Shown: in pieces, positions 1 through 64,000 of the stretch
Layout: each line of letters starts with the position of its first letter
Numbering within the stretch: position 1 is the stretch's first letter
DNA from: Pelobacter propionicus DSM 2379
GTDB lineage: Bacteria; Desulfobacterota; Desulfuromonadia; Geobacterales; Pseudopelobacteraceae
Length of the DNA: 64,000 bases
Reading direction: 5' to 3'
Assembly (NCBI RefSeq): GCF_000015045.1
Contig: NC_008609.1
Span: forward strand, 248,001-312,000
Notes under the pieces: model-generated
The model's input: the letters and a program-made list of their open reading frames with translations, nothing else
What the model was told of the DNA's origin: nothing
The model's database searches: none
Position numbers and translations under genes: made by a program

Positions 1-1666
1 TCGCGCTCCCCCAGGCGCCGTTCGGCTGGAACGGCAGGAGTTGTGGTCTTCCCTGCTCATGGATAATCCTTGCCATTTTCGAGTTGAAACAGCAGTAGCT
101 CTTGGCCTTCTGGACACACCCCACCAGCGGCCATTTCTTCTGACAGTAACTGCCCACATAGTGGCAATCCTTGGCGGCATTCTGCATCGCCGTCTGAATA
201 TCTCCCTGATCACAGCCTCCCCCCATCAACAGCTTCATCACCACCATGACAGCCACGGCAACGGCAATGGTTGCCGGATTTAACAGCGCCGTGGCATAGG
301 CCTGCAGGCCTGCGCCGATGGCCGAGGCTCCCGTAGCGCCGCTGGCCATGGTGGCGTAGGCTCCGGTTGCCACCGCTCCCGACAGGGTCGTGGTGGTTCC
401 GGCCGCGGTGACCACGGTCATGGACGCGACCGTGCCGGTTGCGGTCGTGGTGATGGCCGAAATCTGGGCGGCGCCGGTCAGCAGGGCATTGCCGTAGTAG
501 GCGACCTGACCGATCTCGTATGCCATCTGAATCCCCTGCGTCGCCGACAGGATACTGTTACCGGTGTCTTCCGCAGCCACCTGGTCGCTCTCGCAGCAAT
601 CGTTGATCATCCCCACCTTCATCCCCGGCGGGCGACAGCGGGACGCCTTGCCGTTGAAGACGTACAACTGCCCGAGACACTGCCCCAGGGCATCCCGATC
701 CCCGTCGTCCCGCAGCATCGATTCATCGATGTCATCTGCCTCCTCCTCAGTCGTTGTTTGATCGAAGCAGGAATTCGACGAGCAACGCATCACACCCTGG
801 TATTCCATGCAAACGTACTGGGAGCCCAGCGGGCAGACGTATGCCGAGTTGACCAGATTGCACTCGACGGAACCCACCGGACAGTACTGCCCCTGTGGCG
901 TCACAACACAGGTGGCCACCTCGCCCGGATCGGCGGCATAGCCATTGTTGTTCAGGTCCTGGGCGCAGATGATGGTGCCGAACGTCTCGGTAGCGGGTGG
1001 CGATACCGGCGGTAGCGTCGTCGGATCGATGTAGGAATACGAACAGTCCAGTTTGCCGGGAAACTGTACGATCTGGGACGACCTGACCCCATCCAGGCCG
1101 CTGGTCCAGATCCCGTCACGTCCCATGACTACCGCTTGCGGATCCTGTCCCCCATAGGGTGTTCCCGTGCCCCAGTTGGTGAAAGGAAGTCCCGTACCGG
1201 CAAGGGCGGTAAAACCGGTCAGGCCGAACTCCTTCCAAGCGTCGATGTAGGTGCTTTGTGGGGAATCCGCCGAACCGAGATAGGCTCCGAAACGTTTGAG
1301 AACGAAATCCAGCGTCTGCCGACTGTCGATCCTGACCGGCCTGGCCTCACCGAATCGACCAAGGGCGAGCATCCGTTTGAGTGATGCCGTATCGGTTCCG
1401 GTCGTCAGGTATTCCCGGCTGATGTTCGCCTCGAAATTGAAATAGCCGTCCGGCAGCGACTGGCTGCCGCTCACGGCCGATTTGGCGATGGCATAGGTTG
1501 TGCCGTTGTACTCGGTGAACAGTGCCAGAGCATCGATGTAACGATGCGGCGTATTTGCCGAAATCCTGTCCTGGCAACTGACAAGAGCCAGCGCCGTCTG
1601 GTGGGCACCCGAGAGCGAGAGCAGAAGCGTGACATAACATAGTGAACAGACGACACGGACGAGCAT
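1..1666 (-). CDS. traN: TraN-like mating-pair stabilisation protein, C-terminus cut by window edge
   Basis: The frame is open from an ATG at 1666 to the first base of the window, giving at least 555 residues. It begins with a signal peptide (hydrophobic core near residues 6-28), continues with a Cys-rich region and a hydrophobic Ala/Gly/Thr-rich stretch, and near the window edge shows the typical TraN end: paired cysteines, a CHYVGSYC motif, KSYCCF and the EQGRPQL motif. TraN proteins are secreted outer-membrane proteins that stabilise mating pairs in F-type conjugation. The start lies 5 bases after the stop of the upstream gene, whose last codons supply a GAGGTGA ribosome site. Family assignment is firm; the exact role beside a second TraN-like gene is not. 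Confidence 0.8.
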   Translation of the reverse strand, partial: MLVRVVCSLCYVTLLLSLSGAHQTALALVSCQDRISANTPHRYIDALALFTEYNGTTYAIAKSAVSGSQSLPDGYFNFEANISREYLTTGTDTASLKRMLALGRFGEARPVRIDSRQTLDFVLKRFGAYLGSADSPQSTYIDAWKEFGLTGFTALAGTGLPFTNWGTGTPYGGQDPQAVVMGRDGIWTSGLDGVRSSQIVQFPGKLDCSYSYIDPTTLPPVSPPATETFGTIICAQDLNNNGYAADPGEVATCVVTPQGQYCPVGSVECNLVNSAYVCPLGSQYVCMEYQGVMRCSSNSCFDQTTTEEEADDIDESMLRDDGDRDALGQCLGQLYVFNGKASRCRPPGMKVGMINDCCESDQVAAEDTGNSILSATQGIQMAYEIGQVAYYGNALLTGAAQISAITTTATGTVASMTVVTAAGTTTTLSGAVATGAYATMASGATGASAIGAGLQAYATALLNPATIAVAVAVMVVMKLLMGGGCDQGDIQTAMQNAAKDCHYVGSYCQKKWPLVGCVQKAKSYCCFNSKMARIIHEQGRPQLLPFQPNGAWGSA

Positions 1667-1671
1667 ACGGC

Positions 1672-3645
1672 TCACCTCGACTGCACGGGCTGTTTCAGGC
1701 CGCTGGAACAGATGGAGTCCTTTCCCGCCAGTCTGAGTACCTGGAACACGGATGCGGATTCGGCAAATTCGTTGATGCACCGGCAATCGGTGACGATTTC
1801 CTCTCCGGGACCAAGCGGGCAGGCTCCGTTACCACAGGTTCGGTAATAGATGTCGAAGGAACTGGCCGGAACACGCACATCGGTTACGGTTCCACTGGTC
1901 GTCGCCTGGGTATCTGTCTTGGCGACGCGCGTCTTGCAGGCAGCCTCGCACTCCTCCACCTGGTCCCGTTGCGGCAAGGTGATGCTGCCATCGGCAACAG
2001 ACCATCCCTGGGGTCCGAGGCGTGGATCCCGGAAAGACAGGTCCGAGGTGTTGTCGCTCACGGAGGAGACCACCTGCCCGAAACGGGTCGCCACGTTGGA
2101 GAAATCGAACTGCTGTCTGCCGCAGACATAGGTGCGTTTCTTTTTCCACCAGTCCCGGCAGACCTTGTTCGTTCCCACCTGGCCGGTGAACGGTTTGCAC
2201 GAGGGGAGAGGGGTGAGGCCGGTGGGATTGAAATTCCGGTAGGTCGTGACTCCGTCAACATCTTCCGACTGCAGTACGCAATCGGGGTCAGCGGCCAATG
2301 CAACACAACCGTCGGTTATTTTTTCCGAATAGTCGTCCCGTTTCCCCAGGACGAGGGGAGCTTCGATCACGATCCGGGAGCCGGTATCGGGAAGCTTGCT
2401 GAGACAGTTGACGTTGTAGAAGGCGTGGGTGATGTTTTCACCGGAGCCGTAGCAGCCCGGGTGAGGACTGACCGGATCGGCAACCGATACGACATCAACC
2501 CGGACGCAGGAAAAACCCTCAGGCACCAATCCAGGCAGAAGCTCTTCAACTATCCCGCCGGCATGCGCCAGTGTCGTATCTTTGCATGTCTGCCACCCCT
2601 GTCCTCCGGAAAACCACACATCTCTGCATGTCATGTCCTCCTTGGCCCAGAAGCATTCCTCTTTGCTGCCGCCTTCGTCATACCCCGCATAGAAACTGAC
2701 GTTGAAGCCGATGTTCTCGACTGCCGTACTTACCCATCCCGCCCTGTCGATGGTACACACGCTCGCTTTTCCCTGGGCCTCCCGTGCCGCTCCCGAGTTG
2801 GAGATCAGATAATACAAGCTGCCGGAATCGGAAGACTGGGAGATGGCGGCGGAATCCCGGGCGGCCGTCAGTTGCGGCCAGTTGCTGTAATAGCCCGACA
2901 GGGTGGCAACGGCTGGTGATGACGCGAGGGCCGGGACGCTTGCCGCCGCGTTGTTCGCCTGGGTGGTCACCTGCCCGTAGTAGCTGATGGTGGTGATGTC
3001 GGTGGCGACGTTGGTGATGGTGAACTGGGTATTACTGGTATGGACGGCGTTGACGATGCCGCCGCCGAGATCCCTGAGCACGATGGCGCTGTTGACCCAG
3101 ACCAGGTTGCTGCCGCAGCTCTGGTTGATGCAATAGCAGCCCCCCAGGTCGGTAATGAAGGCCGGTACTTCGGAAATCCGGCCATCGGAATCCGCGGCCC
3201 ACGTGTAGTATTTGCAGTTCGACCAGCTGCCGGCATTGCAGGAGATGAAGCCGTTGGCGCAGACTCCGGAAACGATGGCCGGTACGGTGTGGACGTTGTC
3301 GATGGCGCCGTCGGTGTTGAGGTCCTGGCTGACGATGACCTGCTGCAGGTCACCGGCCCCCGACGGTTGGATCAGCACTTCCAGGAATTTGGCCGAGGAG
3401 GGGGCGTTCAGGGTCGCCGGGAAGCTGGTGGCGCCGTTAATTGTCCGCATGCGGTTCGCTGGATCGGTCATCGGCAACGAAATGTTGCTGTTGACACCTT
3501 GTTTGCTGCCGAATCGGGAGAGCGCCGTCTGACCGGCACTCTGGCCGGCAGCCTTCCCGTCGACGGCCAGGGCATTGGAACTTATGAGCATCTGGGCCAC
3601 AGTCAGGCTAGCTGCGATACTTCTTGACCATCTCACGGATCGCAT
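1672..3645 (-). CDS. Secreted Cys-rich TraN-like conjugation protein
   Basis: Of 657 residues, the first 27 form a signal peptide ending in NALA. The mature part is rich in cysteine, with a segment near residues 600-650 (YYRTCGNGACPLGPGEE, then CRCINEF) typical of the middle of TraN-family proteins. It is presumably an outer-membrane or periplasmic mating-pair protein. The ATG at 3645 overlaps the end of traC by 38 bases and has GAGG directly against it; a GTG at 3636 has better AGGA spacing and is an equally good start. It stands directly before a second TraN-like gene with its own signal peptide, so this looks like two separate proteins, not one broken gene. Confidence 0.7.
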   Translation of the reverse strand: MRSVRWSRSIAASLTVAQMLISSNALAVDGKAAGQSAGQTALSRFGSKQGVNSNISLPMTDPANRMRTINGATSFPATLNAPSSAKFLEVLIQPSGAGDLQQVIVSQDLNTDGAIDNVHTVPAIVSGVCANGFISCNAGSWSNCKYYTWAADSDGRISEVPAFITDLGGCYCINQSCGSNLVWVNSAIVLRDLGGGIVNAVHTSNTQFTITNVATDITTISYYGQVTTQANNAAASVPALASSPAVATLSGYYSNWPQLTAARDSAAISQSSDSGSLYYLISNSGAAREAQGKASVCTIDRAGWVSTAVENIGFNVSFYAGYDEGGSKEECFWAKEDMTCRDVWFSGGQGWQTCKDTTLAHAGGIVEELLPGLVPEGFSCVRVDVVSVADPVSPHPGCYGSGENITHAFYNVNCLSKLPDTGSRIVIEAPLVLGKRDDYSEKITDGCVALAADPDCVLQSEDVDGVTTYRNFNPTGLTPLPSCKPFTGQVGTNKVCRDWWKKKRTYVCGRQQFDFSNVATRFGQVVSSVSDNTSDLSFRDPRLGPQGWSVADGSITLPQRDQVEECEAACKTRVAKTDTQATTSGTVTDVRVPASSFDIYYRTCGNGACPLGPGEEIVTDCRCINEFAESASVFQVLRLAGKDSICSSGLKQPVQSR

Positions 3646-6055
3646 CCTCGTAACTCATCCCGCCATCCACCATTGCTTCGATCTGCGCGATCTCGCTCGC
3701 ATCGGACGTGAACACGTAGTAGGAAAAAGGATCAACCACCAGCCTGCCGACACCCACCCCGAACGGGGTATCCATAAAAATCTCCGAATACTTGGGCTTG
3801 TTGCTCTTGGTGGACTTGAGAATCCGCATGGTGAAGTCGTCGTAGTCCAAAAGCTTCTCGTCCAGGGCTTTTTCGAAGTCCGACGATTCCAGGAAGAACT
3901 TGAAGGCGGAATTGTTTCTGATCACGTCTCCGACTCCGCCGAAGAGTTTCATGTCGAGCACCGACTGGGTGATGATGGTGAAGCTGCCGAAGTACTTCCG
4001 GGCCCGGCGGTACCCTTCCTCGATGACCTCCTTCAGGGTCGAACTCTCCCCGAGGAATTGCCACGCCTCGTCAAAGACGATCAGACGCTGGTCCGACTTG
4101 TCGGAAAGGTAGAGATCCTGGGTAACGGCGTTGATCACCTGGAGGGTGACCACCCGGAACAGCTCTTTTCTGGACTTGAGATGCTCCAGTTCGAGAACCA
4201 CGAACTCGTCGTTGGAGATGTCGAGGCTGCTTTTACCGTTGAAGAAACGGCCAAAGGAACCGTCGCTCCTGAAATCGGCCAGGTTGAAGGCCAACCGGGA
4301 GGCAGCCTCTTTGATTTCCGTTCCTTCTGAGGAGTAGCGGTCGAAATTGGCCAGGTATTCGTAGACGGTATCGATGCCGGCGTCATTCCCCTCCTGCTGC
4401 CATGCCCAGCGCACGGCCTGCTTGATGAGGGTCATCTCGGTTTCGCTGGGAAAGGTCTTCCCGGTGGAATAGACCATCTGAGCGACGATGGGGGCGATGA
4501 CCGGGATGTCATACTCGGGATCGATGATGGTGGTAAAGGGATTCAGACAGACCTGGGAATCCTCGCTGAAATCCAGATAACGGGCTCCGAACAGCTTGGT
4601 CATCTTCTTGTAGGAGCCGCCGATATCCACGATCCTGATCCTGGAGTTCATGGCGAAGTAGTTGTAGACCAGATAGTTGGTGAAGAAACTTTTCCCCGCT
4701 CCGCTGGAAGCACAGACCACGACGTTGTGGTTATTGACCCCCTTGTTGAAGATATCGAGACCGAACAGGTTCCCTTTTCGCCCGGCAAAGAGCATGACCG
4801 GCTTGCCGAGACCCGAGAAATCACCCTGGATCGGCAAGGTGACGGCGATGCTGTCCACCGGCATGATGTGGTCCCGGTCGAGGGTGTCGATATTGCTGCC
4901 GTGGTCGTAGAGCCCGAATGGAAGAGATGAGATGAACAGGATGGGGAGAATCCCTTTGTCTTCCTGCATGACATACCCTTGCCCCTCCCAGACCCGTTTG
5001 GCCCGGGTTACGGACTCGTTCACCAGCCACTCGTCGCTGCCGTAGACCCACATGATCGGGATGATCCGGTAAAACCTGGTGCCCCTCTCCAGTTCGTCCA
5101 CCGCCCAGAGATATTCGTCTTTCTTCCTGGCCAGCGACGGGGCGAAGCTGCCGACCCCCTGCTGCTGCAGGACCAGATTGCATTTGGTGTGGAGTCTGTT
5201 CTTCTGGTTGCGCAGGACTATGTTCAGCGTGAAGAAAAATGGCGTCCGAATCTGGTCGGCGTCGGTCGCCATGCCCATGATCCCTCCGAAAAGCTGGTTG
5301 GTCTGGATCGGGTCGCCATCAGGGGGAAAGGATTTGGGAGTGACACAACGGAAGTGGCGAGAGCCGAATTTGAGTGACGAGAACCTCTTCTCCACCTTTG
5401 TCCCGAGCAGTACCTGCTTGCGGATGACATTGCGTTCGTCATAGTGACTGGCATTGGCGGATGGGTCGTCGTTCAGCATGCGCCGCAGCCAGTCCAGAAG
5501 CCGCCCAGGCTCGACCGCGACCGGCGAGAGGCCGGCGCCTTTCAATACTTCCTGGATGGTGCCGAACACCTCTTCGAGATTGACGTGCGGGCTGCTCTTG
5601 ACCGGGAACTTGACGCAGAAAAACATCCGGAAGTTTCGAACCGGGATGCCGTTCAGACAGTCAAGCCCTTCTGCTCCTTCCTGAAAGAAGCGTGACACGT
5701 TATCAGAGACACTCCTCACCAGTTTGCTGTCTCGCGTCTTCATGGCGGTGTAGGTGTCAACCATCCTTTTCACGAAGGGATCGGCCAGCAGAATGAACTG
5801 CATGATCGAGCCTTCAGGCAGATTGACGCGAAATAGACCTTCAAGGGTCCTGATGGTAGTCTCACACGCAAATGCCAGGGGAGCGCACTCCCACATCATC
5901 CCGAAGGTATTGTCGGTGTTGAGGTAGATCTGTTTCCTTGGATCATGGGCGATCCAGGGAAAATACTCGGAGAATCTGTCCCGCTCGACAAGGCTGAGCA
6001 GTTCCTTTCTGGTGACGCCTCCTCCGCTTCCAAGTAACGCTGAAACAACGCCCAT
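3608..6055 (-). CDS. traC: TraC-type conjugation ATPase
   Basis: This 815-residue protein matches the F-type TraC (VirB4-like) ATPase, which powers pilus assembly at the inner-membrane base of the secretion channel. Walker A is ASSGAGKSFF (about residue 455), Walker B is LIVFDEAWQFL (about residue 655), and the N-terminal TraC domain carries the LNTDNTFGMMWECAPLAF segment. Length is usual for the family. It starts 2 bases after the stop of traV and its own end overlaps the next gene, which indicates one translationally coupled operon. Confidence 0.93.
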   Translation of the reverse strand: MGVVSALLGSGGGVTRKELLSLVERDRFSEYFPWIAHDPRKQIYLNTDNTFGMMWECAPLAFACETTIRTLEGLFRVNLPEGSIMQFILLADPFVKRMVDTYTAMKTRDSKLVRSVSDNVSRFFQEGAEGLDCLNGIPVRNFRMFFCVKFPVKSSPHVNLEEVFGTIQEVLKGAGLSPVAVEPGRLLDWLRRMLNDDPSANASHYDERNVIRKQVLLGTKVEKRFSSLKFGSRHFRCVTPKSFPPDGDPIQTNQLFGGIMGMATDADQIRTPFFFTLNIVLRNQKNRLHTKCNLVLQQQGVGSFAPSLARKKDEYLWAVDELERGTRFYRIIPIMWVYGSDEWLVNESVTRAKRVWEGQGYVMQEDKGILPILFISSLPFGLYDHGSNIDTLDRDHIMPVDSIAVTLPIQGDFSGLGKPVMLFAGRKGNLFGLDIFNKGVNNHNVVVCASSGAGKSFFTNYLVYNYFAMNSRIRIVDIGGSYKKMTKLFGARYLDFSEDSQVCLNPFTTIIDPEYDIPVIAPIVAQMVYSTGKTFPSETEMTLIKQAVRWAWQQEGNDAGIDTVYEYLANFDRYSSEGTEIKEAASRLAFNLADFRSDGSFGRFFNGKSSLDISNDEFVVLELEHLKSRKELFRVVTLQVINAVTQDLYLSDKSDQRLIVFDEAWQFLGESSTLKEVIEEGYRRARKYFGSFTIITQSVLDMKLFGGVGDVIRNNSAFKFFLESSDFEKALDEKLLDYDDFTMRILKSTKSNKPKYSEIFMDTPFGVGVGRLVVDPFSYYVFTSDASEIAQIEAMVDGGMSYEDAIREMVKKYRS

Positions 6056-6057
6056 TC

Positions 6058-6552
6058 CTACTCCTCCTCGCCCGACATGACGGAGCCATCCAGCAGCCAG
6101 CGCGGTTCATCCACGAAAAAATACACGTAGCGCAGCATATAGAATTCGTTGTCCTGCCCGGTGTACGGCAGAAGCAGAACACGCATCGTTTTTGGCGGGG
6201 CAACGATCGGTGTGACCGGTTCTTTCAGTAATCCACTGAATTTTTCGAACAGCGCCGACTGGTATCGAGAATAGGGGGCGTTCTCCCTGGCTTGAGGGTT
6301 CAGCGACAGAGTATTCTTGATATCGGTACAGCTCCCGGGAGCAGCGTTGTCGGTACCGCAATCGTCTTCTTTATGCTCTGGAACCGGATCATTTGGGTTG
6401 CCAGGGCCAACTGCCGACTCCTTGTAGGCGGTTTGCACCGAAACACACTTGCCATTGCTGGTTTCAGGGCAACTGAAACTGCTTTCATAGGGGTTGAGCA
6501 GGGTACAACCGCCCATTGCCAGCATTCCTATGACGGCGAGGACTTTCTTCAC
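6058..6552 (-). CDS. traV: TraV-type outer-membrane lipoprotein
   Basis: At 164 residues, it has a lipoprotein signal with lipobox MGGC (Cys16) followed by LLNPYESSFSCPE, the usual start of TraV. TraV is the outer-membrane lipoprotein of the TraB-TraK-TraV core complex (VirB7-like). It lies between traB and traC, as expected for F-type operons, and its first bases overlap traB by 4 nucleotides (6549-6552). Confidence 0.85.
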   Translation of the reverse strand: MKKVLAVIGMLAMGGCTLLNPYESSFSCPETSNGKCVSVQTAYKESAVGPGNPNDPVPEHKEDDCGTDNAAPGSCTDIKNTLSLNPQARENAPYSRYQSALFEKFSGLLKEPVTPIVAPPKTMRVLLLPYTGQDNEFYMLRYVYFFVDEPRWLLDGSVMSGEEE

Positions 6553-7802
6553 TCCGAGCCTCCCTTGGCGATCCTTTTGATTTGCAGGTTGATCCCCTCG
6601 CTGATGACCAGCGTCACCGGCTTGGTGGCTCCTACCTCGATGACCGGCATGGTCTGTTTGGCCAGTTCCATGTAGAATTTCTGGATCTCCTTGAAGCCGC
6701 TGGACAGGCCAGTTCCGGCACCGGCCATGGCGATATCCTTTGGATCTACCGTCTGGGTGGTCCCCAGTGGGCTTACCGACATGGTGGTGGCCGACGCCTT
6801 GATGGCATCACCGGCGCCGCCGAAAAAACCGGCCAACATGCTTCTGGCAATCATGGAGCCCATTTTGGCCACGACCCGACCGCGCAGGCCGATCTTGCCG
6901 TCTGCGTCCACGACGAACCCTTTGACCTTCTGGTCAACCACCGCCTGCCCCTTGCGGTCGAGGCATGACAGGGAGACCAGCAGCAGTTCGGCTCGTTCGG
7001 TGGCCAGGTTCCCCTTGCCGTCAGCGATGACGAAGCATCCCTTGAGGTTGGCCTTGACGCTGTTGGGCAGGACCGCCGGAGTCTTGACCCTGAGCAGGAC
7101 CGGCACCGGATTACCTTTGGCTTCCGAAGTGGTGGGGGCGTCCAAGCCACTCAACAGGGTCGCCTCCATAAAGGAAGGGGGCAGATAGACGGAGACCGTT
7201 CCGGCGTCTTTTTTTTTATCTTCCGCGTCATGCTTGGCGGATTTACTGGAAACGGGAGACGAGACTATGGAGATATTGCCAAGTTCCGTCTCGGCTGGAT
7301 CCGGCATCTGCCCTGCCTGAATACCCTGCGACGCAGCAGGTGGTGGAGGCAGCAAAATTGTACTGCCTTGTGGCACGGGTGGAGGAGGCGGCAGCGACTG
7401 CTTTGATAGTGCCGCTCTGCCGGAACCGGCCTTCTGAGTCTGGCCCTGCGGTTGTCCGGTGACGGAGGGAAGAGAATCAGGCGCTGCCGGAGCAGACGGC
7501 ACTTCCCCCCTTTTTTCGCGGGTAATTTCATCGAGTTTTTTCTGGAGTTCGGCAACTTTGTCGTCCCGTTTGGCTATCTCTTTCTGGCTCTCAAGAAACT
7601 GGGATTTTTCCAGGAGCTTCGGTTCGATGTTCAGGGGGACCTGCTTCGGGCTTATTGATATGGCGGGATCTTTCCCCCCGCTCATGGCAAAGTAGCCAAC
7701 AGCGAATACAAAAACGAGAATGCTGCCGGTAAGGCACCAGACGAGATTTTTACGTTTGCCGCCACCAAGTCCGTTCCAGTACGCCAGAAGCTTATCTTTC
7801 AT
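6549..7802 (-). CDS. traB: TraB-type core-complex protein (VirB10-like)
   Basis: This is an inner-membrane anchored scaffold reaching the outer membrane. After the ATG at 7802 it shows a membrane segment (LVWCLTGSILVFVFAVGYFA), a coiled coil, a Pro-rich spacer with two PPPP runs, and a C-terminal TraB/TrbI domain with a GCFVIADGKGNL segment. I prefer 7802 because AGGAG lies 7 bases upstream; 7805 and 7820 are possible starts in the same frame. The gene overlaps the end of traK by 11 bases. Confidence 0.88.
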   Translation of the reverse strand: MKDKLLAYWNGLGGGKRKNLVWCLTGSILVFVFAVGYFAMSGGKDPAISISPKQVPLNIEPKLLEKSQFLESQKEIAKRDDKVAELQKKLDEITREKRGEVPSAPAAPDSLPSVTGQPQGQTQKAGSGRAALSKQSLPPPPPVPQGSTILLPPPPAASQGIQAGQMPDPAETELGNISIVSSPVSSKSAKHDAEDKKKDAGTVSVYLPPSFMEATLLSGLDAPTTSEAKGNPVPVLLRVKTPAVLPNSVKANLKGCFVIADGKGNLATERAELLLVSLSCLDRKGQAVVDQKVKGFVVDADGKIGLRGRVVAKMGSMIARSMLAGFFGGAGDAIKASATTMSVSPLGTTQTVDPKDIAMAGAGTGLSSGFKEIQKFYMELAKQTMPVIEVGATKPVTLVISEGINLQIKRIAKGGSE

Positions 7803-8742
7803 CATCAGTCTCCTGGCCATCCTGTTCGGTGCGGTTTACGGGGGGATCTTTCTGAAGACCGGGTTTGGCAACGGGCTGCCCCTGTTGCGGCTGGTCCAAC
7901 ATCGGCAGGTCGCCGGCCAGTTTATGGGGGCCCTGTCGTTCGGCGCGCTGCTCCACCACAAAAATTCGCGATGAGTCGCCTGTCCGTAAAATGTGGCGTT
8001 CCAGGGAAATCGCTATCGGGTTTTCCGCCAGAGCTGCTCTTAGAAACATCTTTTCGTTCATCTTGAACTCGGGGGTTGCACCGCGTAGCGAAGCCTCGTA
8101 CTCCTTGATTCGAAGGCCTTCCCCTTCGATATCCACTGTCCGTTTGAGGGTGAGCAGGATTTCCTTGAACGTAATGAACCGCTTCTCCTGCTTGTTGATG
8201 GTGTAAGAGTCGGGGATATTCTCGGTGTAGACCTCCCTGATGGCCTTGAGAACTTTCTTCTCAAAGGGCAGACCGGAATACAGGGAGAGGTTCTCCCTGA
8301 TTTTCTTCTCCAGGCCGGAAGAAAGCCGGATCGTCTGGGAAGGAACCCTCTGGGGAAAGGCAACCATGCTGAAGACTTTGTCACCGCAGACGACATAAAA
8401 CTCAGTCGGTGTCGAAGAGTAGGAAAACTTGTCCCCTTTCTTCACCACCTTGAACTTCACAAATGCATCCTTGCCGGTGATCTTGACCGTGATCCCCTTC
8501 TCGGTTGAAGTGAGCACTTCACTGATCTCGCTGGGGCAGGCAATGCGGTTGATGTCTGAACTCGACAGACGAATGGCGGTTGCTGCCTCAGGTAAGACCA
8601 CCGTCGGGAATTCACCTTCAGCCGGTTTCTCGTTAGACGTGTCAACGGTGGTCTTCTGTTTCTCGATTCCCACGTGGTCAGCAGAATGGGCCACTGCCGG
8701 TGCCAGCAATGCGACCAGTAATGCAAACATTCCGCGCATCAT
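7792..8742 (-). CDS. traK: TraK-type secretin-like periplasmic protein
   Basis: It encodes 316 residues with an N-terminal signal peptide ending near AHSADH. Position between traE and traB, size and the beta-rich secretory character fit TraK, the VirB9-like component that bridges TraV and TraB at the outer membrane. There is a Gly-rich ribosome site (GGGGGGGC) before the ATG pair at 8742/8739. The C-terminal tail is rich in Gln, Pro and Asp and overlaps the start of traB. The assignment rests on both position and sequence character. Confidence 0.82.
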   Translation of the reverse strand: MMRGMFALLVALLAPAVAHSADHVGIEKQKTTVDTSNEKPAEGEFPTVVLPEAATAIRLSSSDINRIACPSEISEVLTSTEKGITVKITGKDAFVKFKVVKKGDKFSYSSTPTEFYVVCGDKVFSMVAFPQRVPSQTIRLSSGLEKKIRENLSLYSGLPFEKKVLKAIREVYTENIPDSYTINKQEKRFITFKEILLTLKRTVDIEGEGLRIKEYEASLRGATPEFKMNEKMFLRAALAENPIAISLERHILRTGDSSRIFVVEQRAERQGPHKLAGDLPMLDQPQQGQPVAKPGLQKDPPVNRTEQDGQETDDER

Positions 8743-9317
8743 GCCCCCCCGTTGTCACCCTGAGCCGGTTTCTCGTAGAGGCGGACCAGGATGAATTTCC
8801 CGTTCTCAAAGCGGTATTCGATGAGGTAGACCTTCTGGGTATCTTCGGCCTTCTGATCCACCATGTAGGTCTTCTTGGTGCCAGTAACTTCGAGCCGCCT
8901 CTTCTCGGTGTCGTTGATGATCGAATGGATATAAAAGGCGCTGGAGGCCTGGGTGTTTTCGATTTTGTCAGCCAATTCGTACAGCTCTTTCCTGGTTGCC
9001 TGGAATTCGGCCGGGTCATAGACGGCCAGCAGTTCACTGAACTGTGACCGGGCATTGACTGGGTTGTAGGTCAGGGCCAGATTCAGGATGTAGCGTGTGA
9101 ACTCCTTGAGGTATTCCTCCGAGGCCTTGTCACCGGAAATCGAGATTTTCGAGTTGATGGCCGGAGGAACGAGGATGACACGTTGGCTGTTCAAGGCTAT
9201 GAACAAGCCGGCGGTATTGATGGCTACGGCGATGCCGAGGACCACCACCACGAACTTGAGTAACCGGTTCTCGGCAAAGATGTTGGAACTTTTCTGCAGG
9301 AATAGATCGAGGTTCAC
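8739..9317 (-). CDS. traE: TraE-type conjugation protein (VirB5/VirB8-like position)
   Basis: This 192-residue protein has one N-terminal membrane segment (residues about 20-42) and a periplasmic domain containing RVILVPPAI and LTYNPVNARSQF, typical of TraE. TraE is an inner-membrane protein of the F-type pilus assembly complex. The stop overlaps the start of traK by 4 bases. Confidence 0.9.
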   Translation of the reverse strand: MNLDLFLQKSSNIFAENRLLKFVVVVLGIAVAINTAGLFIALNSQRVILVPPAINSKISISGDKASEEYLKEFTRYILNLALTYNPVNARSQFSELLAVYDPAEFQATRKELYELADKIENTQASSAFYIHSIINDTEKRRLEVTGTKKTYMVDQKAEDTQKVYLIEYRFENGKFILVRLYEKPAQGDNGGA

Positions 9318-9339
9318 TTCTTTGCTCCCTCAGTTGGGG

Positions 9340-9606
9340 TCATTCCAGAAAATCTCTTTCGAAAAACTGTGGGTAACCTTTCATCGGCGCCAAGCCAATA
9401 AAGTAGAGCACATGCCGCAGGAAACCTCGTGGGTACTGTCGTTTGAAGCGGCCATATGCCCACGGGATAATGATCATGGTCAGCCACAGCCACCCTCCGA
9501 ACTGCTGGGCGAAGATGAAACTGGCCGACATGACCGCCAAGTCGTCAGGTTCGAACCAGAGAACCTGAAACGGCTTGGTCAGATATTGGGGAAACTTGCG
9601 GGTCAA
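9340..9606 (-). CDS. traL: TraL-type pilus assembly membrane protein
   Basis: It is a small 88-residue protein with a central hydrophobic stretch containing QFGGWLWLTMIIIPWAYG, then FKRQYPRGFLRHVLY, as in TraL (VirB3-like). The start is a TTG: GGAG lies 6 bases upstream (ACGGAGCCGATATTG), while the nearby ATG at 9622 is out of frame. Order traA-traL-traE is as in F. Confidence 0.88.
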   Translation of the reverse strand: MTRKFPQYLTKPFQVLWFEPDDLAVMSASFIFAQQFGGWLWLTMIIIPWAYGRFKRQYPRGFLRHVLYFIGLAPMKGYPQFFERDFLE

Positions 9607-9664
9607 TATCGGCTCCGTTCATTGAGACAAGATGGTTAGGGGGGCTTTCGCCCCCCTGTTGTGA

Positions 9665-9964
9665 TCAGATGATCATCCCGAGCGAGGTAACGATCTTGTC
9701 CGAGTTAATGACGAGCACCCCTCCCAGGATGCAGAGGACTGCCGGGACCATCTTCTGCTGGATCATGACGACGACACCGGTGATGATGGCCAGGATTCCA
9801 GCGATGGCTCCGAATGGACCTTTGAGGATTTTGTTGATGAAAAAGTCGTAGGCCTCGAAACCGAACGAACCGGCTGCCGGGGCAACGAGTGCCATGGCAT
9901 GTGATGCCGCCAGAGTCACGATTATTGCGACAATGGTCATCAGAAGCAGTTTCCGTTTGTGCAT
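9665..9964 (-). CDS. traA: TraA-type pilin precursor
   Basis: The product is 99 residues with a long leader (hydrophobic up to about residue 26, MALVAPAAG), then two hydrophobic helices (GPFGAIAGILAIITGVVVMI and VPAVLCILGGVLVI) separated by a short basic loop. This is the architecture of F/VirB2-type cyclic or linear pilins. It precedes traL and follows the DsbC-like gene. No separate TraQ/TraX maturation genes are seen here. Confidence 0.85.
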   Translation of the reverse strand: MHKRKLLLMTIVAIIVTLAASHAMALVAPAAGSFGFEAYDFFINKILKGPFGAIAGILAIITGVVVMIQQKMVPAVLCILGGVLVINSDKIVTSLGMII

Positions 9965-10018
9965 TCAGTTCTCCTTTGTGCTGGTTACGTGGTGGTGTGA
10001 AGTGACTTTGGTACTGAA

Positions 10019-10771
10019 TCAGTGCGATTGTGGCTTGCTTACCTCCTTTCCCTCGTCAAGCAATCTGGATATCAGTTGGATGTCCGCACCATTCACGTGA
10101 GCACCTTCGATCCAGAGAGCCGGTGTTCCCCGTATTCCAATCCCGGCAGCGATCTTCTCCATTTCCTCCAGTTGCTGTTGCTGCGCATCTTCGGCGATGG
10201 AAATCGGTTTGCCGTCCAGTTGACCGGTAAAAACATCATGGAATGCCTTGTTCCGATCAGATTGGGACAAGATGTAACGGGCCTTCTTTTCGGCGTCAGG
10301 ATGGATTCTGCGGAGCGGGACGAAATAAATGTAGCGCGTCACATCGGTACGCTTCGCAAGATAGCCGTCCACCTTGCGGCAATAGGGACAGTCGGGGTCG
10401 GTGAACTCGATGACCTTTTTCGGGCCATTGCCGACTTTCAGGGCCTTATCAAGGGGGAGACTGTTGATTCGTTCAGTGGCAACCTTCTCCCGCATCTCGG
10501 CTGTCAGGTTCTTGCCGTCTTTGGTCCATAATTCACCAAAAAACAGGTATCCTTCAGGGCTGAAGTAAAACACCTGGTCGCCTGCGGTGATCTCATATAG
10601 GCCTTTGAGCGGCGATTCCCTGAAGCCGTCCATTTTCAAATTTGGAAAGGTCTTCATCAGGGCATCTTTCTCCGTTCTCAGATTTTCGTTAGCCATAGAG
10701 AAACCCGCCGCAGTCATGATGACCATCATCAGCCCGCCGACCATAAGTTTCTTGTTGTTTGCGGTCTTCAC
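10019..10771 (-). CDS. dsbC: DsbC-like thiol:disulfide isomerase of the transfer operon
   Basis: This periplasmic thioredoxin-fold protein has the active site CPYC in FTDPDCPYCRK, a conserved cis-Pro segment (RGTPALWIEG) and an N-terminal DsbC/G dimerisation-type region. I chose the GTG at 10771 because AAAGGAGGGGAT directly precedes it; it overlaps the stop of the upstream gene as ATGTGA. The signal anchor follows (LMVGGLMMVIMTAAGFSMA). Its likely clients are the Cys-rich TraN-like proteins and other secreted transfer proteins, which is inference from context. Confidence 0.9.
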   Translation of the reverse strand: MKTANNKKLMVGGLMMVIMTAAGFSMANENLRTEKDALMKTFPNLKMDGFRESPLKGLYEITAGDQVFYFSPEGYLFFGELWTKDGKNLTAEMREKVATERINSLPLDKALKVGNGPKKVIEFTDPDCPYCRKVDGYLAKRTDVTRYIYFVPLRRIHPDAEKKARYILSQSDRNKAFHDVFTGQLDGKPISIAEDAQQQQLEEMEKIAAGIGIRGTPALWIEGAHVNGADIQLISRLLDEGKEVSKPQSH

Positions 10772-11373
10772 ATCCCCTCCTTTCGAATTCCGATGATTTC
10801 CACTCGTCTGTTCTGTCGTTTGTCCTGCGAGGCAGGGCAGCATTTACCTCTGCCTTCAATAGTCCCGATGTTCACCCCCCTGGCCTTCAGCGCTGTGGCA
10901 ACCGCCTCTGCCCTCCTGAAAGACAGTTTTTTGTTGTAGTCGTCTGTACCGATGGTACAGGTGTGTCCGGTCAGGTCGACTGTCGAACCAGCGAAAATCT
11001 CCTTTGATAGCTTGTCCAGTCCTCCCAGGTCAGCATGGGACAGCGAAGAACTGTCGAACCGGAAATGAACTGTCCCGATAAGTCTTTTTGTTGCCACCTG
11101 TTCTTTATTGGGGGCAACCGCCGTGACATCAATTGGTGCTGAAGCTGGCTGAGTCGCCACTGGGCTGCTCATTCTCACCGCTACATTGGCAACAGCGGGC
11201 AGCAGAGACAGCTTGCTGTCCGGGCACTCGGTGCAAACAACGAAGGTGTCCCCACTTTGGGAAGCAGCGGTATCAAAGGAATACGAGAATGGACGTTGCC
11301 GAATGTCCATTGCGAATGCCGACAACGGAACAACCAGAACAAGCGATGCTGCGGTCATGAGCTTTACCGGCAT
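10768..11373 (-). CDS. OmpA-domain protein at head of transfer operon
   Basis: From the ATG at 11373 (GGAGGGTAC upstream) this is a 201-residue secreted protein: signal peptide ending in SAFA, a middle region with paired cysteines (VCTEC), and a C-terminal OmpA-like peptidoglycan-binding domain (VHFRFDSSSL, then FRRAEAVATALKARGV and NRRVEI). It probably anchors the transfer apparatus to the cell wall. It is the first gene of the leftward operon and coupled to dsbC. Confidence 0.85.
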   Translation of the reverse strand: MPVKLMTAASLVLVVPLSAFAMDIRQRPFSYSFDTAASQSGDTFVVCTECPDSKLSLLPAVANVAVRMSSPVATQPASAPIDVTAVAPNKEQVATKRLIGTVHFRFDSSSLSHADLGGLDKLSKEIFAGSTVDLTGHTCTIGTDDYNKKLSFRRAEAVATALKARGVNIGTIEGRGKCCPASQDKRQNRRVEIIGIRKEGM

Positions 11374-11489
11374 GTACCCTCCGGAAATTTGATCTTCATA
11401 TTGATTATCTTCAGGGGGGGAAGGTGAGAATACGCGAGGCACAACATTTTCCTTGAATAAAGGAAGATTTCTGCTATTTTTTCCTTGTC

Positions 11490-12773
11490 ATGAAGAAAAT
11501 ATTGCTAAAACAGATCATAAGAGATTTCCATCTCTCACCGCTGCCGGCGCTTAAGCGTCGAACATTGCAGGTACCTACCAACACGGGGAAAATAATTACG
11601 CTCGTGGGTGTTCGGCGAAGCGGAAAAACTTCCTACCTGTTTAATCTCATCGAGAACCTCCTGAAACAGTGCGTTCCGATGGATAGAATTCTGTACGTCA
11701 ACTTTGAGGATGAGCGGCTTAATCTGAAAACCGAGGAGCTTGATCTTCTGCTGCAGGCTTACCAGGAGCTTTATCCCGATATACAGGTGGAGGGATGTCA
11801 CTTTTTCTTTGATGAGATCCAGAACATCGATGGTTGGGATAAGTTTGTGCGGCGGGTGTACGACAAGGGAACGAAAAAAATCTACATAACCGGCTCAAAT
11901 GCCCGCTTCCTGAGTAGTGAGATTGCCACCAGCCTTCGTGGTAGAACGATCAGCTATGAGGTGTTTCCGCTATCGTTCCGCGAATACCTTTTCTTCAAGG
12001 ACGTTGTGCCGGATATCAACAGTACGAAGTCTATCGCTCAGATTAACCATCACTTGGCAGACTACTTGAAGAATGGTGGTTTCCCGGAGGTAATCGGGTA
12101 TGACGACGCTTTGCGTAATCGGGTTCTACAGGAATACTTCAATGTCATGATCTATCGTGACTTGCTCGAACGATATGAGATCAAAAATCTGCCGGCACTG
12201 AAATTCTTTTTGAAGAGGATCTTGTCATCGGCCACAAAGCAGATCTCGGTCAATAACATCTATAACGAATTGAAGTCATCAGGGTTCAAGATAGGGAAAA
12301 CCCAGCTATACGACAATCTGGAAGCCTGCGTGAACATCTATATGGCGCAGTTATTGAGGAAGCATACCAACTCGCTCGTGGATCGGGAGTTGGGTGAGAA
12401 GAAGATTTATGCCATAGATAGCGGTCTGTTGAATGCCATTGACTACAAATTTTCCGATGATACCGGCAAGTCTCTGGAGCAGGCAGTATTTCTGGAACTG
12501 AAACGGCGCGAAAAAGATGTCTACTTCTTCAAGGACAAATTCGAATGTGATTTCATCATCAAGCATGGCTCTGACGTGACAGAAGCCATCCAGGTCACAG
12601 TAACAATGAGTGATGAAAAGACCAGAAATCGAGAAATCAAGGGTCTTACGGAGTGCTGCAATGAATTCGGATTACAGGAAGGATTGATAATTACCCTCGA
12701 TAGCTCGGAAGAATTTGAGCTGAATGGGATCAAGATCCGAGTGGTGCCCCTCTATCGGTGGCTATTAATCTGA
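11490..12773 (+). CDS. AAA ATPase with DUF4143-type C-terminal domain
   Basis: This 427-residue protein has Walker A GVRRSGKTS (residues about 40-48), Walker B HFFFDEIQNI (residues about 105-114) and a C-terminal part with an ECDFII segment, the PD-(D/E)xK-like fold of DUF4143 proteins. The function of the family is not settled. It is the only gene of this region on the plus strand, has its own terminator, and looks like cargo. A TTGAAT/TATTTT promoter with 16-base spacing (11453-11480) ends only 9 bases before the ATG, so the transcript may be nearly leaderless; no ribosome site is visible. Confidence 0.88.
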   Translation: MKKILLKQIIRDFHLSPLPALKRRTLQVPTNTGKIITLVGVRRSGKTSYLFNLIENLLKQCVPMDRILYVNFEDERLNLKTEELDLLLQAYQELYPDIQVEGCHFFFDEIQNIDGWDKFVRRVYDKGTKKIYITGSNARFLSSEIATSLRGRTISYEVFPLSFREYLFFKDVVPDINSTKSIAQINHHLADYLKNGGFPEVIGYDDALRNRVLQEYFNVMIYRDLLERYEIKNLPALKFFLKRILSSATKQISVNNIYNELKSSGFKIGKTQLYDNLEACVNIYMAQLLRKHTNSLVDRELGEKKIYAIDSGLLNAIDYKFSDDTGKSLEQAVFLELKRREKDVYFFKDKFECDFIIKHGSDVTEAIQVTVTMSDEKTRNREIKGLTECCNEFGLQEGLIITLDSSEEFELNGIKIRVVPLYRWLLI

Positions 12774-12804
12774 TTTGACCATCCTACAATCAATAGCAGA
12801 GTTG

Positions 12805-12841
12805 AAAAGCCGCAAACTCCAGTAAAAAGTTTGCGGCTTTT
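12805..12841. terminator. Bidirectional terminator between AAA ATPase and hipA
   Basis: A perfect 13-bp stem (12805-12817 with 12829-12841) reads AAAAGCCGCAAAC and its complement, so each strand ends in a T-run. It serves the two convergent genes. Confidence 0.85.
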
Positions 12842-12845
12842 AGTT

Positions 12846-14138
12846 TCATCCTCGACTGAACCGTGTGGCGAGGTCTAATAGAGTGCCTGATTCCAACTCT
12901 TCAAAGACATATGGATTCAGTATCTGGTTCCCCCAGAGCAGATTCCGGTCAACTTCGGTCATCGATGCTTCCTCACAGACTGTCTGCCAATTCTGCTCAA
13001 TGCATTCGACCTGCTTGACGATGATCTCGACGGCGTTCTCCTCTGAAAGAAGAAACTGCGGGGCTGCAGCAAGACAGGTGGCAATCCTGCTGGAACGATC
13101 GTCACCCTTGACCAGCATTGCCTGGGTAGCGATCTGCCCATGACGTGCCTGGGGACAGATATCGTATGCAGGCGTCAGGGTCAGTAAATGCCCATCCCAG
13201 AATGCTGCATGATTACGGGCATGATCGTCGGTATTGCCAACCAGGATGTTGAACACGATGCGCGAGAACAGTTCGCGTAGCGTTTCCGGTGCGGAAGTGA
13301 ATCGTGCCCGCACAAGCTCGGCCAACGTCTCGTAGCTTGCGTAGCGGGCCATCATTTCATCCAGGGCCAGCATTGTCAGCGCTGAGACAAGGCTCTTGCG
13401 CTGCCAGCCGTTGGCCGTTGCCGTCCGATCGAAACGCTCGACCAGCAGCACGTCTTTACCGGCAGCGCGTTCCAGCGAGACCGGCGCGACATTGAGACCG
13501 GCCAACTCGGCCAGCCTCATGGCAACATATTCGGCCTTGACGACAGAGTAGAGGTCGGAGGACGTTGAGAATTTCGCAATGAATTTCCGGCTGTCGCTTT
13601 GTATGAGCGCCTTGGGACGTGCCCCGCCGATGGAAGTGCCATGCTGAAGGGCCTGGGCAAGTTCCGGCGTCAGCGGGATACCCTTCTCGACACGCTCGGT
13701 GGCTTCGATCAGCTCCTCAAGGGGAGCGCCGGAAGCATTTCGAGGTTCGTATACGGTAGGTGACAGCTGGAAATCCAGGGCGCCAATACGGTCGGACCCG
13801 GACTCAATAAGGTAACTGAGTTCGTCGAGTTCAGCCGGGTCGATTCCGGAGGCTTTGTTCCCGAATTTCTTGTTGAGTATTACCCTGCGACCCCAGGCAT
13901 CAGGAGCCGCATCCCGCAGACATCCAGGGATGGAAAGTCCTGACAGGAGAGGAAGCAGCCCCTGACGCAGGGGAAGTTCAGCGTCGTAAATCGCTATAGC
14001 GTTGTCGCGTTGCAGGTAGCTCCTGCCGTAGTTGAAGACATACGTCGCCCCTGCGGCCGTAAGCCTCCCGGCAACCACCGGCTCTGTCTCTCCAGGGAGC
14101 CAGATCCAGACAAAAATTTCCTTGTACTCAGAATTCAT
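12846..14138 (-). CDS. hipA: HipA-type serine/threonine kinase toxin
   Basis: This 430-residue protein has the HipA N-terminal coupling domain, a kinase core with LLVERFDR and the catalytic loop region FNILVGNTDDHARNHAAF. HipA kinases inactivate glutamyl-tRNA synthetase (known for E. coli HipA) and cause dormancy; the target here is unknown. It follows hipB with an 11-base overlap, the usual antitoxin-first order. In this element it likely stabilises maintenance. Confidence 0.92.
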   Translation of the reverse strand: MNSEYKEIFVWIWLPGETEPVVAGRLTAAGATYVFNYGRSYLQRDNAIAIYDAELPLRQGLLPLLSGLSIPGCLRDAAPDAWGRRVILNKKFGNKASGIDPAELDELSYLIESGSDRIGALDFQLSPTVYEPRNASGAPLEELIEATERVEKGIPLTPELAQALQHGTSIGGARPKALIQSDSRKFIAKFSTSSDLYSVVKAEYVAMRLAELAGLNVAPVSLERAAGKDVLLVERFDRTATANGWQRKSLVSALTMLALDEMMARYASYETLAELVRARFTSAPETLRELFSRIVFNILVGNTDDHARNHAAFWDGHLLTLTPAYDICPQARHGQIATQAMLVKGDDRSSRIATCLAAAPQFLLSEENAVEIIVKQVECIEQNWQTVCEEASMTEVDRNLLWGNQILNPYVFEELESGTLLDLATRFSRG

Positions 14139-14466
14139 CGTTTACTTTCACGGTGCTGCGAACCAGCTGCGGCAGAAGAGCCAGCTTATCGTTAATCCGA
14201 CTTATATTCCTGGAGATGTTTGCGTTCCCCTCATCCCCGAACAGGCTCACCCCGACCAGATTGGCGACCTCGAACACCAGGCCGATCTCACACTTCGGAT
14301 CGCCTCGCTCAATCTTCTGCAATGTCCTTCTAGAAATACCCGCCCGACCGGACAGCTCTTCCTCAGTCATCTTGCGCTCTTTCCTGCCAAGTCGGATGAG
14401 CTTGCCCAGCAGTTCAGCTGCATCCCTGGTCTGACGGAGATATGTGCGGTTCACAGGAGAGGCCAT
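14128..14466 (-). CDS. hipB: HipB-type antitoxin and repressor
   Basis: A 112-residue protein has a central XRE-type helix-turn-helix (MTEEELSGRAGISRRTLQKI). It sits directly upstream of and overlaps hipA. HipB proteins bind HipA and autorepress the operon; an inverted repeat fit for this lies immediately upstream of the start. Confidence 0.88.
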   Translation of the reverse strand: MASPVNRTYLRQTRDAAELLGKLIRLGRKERKMTEEELSGRAGISRRTLQKIERGDPKCEIGLVFEVANLVGVSLFGDEGNANISRNISRINDKLALLPQLVRSTVKVNDEF

Positions 14467-14477
14467 AAATCACCAAA

Positions 14478-14526
14478 TGGATACTATCGTATTCGTGTAA
14501 TATCTTCGTGAACACGATAGTATCCA
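14478..14526. promoter_or_regulatory. Inverted-repeat operator upstream of hipBA
   Basis: TGGATACTATCGT (14478-14490) is repeated in inverted orientation at 14514-14526, a perfect 13-bp match with a 23-bp spacer. It lies 12 bases upstream of the hipB start. HipB operators in other bacteria are TATCC-type palindromes (known for E. coli, TATCC-N8-GGATA), and each arm here carries GGATA or TATCC. This is a candidate HipB site. Confidence 0.7.
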
Positions 14527-14608
14527 AATTTGTAAGGTGCGTCAAAATAATTTCCTGGGCAGCCATTGTCTCGACAAGCCGGAACGTCTCTCTTGGATTG
14601 CCAGTAAA

Positions 14609-14938
14609 TCAATCCAATATCTTTCCCAGCACGGAGGCACAATAGTCCTCTCCGATGTTATCTGTTGAGTAACCTGGTCGCTCTGGCTGCACTAATGGTT
14701 CTTGCGGCGGTACATCTCTTTGCAGTCCCTCGGTTTTTTCGGGCATGGTTGGAACAGGCGATGTTTCGTGAACCATGAGCTCCATTACCCTGGCACCTTG
14801 CTCTGATGCCAAAAAATACTTGAGAGCCTCGTGGGTGTATGCCGACTGCTTGCGGCTTTTACGAAGGCGCTCGAATGCGCAGACAATGCCGGGGTCGTAG
14901 GTTTTGATCTTGAGCGTGTACTGGGCCATGGCGCACAC
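14609..14938 (-). CDS. ParR-like partition adaptor
   Basis: It is a 109-residue protein with a basic N-terminal half (IKTYDPGIVCAFERLRKSRKQ) and a Pro-rich, acidic C-terminal tail. It follows the ParM-like gene immediately (stop of parM at 14939). Size, position and a ribbon-helix-helix-compatible N-terminus fit a ParR adaptor linking a centromere to ParM filaments. Sequence match to ParR is weak, so this rests mainly on context. GTG at 14938 or ATG at 14929 may be the start. Confidence 0.6.
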   Translation of the reverse strand: MCAMAQYTLKIKTYDPGIVCAFERLRKSRKQSAYTHEALKYFLASEQGARVMELMVHETSPVPTMPEKTEGLQRDVPPQEPLVQPERPGYSTDNIGEDYCASVLGKILD

Positions 14939-15820
14939 TCACTTCCCGCCAGCAAGTGAACGGAAACCGCGGGCATTGGCAAATTCCGGAGCCGGTAGAA
15001 CGATAACCTCAATATTTTTTGCCGGGAATTCACCTTTCAGCAGTGCGGCGCCACCACCGAACAGCAGCACCCGGTCAAAGTCGGCGTGCATGCCGACATG
15101 TGCCTGCAGTTCTCCTTGAACATCCCGGATGATGTGCTCGATGTATGCGATGCCGGCTTCGTTTATTTCCTTTCGGACATCATGCCGATCGAAACCGTAT
15201 TGCAGATAGCCTTTCTCGATCAGGAAGGCAATCTCCACCGGGGTGAATGTGCCTGAAGGTGCCAGGTCTTTTATCCGTGGCAGCAGATAGCTGGTAGCCA
15301 TCTGGTGAACACCTCGTTTGTTGAGAGTCTTTCCGTAGATGATCTGCTTCTTCTGCGGCGAGAAGAGCGTAAAGATGATGGTGTTGAAACCAATGTCTAT
15401 CCCCAGGACATTTCCTTCGGGACGCTCCTCGACATTATCCAGGTAGTCTCTGAGACCGCCAAGTCCTTGCGGGAATACGGCAACGTCTGTGATGAGCGCT
15501 CCGGTCAATGCTTTTCCAAGGGACGGAACCGCTCCGCCGGGTTTATTCTGATCCTGCCAATAGGAATATGGCAGGCCGACCGCAAGAGAGATCAAACCTT
15601 CAACCTTGGCTGCCTTGACACAGTGGCCGACAAACTCGGGATAGAACCTCACAAGTTCTTCCATCGTTTTCAGGTAGGACGAACCGGATGACAGGAGGGC
15701 CTCCTCTCCCACTAGCAGATTATCTCCGTCATACCTAAAGGCAGAGATGATCCTCCCCTTACGCTCTTCGTACATCCACTTAGCCGATGAAAACCCCAGA
15801 TCGCAAACGAACACTCCCAT
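14939..15820 (-). CDS. parM: ParM/StbA-type actin-like plasmid segregation ATPase
   Basis: This 293-residue protein has the actin-fold nucleotide motifs: phosphate 1 FVCDLGFSSAKW, phosphate 2 NVLGIDIGFNTIIF and adenosine motif RVLLFGGGAALLKG. ParM filaments push sister plasmids apart (type II partition). Together with the small downstream gene and repeats upstream, it forms a complete partition locus within an integrated element. Confidence 0.85.
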   Translation of the reverse strand: MGVFVCDLGFSSAKWMYEERKGRIISAFRYDGDNLLVGEEALLSSGSSYLKTMEELVRFYPEFVGHCVKAAKVEGLISLAVGLPYSYWQDQNKPGGAVPSLGKALTGALITDVAVFPQGLGGLRDYLDNVEERPEGNVLGIDIGFNTIIFTLFSPQKKQIIYGKTLNKRGVHQMATSYLLPRIKDLAPSGTFTPVEIAFLIEKGYLQYGFDRHDVRKEINEAGIAYIEHIIRDVQGELQAHVGMHADFDRVLLFGGGAALLKGEFPAKNIEVIVLPAPEFANARGFRSLAGGK

Positions 15821-15851
15821 ACATGCCTCCTTGATGGTGACTTATTGGGGA

Positions 15852-15888
15852 AAGAAAAAGCCCCCTACATCGATAATCTTGTAGGGGG
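15852..15888 (-). terminator. Intrinsic terminator in front of parM
   Basis: The 8-bp stem CCCCCTAC/GTAGGGGG (15861-15868 with 15881-15888) is followed on the minus strand by CTTTTTCTTT. It ends transcripts from the 16037-16633 gene and isolates the partition operon, or could act as a leader attenuator of parM. Confidence 0.65.
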
Positions 15889-15905
15889 GAAGGTTTAGGA
15901 GGCTA

Positions 15906-15983
15906 TTTGGGAGAATATTTTGGGGATTATTTGGAATCCGTCTAAATTGGGAACACTTTGGGATGTTAATTGTTATCCCAAAA
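15906..15983. repeat. TTTGGGA-type repeats, candidate parC centromere
   Basis: Between the terminator and the next gene, TTTGGGA or close variants occur at about 15906, 15919, 15930, 15946 and 15957 (11-16 bases apart), followed by an inverted copy ATCCCAAAA at 15975-15983. Short iterated sites upstream of parM are the usual centromere and autorepression target of ParR. Assignment is inference from position and repeat pattern. Confidence 0.5.
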
Positions 15984-16036
15984 AGCAACCTATATTGCCA
16001 ACGCCATTGAGCAGTGAGCGCCCCCCTCCAGAGAAT

Positions 16037-16633
16037 CTAACTGGATTGTTTCTGGGCAATAATCAGATCCAGCCGTTTGATATGTTCATCATACCGGATC
16101 GAAGCAAGAAAGCGTTGCAGGGCATGCTCCAGATCAATACCTGCGGCATTGATGGTCGGGTCCCCGATCATCTCGGCAACGTAGGCATTGCGGTCAGGAT
16201 GCCACATGATCGTTACCGATGGATGGGGGTCATGAATTCTGATCGTCGGCTTCCTATGAGGCGGCACTTCGCCAAACATCCGCGAGTACACGATGGGGAA
16301 GTCCCTCTTGAGCGCTTCATGGACATCGCCCCGTTCTCCTAAAGCCAGCTCTTGTGCAGACTTCACTGGATCAAAACCCCACCCCGCGCACCAGCGAGGA
16401 AAGGAATACCCCTTTTTCCGCAGTGCGGTTTCCCACTTATCGTCGATTCCGTACGAACGCCGTAAACCTTCTTTTTTGAGGGTATCGATGTGGCCGGTAT
16501 CTCTGAGCAGGTTATGGATATGCTCGGCGCTGCTTTTGTTGAGGACCCTGGTTATCTCGATCACGCTGAGACCGGAGATATATGCCTCTACGATGCGTGA
16601 ATTCAATTTCTCTTCAAGATTTTCTATTCTCAT
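16037..16633 (-). CDS. Unknown protein with N-terminal HTH-like region
   Basis: I do not recognise this 198-residue protein. The N-terminal part (IVEAYISGLSVIEITRVLNKSS) has the pattern of a helix-turn-helix as found in small resolvase-like or regulatory proteins. The C-terminal half carries a MWHPDRNAYVAEM segment. A near-perfect 34-bp palindrome lies 31 bases upstream of its start and could be its own operator. Confidence 0.7.
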   Translation of the reverse strand: MRIENLEEKLNSRIVEAYISGLSVIEITRVLNKSSAEHIHNLLRDTGHIDTLKKEGLRRSYGIDDKWETALRKKGYSFPRWCAGWGFDPVKSAQELALGERGDVHEALKRDFPIVYSRMFGEVPPHRKPTIRIHDPHPSVTIMWHPDRNAYVAEMIGDPTINAAGIDLEHALQRFLASIRYDEHIKRLDLIIAQKQSS

Positions 16634-16663
16634 GCTCCAATCTCCCTGGTCAGCGTGGTAACA

Positions 16664-16697
16664 ACATTTCTACAAGAACAAGTTCTTATAGAAATGT
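16664..16697. promoter_or_regulatory. 34-bp near-perfect palindrome
   Basis: The arms 16664-16679 and 16682-16697 (ACATTTCTACAAGAAC against GTTCTTATAGAAATGT) match at 15 of 16 positions, with a 2-base centre. It lies between the 16722-17183 and 16037-16633 genes, in the promoter position of the latter. No T-run follows on either strand, so an operator fits better than a terminator. Confidence 0.65.
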
Positions 16698-16721
16698 TTA
16701 TGTGTCGACTCTGACAGATGT

Positions 16722-17183
16722 TTATGTCCAAAAATTATCGTGGCTCCCCTCCAATATGGCCAACTGGATCAAGGTATGTTTACGGCTTCCGGAACGAGAA
16801 TAACGACGAAGGTTGTAAGCCGCCTGTCGAACTCGGTGAATTTTAAATTGCGGATACTCGACCTTGAAGTGTTGCCGGATGCGGTTGGCCATATCTCTAG
16901 ACCGAAGTTTTGCCCCAGGTTTGAGATTGAGATAGTTGCTAAGAATGTAGCGTTCAATTTTTCCGAAATTGGGAAAAGCCAGCATGACTGCCCTCTTGTC
17001 CGGCTTGAAGGTTTTATTCATCTGGGCAACGTACCATTCGTCTGTCCAGATTCGGCAGAGACCAGAGAGAAGCATCTGGTCGCTGTCCGTAAGCGGGAAT
17101 TCGATGATGCTGTCATCAGCAAGGCGCCTGAGCACCTTCTGGGATAATGGCTTGAACTTTGTAATTGCAGTGTTGAGTTCCAT
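16722..17183 (-). CDS. Hypothetical protein of the element backbone
   Basis: It encodes 153 residues, strongly basic in the C-terminal half (RRYSRSGSRKH), no signal or membrane segment. The ATG has GGAGCC 4-5 bases upstream. I see no known domain. It lies in a row of small genes between the replication and partition modules, so a role in plasmid-type gene control is possible but unproven. Confidence 0.7.
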   Translation of the reverse strand: MELNTAITKFKPLSQKVLRRLADDSIIEFPLTDSDQMLLSGLCRIWTDEWYVAQMNKTFKPDKRAVMLAFPNFGKIERYILSNYLNLKPGAKLRSRDMANRIRQHFKVEYPQFKIHRVRQAAYNLRRYSRSGSRKHTLIQLAILEGSHDNFWT

Positions 17184-17237
17184 AATGGCTCCTTTTCGGG
17201 ATGTAATAATCGGTTGCTATGGACATGAAGTGCCTCA

Positions 17238-17882
17238 TCATGAAGGCGGGCTTCTTGCCGAGTAACCCAACTGCTTGAAGTCATGTATGGCTTCACAGCC
17301 AGACATTATTTCCTGGTGCTGTTGTGTCACGAGCCTCATGCGGTCAACGACGATGGTTCCGTTGTCTGCGAGTTGTTTTATTCGTCTGAACGCCCTTTTC
17401 AGAGTGTCTCGGACATTAAAGTCAGAGCAGCCGTAAAGATCAGCGATCTCGTGGGTTGTTAGTTTCCCTTGTTCCGCTACCCCCAGGGAGAAAGACAGGG
17501 TTTCTCTTTCCCGTTTCGTCAAGTGGTGTGAAATGGCCTCGAAGATCGCCTCGATGTCAGCGCCTTCATCACACCTGTGACTCGTCTGTTCGATCGAATC
17601 GATGTCGCCACAACAGATATGCGAGGGTATCGAATTCGAGCCATGCGTGAAGTTAGGGTCGGGAGTCAGAACACTGATCTTGTTCCGGAATGTGGTCCAG
17701 AATGCAGCCTCGAACGGAATGTTCTTCTCCTGACTGCGGAGGACAGCAACCAGAGCTGCTTCATATGCCTCTTGCAGGAAGTCGCACATTTCATAGGGAG
17801 TGAATTTTCGGTACTGCCTGATCTTGCTATTGATAGTGGGTTCGTTCTCTTGCACCCATTGCATTGCCTTGAAGAAATCCAT
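17238..17882 (-). CDS. Sigma-70-like regulator with region 4 HTH
   Basis: The start at 17882 has a strong GGAGGTCAC site. The 214-residue product has a region-2-like N-terminus (MCDFLQEAYEAALVAVL, then PFEAAFWTTFRN) and a C-terminal LuxR/sigma region 4 type HTH (LTKRERETL, then TTHEIADLYGCSDFNVRDTL). It may be an element-encoded sigma-like activator. I see no evidence of which promoters it uses. Confidence 0.75.
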   Translation of the reverse strand: MDFFKAMQWVQENEPTINSKIRQYRKFTPYEMCDFLQEAYEAALVAVLRSQEKNIPFEAAFWTTFRNKISVLTPDPNFTHGSNSIPSHICCGDIDSIEQTSHRCDEGADIEAIFEAISHHLTKRERETLSFSLGVAEQGKLTTHEIADLYGCSDFNVRDTLKRAFRRIKQLADNGTIVVDRMRLVTQQHQEIMSGCEAIHDFKQLGYSARSPPS

Positions 17883-17900
17883 GTGACCTCCGCTCAAAAC

Positions 17901-17942
17901 AAAAAAAGCCGGCCACGGAAGTTTTCTCCGTTGACCGGCTTT
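17901..17942 (-). terminator. Terminator downstream of the 18030-18359 gene
   Basis: The stem AAAGCCGG/CCGGCTTT (17905-17912 with 17935-17942) has further internal pairing, followed on the minus strand by seven T's. Confidence 0.8.
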
Positions 17943-18029
17943 GCCAGCACATTGAAGTGCCTGGCCGTGCCAGATTGAATCTGTTCTATTTGGTTGTCGT
18001 ACTACGACCAGAGATCCACCGCTCCCGGG

Positions 18030-18359
18030 TCACTTTACGGTTTCAGAAAGTTTCACTCCCAGACATGAAGCAATACGGATAATTTCTTCCGTGGAGGAGA
18101 TCTTCCGAAGGTGATCTTCGACCTTTCTCCTGATTCTCACGGTGTCCCATCCAGACGGAAGGTAGATTCCAAAAAGATGAATGGTGCCGTCTTCAGCAAT
18201 GCTGATTGCCTGATCACGGAATGCCTTGATGACGACATTGATGTTAGGCATGCCTTCAGTCAGGTGGTAGGCATTGCCGGTATGAATGACGGTGAGTCCT
18301 TGCTGTCGTAAATAAGCTATGACGATTGTCACGGCGTCATCAGGAACAGGGCAATTCAT
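18030..18359 (-). CDS. Small hypothetical protein next to oriV
   Basis: A 109-residue protein has a good AGGAGGATTCC ribosome site. Its sequence shows no family I can name. It lies immediately after the iteron region in transcription direction and is closed by a terminator, so it is probably a monocistronic element gene. Confidence 0.7.
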   Translation of the reverse strand: MNCPVPDDAVTIVIAYLRQQGLTVIHTGNAYHLTEGMPNINVVIKAFRDQAISIAEDGTIHLFGIYLPSGWDTVRIRRKVEDHLRKISSTEEIIRIASCLGVKLSETVK

Positions 18360-18424
18360 GGAATCCTCCTTGACGATATTTTCAGCCCCTATTGGTTATA
18401 AAAGGTTAAAAGAAGGTTAGGGGG

Positions 18425-18631
18425 TTGTGGAAAACTCGCTAATTCTCCGTTCTGTAACGTGAATTTAAACGGCGTCATGCGGTCTAAGGTCAATAGCCCT
18501 GCCGGTCTAAAGTCAATGGTTGTGCCGGTCAAAAGTCAGTACCTGTAGGGCAAAGGTCAATACGTTGCCGGTCTAAGGTCAGTAGTTCGTCGGTCAAAGG
18601 TCAATACTCGATAAGTCATAGGTCAATACTT
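18425..18631. other. Candidate vegetative replication origin: seven iterons and a DnaA-box-like site
   Basis: Seven directly repeated units, consensus GGTCWAAGGTCARTA, have their GTCA cores at 18489, 18512, 18535, 18556, 18578, 18600 and 18622. The period is 21-23 bases, close to two helical turns. Each unit is itself a partial double GGTC...GGTCA repeat. The last unit overlaps the 3' end of the trfA-like gene. A DnaA-box-like TGTGGAAAA (consensus TGTGGATAA) lies at 18426-18434, with an AT-rich stretch between. This is the layout of iteron-controlled plasmid origins; activity in the integrated state is unknown. Confidence 0.8.
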
Positions 18632-19450
18632 CCGTGTGACGGTCACCAGATCTTCCTGAACATGCCAAGAGTCGAGAAAACCGACACTGACCAGAACATC
18701 GAGAGCCTTCTTCAGCTCTATTCGGAAATGACGCAGCGCCATCCCTGACCCGCAAAGTTTGACAAGTGTTTCTGTCTTGACAGGAAAAGGTTTCCGGTGG
18801 CTCGACCAATAACCGTACAGCTTGGATGCGATACCGTCAGGCAGGGATCTCCTGGTCTCCCAGTTCATCCTCGTCAAGAATTCCTCGTCGAAGAGAAGGC
18901 GCATCTCTTCACCGACCCAGACTTCCCAGCGAGGCAGATTCTCATTCGCATCGTTTCTAGATCTGAACTTGAGGATCAGTGAGACACTGACAAAGCTTCC
19001 AATCCGCTTCGATTGAAAACGGATGGCTGTTGCCTGCATTCGGCTGAGACAAGTTCGAAGACGTTCATAGCTCTGACCCTTGATTGGCCATGCGAGCATC
19101 TTGACGAAGGAGTAGGGGGTGAAACACACGCAGGAACCGAGCGAGACCTTTTTGGCAAGATGCATAAGGTGTAACCAAACCAGTTCATCATCCTGTCGCA
19201 GTTCTTCTCCACGATAGATGACCTGGCCGTCACCGATCATTGCGATTTCTGCGTCTTTGAGGAATTGACGAGCCTGATTGCGGTTGCGACAGTTGAATAG
19301 TGCTGATCGTAATATCTCGTTGGGCATTGCTCGCTGGGTTTCCGGCCATTCAGGAAGGAATTTAGGTCTGGCCGCAATGCTCTGGAGGATTTGTTCGAAG
19401 GACTCTGAACTGCTGTAATCGTCAGTTGGGAGCATCGTGTTATGTTGCAA
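18623..19450 (-). CDS. trfA: TrfA-type plasmid replication initiator
   Basis: The 275-residue protein resembles the TrfA family of RK2-type plasmids: core LVWLHLMHLAKK, FTPYSFVKMLAWP and a C-terminal winged-helix region (SKLYGYWSSHRKP, then LRHFRIELKKALDVL). TrfA binds iterons and opens the origin with DnaA. The TTG start at 19450 has GGAGGT 5 bases upstream and overlaps the stop of a 57-codon leader gene, so translation is probably coupled. The iterons lie directly downstream of the gene. Confidence 0.85.
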   Translation of the reverse strand: MQHNTMLPTDDYSSSESFEQILQSIAARPKFLPEWPETQRAMPNEILRSALFNCRNRNQARQFLKDAEIAMIGDGQVIYRGEELRQDDELVWLHLMHLAKKVSLGSCVCFTPYSFVKMLAWPIKGQSYERLRTCLSRMQATAIRFQSKRIGSFVSVSLILKFRSRNDANENLPRWEVWVGEEMRLLFDEEFLTRMNWETRRSLPDGIASKLYGYWSSHRKPFPVKTETLVKLCGSGMALRHFRIELKKALDVLVSVGFLDSWHVQEDLVTVTRKY

Positions 19451-19613
19451 TGGCCACCTCCATGGTGCAAAGAGGTGGTGCCGGCTTGACTCTGCTCAGC
19501 CCAGTTTCACGTACAAAAGCCTGGCGTTCCAGATCCCGTCTGATGATGTCCATCAGGCGCTCAAACCTGGCATTCGGGTCAGGTGTTTTTTTGTACTCGA
19601 AAGTCACTTTCAA
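19440..19613 (-). CDS. 57-residue protein coupled to trfA
   Basis: This open frame starts at TTG 19613 (GTG at 19607 is the alternative); an in-frame TAG stands two codons upstream. The product begins MKVTFEYKKTPDPNARFERL. Its stop at 19440-19442 overlaps the TTG start of trfA, and its 3' end contains the GGAGGT site for trfA. Reading it would deliver ribosomes to the weak TTG start. Function unknown; no strong ribosome site of its own. Confidence 0.6.
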   Translation of the reverse strand: MKVTFEYKKTPDPNARFERLMDIIRRDLERQAFVRETGLSRVKPAPPLCTMEVAIAT

Positions 19614-19739
19614 TGGCTACCCACAGCAAATAGAAGATTAGCTAAACATTTTGATGAAAATATGAAATACGTATGCTATAAATGATGAATAGATGGCATC
19701 ATGTTGCCTATGGGAAATAACTTGCTAACGAAGCATGAT

Positions 19740-19934
19740 TCAGCCGGACCAAAGCGCTTCGAAAGACCATCCAAGTTCCTGGGCAATTAGCCTCTGCAGA
19801 CGTTGTGATTTTGCTCTCCCGCTGATTACGTGGTAGACGGCGGTACGATGCACACCTGCTTTTTCGGCGATATGTGATCCTGATATTCCTTTTTGCATCA
19901 TCAGGATCTTAATTTTAAGCGAATTCTTCATCAT
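19740..19934 (-). CDS. Small Ner/Cro-like HTH regulator
   Basis: This 64-residue protein is almost entirely a helix-turn-helix (GISGSHIAEKAGVHRTAVYHVI, split by the turn at EKAGV). Small phage Ner/Cro regulators have this form. It is transcribed away from the CI-like gene, with start codons only 30 bases apart, so the pair likely share operators. A 12-bp palindrome TCATCATGATGA covers its start codons. Confidence 0.75.
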   Translation of the reverse strand: MMKNSLKIKILMMQKGISGSHIAEKAGVHRTAVYHVISGRAKSQRLQRLIAQELGWSFEALWSG

Positions 19935-19964
19935 GATGACTATTGTTGCATGGAGATGAAAATT

Positions 19965-20657
19965 ATGTCAAGCAAGAATCAGCTTATTGATGAAATTTTG
20001 ATCGAGAGCATCATCGAAAAGCTGAAAACTGCTCTCGGATTGAAGAACGATACTGAGGTAGCAAAAGCGCTTGAAAGCGACCCAAGGTTGCTTGGCACCT
20101 GGAAAAAACGGGGGACTGTCCCGTACGAGAAAATCATCAAATTGTGCATTCGGAAGAACATCAATTTGCAGTGGTTGTTCTCGGATGGCAGTTCTCTTCC
20201 GACAATTTGTCGAGATAACGGTTTGGTCTCCGAAGAGGACGGCTACATCAAGGTGCCCCGATACGAGGTGAGGGCCAGTGCCGGTGGTGGAGCGATCATC
20301 CACAGCGAGCAGATTGTGGATCATCTGTATTTCAAGGCGGAATGGGTAAAGAATGCGTTGGGAATTCCGCGGGATTTCCTAGTACTCATTTCAGTCCAAG
20401 GCGACAGCATGGAACCGACTTTGAGTAATGGCGACCTTATTCTGGTGGACACCAGGACATCTCGTGTCGAGGATGGAGCGATTTACGTTGTTCAATATGG
20501 GGATGCCCTGCTCGTAAAACGTCTTCAAAAGAAATACGATGGCTCAGTGGTGATCCGTAGTGACAATCCTCTTTACGAGGCTGAAATTATTCATGGCGAG
20601 GACGCGTTGAATCTAATAATCGTCGGTAGGGTAGTATGGGCCGGCGGTCTGATTTAG
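19965..20657 (+). CDS. CI/LexA-like repressor with S24 self-cleavage domain
   Basis: I chose the ATG at 19965 (GGAG 9 bases upstream). The 230-residue protein has an N-terminal phage-repressor HTH (DTEVAKALESDPRLLGTWKK) and a C-terminal peptidase S24 domain with catalytic Ser in QGDSMEPT and Lys in DALLVKRL. The cleavage region around ASAGGGA is present. Such repressors are cut during the SOS response, so DNA damage probably induces the element. It lies 13 bases before the recombinase and may be cotranscribed. Confidence 0.88.
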   Translation: MSSKNQLIDEILIESIIEKLKTALGLKNDTEVAKALESDPRLLGTWKKRGTVPYEKIIKLCIRKNINLQWLFSDGSSLPTICRDNGLVSEEDGYIKVPRYEVRASAGGGAIIHSEQIVDHLYFKAEWVKNALGIPRDFLVLISVQGDSMEPTLSNGDLILVDTRTSRVEDGAIYVVQYGDALLVKRLQKKYDGSVVIRSDNPLYEAEIIHGEDALNLIIVGRVVWAGGLI

Positions 20658-20670
20658 GTAGGATTGCAGG

Positions 20671-22173
20671 ATGAACGTCGGAATATGGATTCGGGTATCA
20701 ACAGAAGACCAGGCACGGGGAGAATCACCAAAGAATCATGAAGCCCGGGCCAGAATGTATGCAGAACTCAAGAGATGGAATGTAGTTGACCTCTATGATC
20801 TCTCCGGGGTGTCCGGCAAGGATGTGTTGGAAAACTCCGAGGCCAAAAGAATGTTGGCCGATGTGGCTTCCGGTCGAATACAGGCCATAATTTTCTCAAA
20901 GCTTGCCCGTCTTGCCCGCAATACCAAACAACTCCTCGAAATATCTGATTACTTCCAGAAACACGATGCGGCGCTCGTCAGCCTTGAAGAGAGTATCGAC
21001 ACTTCATCGCCTGCCGGTCGACTTCTCTATACCGTCATTGGAGCTTTGGCTCAATGGGAACGGGAAGAAATATCAGCTCGTGTTGCGGCATCGATTCCTG
21101 TCAGAGCGAAACTGGGAAAAAATACCGGTGGCAAAGGCCCGTTCGGTTATCACTGGGTGGAAGGCAAACTCATCCCGAACCCTGATGAAGCTCCTATCGT
21201 TAAACGAGCATACGAGATTTTTCTTGAGACTGGCAAATTGCTCACCACCTGTAACCAACTCAAAGAAGAGGGCCTATATTCGCGTAGCAAGAAGGTTTAC
21301 AAGCCTACATCACTCAAGCGCCTATTATCAGACACCGTCTACAAAGGGATACGACGGGCCAATTACGCAAAGAGCCTTGGCAACAAGAAAAATTGGGTAC
21401 TGAAGCCCGAGAAAGATTGGGTCTACACCAACGTACAGCCTCTTGTGTCAGAAGAAGACTGGGATGCAGCGAACAAGATATTCGAGGAAACAGCCAGGCG
21501 ATACACGTCCTTCAAGTCCGTCCCCAAGGTTGGTAGATTTCTGTTTTCAGGAATTCTCAAATGCCAATGCGGCGAGAAGCTGTACGTAGCTCCGTATCCA
21601 TCGATGAAAATTCCTCGTTACGCCTGCAAGAAATGCAGGATGAGAATCAACGAGGACATCATTGAAGAGAATTTTCAGAAGGCTTTGAGAGGGATTATTG
21701 TTGCACCAGAACAGCTTGGTTCCAATGAGGACTTGGAGAAAGATCTCCAGGAGAAACAGGAACGGTTGGATCTGCTGAAGAAAGAGCAGAAGGAAGTGAA
21801 TGGTAAGATTGATGTTCTGATTGACCTTTATGGCAAACAGGTCATCGACCACAATGGATTCAAGGAAAGGTACGATCCGGTCAAGACCAAGCTTAATAAC
21901 ATCATCCAAGAAATCCCGCGATTGCAAGCAGAGATCGATTTCATCAAGACCAACGAGATAGGAAAATCGTATGTGATCGAGAGGGCGACCACACTGGCAT
22001 CATTGTGGTCGTCGTTGAGCTACGAGGCTAGGCAGCAAGTCGTGAAAGAACTCGTCGAGCGGATTGATGTCGGCGAGGATTCCCTCCATTTTGTCTTCTT
22101 TTATATCCCTTCGTTCGCGCCAGTAGAGAAAGGTTCACACATCTCCAGGGGTTCATGGCCGCCACCAGCATGA
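20671..22173 (+). CDS. Large serine recombinase (integrase) of the conjugative element
   Basis: The 500-residue protein has an N-terminal resolvase domain (catalytic Ser in [12 protein letters not shown]-type helix LARLARN), a recombinase domain, a zinc ribbon (CQCGEKL with CKKCRM) and a long C-terminal coiled coil. It is the last gene of the element and its final 7-8 residues (GSWPPPA) and TGA are encoded by comM sequence beyond the junction near 22146-22153. The free-circle form must therefore have another C-terminus. Confidence 0.93.
22146..22153. other. Right junction of the conjugative element in comM
   Basis: On the minus strand comM reads GTGGCGGCCATGAACCCCTG and then diverges from the expected CPCG codons. 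The crossover must lie at or next to CAGGGGTT on the plus strand. The exact core cannot be set without the left end. Confidence 0.6.
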
Positions 22174-22294
22174 CCCGGGCCGGATAGGTCAGGGATATCA
22201 GCGAGCGGGAGATGGTCACGCGGCCATCCTCCAGCGGCTGGCGCAGCACTTCCAGCACGTTCTTTTTGAATTCGGGAAGTTCATCCAGGAACAG
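22147..22294 (-). pseudogene. comM: comM middle fragment (Walker B to AAMNPC)
   Basis: This 148-bp piece encodes [20 protein letters not shown] onward to LVAAMNP, the Walker B and sensor-1 part of the ComM/YifB AAA domain. It is cut off from its 5' part by the 6.8-kb element and from its 3' part by the conjugative element. No functional product is expected. Confidence 0.92.
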
Positions 22295-24035
22295 CACTAC
22301 TTAATAACTCCATGTAATTCAAGCTGCTTATGATGGATTGAATTCGGTTCAGATCTATCGAAAAAATACCATCAAGTATATGACCCTTTGCAGGAAGAGA
22401 AGTGTAAAGTTCATCCTCCGGAATGCTATCAGTATCGTCTGCAATATCGTTTAAAGTAGGATGGCGAACTAAATATTTGCCACCATCTTCTGGTGAGACA
22501 ACAGCGCCAACAATACGCTTTTTCTCTTGAAATGGCAAATTGCATAAAAACGTTTTGAATTGCGCTTTTGCTGAAAAATAGATGCCAATCTTATCTCTCT
22601 TTGCAGCGTCCTCTAAAGCACTTTGAAATTCAGCGAGATGGTTCACTTTGTTTACAGCAAAAAATAATTCATTGTTTGCATTTTTGAGGCTGTTCTGCAC
22701 TTCTGAGAATTCTTGTTCTTTATTACGCAAAGCATCCTTATATATTTGTTTAATTTCGGGATTATCTGATTCTTGAACCAGTCTAAAGCCGTCAAGGAGA
22801 GCGTTACGAAGATTATTTTCTATTTTATTAAGCCTGTTTACTTTATCACTAAGCTCATCAATGTTTGTATCTCTGAGCCATTCCTGTGCAAAGTGTCCAG
22901 GATCTGAGATAATTTCTGTGATTTCATCGAATATTCTATCGTCAGCTTCTTTTGCATCAATTGGTTTTAAGATACATTTATTACGATTACTCAAAAACAA
23001 ATCAGTTTTTGTCGTATAAGCCCAATGACAAGTATATTTTAGTTTTCCTTCATTTGTTTTAAGTTTTCTGAGCCTTGTTCCACAATAGCCACAGTACAAA
23101 GTATTATCTGCCATAAAGTGTTCATTAAGGCCAGAATGCTGTTTTTTGGGTTTCTTTTTTTGAAGTGAAATGCGTTTTTGAATTTTATCAAACCTATCTT
23201 GATCTATCAATTTTGGATATGTTCTTTTTATCCATTCACTCTTATCTTTTTCTACATTAGTAGCAGCATAGTAGCTTTTATTGGTTTTTTTGCTCTTTCT
23301 TGATTCAAATACGTATTTGTTTTGATATGTAATTCCAGTATAAGAATCATTCTTCAGAATATCACTAATTGTTGTTGAACTCCATGAATTGCTGTGTTTA
23401 TTGTTGCTTGCTCCAGGTAGTGGAATACCTTCTGCGGTTAGTTTAACTGCTATATCTTTCATAGAATAGTTTTGATTAAGATACATATTTACTATTCTAT
23501 TGTATATAAGTGAATTTAGGTCATCAATTTCAACTTTACCATTTACTTTTTTGTACCCAAAAGGAAGACTTCCGATAACTGATGATTCTGATTTCCATTT
23601 AGCTTTTCTACCAGAATCTGTTCTCTCCTTTATCATGTCTCTTTCATGTTCTGCAAAAGACCCCAAAATATTAAACATCAGACCGGGCTTGTTTATTATA
23701 GGTTGCTCAATACAATGAATTTTGACTTGGAGTTGTTCTAAGCTTTTAACAACATTTATTGAATATCCCAAATTTCTACTTAACCTGTCTGGTTTTGTAA
23801 ACATGACACAATTGAATGTTTTGAACTTCGCGTCTTCAAGAAGTCTATTTAAAGCGAAGCGATTACCATCATTACCAGAAACACCGCCATCAATATAGAT
23901 CTCAATAAGCTGATAACCAAGTTTTTTACATTCATTTTGAATATGCAGCTTTTGTGTTTCAATTGAAGTTCCGTTGACAGCTTGTTCTTGTGTGCTCACC
24001 CTGCAATAACCAACAACCTTCATTTTTGCCCCCAT
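22281..24035 (-). CDS. Large serine recombinase of the small element
   Basis: This 584-residue protein has a resolvase domain (catalytic Ser in YCRVSTQEQ, then KPDRLSRN), a recombinase domain, a zinc ribbon (CGYCGTRL with later Cys) and a C-terminal coiled coil. The coding end crosses the att core: the last Gly codon and TGA belong to comM. Rebuilding the circle from the other end replaces Gly-stop by 26 codons before a TAG, a 609-residue form. ATG 24023 (MKVVGYC) is an alternative start. Confidence 0.93.
22287..22294. other. Attachment core, left end of small element
   Basis: AGGAACAG is shared with 29081-29088. It lies within the Leu-Phe-Leu codons before the Walker B Asp of comM. Confidence 0.8.
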
Positions 24036-24194
24036 GATTATTTATTTCATTTGTATCATACAGGCGTTTTCTGGAATCAGATGATTATATTATATTTATA
24101 TTGTGATTCTTTAATTACTCGCACCAGGATAAAATATGCTCAACACCCGAACAGTTTAAATTTAATTTCTTCTGCAAGATAAATTGAGGGGGGG

Positions 24195-24869
24195 CTAGAT
24201 CCTGTTTAATACGTTTCTTACTGCTCTAGCTGTCCATGCGCCCACCTTGCCCCGAGCTGTAAGTATGCTTGCGCTGTTCAGCTCGTGCGCAATTTGATTC
24301 AAGCTAAGTTTATTAACAATATGCTCTTGTATTATTGGTACAACTTGATTTGCAAATTTGTCAGCTTTTTGTATCCTTACATGCAAGCTATTCTTGCTAC
24401 CTTTGCAGATTCCATCGATTGTAAGATTATTCTTACCAAGTTTTACGCCTCTTGCTTTTGCCGATTGCAAAGCAAGTTTTGTGCGCTCGCTTATCATTCT
24501 GCGTTCTTCTTCTGCTAAGGCAGCAAAAATGTGTATTGAAAACTTGTTTGCAAATGGCATGTCACAAACAACAAACTCAATATTTGATTTTTGAATAGAG
24601 CTAATAAAATGAACATCTCTCGATAACCTATCCAATTTAGCTATTATCAAGGTTGCCCCCGTCATCTGACAACGCTTCAACGCTTCATTTAGTTCTATGC
24701 GGTTATCAATTTTGCCTGATTCAATCTCGATATATTCAGCGATCAGCTCCCAATTACCACAATTCAAATAATCATATATGACTTTCTTTTGGGCTTCGAG
24801 TCCAAGACCGCTTGCGCCTTGTTTAGCTGTAGACACCCTGATGTAGCTGACAAATCTGCCGTCTGGCAT
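24195..24869 (-). CDS. Small serine recombinase (resolvase/invertase family)
   Basis: The 224-residue protein has catalytic Ser in YIRVSTAKQ, the LDRLSRDV motif and ALAEEERRMISERT. After residue 140 it carries a short recombinase-like DNA-binding tail (LSLNQIAHELNSASILTARG) ending in NVLNRI. It may resolve multimers or act as an accessory to the larger recombinase. It lies 159 bases upstream of the larger gene, in the same direction. Confidence 0.9.
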   Translation of the reverse strand: MPDGRFVSYIRVSTAKQGASGLGLEAQKKVIYDYLNCGNWELIAEYIEIESGKIDNRIELNEALKRCQMTGATLIIAKLDRLSRDVHFISSIQKSNIEFVVCDMPFANKFSIHIFAALAEEERRMISERTKLALQSAKARGVKLGKNNLTIDGICKGSKNSLHVRIQKADKFANQVVPIIQEHIVNKLSLNQIAHELNSASILTARGKVGAWTARAVRNVLNRI

Positions 24870-25159
24870 AGAATGACCTCTCTTATGTAATTTGCTTAAA
24901 CGAGCGTTTATGTAGTTTACACAAAAATTAATTTAGCGCAACACCATTAAAGCATTACAAAAATATCTTCTCTGGGTGTTGCTGTCATGATATAAAATCG
25001 AGAGCTATCGATTCAAAATACGAACAAAGAAATAACTTTCATGCATTAAATCAAACATATGAAGTCCATGGATGACAGACAATCGCATTAGTAATCACAA
25101 TTCAAGCTCACCACATGTTTTCAAATAGATGATGATTTTAACAAAACAAGGAGTGCTCG

Positions 25160-27211
25160 ATGAAGAAACTTATTATGGGGATAATTGTTTGGATGTTGTT
25201 TGTTACCTGCGCTGAAGCAACAACCGCACAAGAGAGAGTGAAGTTTTGCGAACTTGCTGAAAACATGAGCCTTAGCCAAGGAATAGATGAAAAAATTAGA
25301 GCGTCTGGCAAGGACAAATCAACCTTGACAATGACATTTGTCTTGTACAATAGAGCGTCTGTTTATCAGACTGTGAATGATGGGCAAAGCTGGGATTTGT
25401 GGCGCTCACTAGGGTTCAAGAAAATTGTATTTTCCGATGGTTTTGGAAAAACCTGGACATACAAAATGGATTTTCCAACTCCATCGACAACCCATATAAC
25501 AAAAACTACTGCACAACCTCAGGCTAAAAATCCAGCTCCAGCTTCAAAAGTCATTACCAAATCAACCACCGCAAATCCTATTTCAACTCCAAAAAAGCAT
25601 AATAATACTTTTCTCAAGTGGATTGGTATACTAGTAACTTTACTAATTACTTATTATGGCATTGCAAAGCTATGGAAATCAGGATCTAAAACCGAACCGA
25701 ATATAAGTAACTCACCAGAAGAGAAACAAGTGAATTACGAAAATAGATATAAGTACGAAAAAGAACTTTACATGAAAACAGGCAAGGTAAGTGATTATAA
25801 TAATGAGAACAGAGATAAATATGATTTTGAGAAGCCTGATTATGTTGACATACCACTGTTGATACAACAGCAGCAAAATAGTTCAATATATGAAGTGCAA
25901 AACAAAAGTGTGAAAGATGATATTGTAATGACTGCTTCAAATATAAATACACCAATAAAACAAAGTACATCATGTTTAATTAACTGCATAGATTCTGTTG
26001 ATCAACAAGTGGGCGATATTTATGACAAAAATAAAACAGTTTTATCAAGCCTTCATGGCAAATGTAATGTTATTAAAGTAATTGGAATAGGAGGAGCAGG
26101 TAGGAATTTCATAACAAGTATGACAAAGGACCCAATCCAGGGCGTGACTTACATCGCAACAGACTCGGATTTTAAGTCTTTAGCATTGTCCTCAGCCACA
26201 TCCTCAGGCCCTACAAAAATACAGCTAGGTGCAAATGCAACAATGGGACTTGGTGCTGGTTCGAATCCAGAAAAAGGTCGTGAAGCAGCGCAAGAATCGA
26301 TCAAAGAATTTGTAAGAGCAATTACAGAAGCAGATTTGGTTATACTTGTTGCAGGAATGGGTGGAGGTACTGGCACTGGAGCAGCACAGGTATTCGCTGA
26401 CGCCGCTCGCACCCTTGGCGTTTTTTTAGTTGCAGTCGTTACATTGCCATTTTTGTATGAAGGTCAAGCTCGTATTAAAATAGCTGAAAAAGGTGTTAGT
26501 GAACTATCTGAGAGAGTTGATTCTCTTATTGTTATTCCAAACGAAAATATATGCGCTGCAAAAGATACTCATAAAAGCATCTTTGATGCTTTTGCGGAAA
26601 TTGATGCAATTGTCATAGATGCAGTGCGCAAGATAACAGAATTATTGTTGAAAAAAGTTCAAGAGAGTGCGTTGCTTGATACTACAAAAGTAATATGTCC
26701 ATTATGCTTTACAAAAATATTAGAAAAAGATGACTTATGTTCCTATTGTAGTTTTCCGGTTAATAAAATGAATGATAAAGAAACTGTATTGTATTGGAAA
26801 ATGAAATCAAAGCAGGCAGATGAGGAATCAGAAAAAGCCAAGAAACGAAAAGAAATATCTGAACAAAATGAAGAAAAGCTTAAACAGGCAAAAGAAAAAG
26901 TAAAACAGGCAGATGAGGCACTTAAAAAATCAATGGATTATTTGGCTATTGATGATTTAACTCATTCAGATGCTGGCATCAGCCACAGTTCGAATTCCGT
27001 CAATAATGATTATTCGCAAAATAGTACTCCGGTTATTTGTCCAAAATGTAAAGCTAGAGATACGTACCATGCTAGTGGGAAGGGTTTTGGTTTAGGAAAA
27101 GCTGCGGTTGGAGGCATATTGATGGGGCCTGCTGGGTTGCTTGGTGGCTTGATTGGTAGTAAAAAACTTGTCGTACAATGTATCAGTTGTGGTCACAAAT
27201 GGTGTCCGTGA
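25160..27211 (+). CDS. Membrane-anchored FtsZ-type GTPase-domain protein with two zinc ribbons
   Basis: Seen in the 683 residues: signal peptide (1-20, AEA/T), outer domain (about 24-105), Thr/Pro/Ser linker, membrane helix (152-170), cytoplasmic linker, then an FtsZ/tubulin nucleotide domain (303-498). Its loops are GIGGAGRN (T1), ATDSD (T2), LGAGSNPEKG (T3), GGGTGTG (T4), VTLPFLYEG (T5) and IPNENI (T6). It ends after the H7-like helix (AIVIDAVRKITELL). The T7 loop and the C-terminal FtsZ domain are absent. Two zinc ribbons follow (C513, C516, C527, C530; C627, C630, C674, C677) around a charged coiled coil, the second with a Gly-rich hydrophobic insert. The ATG has GGAG 6 bases upstream. 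GTP binding is likely; ordinary filament GTPase activity is not. Role unknown. Confidence 0.85.
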   Translation: MKKLIMGIIVWMLFVTCAEATTAQERVKFCELAENMSLSQGIDEKIRASGKDKSTLTMTFVLYNRASVYQTVNDGQSWDLWRSLGFKKIVFSDGFGKTWTYKMDFPTPSTTHITKTTAQPQAKNPAPASKVITKSTTANPISTPKKHNNTFLKWIGILVTLLITYYGIAKLWKSGSKTEPNISNSPEEKQVNYENRYKYEKELYMKTGKVSDYNNENRDKYDFEKPDYVDIPLLIQQQQNSSIYEVQNKSVKDDIVMTASNINTPIKQSTSCLINCIDSVDQQVGDIYDKNKTVLSSLHGKCNVIKVIGIGGAGRNFITSMTKDPIQGVTYIATDSDFKSLALSSATSSGPTKIQLGANATMGLGAGSNPEKGREAAQESIKEFVRAITEADLVILVAGMGGGTGTGAAQVFADAARTLGVFLVAVVTLPFLYEGQARIKIAEKGVSELSERVDSLIVIPNENICAAKDTHKSIFDAFAEIDAIVIDAVRKITELLLKKVQESALLDTTKVICPLCFTKILEKDDLCSYCSFPVNKMNDKETVLYWKMKSKQADEESEKAKKRKEISEQNEEKLKQAKEKVKQADEALKKSMDYLAIDDLTHSDAGISHSSNSVNNDYSQNSTPVICPKCKARDTYHASGKGFGLGKAAVGGILMGPAGLLGGLIGSKKLVVQCISCGHKWCP

Positions 27212-27386
27212 ATAATTCTTTCACTTCACAAATTCACATCACTGCCGAATTGCACAATAACAAGACAGCTCACAGTGTGTGTCTGTCAGTATTGATAGCT
27301 TGTAGGGGCAGTCAGGCCCTTTGCCGCATGTGTTTTGAGGCAAGAAAGCAGTATGATTTAAGTACTAATGAAACTAATCCATCGTA
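27212..27386. other. Gap downstream of FtsZ-like gene
   Basis: No convincing gene. If the antisense small gene at 27387-27668 is not real, the empty stretch runs to 27889. I see no terminator with a clear T-run here. Confidence 0.4.
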
Positions 27387-27668
27387 TCACCTGATAAGGT
27401 TTGTAGCCTTGCTCGGTGTGGATATTTTTTCATAATGGCTAGGATCACCGTAGCCATCATTATCCTGTCCGTCACCATGCTCTGTACCTTGTTTTTGCAA
27501 GGCGCGGGTAAGCCTCGCAACTTCACCCGTCAAGCTGATGATCGCTGGAAGTTTTACCGCAGCCTTTCTGCTTTTACAAAGCCGCGAAAGAAGGTGAGAC
27601 ACATCCGACAATGCTTGTTCCGTAGCTGAAAAAGATTTATTTTTATTACGCGAGCTTGACATGAGCAC
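27387..27668 (-). CDS. Possible 93-residue protein
   Basis: The frame from GTG 27668 has GGAGGT exactly 6 bases upstream; ATG at 27662 is an alternative. The product is basic at the N-terminus (SSSRNKNKSF) with a helical middle (LSDVSHLLSRLCKSRKAAVK). No family recognised. The strong ribosome site is the main support. Confidence 0.5.
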   Translation of the reverse strand: MLMSSSRNKNKSFSATEQALSDVSHLLSRLCKSRKAAVKLPAIISLTGEVARLTRALQKQGTEHGDGQDNDGYGDPSHYEKISTPSKATNLIR

Positions 27669-27889
27669 CTGTTTACCTCCAGTTCCTTCCATGAAAACGA
27701 ATGTTTCTTACGAAAAAAACGAACCAATGCCACTAAAAACAAAGAAAAATGTTCTGAATGATGTTGCTATAATGCACGAAACGAGCTTGAAAAACACTGT
27801 TAAAGATCATCAACCTTAGGCTCAAAAGCCATTGTCTATTCCATTATTCCACCTAGCATCGTTAGTCTTTTACACAGATTGTAGATATA

Positions 27890-28948
27890 TTATATTATGC
27901 TCAATACTCCCCATTCTAAGTCTAAAATCTTCATAGCATTTATCAGTTTTTCCTTCAGCGGTTCAAAATCCTCAATATCTACAACGTATTTCCTGTAATT
28001 ATTTTTCGTTTCTGGCATTACACTGCGCAAAATATATTCATTCTGAAATGCACCGGTGTTACCATTTTTATCTTCCGCAGAATAGTTACTCCAATCATCT
28101 TCATAATATTCTGGGTAATTGCCTGATCCTTCAAAACGTCGAAAATTGTAATTCATTCCATTGATATCTTGGAATTTACAATCCCGTAAAAAGTCAGATA
28201 GCTTGTCAATGTTGAATTTATTCAATAACATTCTTCTATCTGGAGTGTATTCAAGCCTGACCCTATTAAATGTGTCGAGTGGCCAACCTTTACCTTTTTT
28301 TTTGTCACAATCGTTTCCGCGTGGATAGATCTTAGTATCACCACCATAATGCTGAAACATAGACAACCGTAACTTATCATTCCATTCAGCTGTATCAATG
28401 GAATTCTGTGTAGCATCTTTTGCATAAGGGATGAAAACAGCACGTCTTAACAACCAAAAAAGCCACTCAACATCTGCGGGTGTATCACAATAGATATCAA
28501 TGGTATTTTCAACGGACGATACACACATATTTGGAATCAAATTGTTCAATTTAATTAGTGAGTTATAGAAGTCAGATAAAGAAACACATTCTTTAGGAGT
28601 CACATCCAAACAAAATGGTGGACAACAGCCTTTATTGCGGTAAGTAAAGATATTCAGCTTATACATATCCATATCTACTGTTAGTTGCACATTGTAATTT
28701 GGCATTCGATCATCAGGAACAAATTCAGAATTAAATCCAGCTTTAGGGAATATTTTCTTGAAAGAGTCGTAATCATACAATCCCTGCATTTTTTGTCCTT
28801 TGATTTTTTCGCCAGACAATTTGATTCGATGAATTTTTGCCTCAACAGCAACAATTTTATCAAAGGCATCTCTAGTGAGAGACCTTTGCATACATTCAGC
28901 CATAGCCTTGTGTCTTTCATGCGGGTTCATTTCACTGATGCGTCTCAT
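27890..28948 (-). CDS. Rep-like protein of the small element (uncertain)
   Basis: The ATG at 28948 has GGAG 5 bases upstream, giving 352 residues. Segments such as IDIYCDTPADVEWLF, KIYPRGNDC and FNRVRLEYTPDRRMLLNKFN resemble the pattern of rolling-circle replication initiation factors (Rep_trans type: a short strand, then R-x-E), but I cannot identify a secure catalytic Tyr. It is the last gene before the right end. It could initiate replication of the excised circle; this is inference. Confidence 0.55.
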   Translation of the reverse strand: MRRISEMNPHERHKAMAECMQRSLTRDAFDKIVAVEAKIHRIKLSGEKIKGQKMQGLYDYDSFKKIFPKAGFNSEFVPDDRMPNYNVQLTVDMDMYKLNIFTYRNKGCCPPFCLDVTPKECVSLSDFYNSLIKLNNLIPNMCVSSVENTIDIYCDTPADVEWLFWLLRRAVFIPYAKDATQNSIDTAEWNDKLRLSMFQHYGGDTKIYPRGNDCDKKKGKGWPLDTFNRVRLEYTPDRRMLLNKFNIDKLSDFLRDCKFQDINGMNYNFRRFEGSGNYPEYYEDDWSNYSAEDKNGNTGAFQNEYILRSVMPETKNNYRKYVVDIEDFEPLKEKLINAMKILDLEWGVLSII

Positions 28949-29064
28949 ATTTTCTCCCCCATGCAAAAGTATCCCTCCAGGTTTATATTCACTTCATTGC
29001 TATGAAGCTCCTTGAACCAAAGATCCATTTCTGTGGATATGAAATTTTGAGTGGATGGGGATTA

Positions 29065-29994
29065 TTAAGTTGTCGTGTTTAGGAACAGTACGCCGTTGTG
29101 GGCCAGGGACACTTCGCCCGGCTTGGGGGTGGTGCCGCCGCCGATCAGTCCAACGTCGGAGATGGTGTGGTGCGGTGAACGGAAGGGGCGCGCAGCCAGC
29201 AGGGCGTACTCACGCTCCAAAAGGCCGCTGACGCTGAAGATCTTGGTGGTCTCGATGGCCTCTTCGAAGGACATGGCCGGCAGGATGGTGGGGATGCGGC
29301 GGGCCAGCATGGTCTTGCCCGAACCGGGCGGCCCGATCATCAGCAGGTTGTGGCCTCCGCTGGCAGCCACCTCCATGGCCCGCTTGGCATGCTCCTGCCC
29401 TTTGACTTCGCTGAAGTCCTCGGCATAGCCGCAGCTCCTGCTGAAGAGCTCCTGCAGGTCGATGCGGTACGGCTCGATGCTGATCCGGTCGCAGAGGAAT
29501 TCCACCACCTGGGAGAGGGTCATGGCGCCGATGACCTGGATTCCCTCCACCACGGCGGCTTCGCAGGCGTTCTCCTGGGGCAGGATGATGCCGGAAAGAC
29601 CTGCCCGCCTGGCTGCCACCGCCATGGAGAGTGCCCCGCGCACTGCCTTGAGGCTGCCGTCCAGGGAGAGCTCCCCCAGCAGGATGAACTGCTGCAACCT
29701 GGTGGTCCTGATCACCCCGCTGGCGGCCAGGATACCGATGGAGATGGGGAGGTCGAAGGCTGCCCCCTCTTTCCTGATATCGGCCGGCGCCAGATTTGCG
29801 GTGATACGCCGGGTAGGGAAATCGTACCCCGAATTCTTCAGCGCGGCCCGCACCCGGTCCTTGCTCTCCCTGACCGCGCCGTCCGGCAGCCCCACGGTGG
29901 CGAAAGCCGGCAGGCCGGGGGCCAGGTCAACCTCCACATCGACGATGATGGCGTCGATCCCGATCAGGGTGCTGCTGAGAACTTTGGCAAGCAT
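29065..29994 (-). pseudogene. comM: comM 5' part, interrupted in Walker B
   Basis: The 5' half of a ComM/YifB Mg-chelatase-like AAA protein: Lon-like N-terminal domain ([20 protein letters not shown]), Walker [13 protein letters not shown] and the [10 protein letters not shown] motif. It is complete up to GVLFL and then runs into the element (NTTT, TAA at 29065). ComM is a branch-migration helicase used in natural transformation in other bacteria, so this cell probably lacks it. Confidence 0.93.
29081..29088. other. Attachment core, right end of small element
   Basis: The second copy of AGGAACAG. To the right comM coding continues as TACGCCGTTGTGGGCC (reverse of AHNGV). Confidence 0.8.
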
Positions 29995-30078
29995 GGCTAA
30001 CCTCTTGAGGTGTATGGGGTCTATAAGTTCAATGAGTTAGCGGAGTCACCCCATCGAAGTCATAGAGCCCATCAAACT

Positions 30079-30876
30079 CTATGGTTTCAGCATGATGAAC
30101 CCCATCTGTCGGCCGGTCTCCCCCTTGTCCCGGCGGTAGGAGAAGAACTGTTCGCGCTGGCAGCAGACGCACATCTCCGCGGTCTGGATGGCGGGGGAGG
30201 GGAGGCCGGCGGAGAGGAGCAGGTGCCGGTTGGCACCTGCCAGGTCCAGCCTCCATTTGTCAGTTCCGCTTCCGGTTGCGACGGAATCCCAGGGAATGCC
30301 GCTGTTGGTGAAGGCCTGCCTGACCGGCTCGTCAACCTCGTAGCAGCAGGGAGAGATGCAGGGGCCGATGGCCGCCTGCAGCGTTGCCGGGTCGCAGGCG
30401 AACAGCGAAGCCATGGCGGCAACCGTCTTGGCGACCAGCCGGGAGGCGGTGCCCTGCCAGCCGGCATGCACTGCCGCAGCCACCCGCTTTTCCGCGTCCA
30501 GCAGCAGGATCGGGACGCAGTCGGCCACGCAGACCCCGATCATCAGCCCCGGCTGATTGGTTACGATGGCGTCGCTTTCCACCGACAGGAAATGGGTGGC
30601 ATCCTCGTTGGGCGCGTCGATCACCAGAATATCGTTGCCATGAACCTGGCGAACCGTGACCAGCGCATCCTGGGCAACGCCGAAGGCGCGCATCATCAGG
30701 CTGCGGTTCCCCTCCACGTTGTGCTGCTGGTCCAGGGTGGTGGTTCCCAGGTTGAGTGAGTTGTAGGGGGGGCGCGACACACCCTCGTGGCGGGTGGTGA
30801 AACCCTGTACGGAGCAGGGCTGGCCATTGAAATCGGTGGCCAGGTAGTGGATGCGGTCGGCGCGTTTGATCTGCAT
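30079..30876 (-). CDS. pgeF: PgeF/YfiH family multicopper-like purine nucleosidase
   Basis: The 265-residue protein has the family motifs GFTTRHEGVS, VRQVHGNDI, CVADCVPILLLD, AAVHAGWQGT and GPCISPCCYEV, including the metal-binding His and Cys residues. YfiH homologues act on adenosine or correct peptidoglycan precursors (PgeF). It lies just upstream of comM in transcription direction. Confidence 0.92.
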   Translation of the reverse strand: MQIKRADRIHYLATDFNGQPCSVQGFTTRHEGVSRPPYNSLNLGTTTLDQQHNVEGNRSLMMRAFGVAQDALVTVRQVHGNDILVIDAPNEDATHFLSVESDAIVTNQPGLMIGVCVADCVPILLLDAEKRVAAAVHAGWQGTASRLVAKTVAAMASLFACDPATLQAAIGPCISPCCYEVDEPVRQAFTNSGIPWDSVATGSGTDKWRLDLAGANRHLLLSAGLPSPAIQTAEMCVCCQREQFFSYRRDKGETGRQMGFIMLKP

Positions 30877-30929
30877 GGTTTGTGTCTCCTCTGGAAATGG
30901 CTAAAAATCTCTTTGCCTTCCCCGGTTCT

Positions 30930-31538
30930 TTAGGCTTTAATACCCGAGCGCCGCCGCTGCCGCCAGATATAGACGCTGATCAGGGCGATGCTGAATATGA
31001 CCACCCAGAGCAGGGCCTGGTGGGAGTAGCGCATGATCAGCTGTTGGTTTTCTCCGATGACATAGCCGATGCCGGTCAGGATGGTGCACCAGATGCCGGC
31101 CCCCAGCAGGGTGTAGAGCGAGAAGCGCAGGTGGTTCATGCCGGACAGCCCGGCCGGGATGGAGATCAGGTGACGCACCACCGGCAGCAGCCTGCCGATG
31201 AAGGTGGATATCTCGCCGTGGCGCAGGAAGAAGTGCTCCACCCGCTCGAACTTTTCAGGGGGGATCAGCACGTACCTGCCGTACCTGATGATCAGCGGCC
31301 TGCCCAGGTAGTGGGAGGCGAAGTAGTTGGCATAGGCTCCGACCAGGCTTCCCAGTGTGCCGCAGAGGATGGCTGCGGCCATGTTCATCTCCCCCTGGAA
31401 GGCAAGGTAGCCGGCCGGCGGCATGACCAGTTCGCTGGGCACCGGGATGATGGAGCTCTCCATGGCCATGAGCAGGAAGATTCCGGGATAGCCCATGGAG
31501 CCTATGGTATCCAGCAACCATTGAACGAGTGCGTGCAT
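30930..31538 (-). CDS. DedA family membrane protein
   Basis: This 202-residue, polytopic protein contains the DedA motifs GYPGIFLLMAMESS, PSELVMPPAGYLA, FIGRLLPVVRHLISIPAG and GAGIWC. DedA proteins help recycle undecaprenyl or other lipid carriers. The gene reads toward pgeF and probably forms an operon with it. Confidence 0.92.
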   Translation of the reverse strand: MHALVQWLLDTIGSMGYPGIFLLMAMESSIIPVPSELVMPPAGYLAFQGEMNMAAAILCGTLGSLVGAYANYFASHYLGRPLIIRYGRYVLIPPEKFERVEHFFLRHGEISTFIGRLLPVVRHLISIPAGLSGMNHLRFSLYTLLGAGIWCTILTGIGYVIGENQQLIMRYSHQALLWVVIFSIALISVYIWRQRRRSGIKA

Positions 31539-31641
31539 TGAAAGACTCCCTGTGGCGGTTGAATCAGTAAACAGCCCTTATACCCCATCTTGGGGATTGG
31601 GGCAACAGTGTATACCCGGGTGAAACGATGAGGCAAACCCC

Positions 31642-33489
31642 ATGAACATCCTTGAGCGACTGAAAGGGGAGGTACTGACCGGTGACGGCGCCCTGGGCAC
31701 CATGCTCTACGCCCGGGGGGTCGGCCTGGACAGCAGCTTTGAGCAGCTCAACCTGACGCGCCCCGCCCTGGTGCGGGAGCTGGCCGACGACTACGTGGCC
31801 GCCGGCGCCCAGGTGATCGAGACCAACACCTTTGGCGCCAATTATACCAGACTGGCCGCCCTGGGTCTGGAGCAGCGGGTGTGGGAGATCAACCTTGCCG
31901 GGGCCCGCATCGCCCGTCAGGCCGCCGATCAGGGAAGGGATGTGCTGGTGGCCGGATCCGTCGGCCCGCTGCCGCGCATCAGGGGGGACGAGGCCGAGTC
32001 TGATCAGGAGCGCATGGCGGAGCTGTTCCGGGTCCAGTGCCAGGCCCTGGCCGAGGGGGGCGTGGACCTGCTGCTGCTGGAAACCTTTTCCTCCCTCACC
32101 CAACTGGCGGCGGCGGTCCAAGCGGCCCGCTGCACCGGTCTGACCGTGGCGGCTTCCATGGCCTTTCTGGAGGGGGGGCGCAGCGCCGACGGCGCTACGG
32201 TTGAGGAGTTCTGCGCCGCCATGGAGCGCGCCGGGGCCGACCTGGTGGGCGCCAACTGCGGCGCAGGTCCCCTGGAGCTGGTCAAGGTGGTGCGGCGGCT
32301 GGCGGCGGTCACCCATAAGCCGATCACCGCCTATGCCAACAGCGGTTTCCCCGAATACCACGACGGTCGCTTCATCTACCGCGCCACCCCCGAGTACCTG
32401 GCCACCATGGCCGGGGAGCTGGTGGCGGCCGGCGCAAGCCTGGTGGGGGGCTGCTGTGGCACCACGCCGGAGCACATAGCCGCCATCTCCCGCGCCCTGT
32501 CGGGGCGGTGCCCTGCCAGTCGGGCCGGTGCGGCCGCAGTCAGGGTCGGTGAGCCGGAGCAGCGCCCCTCCTCTTCCGGCGGATCGTTCCTGGATGCCTG
32601 GGGAAGGCGCAAGCTGATCACCGTGGAGCTGGATCCACCCAAGGGGCTGGACTGCAGCCGCATCATCGAGGGGTGCCGGCGTCTCAAGCGGGCAGGAGTG
32701 GATGCCATCAACCTGGCGGAAAACCCCCTGGCGCGTCCCCGCATGGGCAACATCGCCCTGGGGAGCCTGATCCAGCAGCAGGTGGGGATCCCGGTGATCA
32801 TCCACGTCACCGGCCGCGACCGCAACCTGATCGGCATGCAGTCCGACCTGATGGGAGCCAGCCTGCTGGGGATCCGCTCCGTGCTGGCGGTGACCGGCGA
32901 CCCGGCCACCATGGGGGACCACGCCGGAGCCACCTCGGTCTTTGACCTGCACTCCCTGACCCTGATCAAGCTGCTGGCCGACCTGAACCGGGGTGTCAAT
33001 GCCATGGGCAATCCCATCGGAGGCGGCGCCGGTTTCACCATCGGCGCCGCCTTCAACCCCAATGCGCGGGACATGGCCGGCCAGGCCAGCCGGTTGCGCA
33101 AGAAGGTGGCCAACGGCGCCATGTTTGCCCAGACCCAACCGATCTACGATGCGGGCCTCTTCTTCCAGGCACTTGAATTGACCGCCGACTGCGCCATTCC
33201 CCTGATACCGGGAATCATGCCGCTGGTCAGCCAGCGCAACGCCGACTACCTGCACAATGAGGTGCCGGGTATCTCCATCCCTGAAACGGTGCTGGCGCGC
33301 ATGTGTGGACTGGAGAAGGAGGCCGGCGTGGCCGAGGGGCTGGCCATCGCCAGGGAGTTCATTGATGCCAGCTTCCATTCCAGCGGCGGCTACTACCTGA
33401 TGCCCCCCTTCGGCAAGGTGGAGCTGGCCCTGGATCTGATCGAGTACATTCACACCAAGGAGAGGGAACCGTCATGCGGAGAATCGTGA
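31642..33489 (+). CDS. Fused homocysteine S-methyltransferase / methylenetetrahydrofolate reductase
   Basis: The 615-residue fusion has residues 1-290 as a Zn-type homocysteine methyltransferase (GDGALGTMLYARG; GANCGAGP; terminal GGCCGTTPEH zinc cysteines) and residues about 320-610 as MetF-like (VELDPPKG, SVLAVTGDPA, FAQTQPIYD). It links the methyl-folate and methionine cycles. No cobalamin domain is present. The end overlaps the following lipoprotein gene by 16 bases. Confidence 0.92.
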   Translation: MNILERLKGEVLTGDGALGTMLYARGVGLDSSFEQLNLTRPALVRELADDYVAAGAQVIETNTFGANYTRLAALGLEQRVWEINLAGARIARQAADQGRDVLVAGSVGPLPRIRGDEAESDQERMAELFRVQCQALAEGGVDLLLLETFSSLTQLAAAVQAARCTGLTVAASMAFLEGGRSADGATVEEFCAAMERAGADLVGANCGAGPLELVKVVRRLAAVTHKPITAYANSGFPEYHDGRFIYRATPEYLATMAGELVAAGASLVGGCCGTTPEHIAAISRALSGRCPASRAGAAAVRVGEPEQRPSSSGGSFLDAWGRRKLITVELDPPKGLDCSRIIEGCRRLKRAGVDAINLAENPLARPRMGNIALGSLIQQQVGIPVIIHVTGRDRNLIGMQSDLMGASLLGIRSVLAVTGDPATMGDHAGATSVFDLHSLTLIKLLADLNRGVNAMGNPIGGGAGFTIGAAFNPNARDMAGQASRLRKKVANGAMFAQTQPIYDAGLFFQALELTADCAIPLIPGIMPLVSQRNADYLHNEVPGISIPETVLARMCGLEKEAGVAEGLAIAREFIDASFHSSGGYYLMPPFGKVELALDLIEYIHTKEREPSCGES

Positions 33490-33893
33490 AAATAGTTGCC
33501 ATGCTGTTCTGCGGCCTGCTTATGGCCGCCTGCGTCCCGGACAAGGGGTTCCGCGAGGAATTCGAGTCCAGTGTCAAGGGGTACAACCGCATGTTGCGTT
33601 GGCAGGAGGTCGTCGGCGCCGGTCAGATGTACATGGAGCCGGAGGGGCGGGATACGTATATGACAACTGCCGAGAGCATGAGGAGGCGGGGGGTTACCAT
33701 CACCGATTTTCGCATTCTGACCATGGAGATGTTATCGGACAGGAAACGCGGCGATGTGATGGTGGAGTTCGACTACTACGCACTCCCCTCCTACCGCATC
33801 AAGACCCTGACCTACAAGCAGGACTGGGTCTACCGGGACGTGGACGACAAGAAGAGCTGGCGGGTGAAGAGCGCGCTACCCCCCTTCGACTGA
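33474..33893 (+). CDS. Small lipoprotein of unknown function
   Basis: It has 139 residues with a lipoprotein signal (LLMAAC, Cys20). The rest is a compact hydrophilic domain with GYNRMLRWQEV and YKQDWVYRD. It sits between the methionine fusion and xerC and overlaps the former, so they are probably cotranscribed. No family named with confidence. Confidence 0.8.
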   Translation: MRRIVKIVAMLFCGLLMAACVPDKGFREEFESSVKGYNRMLRWQEVVGAGQMYMEPEGRDTYMTTAESMRRRGVTITDFRILTMEMLSDRKRGDVMVEFDYYALPSYRIKTLTYKQDWVYRDVDDKKSWRVKSALPPFD

Positions 33894-33899
33894 GCAACA

Positions 33900-34808
33900 A
33901 TGCAGCCCCTGATGGAACAGATCCGCGCTTTCCGTCTCCACCTGGAAACGGAGCGCAACCTGTCGCCCCACACCCTGGCCGCCTATGATCGCGACCTGCG
34001 CCAGTTCGCGGCTTTTGTTGCTGCCGAAATGGGAGACTCTGCCACGGCCGAGGACGTGGACCATCTGCTGCTGCGGCGCTACCTGGCCCAACTGGGCACG
34101 CAGATCAGGAAGAGCTCCCAGGGGCGCAAGCTGGCCGCTATCCGCAGCTTCTACCGCCACCTGCTCAGGCTGGGGAGTGTCTCCCGGAATCCGGCCGAAC
34201 TGATCGCCACCCCCAAGCGTGAGCAGCGACTCCCCTTTCACCTGGACATCGATCAGGCCACCGCCCTGATGGAGACTCCCACGGAAGAAGAAAATTACGG
34301 GCTGCGTGACAGGGCCATTCTGGAGACGCTCTACTCCAGCGGGCTGCGCGTATCGGAGCTGACCGGTCTTGCAATCCGCGACATCAATCTTGCGGGCGGA
34401 ATGCTGCGGGTGATGGGCAAGGGGGGCAAGGAGCGTATCGTGCCGCTGGGGAGCAGGGCGGTCCGGGCCATCCAGGAGTACCTGGACAGCCGGGGAGGGG
34501 GTACGGCAACCGCCCCCCTGTTTCTCAACAGCCGGGGTGATCGGATCAACCGCCGCAGCGTCGCCCGCATCGTGGATGCCCATGTGCACGAGATAGCGGC
34601 CTTCAAACACATCTCCCCCCACACCCTGCGCCACACCTTCGCCACCCACATGCTGGAGGGGGGCGCGGACCTGCGTGCCATCCAGGAATTGTTGGGCCAC
34701 GCCTCCCTCTCCACCACCCAGAAGTACACCCACGTCAGTCTCGACCGCCTGATGGAGGTCTACGACAAGGCCCACCCCAAGGCCCGGACTCCGGAGCCGG
34801 AGGAGTAG
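33900..34808 (+). CDS. xerC: XerC-type tyrosine recombinase
   Basis: The 302-residue protein has the N-terminal SAM-like core-binding domain and the catalytic R-K-H-R-H-Y set: [43 protein letters not shown]. It resolves chromosome dimers with XerD. It follows the lipoprotein gene by 6 bases. Confidence 0.92.
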
Positions 34809-34843
34809 AATAACGTTCATTCACATCTCTGCCGGACATGAAA

Positions 34844-34881
34844 AGGGGAATCGCTCACGTAGCTGGTTCCCCTCTTTTTTT
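34844..34881 (+). terminator. Terminator after xerC
   Basis: Stem AGGGGAA/TTCCCCT (34844-34850 with 34867-34873) followed by CTTTTTTT. Confidence 0.75.
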
Positions 34882-34930
34882 CTCAGATCTGTGCCGCTGT
34901 CTGCGGGGCGAAATCCCGCCCCTGAACGAA

Positions 34931-34964
34931 AGAAGCCCCGCCGGTTTCCCGGCAGGGCTTCTTC
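34931..34964 (-). terminator. Terminator after the CoA-transferase gene
   Basis: A long GC-rich stem (AGAAGCCCCGCCGG with CCGGCAGGGCTTCT) has T-rich sequence on the minus strand side. It lies 24 bases from the stop codon of the leftward gene. Confidence 0.75.
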
Positions 34965-34987
34965 GTGCTGGTCGCGAAAAATAACGA

Positions 34988-36583
34988 CTATTCGCAGAGG
35001 TCGATCTTCATGTCCCAGTTCTTGATCTTCATGGTGCCGTTCTGGGCCAGGTTAAGCTGCATCTTGAAGGCGCGGTCCCACAGCTGAGGCTGGTGACCCA
35101 CCTTGCGCTTGAAGCAGTCGGCGGTGGCGATCTCCAGGTACTCGGTCAGGATTGGCTTGTAATCAGGGTGGGCGCACTTCTCAATGATCAGCTTGGCGCG
35201 ATCCTTGGGAGCCAGGCCACGGCAGTCGGCCAGACCCTGCTCGGTGACCACGCAGTCCAGGTCGTGCTCGGTGTGGTCGATGTGCGGGCAGTGCGGAACC
35301 ACGCAGGTGATGCCGGTCGGGTCGGTCTTGGAGGGACGTGACGACGGGGTGTGCATGATCTTCAGGAAGCCGTTGCGCAGGAAGTCGCCGGAACCGCCGA
35401 TGCCGTTGATCATGCGGGTACCGCCCACCAGGGTGGAGTTGGCGTGGCAGTAGATGTCGATCTCGATCGGGGTGTTCATGGCAATGACGCCCAGACGACG
35501 GATCGGCTCCGGATGGTTGGCGATGGAGAGCGGACGCAGCGTGATCTTGTCGAAATACTTGTCCATGTTGGCCAGGAAGCGCGGGAAGCCTTCCTTCTCC
35601 GACAGGGACAGGGAGCAGGAGGAGGCGCAGTCGAGACGGCCGGAGTCGAACAGGTCGAGCATGGAGTCCTGGAGCACTTCGGTGTACACGCTCAGGTTGT
35701 AGAAGGGGCCCTTGGCCAGGCCGCCCACGACGGCGTTGGCGATGGAACCGACACCCGACTGGATCGGCAGCAGGTTCTTGGGCAGGCGACCCATTTTGAC
35801 TTCGTTGCTGAAGAAATCCATCAGGTGAGCGGCGATGGCATCGGAGGACTCGTCCGAGTCGGCGAAGGCGCGACCCTTGTCAGGGTGTTTGGATTCGACG
35901 ATGGCGACAACTTTGCTCAGGTCGCAGGGAACATAGGTGGTGCCGATGCGGGAGTTGGCCTTGGTGATGTTGAGTACTTCCCGGTTGGGGGGATTCTTGT
36001 TGACCACGATGTCGTGGATCCCTTCCAGGGAGGGCATGGCGGTGTTGACTTCCAGGATGATCTTGTCGGCCATCATCAGGATTTCGGGAACGGCGCCGCA
36101 GGATGTGCCCAGGATCAGGCCACCCTCTTCGGTGATGGCGCTGACTTCGATCAGGGCCAGGTCAAGCCTGCCGGTGGGGGAGTCCTTGGTGTAGAAGCCG
36201 TAGCCCAGGTCCTGGGCGAACATGGAGAGATGCTTGTCGCCCATGCGGATGCGGCCTTCGTTGATGCCGGCGGCGATGTTCTTGCCGGTCTGGTACGGCC
36301 AGCGGCGGTCGATCATGTTGAGGGATGCCCAGCGGTCTTCGGTCTCAGCTCCGACCGAGGCGCCGATGAACAGGTTGAATCTCATCTTGCCCTGGAGATT
36401 GTTCTTCTCCACGTGGTCCGCGAACGCGATGGGGATCGCCTTGGGATAACCGGCCGGGGTAAATCCGGACCAGCCGAGATTCATGCCGTCCTTCAAGTAC
36501 TGGAAGGTCTCCTCAACCGGAACAAGCTTGCTCAAAAGGGACTTGCAGCGTACACGGTCCTGCAGCGTGCCGTACTCAGACAT
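34988..36583 (-). CDS. Acetyl-CoA hydrolase / succinyl-CoA:acetate CoA-transferase
   Basis: This 531-residue member of the acetyl-CoA hydrolase/transferase family has the CoA-binding segment GIGGSGDFLRNG and a Gly/Thr-rich GTSCGAVPEI stretch. In Geobacter relatives it couples acetate activation to succinyl-CoA use in the TCA cycle. In a fermenter it may release acetate. The start is ATG 36583 with a Gly/Ala-rich AGGAGGAA ribosome site upstream. Confidence 0.9.
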   Translation of the reverse strand: MSEYGTLQDRVRCKSLLSKLVPVEETFQYLKDGMNLGWSGFTPAGYPKAIPIAFADHVEKNNLQGKMRFNLFIGASVGAETEDRWASLNMIDRRWPYQTGKNIAAGINEGRIRMGDKHLSMFAQDLGYGFYTKDSPTGRLDLALIEVSAITEEGGLILGTSCGAVPEILMMADKIILEVNTAMPSLEGIHDIVVNKNPPNREVLNITKANSRIGTTYVPCDLSKVVAIVESKHPDKGRAFADSDESSDAIAAHLMDFFSNEVKMGRLPKNLLPIQSGVGSIANAVVGGLAKGPFYNLSVYTEVLQDSMLDLFDSGRLDCASSCSLSLSEKEGFPRFLANMDKYFDKITLRPLSIANHPEPIRRLGVIAMNTPIEIDIYCHANSTLVGGTRMINGIGGSGDFLRNGFLKIMHTPSSRPSKTDPTGITCVVPHCPHIDHTEHDLDCVVTEQGLADCRGLAPKDRAKLIIEKCAHPDYKPILTEYLEIATADCFKRKVGHQPQLWDRAFKMQLNLAQNGTMKIKNWDMKIDLCE

Positions 36584-36837
36584 TTTCTTCCTCCTGATGA
36601 ATGTTATGTGTCCAGGGACAGATGCCGTACTGAACGATGGTAATGGGCAATATAGAGAAAAAGCGAGCTATATTAGGTGGTTGTGCTGTGATAGCGTATG
36701 CCGCCGGCCAAAACGGAATCTTACGCAACCGAGCGTTTTTAGTCAAGCTAAAACTCTGCCGCACAGCGGGGAAAAACGGGGTGTTCAGCTGGGATAACAG
36801 GCTGAAAAGTCGATGCGAAACGTGCTTGCGGGTCGCC

Positions 36838-37128
36838 TCAGCCTTCGTAGTCCACCGCTACGATGGAAGAGCAGGAAGACTTCATCAGCGGGATCACTTC
36901 GCCGGCGTGGTAGGGATGGACCTGGTAGGCCTGGAGGTCGTCACGGGAATCGAATTTCGTCACCAGGGCGACGTCGTAGGAACGTTCCGAGCGGACGAAG
37001 TCGATGCCCGCCTCCAGGTGGCGCAACTGGGGAATCTTGCCCTGCATGCTGAGCAGTTTCTGTTGAACGGTGGCGATTGCCTCGGGGGTCGGTTCCGACA
37101 GCTTGAAGAAGACGATATGGGTGATCAT
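36838..37128 (-). CDS. Dabb-family stress-response protein
   Basis: This 96-residue protein belongs to the Dabb ferredoxin-like dimer family: starts MITHIVFFKLSEP, with the typical L..LEAGIDF and HPYHAGEVIPL segments. Function in bacteria is unsettled. A single gene with a clear start. Confidence 0.88.
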   Translation of the reverse strand: MITHIVFFKLSEPTPEAIATVQQKLLSMQGKIPQLRHLEAGIDFVRSERSYDVALVTKFDSRDDLQAYQVHPYHAGEVIPLMKSSCSSIVAVDYEG

Positions 37129-37292
37129 TGCGGGTACTCCTTGGGGTGGAATGGGGAAGAGGGGGCGGTTTCAGTTGGTATACAACGGGGCAGAAACAGT
37201 GTCAACCGGGTTGTGGTCCTCCCGAGCAGGGTGCTGAAATGGGTGGTATAGTAGGTGCAATTACTGGAACAAAACATTCTTGGAGGCATACC

Positions 37293-37997
37293 ATGCTGGA
37301 GAAGACACTCATCCCGTCGGTGGAAAAGCGCATCGGTTCCCTGTTGGAGTACAACCGGCGCATGGATCAGCAGGCCACATCCCGGAGCAAGGCCAGAAAG
37401 CCCCGGCCAACCATCACCATATCCCGTGAATTCGGTTGCGAGGCCTACCCCGTTGTGGAGTGCCTGCAGGAGATGCTGGAGAAGAAAACCGGCGAGAACT
37501 GGCTGGTGATGGACAAGGAACTACTTCAGGAGGTCGGTCGCAATCACAACCTTTCCGAGGACATCCTGGGAAGGCTGGGGGAAAAGCCGATCTTCCTGGA
37601 CGAGATGTTCGCCACCTTCTCCCCCCACTGGAAGAGCGACAAGGAGTGCTTCCAGCTGCTCTGCGAGCATATCATCGCCCTGGCCGGGGAGGGTAACGTG
37701 ATCCTGATGGGGCGCGGTGGTGCCTATGTCACCCAGCCGCTGAAGAACTGCCGCCACTTCAGGCTGTTCGCATCTCAGGAGTTCAAGGTCCGCTCCGTCT
37801 GCCGCAGGCTCGACCTCCCTCCCGAAGAGGCGGAGAAGATGATCGTGCAGCACCAGCGCCAGCGGGACCGCTTCATTCGCGGCTTCCTGGACCGGGACGC
37901 CCGGGACCCGAGCGTGTACCACATGCTGATCAACAACGACCTGATCAGCACCGAGAAGCTCGCCCGCACCATCATGGAGTTCGTGCTGGAGGCATGA
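37293..37997 (+). CDS. Cytidylate-kinase-like protein
   Basis: From ATG 37293 (GGAGG upstream) it has 234 residues of the cytidylate kinase-like family (TITISREFGCEAYP, LLMDKELLQE type segment, ILMGRGGAYV). These proteins resemble CMP kinase but lack the typical short P-loop of Cmk; the substrate is not known. An in-frame 55-codon extension upstream is not needed. Confidence 0.85.
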   Translation: MLEKTLIPSVEKRIGSLLEYNRRMDQQATSRSKARKPRPTITISREFGCEAYPVVECLQEMLEKKTGENWLVMDKELLQEVGRNHNLSEDILGRLGEKPIFLDEMFATFSPHWKSDKECFQLLCEHIIALAGEGNVILMGRGGAYVTQPLKNCRHFRLFASQEFKVRSVCRRLDLPPEEAEKMIVQHQRQRDRFIRGFLDRDARDPSVYHMLINNDLISTEKLARTIMEFVLEA

Positions 37998-38048
37998 ACC
38001 TGCCATTCTACTGGAGCCGTGACCAGGGGGCGTCCCGCTCGACGCTCC

Positions 38049-38651
38049 CTAGTCCGACCACCTGCGGTAGAGGCTGTTTTCAAACCCCGCCTGATCCAGA
38101 ATCTTTCCGACCACAAAATCGATCATGTCGTCCAGAGTTCGCGGCTGGTGGTAAAACGCCGGCATGGCGGGGATGATGCGCGCCCCGGCACGGGCCAGCC
38201 TGAGCATGTTCTCCAGGTGGATTTCGCTTAAGGGGGTCTCGCGGGGTGCCAGCAGCAGCGGCCGGTGTTCCTTGAGCATGACGTCGGCGCTGCGCTCGAT
38301 CAGGTTAGCGGAGATTCCGGCGGCGATCCGTCCCAGGGTGCCCATGCTGCAGGGGCAGACGATCATGGCGTCCGGCGCGGCCGAGCCGCTGGCCGAGGCG
38401 AAGAAGAGGTCGTCCGGCGCCACCACCCTGATGGCAGTTTTCAGGCCGAGGTGGCCGGCCAGCCGTATCCCGGCCTCGACCGGGTCGCCGGACAGGTCCA
38501 GGCCGGTTTCCTCCCGGCAGACAAGCCTGCCGCTGGGGGTGGCGGTGAGGGTCAGTTCCACGTCCCGGCGTGCCAGTTCCCGCGCCAGGCGCAGGCCGTA
38601 GATGGCGCCGGAGGCACCGGACAGGGCCAGCAGGATTCGTTGTCGTTTCAT
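38049..38651 (-). CDS. ubiX: UbiX-type flavin prenyltransferase
   Basis: This 200-residue flavodoxin-like protein has the UbiX motifs SGASGAIYGLRLA and CPCSMGTLGRIAAG, and ends with PAFYHQPRTLDDMIDFVVG. It makes prenyl-FMN for UbiD. It overlaps the ubiA stop by 4 bases, and ubiA likewise overlaps ubiD, so the three form one operon. Confidence 0.92.
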   Translation of the reverse strand: MKRQRILLALSGASGAIYGLRLARELARRDVELTLTATPSGRLVCREETGLDLSGDPVEAGIRLAGHLGLKTAIRVVAPDDLFFASASGSAAPDAMIVCPCSMGTLGRIAAGISANLIERSADVMLKEHRPLLLAPRETPLSEIHLENMLRLARAGARIIPAMPAFYHQPRTLDDMIDFVVGKILDQAGFENSLYRRWSD

Positions 38652-39532
38652 GCCTGCCTCGTCAGCACTTCAGCCGCCGTGCCCAGCAGGAAGACGACGC
38701 TGATGTAGCCGTTCATGTTGAAGAACGCCGCGTCCAGCCTGGTCAGGTCGCCGTTCCGCAGCAGCCAGTGCTCGTAGAGCAGCATGGCCGCCGTTATCAG
38801 GATACCGGCCATGAACCAGGGGCCCATCTGCATGAGGGAGAACAGTGCCAGCAGCAGCCCCAGCATGACCATGTGGAAGATGCGCGCGGCCCACAGCGAA
38901 CCCTCCACCCCCAGCAGCACCGGGATGGAGTGCAGGCCGGCGGAACGGTCGTACTCCAGGTCCTGGAGCGCGTAGAGGATGTCGAAGCCGGCCACCCAGA
39001 AGAGCACCGCTCCCCCCAGGATCAGGGCCGGAGGGTCGATGCTGCCGCGGATGGCTACCCAGGCCCCCAGGGGGGCGGCGGAGAGGCAGAGCCCCAGCAC
39101 CACATGGGCCAGCGAGGTGAAGCGCTTGCAGTAGGAGTAGAGCAGCAGGAAGAAGATCGCTAGAGGGGAGAGGAACAGGCAGAGCCGGTTCAGCTGGCCG
39201 GCCGCCACCAGCATCAGGATGAGCGAAGCGAGGATGAAGAGCAGGGTGGCGCCCCTGCCGATCAGGCCGGCCGGGATGGCGCGCCCCGCGGTGCGGGGGT
39301 TGCGGGCGTCGATGGCGGCGTCGATCAGGCGGTTGAGCCCCATGGCGGCGGTGCGGGCGCCGACCATGGCCAGCACGATCCAGAACAGCTGGCGGCCGGT
39401 TGGCATGCCGCCGGCCGCCAGGAGCGCGCCGGACAGGGCGAAGGGGAGGGCGAAAACCGTGTGGGAGAACTTGATCATCTCCAGGAACACGGCGATCTTT
39501 CCGATGGGTCCGTTGTGTGTCATGGCGTTCAT
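38648..39532 (-). CDS. ubiA: UbiA-type aromatic prenyltransferase (menaquinone)
   Basis: The 294-residue membrane protein has the prenyltransferase motif NRLIDAAIDARNPRTAGR and the second Asp motif DLEYDRSAG. Hydrophobic helices run throughout. In an anaerobe with ubiX and ubiD alongside, the likely substrate is 1,4-dihydroxy-6-naphthoate (MqnP in the futalosine pathway), not 4-hydroxybenzoate; no chorismate lyase is seen here. This is inference. Confidence 0.85.
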   Translation of the reverse strand: MNAMTHNGPIGKIAVFLEMIKFSHTVFALPFALSGALLAAGGMPTGRQLFWIVLAMVGARTAAMGLNRLIDAAIDARNPRTAGRAIPAGLIGRGATLLFILASLILMLVAAGQLNRLCLFLSPLAIFFLLLYSYCKRFTSLAHVVLGLCLSAAPLGAWVAIRGSIDPPALILGGAVLFWVAGFDILYALQDLEYDRSAGLHSIPVLLGVEGSLWAARIFHMVMLGLLLALFSLMQMGPWFMAGILITAAMLLYEHWLLRNGDLTRLDAAFFNMNGYISVVFLLGTAAEVLTRQA

Positions 39533-40929
39533 TCCAGTCCGTATTCCTTCCAGCGGCGGGCGATGCGTCGCGCAACGGCTTCGTCCGGCTGTATCCGCTG
39601 CCGCGCCATGCGACAGCCGGTGGCGTCCAGGGCCGTTCGCAGGCCTGAGCTGTCCCTGATCATGTCGCCATCAACGTCGCAGCTGTTGATGGCGGACCAG
39701 GCAACCGTGCCCAGGTCGTCCGGAGCGGTTCCGGCATCCACGAATATCAGCAGCCGGCTGGCAGTAAACCAGGGGGTTTCCCAGAGCCGGGAGGCTGTTT
39801 CCCTTACCATGGCCGGAGTCGGGTTTTCAAGGGAAATGATGGCGCTCTGGTGGAAGACCCACTGCAGCGGTAAGCAGATCTCGGCAATGCCCGGGATCAG
39901 CCGCTGCAGGAATGCCAGCAGCAGCCGCTCCCAGGCCCGGGCCATCCAGCAGTCCTCCATGGGGGGCGGCCCCACCACCGTGGCCGGGATGATCGCGTGA
40001 GGGCGGTGGCTGATGGTGGTGACCCTCATCAGGCTGGCGTCGGTGGCGGGGGAGTAGCTGCCGGTGTGGTTGCCAAAGGGACCCTCGCGTACCGTTTCAG
40101 CGGGGTTCACGTACCCCTCGATGAGCAGTTCGCAGGCGGCCGGGACCATCAGCGGCACCGTGCGACAGGCAGTGGTCCGCAGGGGGGACGAGGCGAGGAA
40201 GCCGGCAAAGGTAAGTTCGTCCAGCTCCCCCGGCAGGGGGAACAGGGCGCTCAAGGTCATGGCCGGCGGGCCTCCCAAGGTGATGGCCACCGGCATGGGC
40301 ACCCCCCGGCGGCGGTAACGTTCCAGATGCCGGCCGGCTCCGCTCCCCTGCTTCCAGCGCAGGGCCAACTCCGTCGGGCCGCGAAGCTGGGCGCCGTACA
40401 TGCCGCAGTTCTGGTGGCCGCTCTCCGGGTGACGGGTGTAGACCTGGCCCAGGGTGATGTAGCGGGGAAAACCGTCGCTGCCGCCGTCGCCGGGCCAACT
40501 CTGCAGGAAGGGAAACAGCCCCAGGTCGGGCGCTGCCATGGCTGTCAGTCGCGGGTCGGGTTTCGGCGAGGCGTGCGGAGAGAAGCGGGAGAAGTCGGCC
40601 AGACCGGCGATCTGGCGGTCCAGGCTGGACAGCTCGGGAGCCGGAATCCCGCCAAGCAGCGCCGACATGCGCTCCGTCAGGTGCTTCAGGTGATCAACCC
40701 CCAAGGCAAGGCAGACCCGGCGGGGGGAACCGAACAGGTTGGTGGCGACCGGAAAGCGCGATCCGGTGGGGGCGCGGAAGAGCAGCGCCGGCCCGTTCAT
40801 GGGAGACTTGCAGACCCGGTCGGTGATGGCGGCGATCTCCAGCAGCGGGTCGACTTCGGCGTCGATTGCGGCAAGCTCGTTGCGGCGTTCCAGGGTGGCG
40901 ATGAAGTGTTGCAGGTCAGGGGACGCCAT
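39529..40929 (-). CDS. ubiD: UbiD-type decarboxylase
   Basis: This 466-residue member of the UbiD family has the EGPFGNHTGSYSP motif with the catalytic Glu-Arg-Glu region near the start of EGYVNPAETVREG. It uses prenyl-FMN. As the partner of ubiX and ubiA, it likely decarboxylates the prenylated naphthoate (MqnL-like). Four-base overlap with ubiA. Confidence 0.88.
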   Translation of the reverse strand: MASPDLQHFIATLERRNELAAIDAEVDPLLEIAAITDRVCKSPMNGPALLFRAPTGSRFPVATNLFGSPRRVCLALGVDHLKHLTERMSALLGGIPAPELSSLDRQIAGLADFSRFSPHASPKPDPRLTAMAAPDLGLFPFLQSWPGDGGSDGFPRYITLGQVYTRHPESGHQNCGMYGAQLRGPTELALRWKQGSGAGRHLERYRRRGVPMPVAITLGGPPAMTLSALFPLPGELDELTFAGFLASSPLRTTACRTVPLMVPAACELLIEGYVNPAETVREGPFGNHTGSYSPATDASLMRVTTISHRPHAIIPATVVGPPPMEDCWMARAWERLLLAFLQRLIPGIAEICLPLQWVFHQSAIISLENPTPAMVRETASRLWETPWFTASRLLIFVDAGTAPDDLGTVAWSAINSCDVDGDMIRDSSGLRTALDATGCRMARQRIQPDEAVARRIARRWKEYGLE

Positions 40930-40932
40930 GGT

Positions 40933-41559
40933 TCAGTCCAGGAATCTGTCGGCGAAATCCATCACGCACAGGCCGCCGTAATGGGGATGGGGGGCGCAGG
41001 CGATGCCGCTCACGGCGAAGGAGCGGCGGAAGATGTTCCTGCGGTGCCCGCGTTCCGGGACGCCGTCGTTGATGATCAGTTGCATGACCATACCGCGCGG
41101 GTTGCCCGGGCCGTAGGCGATGTTCTCGCCGATGCGTCCCTTCCACCTGCCCTGGCGGGCGATGCGTTCGCGCACGCCGCCGCTGGTGCCCGCATGGCCG
41201 GTGCCGCCGGTTTCGCTCTGCTCGCGGGCGAGTTCAATGGCGGCGGCAGCCAGCCCCGGAGACCAGGAGAGCGCGGGCAGCGGTTTCTGGCGCTCAAGAA
41301 AGCGGATCGCCTCGTCCACGGCATCAGTTCCCTCCCTGGTCTGTATGGGGAGGGGGCTGCCGGGAACATTGTATGCCGTTCCCTCGGAGACGTTGCGCAG
41401 GTGACGCAGATAGTCGGCGTATCTGTGGGGCTGGCTGCGGGCAAGGTTGATCTCTTCCAGGATCTTGCCGGCAAAGCAGGCTGGCGAAGCGTCCGCCCGG
41501 CTGACCGGTAGCAGGGCCAGGCAGATAAGCGTGAGTATGAATGCGAAAGTTCTGTTCAT
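40933..41559 (-). CDS. Secreted CAP/SCP-domain protein
   Basis: From ATG 41559 it has 208 residues with a signal peptide (MNRTFAFILTLICLALLPVS) and a CAP domain: EINLARSQPHRYADYL, HAGTSGGVRERI, RIGENIAYG, GHRRNIF. Function of bacterial CAP proteins is mostly unknown. It ends 3 bases before ubiD. A longer in-frame reading to 41955 would run into glgA and is not supported. Confidence 0.88.
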   Translation of the reverse strand: MNRTFAFILTLICLALLPVSRADASPACFAGKILEEINLARSQPHRYADYLRHLRNVSEGTAYNVPGSPLPIQTREGTDAVDEAIRFLERQKPLPALSWSPGLAAAAIELAREQSETGGTGHAGTSGGVRERIARQGRWKGRIGENIAYGPGNPRGMVMQLIINDGVPERGHRRNIFRRSFAVSGIACAPHPHYGGLCVMDFADRFLD

Positions 41560-41615
41560 TGCGTGCCGGCCCCCCCGCCGGAGCGGGTGAAGTGCCGGCA
41601 GGGGGCTGTTTTCGT

Positions 41616-43136
41616 TCATTCGCCGAAACGGTTGCGGTAGTACTCGGCGCCGCGCCGGAGTTTGATGGCTTTTCTGTACAGTTCTTCGTACTTCAGTGCC
41701 GCGTCGTCCCAGGTGAAGCGCTGGGCCATGCCGTTTTTCCTCAGGGCTGCCAGCCCCTGGGGGTTGTTGTAATAGGTGTAGACCGCCCAGCCGACGGTGT
41801 CGAAGAGCGCCTGGGCGCTGTGGCTCCAGAACTTGAAGCCGGTGCCGGTGAGCGTCTCTTCGTCGAAATTCTCCACGCTGTCCTCCAGGCCGCCGGTGGC
41901 GCGCACGATGGGGGGGGTCCCGTAGGCCAGGCTGTACATCTGGTTCAGGCCGCACGGCTCGAAGGCCGAAGGCATGACGAAAAAATCCGATCCCGCCTCC
42001 ACCTTGTGGGCCAGGGCTTCGTTGTAACCGATGAGGCAGGCGAATTTTTCCGGGTACTGGGCGGCGATGTCACCGAAGTAAAAATGGGACCATGGCTCGC
42101 CGTTTCCGACCATGACGAACTGCAGATCCATCTCCAGGATGCGGTGAATGGCCTCGGCCAGGAGGTCGGTTCCCTTCTGTTTGACCATGCGGGAAACCAC
42201 CCCCAGGAGCGGCACATCGTCACGCTGCGGCAGACCCATGGTCTCCTGCAGGTCCCGCTTGCAGGCTGCCTTGCCCTTCTTCACGGTGCGGGCTGAATAG
42301 TGCGCGGCGATGAAGCGGTCGCTTGCGGGGTTCCACTCCTCATAGTCGACACCATTGAGGATGCCGTGCAGGTCTCTGCCCCGGTCGCGCACGACCCCCT
42401 CCAGTCCCCAGCCGAATTCCGGCGTCTGGATCTCGCGGGCATAACCGGCGCTGACCGTGTTGAGCAGGGTTGCATGGTAGATGCCCCCCTTGAGCAGGTT
42501 GACCTGGTCATCCTTCTCCATCTCCAGGTAGTTGAAGTGCTTCCAGCCGATGCCGAGCACCTCCATCAGGCCGGGATAGAAATTCCCCTGGTGCTGCATG
42601 TTGTGCAGGGTCAGCAGCGCCGCAGCGTCACCCACCAGGCGGTCGTGCAAGTAGGATGTGTTCAGCAGGACCGGGATGGCGCCGGTATGCCAGTCATGGG
42701 CATGAACCACGTCCGGCCTGAAGTCGAGCATCTTGCACAGTTCCAGGGCTGCCTTGGAGAGAAAGACGAAGCGGTTGTCGTTGTCCAGGTACCCTTCGCC
42801 ATCCTGCTGATAAAGCCCGGCACGGCCGTAATAGCCCTCATGTTCCAGGAAATAGATCGGGACATCGCTCCCCGGAAGGCGCCCCTCTAGGACCGAGCAG
42901 TACTGGTTGCCCATGATTCCCATGGGTACCACCAGGGTTCCGGGTAGGGGGCGCAGGTCGAATTTTTCTCGATTGACGCTGTAGTAGCGCGGGATTACCA
43001 CGCGCGCATCGTGTCCCATGCGGGAGAGGTACTTGGGCAGGGCGCCGACCACATCGCCGAGCCCCCCCTCCTTGGCGAAGGGGGCGGCCTCGGAGGCGGC
43101 GAACAGGATCGAGAGTTTTTCCGGGCTGTTCATCAT
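41616..43136 (-). CDS. glgA: Glycogen synthase (ADP-glucose type)
   Basis: The 506-residue GT5 enzyme has the ADP-glucose site KEGGLGDVVGALP (K-x-G-G-L variant), HAHDWHTGAIP, VSRMVKQKGTDLL and a terminal PSAFEPCGLNQ motif. It extends glycogen chains. Start ATG 43136 or the next ATG. Confidence 0.93.
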   Translation of the reverse strand: MMNSPEKLSILFAASEAAPFAKEGGLGDVVGALPKYLSRMGHDARVVIPRYYSVNREKFDLRPLPGTLVVPMGIMGNQYCSVLEGRLPGSDVPIYFLEHEGYYGRAGLYQQDGEGYLDNDNRFVFLSKAALELCKMLDFRPDVVHAHDWHTGAIPVLLNTSYLHDRLVGDAAALLTLHNMQHQGNFYPGLMEVLGIGWKHFNYLEMEKDDQVNLLKGGIYHATLLNTVSAGYAREIQTPEFGWGLEGVVRDRGRDLHGILNGVDYEEWNPASDRFIAAHYSARTVKKGKAACKRDLQETMGLPQRDDVPLLGVVSRMVKQKGTDLLAEAIHRILEMDLQFVMVGNGEPWSHFYFGDIAAQYPEKFACLIGYNEALAHKVEAGSDFFVMPSAFEPCGLNQMYSLAYGTPPIVRATGGLEDSVENFDEETLTGTGFKFWSHSAQALFDTVGWAVYTYYNNPQGLAALRKNGMAQRFTWDDAALKYEELYRKAIKLRRGAEYYRNRFGE

Positions 43137-43353
43137 TTTTTCCGACTCCCTTTGTTAGTGTACGGAACTGAGGAACTATAACAGGCAACTCGCTGGTATC
43201 CAATGCAAAACATTGGGTCTGTTCGGGAATGTGCCGATTTTGCTGAGAACGTCGCGGTAGAGACGTGCAGCCAGTCCGGCGCGTACGATGGGGAAGGGGA
43301 ATACCAGGCCCGGTAAGCTCGGGCCGAGTGGCTATTGCAGTGGCCGGTGCACG

Positions 43354-43386
43354 AGAAAAGCCACCAGCTGCGGGAGCTGGTGGCTT
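43354..43386 (-). terminator. Terminator after transaldolase
   Basis: A 12-bp perfect stem AAGCCACCAGCT/AGCTGGTGGCTT (43358-43369 with 43375-43386), then TTTTCTC on the minus strand. Confidence 0.8.
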
Positions 43387-43409
43387 GTGTATTCAAGTCT
43401 GTTCGGGAT

Positions 43410-44054
43410 TTATTTGGGCACGCTTTCCCAGTCAGCCAGGAACTTCTTGATGCCGGCGTCGGTCAGGGGGTGCTTGGACAGCTGGAGCATGACCGAATAG
43501 GGGATGGTGGCGATGTCGGCGCCGATCAGGGCCGAGTTGAGCACATGAATCGGGTTGCGTACGCTGGCGACGATTATCTCGCTGGTGTAGCCGTAATTGT
43601 CGAACATGGTGCGGATCTCTTCAATGATGCCCATGCCGTCCTGGGAAATGTCGTCCAGCCTGCCAACAAAGGGGGAGACATAGGTGGCGCCGGCCTTGGC
43701 GGCCAGGAGCGCTTGCAGGGAGGAGAAGATCAGGGTGACGTTGGTCTTGATTCCCTTTGCGCTGAGGGCCTTGGTGGCCTTGAGCCCTTCAGGGGTCATG
43801 GGGACCTTGACAACGATATTTGCGTGGATCTTGACCAGCTCCTCGGCCTCTCTGATCATGCCAGGAGCATCCAGGGCGATGACCTCGGCCGAGATGGGGC
43901 CGTCGACGATGGAGGTGATCTCCTGGATGACCTCCTGGAATTTGCGGCCTGATTTGGCAATCAGTGACGGGTTGGTGGTTACGCCGTCAACCAGGCCCAG
44001 TTCGTGTGCTTCGCGTATTTCGCGGACATCCGCGGTGTCGATGAAAAACTTCAT
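43410..44054 (-). CDS. tal: Transaldolase (short MipB/TalC type)
   Basis: The 214-residue TIM barrel has [32 protein letters not shown] (Schiff-base Lys) and SPFVGRLDD motifs. It belongs to the short subfamily, shared with fructose-6-phosphate aldolases; family context favours transaldolase of the pentose phosphate pathway. Confidence 0.92.
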
Positions 44055-44071
44055 TGCTCTCCTCCGTTGGG

Positions 44072-44326
44072 TTATGTGTGTTCGGGATGCTCCCGGAACC
44101 TGTCGCGACAGGCCGGTGAGCAGAAGTAGTGTATTTTGCCACGGTATGTATCGACCACGGCGTCATCCTCGGTGACGTAGATCCCGCAGACCGGGTCGCG
44201 GTGGGTGGCAGAGGTCGGTCCGCGTTCCCGCCGGGTATCATCCGGGTGTTTCGCTGTCCGTTTCAACGAGGAAACGATCCGGAAGCCGCAGTACACGAGC
44301 AGCCCCCAGAGCAGTAGTCGAATCAT
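44072..44326 (-). CDS. Small membrane-anchored YHS-domain protein
   Basis: It has 84 residues with an N-terminal membrane segment ([15 protein letters not shown]) and a YHS/TRASH-like metal-binding segment DPVCGIYV...[11 protein letters not shown] with three Cys. Likely binds a metal. It lies directly after tal and before folK. Confidence 0.75.
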
Positions 44327-44344
44327 GGTGTCTCTCTTGTTCGC

Positions 44345-44833
44345 TCAGAGTGGCTTCACGCGCTCCGTCGGGGGGAGTGCCTGAAGCAGCTCGGCCACGG
44401 TGCGTCCCAGGGTGGGGTGAGTGAGGTCGGGCGCCAGGTCATGCAGCGGCTGGAGTACGAAGCGCCGCTCTGCCATGGCGGGATGGGGTACGGTCAACTC
44501 ATCGCTGGTGATCACCAGGTCACCGTAGAGCAAAAGATCCAGGTCCATGGCGCGTGGCCCCCAGCGCAGGGTTCGCTTGCGGTGGAAGATGTTATGTTCG
44601 ATCTTAAGGAGTCGACGCAGCAATTCCAGGGGGGAAAGGCGGGTGGAGAGCCGCAGGACTGCGTTGTAAAAGTCAGGCTGTTCGTTGACGCCCACCGGCG
44701 AGGTCTCGTAAAAGGATGACAATCCGCGGACCCTGCTCTCGGGCAGTTTGCCCAGTTCAGCCACCGCGCGCAGCAGGTTGAGCTCCCTGTCTCCCTGATT
44801 GGAGCCAAGGCCGATGTAGGCATCCGTTTCCAC
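44345..44833 (-). CDS. folK: Dihydropteridine pyrophosphokinase (folate synthesis)
   Basis: The 162-residue protein has YIGLGSNQGDRELNL, FYETSPVG and RWGPRAMDLDLLLYGD, the HPPK signature with metal-binding Asp residues. Catalyses pyrophosphate transfer to hydroxymethyl-dihydropterin. Confidence 0.93.
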   Translation of the reverse strand: METDAYIGLGSNQGDRELNLLRAVAELGKLPESRVRGLSSFYETSPVGVNEQPDFYNAVLRLSTRLSPLELLRRLLKIEHNIFHRKRTLRWGPRAMDLDLLLYGDLVITSDELTVPHPAMAERRFVLQPLHDLAPDLTHPTLGRTVAELLQALPPTERVKPL

Positions 44834-44902
44834 GCAGGGGATTAAAACACAACCGGATTCTCACGTCAACCGCACTCTGCTGGATGGCGGGGGCGATCAG
44901 AC

Positions 44903-44942
44903 AAAAAAACACCCTGGCAACTAGGAGGGAAAATTACCAGGG
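44903..44942 (-). terminator. Terminator after the epimerase-like gene
   Basis: CCCTGG (44912-44917) pairs with CCAGGG (44937-44942); seven T's follow on the minus strand (44903-44909). A second GC hairpin GAGGTTC/GAACCTC lies at about 44948-44966. The stretch 44834-45118 holds nothing else visible. Confidence 0.65.
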
Positions 44943-45118
44943 CACATGAGGTTCGCGTGGAACCTCGCAATCTGTTCGTCTATCTATTTTTAGTATAGCA
45001 ATCGCGTTTCAGGTTGTAAAAGCAATATCAACGCCGACGATGTCACGTCTCAAGGGGGGAGATGACATTAGTTTCTCCAGTATAGCGGTAAAAGCGCGAT
45101 GCGCAATCAGTGGCTATT

Positions 45119-46003
45119 TTATCCCGTGGGCAGGGAGTCTTGCACGCCCTCCTGCAGCCGTGGGTAGCGCAGGGTGATGCCGAGCCGCTGGAACATACGG
45201 GAAGGGTTAACCACCCTTGACTCGCTGACGTAGGAGAGCATCAGCGGGGACATGACCCGGTGCGCCTCCTCCATGGTCACCTGTGGCTGGCGCGGCTCTC
45301 CCAGCGCATCGGCCACGATGTTGAAGTACTCGGTCATGCTGCAGGGGTTGCCGTCGCTGACGTTGAAGATCTCGCCAGCCTCTCCCCGTTCCGCCGCTGC
45401 CATGCAGATTTGGGCCAAATCGTCGGCATGGATGCGGTTACTGGGGCCTGATTCCTCCAGGCGCAGTAGCGGCTGCCCCTGTTTGATCTGGGTCAGCGGC
45501 AGCCTGCCCGGCCCGTAGATTCCGCTTACCCGCAGGATGATGAGCGGAATGCCGTATTCAGCGCAGTATGCAGTAAAGGCTTTTTCCGCGTCCAGGCGCC
45601 GTTTTCCCATTGAGGAGGTGGGGAGCGCCGGTGACTCCTCCGTTACCATTGAACCGTCTTTGGCGGTGTAGACCGAGGTTGCGCTCATGTAGATGATTCT
45701 GGACGGCTGCGACGAGCCGGCCACTGCCTGGAGGAAATTACGGGCCCGCTGGTCATAGATTCCGCCACCGGGCGGGGGGACGAGGTAGAAGAGAACACTG
45801 CCATCCAGGTCCATGGGGGGAATCAGGGTGATGTCGTTCAGGGGGGCGGCGATGGCGTCGAATCCCTGGGTTTGCAGATAATCACGCCGTTCGGCGGATC
45901 TGGTCATGCAGGTCACCTGGCTGCCTGCCTCCCGCGCCAGTCGGGCGATGCGCTCGCCGATGTATCCGCTCCCCGTGATACATACTCTATTCATGGTAGA
46001 CAC
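45119..46003 (-). CDS. NAD-binding epimerase/dehydratase-like SDR
   Basis: It has 294 residues with Rossmann GSGYIGERIARLA, a TSVYTAKDG segment, ILRVSGIYGPGRLP and a substrate-binding C-terminus. Extended-SDR proteins act on nucleotide sugars or similar; the substrate is unclear. Confidence 0.82.
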   Translation of the reverse strand: MSTMNRVCITGSGYIGERIARLAREAGSQVTCMTRSAERRDYLQTQGFDAIAAPLNDITLIPPMDLDGSVLFYLVPPPGGGIYDQRARNFLQAVAGSSQPSRIIYMSATSVYTAKDGSMVTEESPALPTSSMGKRRLDAEKAFTAYCAEYGIPLIILRVSGIYGPGRLPLTQIKQGQPLLRLEESGPSNRIHADDLAQICMAAAERGEAGEIFNVSDGNPCSMTEYFNIVADALGEPRQPQVTMEEAHRVMSPLMLSYVSESRVVNPSRMFQRLGITLRYPRLQEGVQDSLPTG

Positions 46004-46041
46004 TCCTGAGCAAAGCTTTTGTGTGGGCGTTATGGTAGCAC

Positions 46042-46074
46042 AAAAAAGGGCTTCGCGGCAAAGCCGCGAAGCCC
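46042..46074 (-). terminator. Terminator after nifJ
   Basis: An 11-bp stem GGGCTTCGCGG/CCGCGAAGCCC with CAAAG loop is followed by six T's on the minus strand. It separates nifJ from the epimerase-like gene. Confidence 0.85.
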
Positions 46075-46099
46075 AGGGTACTGCGGTGGTATCTGAATA

Positions 46100-49675
<3,576 letters not shown>

Positions 49676-49796
49676 TCGTTCCTCCTCAGGTTTGTGTGTG
49701 ACACGTGATTTCATGCGACGTTTGTTCTGCTCGACTGACTTACATGTTTTGTTACAGTTCCTTGGGTGAACTGGATCTGTAGATGAACGACATGGG

Positions 49797-50390
49797 TTAG
49801 AGCTGGTTCCGTCCCTGTAGTGCCCACTGGACCGTGGCTGCGTCCACATACTCGATATCACTTCCCAGGGGTATGCCGTGCGCCAGACGCGAAATCCGTA
49901 TGCCGAGTGGTTTCAGGAGCTTGGCCAAGTACAGCGCCGTCGCTTCTCCCTCGACGGTGAAATTTGTGGCAATCACAACCTCGTCGACTCCGCCCCTGCC
50001 GATCCTGGCCAGTAGTTCGGCTATTCTCAGTTCCGACGGTCCGATACCCGCCAGGGGGGAAATCACGCCTTCGAGAACGTGGTAGGTGCCGTGATAGGCG
50101 TTGCTCCGCTCCAGGGCCATCAGGTCCTGGGAATTCTCGACCACGCATATGGTGCCTGTGTCCCGGTCCCCCGCGCAGATGGCACAGGGGTCATCCTCGG
50201 TTATTGCAAAACAGATCGAACAGGAACGCACCCTGCTTTTTACTTCGAGCAGTGATTCCGACAGTGCGGTCAGATTCTGAGGAGTTTTTAGCAGGTGGAA
50301 TGCAAGCCTGAGGGCGGTGCGTTCGCCTACACCGGGCAACTTCTTCAACTCTCCCACCAATCGTGACAGTGCGGAAGGCTTAGTTAGCAT
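49797..50390 (-). CDS. recR: Recombination mediator RecR
   Basis: The start at ATG 50390 (MLTKPSALSRLVGELKKLPG) gives 197 residues: helix-hairpin-helix (LPGVGERTALRLAFHLL), zinc finger with CSICFAITEDDPCAIC and Toprim (VVENSQDLMALERS; GEATALYLAKLL). It loads RecA with RecFO. Confidence 0.93.
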   Translation of the reverse strand: MLTKPSALSRLVGELKKLPGVGERTALRLAFHLLKTPQNLTALSESLLEVKSRVRSCSICFAITEDDPCAICAGDRDTGTICVVENSQDLMALERSNAYHGTYHVLEGVISPLAGIGPSELRIAELLARIGRGGVDEVVIATNFTVEGEATALYLAKLLKPLGIRISRLAHGIPLGSDIEYVDAATVQWALQGRNQL

Positions 50391-50615
50391 ATATTCCAAA
50401 ACAAGTAAAACGGTTTTTGGCTGGGCCGATGATATAAGCCGCTAAAATAGCGTTTTTCACGGCGCGGCGAAGTCTGCTTGACCATGAAAAAAACGACACT
50501 TTGTGCGTATCTCCTATTAGCCGAACTAAACAAATTAGTCAAACGAAAAAAAAGCTTGAGGTGAATTCATGAATAATGGGGGCGCAGGGTATGCGTATCG
50601 TTGTTGAAGGGGGGG

Positions 50616-50930
50616 TCAGAAAAGACCGGGTATGTTCATTCCGCCAGTAATTTTAGACATTTCCTCGCTCAATTCGGCCTGGACCTTCTTGAGGGCGTCA
50701 TTGACGGCGGCAATGACCAGGTCTTGGAGCATCTCCACGTCCTCGGGATCCACCGCTTCTTTTTTTATCGAGAGTGAAATTATTTCGTTCTTTCCGTTGA
50801 CGGTGACCGTCACTGCGCCGCCGCCGGCGGTGGATTCGGCTGTTTTCTGGGCCGCCTCTTCCTGCAGTTTGGCCATCTTGTTCTGGATCATCTGCGCCTG
50901 TTTCATGATATTGGCTAGACCTTTTGACAT
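50616..50930 (-). CDS. YbaB/EbfC nucleoid-associated protein
   Basis: A 104-residue protein has the typical GLANIMKQAQMIQNKMAKLQ start and the NGKNEIISLSI core. The order dnaX-ybaB-recR is conserved in many bacteria. Between it and recR (50400-50615) no gene is convincing; a 12-codon plus-strand frame with a GAGGTGA site at about 50569 is too short to call. Confidence 0.92.
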   Translation of the reverse strand: MSKGLANIMKQAQMIQNKMAKLQEEAAQKTAESTAGGGAVTVTVNGKNEIISLSIKKEAVDPEDVEMLQDLVIAAVNDALKKVQAELSEEMSKITGGMNIPGLF

Positions 50931-51146
50931 CTCGTTCCTCCTGGTGGTGTATACAGTGGTTGTATCGTCGCTACAAGGCAGTGGTGAAGCAGGTCACCAT
51001 TGCCTTGTCGGTCGGCTTGGCTGTCTTGCTCTGGTTTTTTTGTTGTCGTTTGTCGCGACATTGGTCATACCACTTTAACGCTGTTTGCTTTTTGCAAGGT
51101 GAATCTGCTTTACTGATTCTGTTTGGGTGCGGGTGCCTGAGCCGTC

Positions 51147-52871
51147 TCAGGCCTCGCGGATCTCGGTGATGGTTCCGCCGAAGATGCGTAGGGCCTCCCG
51201 TACCAGCGGGTGCTCGTTGACCTCCTGTTTCAGCTCCTGCTGGCGCTGTTCACGATCGCTCTTTTTTTTTTCCGCCAGCGAGGGGGGGGCACCGGCTGTC
51301 TCGCGGGCGATGGACTGTATGCGGATATTGGTCTCCTGGCCGGTGAATTCCCGGGCCAGCGCCCTGAGTTGGGCGATGGAGTCGGTATCCTGGATGTTTG
51401 CCAGATAGTAGCTGCCGGCCGGGAAGCCGATCTCCATCAGACCAGCCTCCTGTCGGATGGGGCTGCCGTGTTCCAGCACCGAGCCGAGGGCCGGGTCCTT
51501 TTCGCTGGCGAAGCTGACGAAGCGCTCCCAGGAGGGAAGGGCAGTGTCTCTCAGTTTTTCCGGCGCTGGGGGGGCGGAAGGTTCGGGAGGTACGGAAGCG
51601 GCCGCAGGTTGCTGCTGTGGTCTCTCGGTTGGTTGTTGTTGGCGCTGCTCCCCGACCGGCGGCATGCGGACGCTGTCCCGGGGAGAGGGTGTTGTCCACG
51701 TGGTGCCACTCTCAAGCGCCTGTAGTTTTTCCAATAATTCCTGGATCGGTATCACCGGCTCCAGGGTGGCCGCCTTCAGCAGGGCGATCTCCAGAACCAG
51801 CCTGGGGAAGCTGGCGTGGGCCATCTCGCCGTCGGCTCTGATCAGGAGCGTCAGCCGGCGCTGGATATCCTGGCTGGAGAATCCGTTTGCCTGGCGACGC
51901 AGATCGTCCAGTTCCGGCGCTGACAGGTCCAGGATCTCTTCCGGTTTCCGGACCGAGCTTACCACCATCAGGTTGCGGAGCTGCTCGATCAGCTCCTGGC
52001 AGAACTGGCGCAGGTTGTATCCCACCTCGTCCACCTGTCTGATGCCTGCCAGCACTGCCTGGGTGTCGGCTGCGAAGATGGCTGCGGAGATGTTCGCCAG
52101 CAGCCTGCGGTCAACGGCGCCGATCAGGGTGGCCGTATCTTCGTCGCTTACGTTGCTGCCGCAGCAGGCCAGCACCTGGTCGAAGGCGGTCAGGGAGTCG
52201 CGCATGCTGCCGTCCCCCTTGCGGGCGATCAGGGCCAAGGCCGAATCGTTGATGCTGATCCCCTCGGCGTCGGCGATCTGGCGCAGGCGGCCGATGATCT
52301 TGGCCAGCGGGATGCGCTTGAAGTCGAAGCGCTGGCAGCGGGACAGGATGGTGATGGGGAGTTTGTGCGGTTCGGTGGTGGCAAAGATGAACTTGACGTG
52401 CTCGGGAGGTTCCTCAAGCGTCTTCAGCAGGGCGTTGAAGGCGTTGGTGGAGAGCATGTGGACTTCATCGATGATGAAGATCTTGTAGCGGCTGTGGGAA
52501 GGGAGATACTTGGCGTTGTCGCGCAGTTCGCGGATGTCGTCCACGCCGGTATTGGACGCGCCGTCTATCTCGAAGACGTCGGTGGATGTGCCCTTGGTGA
52601 TTTCGATGCACAAGGGGCAGGTGTTGCAGGGTTCGGTGGAGACGCCCCGTTCGCAGTTGAGGGCCTTGGCCAGGATGCGGGCCGTGCTGGTCTTGCCGAC
52701 ACCGCGGGCTCCGCTGAACAGGAAGGCGTGGGCCACGCGGCCGGAATCGATTGCGTTCTGAAGGGTGCGGCTGACGTGTTCCTGGCCGGTCAGTTCCGAA
52801 AGGGTCTGGGGACGGTATTTCCTGGCCAGGACTTCATAGTGCGTGCCGTTGGACAAGAGATCGAACCTCAC
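51147..52871 (-). CDS. dnaX: DNA polymerase III tau/gamma subunit
   Basis: The 574-residue protein has Walker A GARGVGKTS, zinc cysteines (CERGVSTEPCNTCPLC), Walker B IFIIDEVHML and the RCQRFDFKRI segment. Domain III and a Pro/Gln-rich linker follow. Ten consecutive A's (mRNA; plus-strand T's 51262-51271) occur at codons 534-537. A one-base slip in either direction ends translation after a few codons, losing about 36-40 residues. Confidence 0.93.
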   Translation of the reverse strand: MRFDLLSNGTHYEVLARKYRPQTLSELTGQEHVSRTLQNAIDSGRVAHAFLFSGARGVGKTSTARILAKALNCERGVSTEPCNTCPLCIEITKGTSTDVFEIDGASNTGVDDIRELRDNAKYLPSHSRYKIFIIDEVHMLSTNAFNALLKTLEEPPEHVKFIFATTEPHKLPITILSRCQRFDFKRIPLAKIIGRLRQIADAEGISINDSALALIARKGDGSMRDSLTAFDQVLACCGSNVSDEDTATLIGAVDRRLLANISAAIFAADTQAVLAGIRQVDEVGYNLRQFCQELIEQLRNLMVVSSVRKPEEILDLSAPELDDLRRQANGFSSQDIQRRLTLLIRADGEMAHASFPRLVLEIALLKAATLEPVIPIQELLEKLQALESGTTWTTPSPRDSVRMPPVGEQRQQQPTERPQQQPAAASVPPEPSAPPAPEKLRDTALPSWERFVSFASEKDPALGSVLEHGSPIRQEAGLMEIGFPAGSYYLANIQDTDSIAQLRALAREFTGQETNIRIQSIARETAGAPPSLAEKKKSDREQRQQELKQEVNEHPLVREALRIFGGTITEIREA

Positions 52872-52980
52872 AGGTCTTCTGTCGCCCCGACATCCCGTGC
52901 GTGAAAGTATGGGGTGAATTCATGCCGGTGGCACGTGGCGTTAGGACTGGGATGGGGTGGCTGCACGACGTGCAGACGCA

Positions 52981-53088
52981 GATGATAGCCGGGCTTGCCC
53001 GCGGCACACGGCGGGGGCCGCTGCCGTTGCTTCCTTCCGGACCTGGCGGGGTTCACGGCTTGCCGTTGCGCGAGGCCCGGCTATCATC
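52981..53088 (-). ncRNA. ffs: Bacterial small signal recognition particle RNA (4.5S)
   Basis: On the minus strand the conserved tip GGTCCGGAAGGAAGCA lies in a long hairpin, with ACCCCGCCA before and GGC-rich strands after. The outer stem GATGATAGCCGGGC pairs with GCCCGGCTATCATC. SRP RNA guides membrane proteins with Ffh. It lies between dnaX and a tRNA gene, as in relatives. Confidence 0.93.
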
Positions 53089-53118
53089 TCCGCCTGCAGG
53101 TGGAGCAACCAATAAAAA

Positions 53119-53209
53119 TGGCGGAGAGAGAGGGATTCGAACCCTCGGTACGCTATTAACGTACACACGCTTTCCAGGCGTGCTCCTTCAACCGCTCGGA
53201 CATCTCTCC
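53119..53209 (-). tRNA. tRNA-Ser (anticodon GGA)
   Basis: 91 bases including CCA. Acceptor stem GGAGAGA/TCTCTCC, discriminator G, the long class II variable arm (GTACGTTAATAGCGTAC), anticodon GGA in CCTGGAAAG and TTCGAATC T-loop. It reads UCC/UCU codons. Confidence 0.95.
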
Positions 53210-53338
53210 GCATTGGGAAAGCGAAATATAATTCATGCGAAACCGTTTGTCCAGCTTTTGTTGATTTGATCTTGGATCAATGATGCAAATCGGTGTACTC
53301 TGCCCGGCAGCGCGCAACACAAGGAGGGTGAGAGCAGC

Positions 53339-54064
53339 ATGAAGATAGTCATTGTAACCGCCATGCCGGAAGAGAGCGCGGCGGTGATGAAGCGGGCCGG
53401 GGGGCTGAAAAAGACGCTGCTGGAAAGCAGAAAGAGGTACGGCTTCTCCATGTGCGGACACGAGCTGATCCTGGTTGAGTCGGGGATGGGGATGCTCAAT
53501 GCCGGCTGGGCTGCCGCGGCCCTTGCCGCCGAAGGGGCCGACCTGATGATATCCGCCGGTTTCGGGGGCGCCGTTCTGGAAGGGCTCGGGGTGGGGGAGC
53601 TGGTCATGGCCCGGCAGGTGCTGCACTGGAGCGGGTCCGAGTTGGAGGAGGTGGCGGTGGGATTCTACGGCCTGAATGCCGTTGCCGACAGTCTCTCGCT
53701 GCGGCTGGCAACATTCGTTTCCTGCGATCAGATCCTCAACAAGCGTGACCTGGCGCTGCGTCTCCCTCCCCAGGCGACTAATCCGGTGGTGGAGATGGAG
53801 AGCGCAGCCGTGGCCCGCGTCGCGGCCAGCCATGGCATCCCGTTCCTGGCCATGCGCGCCATCAGCGATCCCTGGGATGAGGAGATGGACTTCACCATCG
53901 ACGAGTTCTGCGATGACAGCATGCGCATCCGGCCCACCAAGGTGCTGGCTACCATTCTGCGTCGGCCGCGTATCATCCCGCAGTTGGTCCGCCTGGCCCG
54001 AACCAGTCGCGTGGCGGCTGGTGGACTCGCGCGGGGCACGGAGCGCCTGCTGGCAGCGATCTGA
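53339..54064 (+). CDS. Purine-nucleoside phosphorylase/hydrolase family protein
   Basis: The 241-residue protein has VIVTAMPEESA, VESGMGMLNA, ISAGFGGAV and VEMESAAVARVA, the phosphorylase superfamily motifs. Options are MTA/SAH nucleosidase, futalosine hydrolase (would fit the menaquinone set) or the hopanoid nucleosidase HpnG. I cannot choose. Start preceded by AAGGAGGGTGAGAGC. Confidence 0.85.
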   Translation: MKIVIVTAMPEESAAVMKRAGGLKKTLLESRKRYGFSMCGHELILVESGMGMLNAGWAAAALAAEGADLMISAGFGGAVLEGLGVGELVMARQVLHWSGSELEEVAVGFYGLNAVADSLSLRLATFVSCDQILNKRDLALRLPPQATNPVVEMESAAVARVAASHGIPFLAMRAISDPWDEEMDFTIDEFCDDSMRIRPTKVLATILRRPRIIPQLVRLARTSRVAAGGLARGTERLLAAI

Positions 54065-54130
54065 AGCGGAAAACGGTGTCACCTTCTGGCGGCACCGTTT
54101 CACGGTTGGGGGCAAAAAGAACGGCCAACT

Positions 54131-54574
54131 TCAGGCGGATGCCGACTCGATCACTCGCACCTCATCCCCCGGGCGGACCGTCCCGCCGCTGATGACCCTG
54201 GCGAAGACACCCTCCTTAGGCATGACGCAGTCGCCGGCCTGGTGGTAGATGGCGCAGCGGGTGTGGCACTCCTTGCCGATCTGGGTGACCTCAAGCTGTG
54301 TCTCCCCCACCTGCAGGCGTGTGCCGATGGGCAGCGATACCAGTTCGATGCCGCTGGTGGTGATGTTCTCGGCGAAATCGCCCGAGTTCACGGCCAGCCC
54401 CAGCTTGCGCATCTTGTCGATGCTTTCCGCGGCCAGCAGGCTCACCTGGCGGTGCCAGTCTCCTGCGTGGGCGTCGCCGACGATGCCGTGATTTTCTCGC
54501 AGGGTCACCGCCTCCAGCGGCGTCTTGCGTTCACCCTTCTTTTCGCTGATACAGGTGGCCACGACCTGTGCCAT
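54131..54574 (-). CDS. MOSC-domain protein
   Basis: The 147-residue protein is a single MOSC domain: HAGDWHRQVSLLA, GDFAENITTSGI and the Cys in GKECHTRCAIY, which may bind sulfur or molybdopterin. It stands 1 base after moaA, so it is coexpressed with molybdopterin synthesis. Confidence 0.88.
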   Translation of the reverse strand: MAQVVATCISEKKGERKTPLEAVTLRENHGIVGDAHAGDWHRQVSLLAAESIDKMRKLGLAVNSGDFAENITTSGIELVSLPIGTRLQVGETQLEVTQIGKECHTRCAIYHQAGDCVMPKEGVFARVISGGTVRPGDEVRVIESASA

Positions 54575-54575
54575 G

Positions 54576-55556
54576 TCAGCCTCCTATCTGTGACATATTG
54601 AAATTCTTGTGGTGGTAGCCGTCCTGGGTGATGCCGTGGCGTTCCGGCTTGCTCATGACCACCTCCTTCAGTACTTTCTCCAGCCCCTCCCGGTCCGGCG
54701 GCCGCAGCCAGGGGATCAGGTCGGTCGCTTCGTCGGCGAACAGGCATCCCTTGGCCTTTCCGGTTGAGGTTACCCGGATGCGGTTGCACTCGCTGCAGAA
54801 GTGGCCGGACACGGCGGTGATGATGCCGATGTGGCCCTGGGCACCCGGAATGCGGTAGTCCCGCGATGGCCCGGAGAATATGCCCCGGTCCACCTCCTCC
54901 AGAGGGTACCTGGTGGAGATCCGCTCCAGGATTTCGCTGCCGGAGATGCAGTAGCGCTGCCAGCCGTTCTCCTTGATGGCCGGCATGTATTCGATGAAGC
55001 GCACCGGGTTGCCCCGCGTCAGGGTCAGGGCGGCAAAATCCAGGATCTCGCCGTCGTTCACCCCGCGCATGGTCACCACGTTGATCTTGGGCGGAGGGAA
55101 TCCCGCCCGTTCCGCGGCATCCAGGCCGGCCAGAACCTTCTTCAGGTCGCCGCCGCGGGTGATCTTCCCGAAGGTCTCAGGGTTGAGGGAGTCCAAGCTG
55201 ACGTTCAGGCGCTGCACGCCGGCCCGGTACAGGTCGCTGGCCATCTCTTCCAGCAGCAGTCCGTTGGTTGTCACCGCCAGATGCTGCAGACCGGGGATGG
55301 CGGCCAGGCGCTCCAGAAAGCCGACCACGCCGATGCGCACCAGCGGCTCGCCGCCGGTGATACGGATCTTCTCGATGCCCAACTTCACCGCAGTCTCGGC
55401 TATCAGGAGTAGCTCCTCGTAGCTGAGCACCGACTTGTGCCCCTTGTCCACCACACCCACGCTGGGCATGCAGTAGAAGCAGCGCATGTTGCAGCGGTCG
55501 GTTATGGACAGACGCAGATAGTTGATTTTTCTACCTAGAGAATCGGTCAGGTTCAT
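54576..55556 (-). CDS. moaA: Molybdopterin synthesis radical SAM enzyme MoaA
   Basis: The 326-residue protein has the radical SAM CNMRCFYC motif, the second cluster Cys (CSECNRIRVTSTGKAKGC), and the C-terminal Gly-Gly tail (MSQIGG) needed for activity. It converts GTP to 3',8-cyclo-GTP. Confidence 0.95.
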   Translation of the reverse strand: MNLTDSLGRKINYLRLSITDRCNMRCFYCMPSVGVVDKGHKSVLSYEELLLIAETAVKLGIEKIRITGGEPLVRIGVVGFLERLAAIPGLQHLAVTTNGLLLEEMASDLYRAGVQRLNVSLDSLNPETFGKITRGGDLKKVLAGLDAAERAGFPPPKINVVTMRGVNDGEILDFAALTLTRGNPVRFIEYMPAIKENGWQRYCISGSEILERISTRYPLEEVDRGIFSGPSRDYRIPGAQGHIGIITAVSGHFCSECNRIRVTSTGKAKGCLFADEATDLIPWLRPPDREGLEKVLKEVVMSKPERHGITQDGYHHKNFNMSQIGG

Positions 55557-55723
55557 GTCTACCCATCACGCAATCAGTTGGATTTATTGTCACGGAAACC
55601 TACAGGAACCGATGGACAACGGTGAATGCAGCCATTGATCTTCGAAAATGCGCGGTTTATGTCACTGCCGGTGTTTTGGGCTCCGGCGCTATGCGACTCT
55701 ACAAAAAGAATGGACCAAAGATG

Positions 55724-56236
55724 TCACTGGTCTGCGCGGATGATCCTCTCCACCACGAAATCGGCAACCTGGACCGGGTTGTTGATATCCAGTACCGGCA
55801 CATCCAGGTCCAGCGGCTCGTCACTGGCGACCGCCAGCAGGGTGGGGTCGTGTTCCTCTCCCCGGCAGAGCAGGGTCGGGCTCCGCTCCCTGCGGTGCAC
55901 CTCAATCTTGGGGAGGGAACTCCTCTTGAACCCCTCGGTGAGCACGATGTCCACGTCGCTGAAGTATGTTTCGACCAGCTCTTCCAAGGGGGGCGTCCGG
56001 GCATGTTTCTTGATCAGGGCCAGCTTTTCCGGGGAGGTTATCAGCATGGTGGCGGCGCCGGCGGCAGCCAGGCGGTGCGAATCCTTGCCCGGGTGATCGA
56101 TATCGAAGCTGTGGGCGTCATGCTTGATGGCGCCGATACGGTAACCGCGTTTCTCCAGTTCCTGGATCACTTTTTCCAGCAGGGTTGTTTTGCCGGTGTT
56201 GGATTTTGCCACAAAGGCGACAACTCTGGCGGACAT
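55724..56236 (-). CDS. mobB: Molybdopterin-guanine dinucleotide adapter MobB
   Basis: From ATG 56236 (GGGGAGGGG site upstream) it has 170 residues with P-loop KSNTGKTTLLEK, GAIKHDAHSFDID and VLTEGFKRS. MobB binds GTP and aids cofactor assembly. The 167 bases between it and moaA show no gene or clear riboswitch. Confidence 0.88.
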   Translation of the reverse strand: MSARVVAFVAKSNTGKTTLLEKVIQELEKRGYRIGAIKHDAHSFDIDHPGKDSHRLAAAGAATMLITSPEKLALIKKHARTPPLEELVETYFSDVDIVLTEGFKRSSLPKIEVHRRERSPTLLCRGEEHDPTLLAVASDEPLDLDVPVLDINNPVQVADFVVERIIRADQ

Positions 56237-56365
56237 GACGGTGCTTCCCCTCCCCTTAGAACGACGATTTAGCCGATGGGGTACTGTAATGCAAAGGCAG
56301 GCGGGATGCAAAGGAAAAGCTGATAATATTGACCTGGGTCATGTCTGATTGCGTTCCGGGCTGGC

Positions 56366-56722
56366 ATGATCACAACCATGGAAACGATGACGAAGCGACA
56401 GAAGAAGGATATCAGGCTGCTGACAGGGTTTGTACGGCTCTACTGCGCGGGGCATCACGGCGAGACCAGCCGGGTCGACGTCAGGCTTCCCGCAGATCTG
56501 GGGACGGTGCCGCTCTGCGGCGAGTGCGGCCAGCTGTTGTCATACGCCGTTTCGAAACGCCTGTCATGTCCCCTGGAGGGGGAAAAGCCGAGCTGTAAGC
56601 GCTGCCGGATCCATTGCTACGGTGACCGGGAACGGCAAAAAATCCGCCAGGTCATGGCCTGGGCGGGGAAGAGGATGATCATGTCCGGCAGACTGGCCTA
56701 TCTCTGGCACTATCTCTTCTGA
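56366..56722 (+). CDS. Nitrous-oxide-stimulated-promoter family protein
   Basis: It has 118 residues with paired Cys motifs: LCGECGQLL and CPLEGEKPSCKRCRIHCY, fitting the small family named for a nitrous oxide-stimulated promoter. Probably binds a metal. Start uncertain (56366 or ATG 56387); no strong ribosome site. Confidence 0.75.
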   Translation: MITTMETMTKRQKKDIRLLTGFVRLYCAGHHGETSRVDVRLPADLGTVPLCGECGQLLSYAVSKRLSCPLEGEKPSCKRCRIHCYGDRERQKIRQVMAWAGKRMIMSGRLAYLWHYLF

Positions 56723-56787
56723 AGCCACGAACCGCGCGACCTGTTTGACGGACATCAACGGACAGACACCACAAGGAGAATCAAATC

Positions 56788-57543
56788 ATGCTCAGAAAAA
56801 TCGTCAAGATCGATCAGGAAAAATGCAACGGCTGCGGACAGTGCGTACCATCCTGCGCCGAGGGGGCGATACGTATTGTAAACGGCAAGGCGGTTCTGGC
56901 CGCCGATAACCTGTGCGATGGCCTGGGAGCCTGCCTGGGTGATTGCCCCTTGGGCGCCATCACCGTCGAGGAGCGCGAGGCCGACGAGTTCGATGAAGCG
57001 GCCGTGGAGCGGCACCTGAAGGCCCAGGGAAGAGACATTGCGCCCCATCAGAAGGCTCAGGCATCGCAAGCGTCCCCCGGTCATCATCACCATGGCGGTG
57101 GCTGCCCCGGTTCACGGGCCATGAGTTTCAGTCGTCCCACGGGGGAGTCGACGGATCAGCCTAAGGGGAGTCGCCAGAGCCAGTTGGGGCAATGGCCGGT
57201 ACAGCTCAGCCTGGTGTCCACCAGCGCCCCCTATTTCCAGGGCGCTGACCTGCTAATTACCGCTGACTGCGTTCCGGTGGCCTATGCCGGGTATCACGAG
57301 GATTTTCTGAAGGGGAAGGCGGTTGTCATGGGCTGCCCCAAGCTGGATGACAATGGCTTCTATCAGCAGAAGCTGACCGAACTGTTCATCAAATCGGACA
57401 TCAGGAGTATCACCGTGCTGAAGATGGAGGTCCCCTGCTGCGGCGGCATCGCCTTGGCCACCCGTCAGGCACTGGCCGCCTCGGGCAAGCAGATCCCCTA
57501 TCGCGAGGTCGTCATCACCCTGCAGGGTGAGGTGAAGGAATAG
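56788..57543 (+). CDS. Iron-sulfur ferredoxin-type protein with C-terminal domain
   Basis: The 251-residue protein has two 4Fe-4S patterns in the first 60 residues: CNGCGQCVPSCAEGAI and a second CDGLGACLGDCPLGAI. A Pro/His-rich linker then a domain with ITADCVPVAYAGYHED and VPCCGGIALA (three Cys). Likely electron transfer or corrinoid/CO-related; not certain. Good start with AGGAG upstream. Confidence 0.82.
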   Translation: MLRKIVKIDQEKCNGCGQCVPSCAEGAIRIVNGKAVLAADNLCDGLGACLGDCPLGAITVEEREADEFDEAAVERHLKAQGRDIAPHQKAQASQASPGHHHHGGGCPGSRAMSFSRPTGESTDQPKGSRQSQLGQWPVQLSLVSTSAPYFQGADLLITADCVPVAYAGYHEDFLKGKAVVMGCPKLDDNGFYQQKLTELFIKSDIRSITVLKMEVPCCGGIALATRQALAASGKQIPYREVVITLQGEVKE

Positions 57544-57580
57544 ACTGGAAATAGTCCCGGGCTATGGAACGCGGGAAAAG

Positions 57581-57637
57581 CGGATACAACTGGATAACGT
57601 CGGGTTTGATTCCCCGTCCGGTTCGTATCCGTTTTTT
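57581..57637 (+). terminator. Terminator after the ferredoxin-type gene
   Basis: A long stem CGGATACAACTGGA with TCCGGTTCGTATCCG (one G-U), followed by six T's (57632-57637). Confidence 0.85.
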
Positions 57638-57803
57638 CCGGCCTTTTCAGAGTCGGTCCGTGTTCCATGTATTATGGGCGATTCTGCAGGGAAAACCCTT
57701 GCCTGATCCCCACGAATAGCAGCCGCTGGTGGTTGCAAGCGCGGCGAAACCTGCTATCACAGGTGATGCTTGCCAGTGCCAATCAACGCGAGGGGGAGTT
57801 CCT

Positions 57804-58325
57804 ATGACAACCATCGAGATCATTCAGACCGATATCACCACCCTGGCGGTGGATGCCATCGTCAATGCGGCTAACAGCACCCTGCTGGGGGGGGGAGGGG
57901 TTGACGGCGCCATCCACCGTGCAGCCGGTCCGGATCTGGTGCAGGAGTGCGCCACTCTGGGGGGCTGTCCCACCGGTGAGGCCAAGATCACCAAGGGGTA
58001 CCTGCTCCCGGCCCGGCATGTCATCCACACGGTCGGCCCGGTCTGGCACGGCGGAGGGAAGGGAGAGCCGAAACTCCTGGAGAGCGCCTACCGCACCTGC
58101 TTCCGGGTGGCCCGCCAGCACAACCTGGCCAGCATCGCCTTCCCGGCCATCAGCGCCGGCATCTACGGCTATCCCATGGCCGACGCCGCCATGATCGCCC
58201 TCACCGTGGCCAGGGAGGAGGCGGAAAAGGGAGGTCTGCAGCGGATCATCTTCGTCCCCTTCAGCAGCCAGGCGGAGAAGGTCTACCGGGATGTTGCCGC
58301 CAGTTTGGGGATCCAGCCCGCGTAG
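57804..58325 (+). CDS. Macrodomain ADP-ribose hydrolase
   Basis: From ATG 57804 (AGGGGGAG upstream) it has 173 residues: [20 protein letters not shown], the ADP-ribose loop, and [11 protein letters not shown]-acetyl-ADP-ribose deacetylase or ADP-ribosyl hydrolase activity is known for the family. Confidence 0.9.
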
Positions 58326-58345
58326 TCCCGCCGTTACCCATCCGT

Positions 58346-58372
58346 GGGGGAGGGCGCACCCTCCCCCGTCTT
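58346..58372 (+). terminator. Probable terminator after macrodomain gene
   Basis: A 9-bp GC stem (GGGGGAGGG with CCCTCCCCC) at 58346-58367, followed by only a weak T-tract. Confidence 0.5.
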
Positions 58373-58480
58373 CACTCCGTCCCTCTTTTTCGTACTCACC
58401 TGTAAACATTAGAACGTTTGACATCGCTGGAATTGTCTGTCATTAAAATTCTTCGAATGAGTTTAACTTTAGACTTTTGA

Positions 58481-58572
58481 TCAGTCACCGAAAGGGCACA
58501 GCAGGGGCAACCCTGTGTCGCAAAGCTACCATCCCTGAGCGGGGATAGAGGGGTTATCGAAGTGAGTGGATA
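58481..58572 (+). ncRNA. GEMM-I type cyclic-dinucleotide riboswitch
   Basis: The pattern fits GEMM-I: a GTCAC/GTGA-type closing stem (58484 with about 58562), AAAGGGCACAG, a hairpin closed by GGGGCAACCC (GCAA loop), TCGCAAAGCTACC (consensus CGCAAAGCCACC) and the receptor-helix end AGAGGGGTTATCGA (consensus GGGUUACCGAUG). GEMM-I RNAs sense c-di-GMP, or in Geobacter relatives 3',3'-cGAMP (GEMM-Ib). A TTGACA box at 58418 has a poor -10 partner. The ligand class cannot be decided by eye. Confidence 0.75.
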
Positions 58573-58590
58573 TGGTTTTTACGAGAACAG

Positions 58591-58629
58591 GCCACGTTTC
58601 CTTTGATGCACGGGAGGCGTGGCTCTTTT
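58591..58629 (+). terminator. Riboswitch-linked intrinsic terminator
   Basis: GCCACG (58591-58596) pairs with CGTGGC (58618-58623), extended by CCT/AGG, followed by TCTTTT. It stands 19 bases after the aptamer and is a good candidate expression switch. Confidence 0.75.
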
Positions 58630-58879
58630 ATGCATAGGTGGGAGGGTTAATAGGGGATAGTTCCCTGTTTAGTGAACACAAAAAATCTGGGAAGTGTCCC
58701 ACGTTTTTCCCGACACGGGACGAACTGGAGCTGCTCTACGCCTATCGTTTAACCACCACCGTAAACCGGCGCGTAATTACCTGCATTGTTACCATCATCT
58801 CCGAAGAAGGCGTGGAAAAGTAAAAGAGCGGTACATGAAGCTGTGACCTAATGAAATGCAATCCAATGGAGGTTGTCCT

Positions 58880-60067
58880 ATGCCAGACTTCAAAGATAGA
58901 ATCACTCGCCACTCTGAACACGTCAAAAACGCCGGACCGCATTGTTCGACAGAAGAAACAACGAAACAGGCTTTAATCTTACCCCTCCTTGATGTCCTTG
59001 GCTTTAGCCCTTACGACCCCACAAAAGTCAAAGCTGAATATGGCGCCAACCTCCCGACCATCAAAGCCAACGAACGGGTCGATTACGCCCTTTTCGTGGA
59101 TGACAACCCCGTCATGTACATTGAGGCTAAATCCTGCCCTGATAGACTCACCAACCACACAGGACAACTGGCCAGATACTTCAACGCGACCCCCGATGTT
59201 TTCGTTGCCGCCATCACCAATGGCAGGGAATGGCGTTTCTTTAGCGACCAGAAGCACAGCAATATCATGGATACCACGCCGTTCCTGACGGTTGATTTCG
59301 AAAACATCGCTGATAGCGATATCGAAAAACTCGAACGGTTCCGCTACGGGAGGTTCAACCCCGACGGCATGCGCACTTTTGCCGAAGAGCAGACACTACA
59401 GGACAGTTTCACCACAACTATCGAGGGCTGCTTGCGCGATCCAGACGCCGATTTCGTGCGGTTTATAGCATGCAGATCAGATGCATGCGGAAGGTTGACC
59501 CCCAAGCAGATCGAGACCTATACCCCGATCGTTAAAAAATCCCTGGCTGAGGCTATCAGCAAAGTCGTTGTAGGAGGCCTCAACGTACCCATCGCCCGCC
59601 AGATCCCATCACCGCCACTCGATTCTCCGCAATGTGATAGCCCAAACGGAGACATCATTGACCCGAACAACCCCAAAATAGTCACCACCGAAGCGGAGCG
59701 CAGGGTGCTGGAGATTGTTCAGGCGATACTTGAAGGCCAGGCTGACCCAGATGAAATTATTGGCAAAGATACTGAAACCTATTTCTCAGTCTGTTATCAG
59801 GGTAAGAATAACCGCTGGCTGCTGCGTTACTACGGCAACAGGGGTACACCCTTCGCCATGTTCAACATCCCCATGACTCAGGAGCGCACCGGTCAGGCCA
59901 AACGAGCGGGGCTTGAGGTAAGGTCTAACAACGGCATCTCCCTTACCAAACCGGAACACTTGATGAAACTGTCGAATATGTTTTTTGACGCACTTGAATA
60001 CTGCAAAGATGACGAAAATTTCAGAAAGAAAAACGGGTCAAATACTGCAGACGAAGCGAGTGAATAG
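58880..60067 (+). CDS. Stand-alone HsdR-type nuclease-domain protein
   Basis: The ATG 58880 has GGAGG 7 bases upstream; 395 residues. The N-terminal domain resembles the HsdR N-terminal nuclease of type I restriction enzymes: TEETTKQALILPLLDVLGF, then RVDYALFVDD and MYIEAK (PD-(D/E)xK Asp and Glu-x-Lys). No helicase motifs and no methylase or specificity gene follow. Function unclear; possibly antiviral. It is 250 bases downstream of the riboswitch terminator, the first complete gene there. Confidence 0.8.
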   Translation: MPDFKDRITRHSEHVKNAGPHCSTEETTKQALILPLLDVLGFSPYDPTKVKAEYGANLPTIKANERVDYALFVDDNPVMYIEAKSCPDRLTNHTGQLARYFNATPDVFVAAITNGREWRFFSDQKHSNIMDTTPFLTVDFENIADSDIEKLERFRYGRFNPDGMRTFAEEQTLQDSFTTTIEGCLRDPDADFVRFIACRSDACGRLTPKQIETYTPIVKKSLAEAISKVVVGGLNVPIARQIPSPPLDSPQCDSPNGDIIDPNNPKIVTTEAERRVLEIVQAILEGQADPDEIIGKDTETYFSVCYQGKNNRWLLRYYGNRGTPFAMFNIPMTQERTGQAKRAGLEVRSNNGISLTKPEHLMKLSNMFFDALEYCKDDENFRKKNGSNTADEASE

Positions 60068-60637
60068 AAACAAAAGGACCGCAAATGAACGGAGCGTGTG
60101 GTGCGGGGTCAGGCGCTGAAGGCTTGAACTTGCATTGTGCTGGGTAGGGTTTTTAGGCAAACGCCTTGGTCTGGAACGGCAGCCGATGACCCGGTGTCGC
60201 GTGCGCTCTCGCCTAGGGGGGAAGTGTACCTCGTTTTTTAATGCCCTCCTCTCGTGCGCTGCTCCATTTCTTGTGTGGCATTAATGCTGGCCTAAATGCT
60301 ATAAGGAACCTTGCGGTTATTTTATATATTCTGCTAAAAACCAATAGGATACCTTGTAGTATAGGGTGGAATCAATGTCGGAATCTGAAGCGCGAGAGCT
60401 GGGGTTATACACGAGAACCAGCGGGCCTCTACCCTCCTACCAACAGCAGTTTCACATAAGCCTCTACCACAAGAGCGATCTTCTGCAGTTGCAATGAACC
60501 TAAATTCGGCAGTCCAACGTCATGCCCGGAAGAAGAAAGGTATATGCGGAATTAACCGATCGATCGGGCGCACATCCGGACAGCCTGATCAGTTGTCCCC
60601 CTTGCTGCTGACCCCCCATCCGTGCTACAAAAGCCCC
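60068..60637. other. 570-base gap without convincing gene
   Basis: No frame here has a ribosome site and family match. A GGGGTCAGGCGC stretch near 60100 is reminiscent of ends of REP-type transposase units but no transposase is present. No terminator stands out. Confidence 0.5.
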
Positions 60638-62587
60638 ATGCTCCATCTCAAACAACTCTCCAAAGACTTTGCAGGCAATCCCCTGTTTACCGACATATCC
60701 TGGCACCTGAAGAAGGGTGAGCGCGTGGCCCTGGTGGGCGAGAACGGCGCCGGCAAATCCACCCTGATGAAGATCATCGCCGGCTTGATCGAACCCACAT
60801 CCGGCGAGATCCAGTTCGCCCGCGGCGCCCGGGCCTCCTACCTGCCCCAGGATGGCATCGTCACCTCCGGAACCTCGCTGTTCCAGGAGGCGCGCTCCGC
60901 CTTCGGGGAGCTTCTGGCCATGGAACAGGAGCTGAACCGGCTGGGGCAGGAGCTGGAACAGCTGCCCGCCTCCTCCAGCGAGCATGAGCAGCTGCTTCAG
61001 CGCTACGGAGAGTTGCAGGAGCAGTTCCGCCACCGGGGTGGCTACACCATGGAGGCCGAGATCGGCACGGTGCTCAAGGGCCTGGGCTTCTCGCCGGACG
61101 ACTGGCAGCGGGACTGCGGCGAGTTCTCCGGCGGCTGGCAGATGCGCATCGCCCTGGCGCGGCTGCTGCTGCAGCGGCCGGACGTGCTGCTGCTGGACGA
61201 ACCGACCAACCATCTGGACCTCGAGGCACGCAACTGGCTGGAATCATACCTCTGCTCCTATCCCGGCTCGGTGGTCCTGGTGTCCCACGACCGCTTCTTC
61301 ATGGACCAGGTTTGCAGCCGGGTGGCCGAGGTCTGGAACCACGCCATCAGCGACTACCACTGCAGCTATTCGCGCTATCTGGTCCAGCGCGATGAGCGCA
61401 TTTCGGCCCTGCGGGAGGCCAAGCGCATCCAGGACGAGGAGGTGGAGAAGATCGAGGATTTTATCCGCCGCTTCCGCTACCAGGCCAACAAGGCCTCGCT
61501 GGTGCAGTCGCGCATCAAGCAACTGGAAAAGATCGAGCGCATCGTCATCCCGCCGGAGCGCAAACGGATCCGCTTCCACTTCCCCGATGCGCCCAAGAGC
61601 GGCAGGGTCGTCATGGAACTGAAGAAGCTGACCAAGGCCTTTGGCAACCACACCGTGCTGGACCGCGTCGATCTGGTGATCGAAAAGGGGGAGCGGGTCG
61701 CCCTGGTGGGGCATAACGGCGCGGGCAAATCCACGCTCATGTCCGTTTTAGCCGGCGCGGAGTATCAGGGGGGGCAGTGCATCGCCGGCCATAACCTGGC
61801 CATGGACTACTTTGCCCAGGACCAGGCCAGCGTGCTGGATTCCACCCGCAGCGTTTATGAGGAGATCTACAGTGACGCCCCCTACGAGATGGTTCCCCGG
61901 CTGCGGGATATCCTGGGTGCCTTCCTCTTTTCCGGCGACGACATCAACAAGAAGGTGGGAGTGCTGTCCGGCGGGGAGCGCAACCGCCTGGCCCTGGCCA
62001 AGATGCTGCTGCGCCCTTCCAACCTGCTGCTGATGGACGAACCGACCAACCACCTGGACCTGTTCAGCAAGGAGGTGCTGCTGGACGCCCTGCGCTCCTT
62101 TGACGGAACGGTAGTCTTCGTCTCTCACGACCGCTACTTCGTCAATGGCCTTGCCACCCGCGTCGTGGAGGTGGAGGGGGGCCGGCTGATCGATTACTTC
62201 GGCGATTACGAGTACTATCTGGAAAAGAAGGAAGGAACGGAGCGCTCTGCTACTCCGGCGCCCCCTTCACGGAACAACGGCGGCGAAACAGGAACAGCCT
62301 CGGTGGAACCGGAGCCCCTGCCGGTTTTCGAGAAGGCGGAGCGGCTGAAAGACCGCGAGGAGCAGAAACGGCTCAAGCGCGAGGGAGAGAAACGGCAGAA
62401 ACAGCTGGGCGAGGTCGAAAAGCAGATCAGCCGTGTCGAATCAGACATCGCCCGTCTGGAAGAGGAAATGGCCGGCCCCGGCTTCTTCGACGATCCTGAA
62501 CGGGGCAAGGAGGCCGGCGAGCGCCACGCCGCCCTGAACGGGGAACTGGAGCAGCTCTACCAGGCCTGGGAGGAGCTGTCGGGGTAG
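60638..62587 (+). CDS. ABC-F family ATPase (Uup-like translation factor)
   Basis: The 649-residue protein has two ABC domains: Walker A GENGAGKST and GHNGAGKST, signatures FSGGWQMRIALARL and LSGGERNRLALAKM, DEPTNHLD after each, and a C-terminal charged coiled coil. No membrane segment. ABC-F proteins act on ribosomes. The start at 60638 (MLHLKQL) is chosen because the family begins there. Confidence 0.9.
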   Translation: MLHLKQLSKDFAGNPLFTDISWHLKKGERVALVGENGAGKSTLMKIIAGLIEPTSGEIQFARGARASYLPQDGIVTSGTSLFQEARSAFGELLAMEQELNRLGQELEQLPASSSEHEQLLQRYGELQEQFRHRGGYTMEAEIGTVLKGLGFSPDDWQRDCGEFSGGWQMRIALARLLLQRPDVLLLDEPTNHLDLEARNWLESYLCSYPGSVVLVSHDRFFMDQVCSRVAEVWNHAISDYHCSYSRYLVQRDERISALREAKRIQDEEVEKIEDFIRRFRYQANKASLVQSRIKQLEKIERIVIPPERKRIRFHFPDAPKSGRVVMELKKLTKAFGNHTVLDRVDLVIEKGERVALVGHNGAGKSTLMSVLAGAEYQGGQCIAGHNLAMDYFAQDQASVLDSTRSVYEEIYSDAPYEMVPRLRDILGAFLFSGDDINKKVGVLSGGERNRLALAKMLLRPSNLLLMDEPTNHLDLFSKEVLLDALRSFDGTVVFVSHDRYFVNGLATRVVEVEGGRLIDYFGDYEYYLEKKEGTERSATPAPPSRNNGGETGTASVEPEPLPVFEKAERLKDREEQKRLKREGEKRQKQLGEVEKQISRVESDIARLEEEMAGPGFFDDPERGKEAGERHAALNGELEQLYQAWEELSG

Positions 62588-62630
62588 GCTGCTGTCCCGA
62601 TATCATCTGCCCTGCGTTCCCGCAACGAAC

Positions 62631-62672
62631 AATCCCCCCGCCATTCCGCGCTTTGCGGCTGACGGGGGGATT
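62631..62672. terminator. Hairpin between convergent ABC-F and monooxygenase genes
   Basis: AATCCCCCCG pairs with CGGGGGGATT across about 22 bases; T-tracts weak on both sides. Confidence 0.6.
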
Positions 62673-62720
62673 CTCATTGTGGGGGACGTCTGAATTCCGG
62701 AATTATGTTGCCGCGTTACA

Positions 62721-63020
62721 TCAGCTGATCATCTCCAGCAGGGTGATGTCCAGCGGCTCGGCGAAGAGCTCATCGGACTGAGCCTTCAGGCCGACCAGGT
62801 GTGGGGTTTCCAGATGCTGGTCCAGGATCTCCTTGCTGGCCCAGTTTTCGTACAGGATAAAGACAGCCTTGTCGTTCGGATCCTGGTGCAGGTCGTAGTT
62901 GATGCAGCCCGCCTCGGCGCGGGTCGGTGCCACGCATGCCAGAATCGCCTGTTTTGCCTTCTCTTCCATCCCCGGCTTTGCCTTGAATCGAGCCAGAACC
63001 GTTACCTGTTTGCTTGCCAT
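62721..63020 (-). CDS. Antibiotic biosynthesis monooxygenase-family protein
   Basis: This 99-residue ABM/quinol monooxygenase-like protein has VLARFKAKPGMEEKAK, AGCINYDLHQDPND and FILYENWASKE. Such proteins often oxidise quinols or are stress-related; the substrate is unknown. Confidence 0.88.
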   Translation of the reverse strand: MASKQVTVLARFKAKPGMEEKAKQAILACVAPTRAEAGCINYDLHQDPNDKAVFILYENWASKEILDQHLETPHLVGLKAQSDELFAEPLDITLLEMIS

Positions 63021-63269
63021 ATTCCCTCCTTATGTTGTTGGGCGAAAAGCCCTGTGATCACGTTGGACAAGAGGTGCGACACAGCATCGGATGCCGAAAA
63101 GGCGGCTTAAGCGGGCCGTTCCGACGGCAAAACTGTATCACGGCACTACGCAAATTCAAAACGAAAGTCTGCTGGAGTCGCTGAAAATCCGAAGTTTCCC
63201 GGGAAGGCGGGAATACGCGGGCCGAGAAAGCTGTTGACACGGCTGGATGCATTTCCTATGGTTAGCACG

Positions 63270-63414
63270 CTTATTCTCAGGGCGGGGTGAAATTCCCCAC
63301 CGGCGGTATCCCGGTCTTTCCGGGGAGCCCGCGAGCGCCCCTTCCAGCATGAAGGGGGTCAGCAGATCTGGTGCGATGCCAGAGCCGACGGTTACAGTCC
63401 GGATGAAAGAGGAT
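63270..63414 (+). ncRNA. FMN riboswitch (RFN element)
   Basis: Conserved parts are visible in order: TTCTCAGGGCGGGGTGAAATTCCCCACCGGCGGT (two halves), GCCCGCGAGCG, GGTCAGCAGATCTGGTG, and GCCGACGGTTACAGTCCGGATG AAAGAGG. It controls riboflavin genes. The space to the gene (63415-63534) could hold an anti-ribosome-site fold. Confidence 0.93.
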
Positions 63415-63534
63415 ACGGCAGCCACCCACCCGCCATCGGTATTCCCGTGGCCGGGGCTGTTCGGCCGCGCGCCGACAGCTGCCCGTTCCGTAGCCCTGAT
63501 TCTGGTAAGCCACCATATTCCCGGAGGTAGAACC

Positions 63535-64000
63535 ATGAATCAGTCGTATTTCCCCCACCATCAATCCGATCTCTCACTGCAACGCGTGGAGGCTGCGCTG
63601 GATGCGCTGCGCGCGGGCCAAGGCGTGCTGGTCACCGACGACGAACAGCGCGAAAACGAGGGCGACCTGATCTTCGCCGCCCAGAGCCTGACCAGGGAGC
63701 AGGTCGCCATGCTGATCCGCGAGTGCAGTGGCATCGTCTGTCTCTGTCTGACCGACGAGGCGGTGCGTCGCCTGGACCTTCCCCTGATGGTCAGTGACAA
63801 CAGCAGCCGCTACCAGACCGCCTTCACCGTCTCCATCGAGGCGGCGGAAGGGGTGACCACTGGCGTGTCCGCCGCCGACCGCCTGACCACCATCCGGGCA
63901 GCCATTGCCGACGATGCCGGCCCCTTGTGCCTCAGCCGTCCCGGCCATGTCTTCCCCTTGCGTGCCCGCCCCGGCGGGGTGCTGGAGCGCCGGGGGCACA
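63535..64000 (+). CDS. ribB: 3,4-dihydroxy-2-butanone-4-phosphate synthase (RibB or RibBA), cut by window end
   Basis: From ATG 63535 (GGAGGTAGAACC upstream) the frame is open to the window end, 155 residues seen. Motifs [27 protein letters not shown] and [20 protein letters not shown] are the DHBP synthase active-site loop and core. Whether a GTP cyclohydrolase II domain follows (RibBA) cannot be seen. Directly under the FMN riboswitch. Confidence 0.93.

Follow-up and report, generated by a model that had tools for sequence, protein, structure and literature searches.

A conserved adenine run near the 3' end of dnaX is a probable recoding site for a tail-trimmed DnaX in Geobacterales

We found that a run of ten A's near the 3' end of dnaX in Pelobacter propionicus DSM 2379 is retained, at nine A's or more, in nearly all dnaX genes examined from the order Geobacterales. 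Stop codons in both shifted reading frames are retained with it. These results suggest that the run is a recoding site held by selection in nearly all Geobacterales examined. We think that it is probably a programmed site, most likely one of transcriptional slippage, and that it would yield a DnaX trimmed at its C-terminal tail.

The gene lies on the minus strand of the window (the whole stretch of 64,000 nucleotides that was analysed; Table 1), and the plus strand reads T10 where dnaX in its sense orientation reads G-A10-G. The open reading frame, counted from GTG, encodes 574 amino acids, and the family match begins at residue 11. Pfam places gamma/tau domain III at residues 241-382 and DUF3646 (tau C-terminal) at residues 469-567, the latter with a match below the cut-off. 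An earlier note on this DNA had reported ten A's near the 3' end of dnaX. They are present in the window sequence and are the longest A-run in the window. The note had placed G-A10-G at codons 533-537, which is about right; the codons of the run itself are E534, K535, K536 and K537 (0-based CDS position 1600). It had also claimed that one added A leads to E-R-S-stop and that one lost A leads to a stop about ten codons later, and counting on the sequence located a TGA for each. Ten nt upstream of the A10 run, at window positions 51282-51289, the mRNA sense reads C8; among 11 other contexts compared, only that of G007 had C8 at this position.

Table 1. Positions in the window of dnaX, the A-run, the shifted-frame stops and the predicted parts of the C-terminal domain
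Feature	Position	Strand	Basis
dnaX, DNA polymerase III subunits tau/gamma	51147..52871	-	NCBIfam PRK14965, E 5e-282
Core of tau domain V, codons 450-521, predicted to be kept in the short form	51309..51524	-	AlphaFold2 model
A10 slip-prone run, GAA AAA AAA AAG	51262..51271	-	sequence; run of at least nine in 124/130 dnaX genes of the order
Tail predicted to be lost in the short form, codons 538-574: rest of helix 532-553, helix 555-564, HPxV motif	51150..51260	-	AlphaFold2 model
UGA of the -1 frame, after E-R-S (one A added, or a -1 ribosome slip); predicted product 540 aa	51250..51252	-	sequence
UGA of the +1 frame (one A lost or two gained); predicted product 546 aa	51230..51232	-	sequence

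The run is conserved across the order. We searched 141 genomes of the order with the C-terminal 117 residues of DnaX; 132 matched and 9 had no match to the tail. The order-wide set comprised 130 genomes, leaving out three second loci and two genes broken at the run (in G140 and G051, discussed below). The run was ten A's long in 74 of these genes, nine in 49, twelve in one and shorter in six. For comparison, synonymous codons were redrawn from each gene's own usage with the protein held fixed, and the six genes with shorter runs were scored at their longest A-run. At least nine A's were observed in 124/130 genes, compared to 15.4 expected, in a resampling that takes genomes as independent; a genus-weighted version, computed separately, gave 27.4/29 compared to 1.6 expected. 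In family f3, which holds Geomesophilobacter, the run was present in 42/47 genes compared to 0.6 expected. By this synonymous-codon test on 130 genomes, the A10 run exceeds chance. The earlier note had regarded relatives using AAG codons as evidence against slippage. We found that relatives mostly keep 9-12 A's, far above the synonymous expectation, and have not switched to AAG. The six exceptions have A7 (G058), A6 (G099), A8 (G093), A4 (G062 and G092) and A3 (G061). The run is lost in genus g19 (two genomes) and kept in 5/8 of genus g28 and 3/4 of genus g13. Since six of 130 genes do without a run of nine, the run is not indispensable.

The run persists while the amino acids at its ends change. 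The codon that supplies the first A is GAA in 121 of the 124 run-bearing genes, GGA in two and GCA in one. In the family to which P. propionicus belongs (its own family), it is GAA in 67/70 genes and GGA or GCA in the other three, so the glutamate is replaceable there and the A is retained. GAA makes up 52% of the Glu codons upstream, and the heptamer A_AAA_AAG does not require it. At the other end of the run, in families f3 and f4, the codon that supplies the last A encodes Ser, Arg, Lys, Thr or Asn and always begins with A; AGY makes up 30% of the Ser codons upstream. Because residues at both ends vary while the A's persist, the length of the run looks selected.

We found that stops in the shifted frames are also enriched. 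Distances were measured in shifted codons, counted from the codon that overlaps the last A's of the run. A -1-frame stop occurred within the first four shifted codons in 117/130 genes, compared to 33.3 expected by synonymous resampling, and a +1-frame stop within the first eleven in 115/130, compared to 62.5 expected. In the window's dnaX the stops are the fifth (-1) and eleventh (+1) shifted codons, and this gene is one of the 13/130 that miss the four-codon cut for the -1 frame, in its case by one codon. Among the 124 run-bearing genes, 119 use TGA and five TAA as the -1 stop, which is preceded by two shifted codons in 105. The codon that follows the run codon ends in T in all 51 genes (51/51) of families f3 and f4 and thereby supplies the T of TGA; in 41 of them it is CTT, which accounts for 15% of the Leu codons upstream. 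This T-ending codon is the mark of selection for a stop in the shifted frame.

Long A-runs are present elsewhere in the genome. The 4.24-Mb genome of P. propionicus gave 39 overlapping hits for A or T runs of at least nine, several of them within open reading frames, so that avoidance of A9 is not absolute. Twenty other stretches of this genome, sampled for 345,657 coding nt, contained one sense A-run of at least nine; a sample of 346,032 coding nt from G056 contained none. Conservation of A9 in traB was tried as a negative control and failed, as the A9 of traB is itself conserved. Lysine codon use in sampled open reading frames was used in its place. None of 13 KKK stretches in P. propionicus, and none of 11 in G056, used nine or more A's; two of those in G056 were AAA AAA AAG (eight A's). 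Among the 124 run-bearing dnaX genes of the order, we found three other A-runs of at least eight, none of them recurrent.

In the window, an open reading frame for a TrbI/TraB-like conjugation protein (6549-7820, minus strand) contains A9, as GAT AAA AAA AAA GAC, at window positions 7209-7217, just before the TrbI domain (212-412). The A9 was kept in 16/16 matches that span the site, where synonymous resampling predicts 1.28. Among these 16 are the copy in the window and a paralogue; the other two of the 18 matches are too short to reach the site. It was also present on Geobacter anodireducens plasmid pSD (L392), and three TraB loci of other orders had no A-run of seven or more. Stops in the shifted frames lie 16-53 codons downstream of the traB run, none of them near it. 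A conserved A9 therefore need not imply a short product. It is possible that traB is a second gene subject to slippage. A further A9 (window 28295-28303, minus strand) lies in the open reading frame 27890-28966, which encodes 358 aa with no Pfam match above the cut-off.

To characterize what slippage would remove, we modeled residues 450-574 of DnaX with AlphaFold2, using 19 relatives (mean pLDDT 91.7, pTM 0.72). In the model a core extends to residue 521 and is followed by a long helix (532-553) and a further helix (555-564); the A10 run maps to the beginning of the long helix. Structural matches were obtained with VIA-align. The best was E. coli tau (5fku_E; Z 8.3, rmsd 2.2, 99 aligned), with model residues 1-107 aligned onto tau 525-623 (model residue 1 is DnaX residue 450). 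The fourth and fifth in rank were 2aya (Z 8.0, rmsd 6.1, 101 aligned) and 5fkv_E (Z 8.0, rmsd 3.0, 99 aligned). Chains of two DnaA domain I complexes scored Z 8.1 on the 70-residue core. Since these chains reach nearly the same Z, the Z score alone is weak, and the assignment to tau domain V also rests on the full-length family match. A PDB sequence search with the C-terminal domain returned nothing credible, and Foldseek gave no match at E of 0.001 or less, with E. coli tau ranked first at E 0.027. Based on the model, the C-terminal domain is the predicted fold of E. coli tau domain V, and we estimate that the cut would lie near E. coli tau residue 600.

In E. coli, the end of tau binds the polymerase. 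The earlier note had estimated that slippage would remove only the last 36-40 residues, perhaps the polymerase-contact tail. The model agrees well with this: approximately 37 residues would be removed, and they form the predicted end of tau domain V. By analogy with E. coli, the short form would keep the clamp-loader part of the protein and lose its grip on the polymerase. The H and P of the tail are at least 90% conserved in 20 aligned proteins and are among the most conserved positions. This high conservation suggests that the full-length product is needed as well. The tail is in frame at the run in 130/132 genomes, as it is in the 574-codon frame of the window; in some draft genomes dnaX breaks, or its contig ends, elsewhere in the gene. 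Two such cases, a frame break in G029 and a split gene in G005, raised the prospect of a second site near residue 430, placed as in E. coli. We rejected this candidate. The G029 break falls within a Pro/Ala linker that is rich in GC and contains a G7 tract, and the G005 pieces are the ends of two contigs; we took both as matters of sequencing or assembly and not of recoding.

How might the short form be made? RNA polymerase would slip on the nine or more A's and produce a pool of dnaX mRNAs with A's gained or missing. In-frame mRNAs would encode full-length, tau-like DnaX. Off-frame mRNAs would meet a stop a few codons on (-1) or some ten codons on (+1). The resulting short DnaX would be gamma-like: the core of domain V and the clamp-loader domains would remain, and the tail that likely holds Pol III alpha would be gone. 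Slippage itself, the ratio of the forms and the loss of alpha binding are what we infer from this arrangement. We favor transcriptional slippage because a run of at least nine with stops in both frames is the layout of Thermus, and because no stimulators were found here. According to one study, E. coli RNA polymerase did not slip detectably on runs of fewer than eight A's (PMC6260861), and selection against runs is described as becoming visible, in many genomes, at a length of nine (PMC1088944).

The same short product could also come from a uniform mRNA, by E. coli-type -1 ribosomal frameshifting on A_AAA_AAG or A_AAA_AAA. Such frameshifting is described as using a heptamer, a Shine-Dalgarno-like element and a stem-loop (PMC3711429). 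The heptamer is present in part of the order: the run ends in AAG, forming A_AAA_AAG, in 67/70 genes of the own family and in 3/3 of f2, the E. coli dnaX string AAAAAAGAGTGA is found in 32/70 genes of the own family, and G058 keeps the heptamer on A7 alone. The strong conservation of the -1 stop is likewise what ribosomal frameshifting would need. However, the stimulators were not found. In 56 of the 124 run-bearing genes (at most three per genus), a Shine-Dalgarno-like core of at least four letters within the 18 nt upstream of the run was found in only one (1/56), and the 66 nt after the run gave no stem-loop signal (mean z +0.17 compared to synonymous resampling, 56 genes, pseudoknots left out). 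In addition, the run is kept at nine or more although the heptamer needs seven, the +1 stop is enriched too, and in families f3 and f4 the run ends in AAG in only 2/51 genes; A_AAA_AAA is reported to be much less shift-prone in E. coli (PMC5009743). On this evidence we regard -1 ribosomal frameshifting as rather unlikely to be the explanation. A contribution from ribosomal slippage is possible in the own family, where the heptamer, which the earlier note had not mentioned, and AAAAAAGAGTGA occur.

Other explanations dispense with a functional short protein or with recoding. The run might be kept for a pause in translation, or as an mRNA feature, on poly-lysine. The traB homologues of the same order, with an A9 far from any shifted stop, would fit this notion. 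In dnaX, however, the stops persist in both shifted frames despite codon preference, and the A's are retained even where the amino acids at either end of the run differ; we consider a pause improbable. Alternatively, the run might vary in length in the genome and toggle full-length tau off and on. Two of the 132 genomes (G140 = L223 and G051 = L230) do have the tail out of frame by run length. Both assemblies are drafts (370 and 60 contigs), in which consensus error is equally likely, and the tail is in frame in the other 130; phase variation at the DNA level is thus highly improbable. If the two drafts are not assembly errors, full-length DnaX in them would depend on slippage. Chance, or shared ancestry of the KKK stretch, would account for the EKKK peptide in most DnaX proteins of the own family. 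It is contradicted by the resampling, in which run and stops exceed the synonymous null across 29 genera, and by the lysine codons of the two sampled genomes, where KKK elsewhere is never written with nine A's. We hold this explanation to be the least credible, close to negligible.

Returning to the run as a putative slippage site, we found that it is rare in other orders of the same class. We surveyed 60 genomes, 58 of which could be read at the tail, the sequences of G161 and G273 being truncated. A run of at least nine at the tail site was found only in genus g42 (G167, G171 and G174), indicating that it is not a general trait of the class; G239 had A8 at the tail site. In genus g42 (probably Desulfuromonas), 7/8 readable genes have A9-A11 at the same place, in two start phases, and the eighth (G170) has no run. 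Mid-gene runs of at least nine occurred in G231 (A10 at codon 426) and G239 (A9 at codon 418).

Runs were also seen in dnaX of more distant bacteria. Fibrobacter has A10 near codon 394 in 5/5 loci (L097, L098, L102, L104 and L105), with stops two (-1 frame) and zero (+1 frame) codons on, and this is likely a slippage site nearer the classical gamma position. In Pyrinomonadaceae and other Acidobacteriota (L073, L075, L077 and L093), codons 416-420 contain A9 as GAA AAA AAA ACT, followed after one codon by a +1 stop and after 4-8 codons by -1 stops; this A9 is missing from the other acidobacterial dnaX loci of the same set. Two Neomarinimicrobiota loci (L066 and L081) have A9 at codon 387 and a Cloacimonadota locus (L055), like Geobacterales, has A9 close to the 3' end, at codon 516 of about 550. 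In all three, stops lie close by in both shifted frames.

Recoding of dnaX is already known from E. coli, Thermus and the GeneTack set, and proteolysis of DnaX is known from Caulobacter. As far as our searches reach, the near order-wide conservation in Geobacterales, the second occurrence in genus g42, and a dnaX site closer to the 3' end than that of E. coli or Thermus are new. Among the papers listed by a literature search, covered by title and opening of the abstract, none reports this site. It seems to us evenly balanced whether a third kind of short DnaX exists in nearly the whole order, namely a 'tail-less tau' from which slippage removes only the polymerase-holding end. If so, evolution would repeatedly build a clamp loader with fewer polymerase grips, and not lose domains IV and V as such. 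The role of short DnaX in E. coli is described as long disputed (PMC5009743), and a strongly selected site at which only the probable polymerase-contact tail is trimmed would separate loss of the polymerase grip from loss of the helicase-binding domain. Recoding to a shorter product has been called difficult to predict by comparison (PMC1088944); it may be recognizable from run length together with waiting stops held against codon preference.

The closest known systems are those of Thermus thermophilus, E. coli, the GeneTack set and Caulobacter. In T. thermophilus dnaX, as in Geobacterales, the zero frame of a sense run (A9) encodes full-length tau, and a -1 UGA lies two codons on (PMC4320859, PMC1088944). 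Its -2 UGA lies sixteen codons on, and a translational frameshift signature is also described there (PMC4320859). The Thermus run is seven-eighths through the gene (PMC1088944), whereas the window's run is at codon 534 of 574 (93%). Slippage in Thermus has been measured (as cited in PMC4320859 and PMC1088944); for the Geobacterales site it is predicted. E. coli dnaX shares A_AAA_AAG followed by a -1 stop, and shares AAAAAAGAGTGA with the own-family genes noted above. In contrast to the trimming proposed here, the gamma form of E. coli stops at codon 431 of 643 (feature coordinates), with about a third of tau lost, and its site has the Shine-Dalgarno-like and stem-loop stimulators that were not found in the 56 genes. 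The two-ORF dnaX genes of GeneTack share poly-A recoding, with transcriptional realignment predicted, but recoding is described as required for tau in those genes (PMC3711429), whereas tau is the in-frame product here. In Caulobacter a shorter DnaX is made from tau and is reported to matter for growth, but it is the ClpXP protease, not recoding, that makes the short form (PMC5422525).
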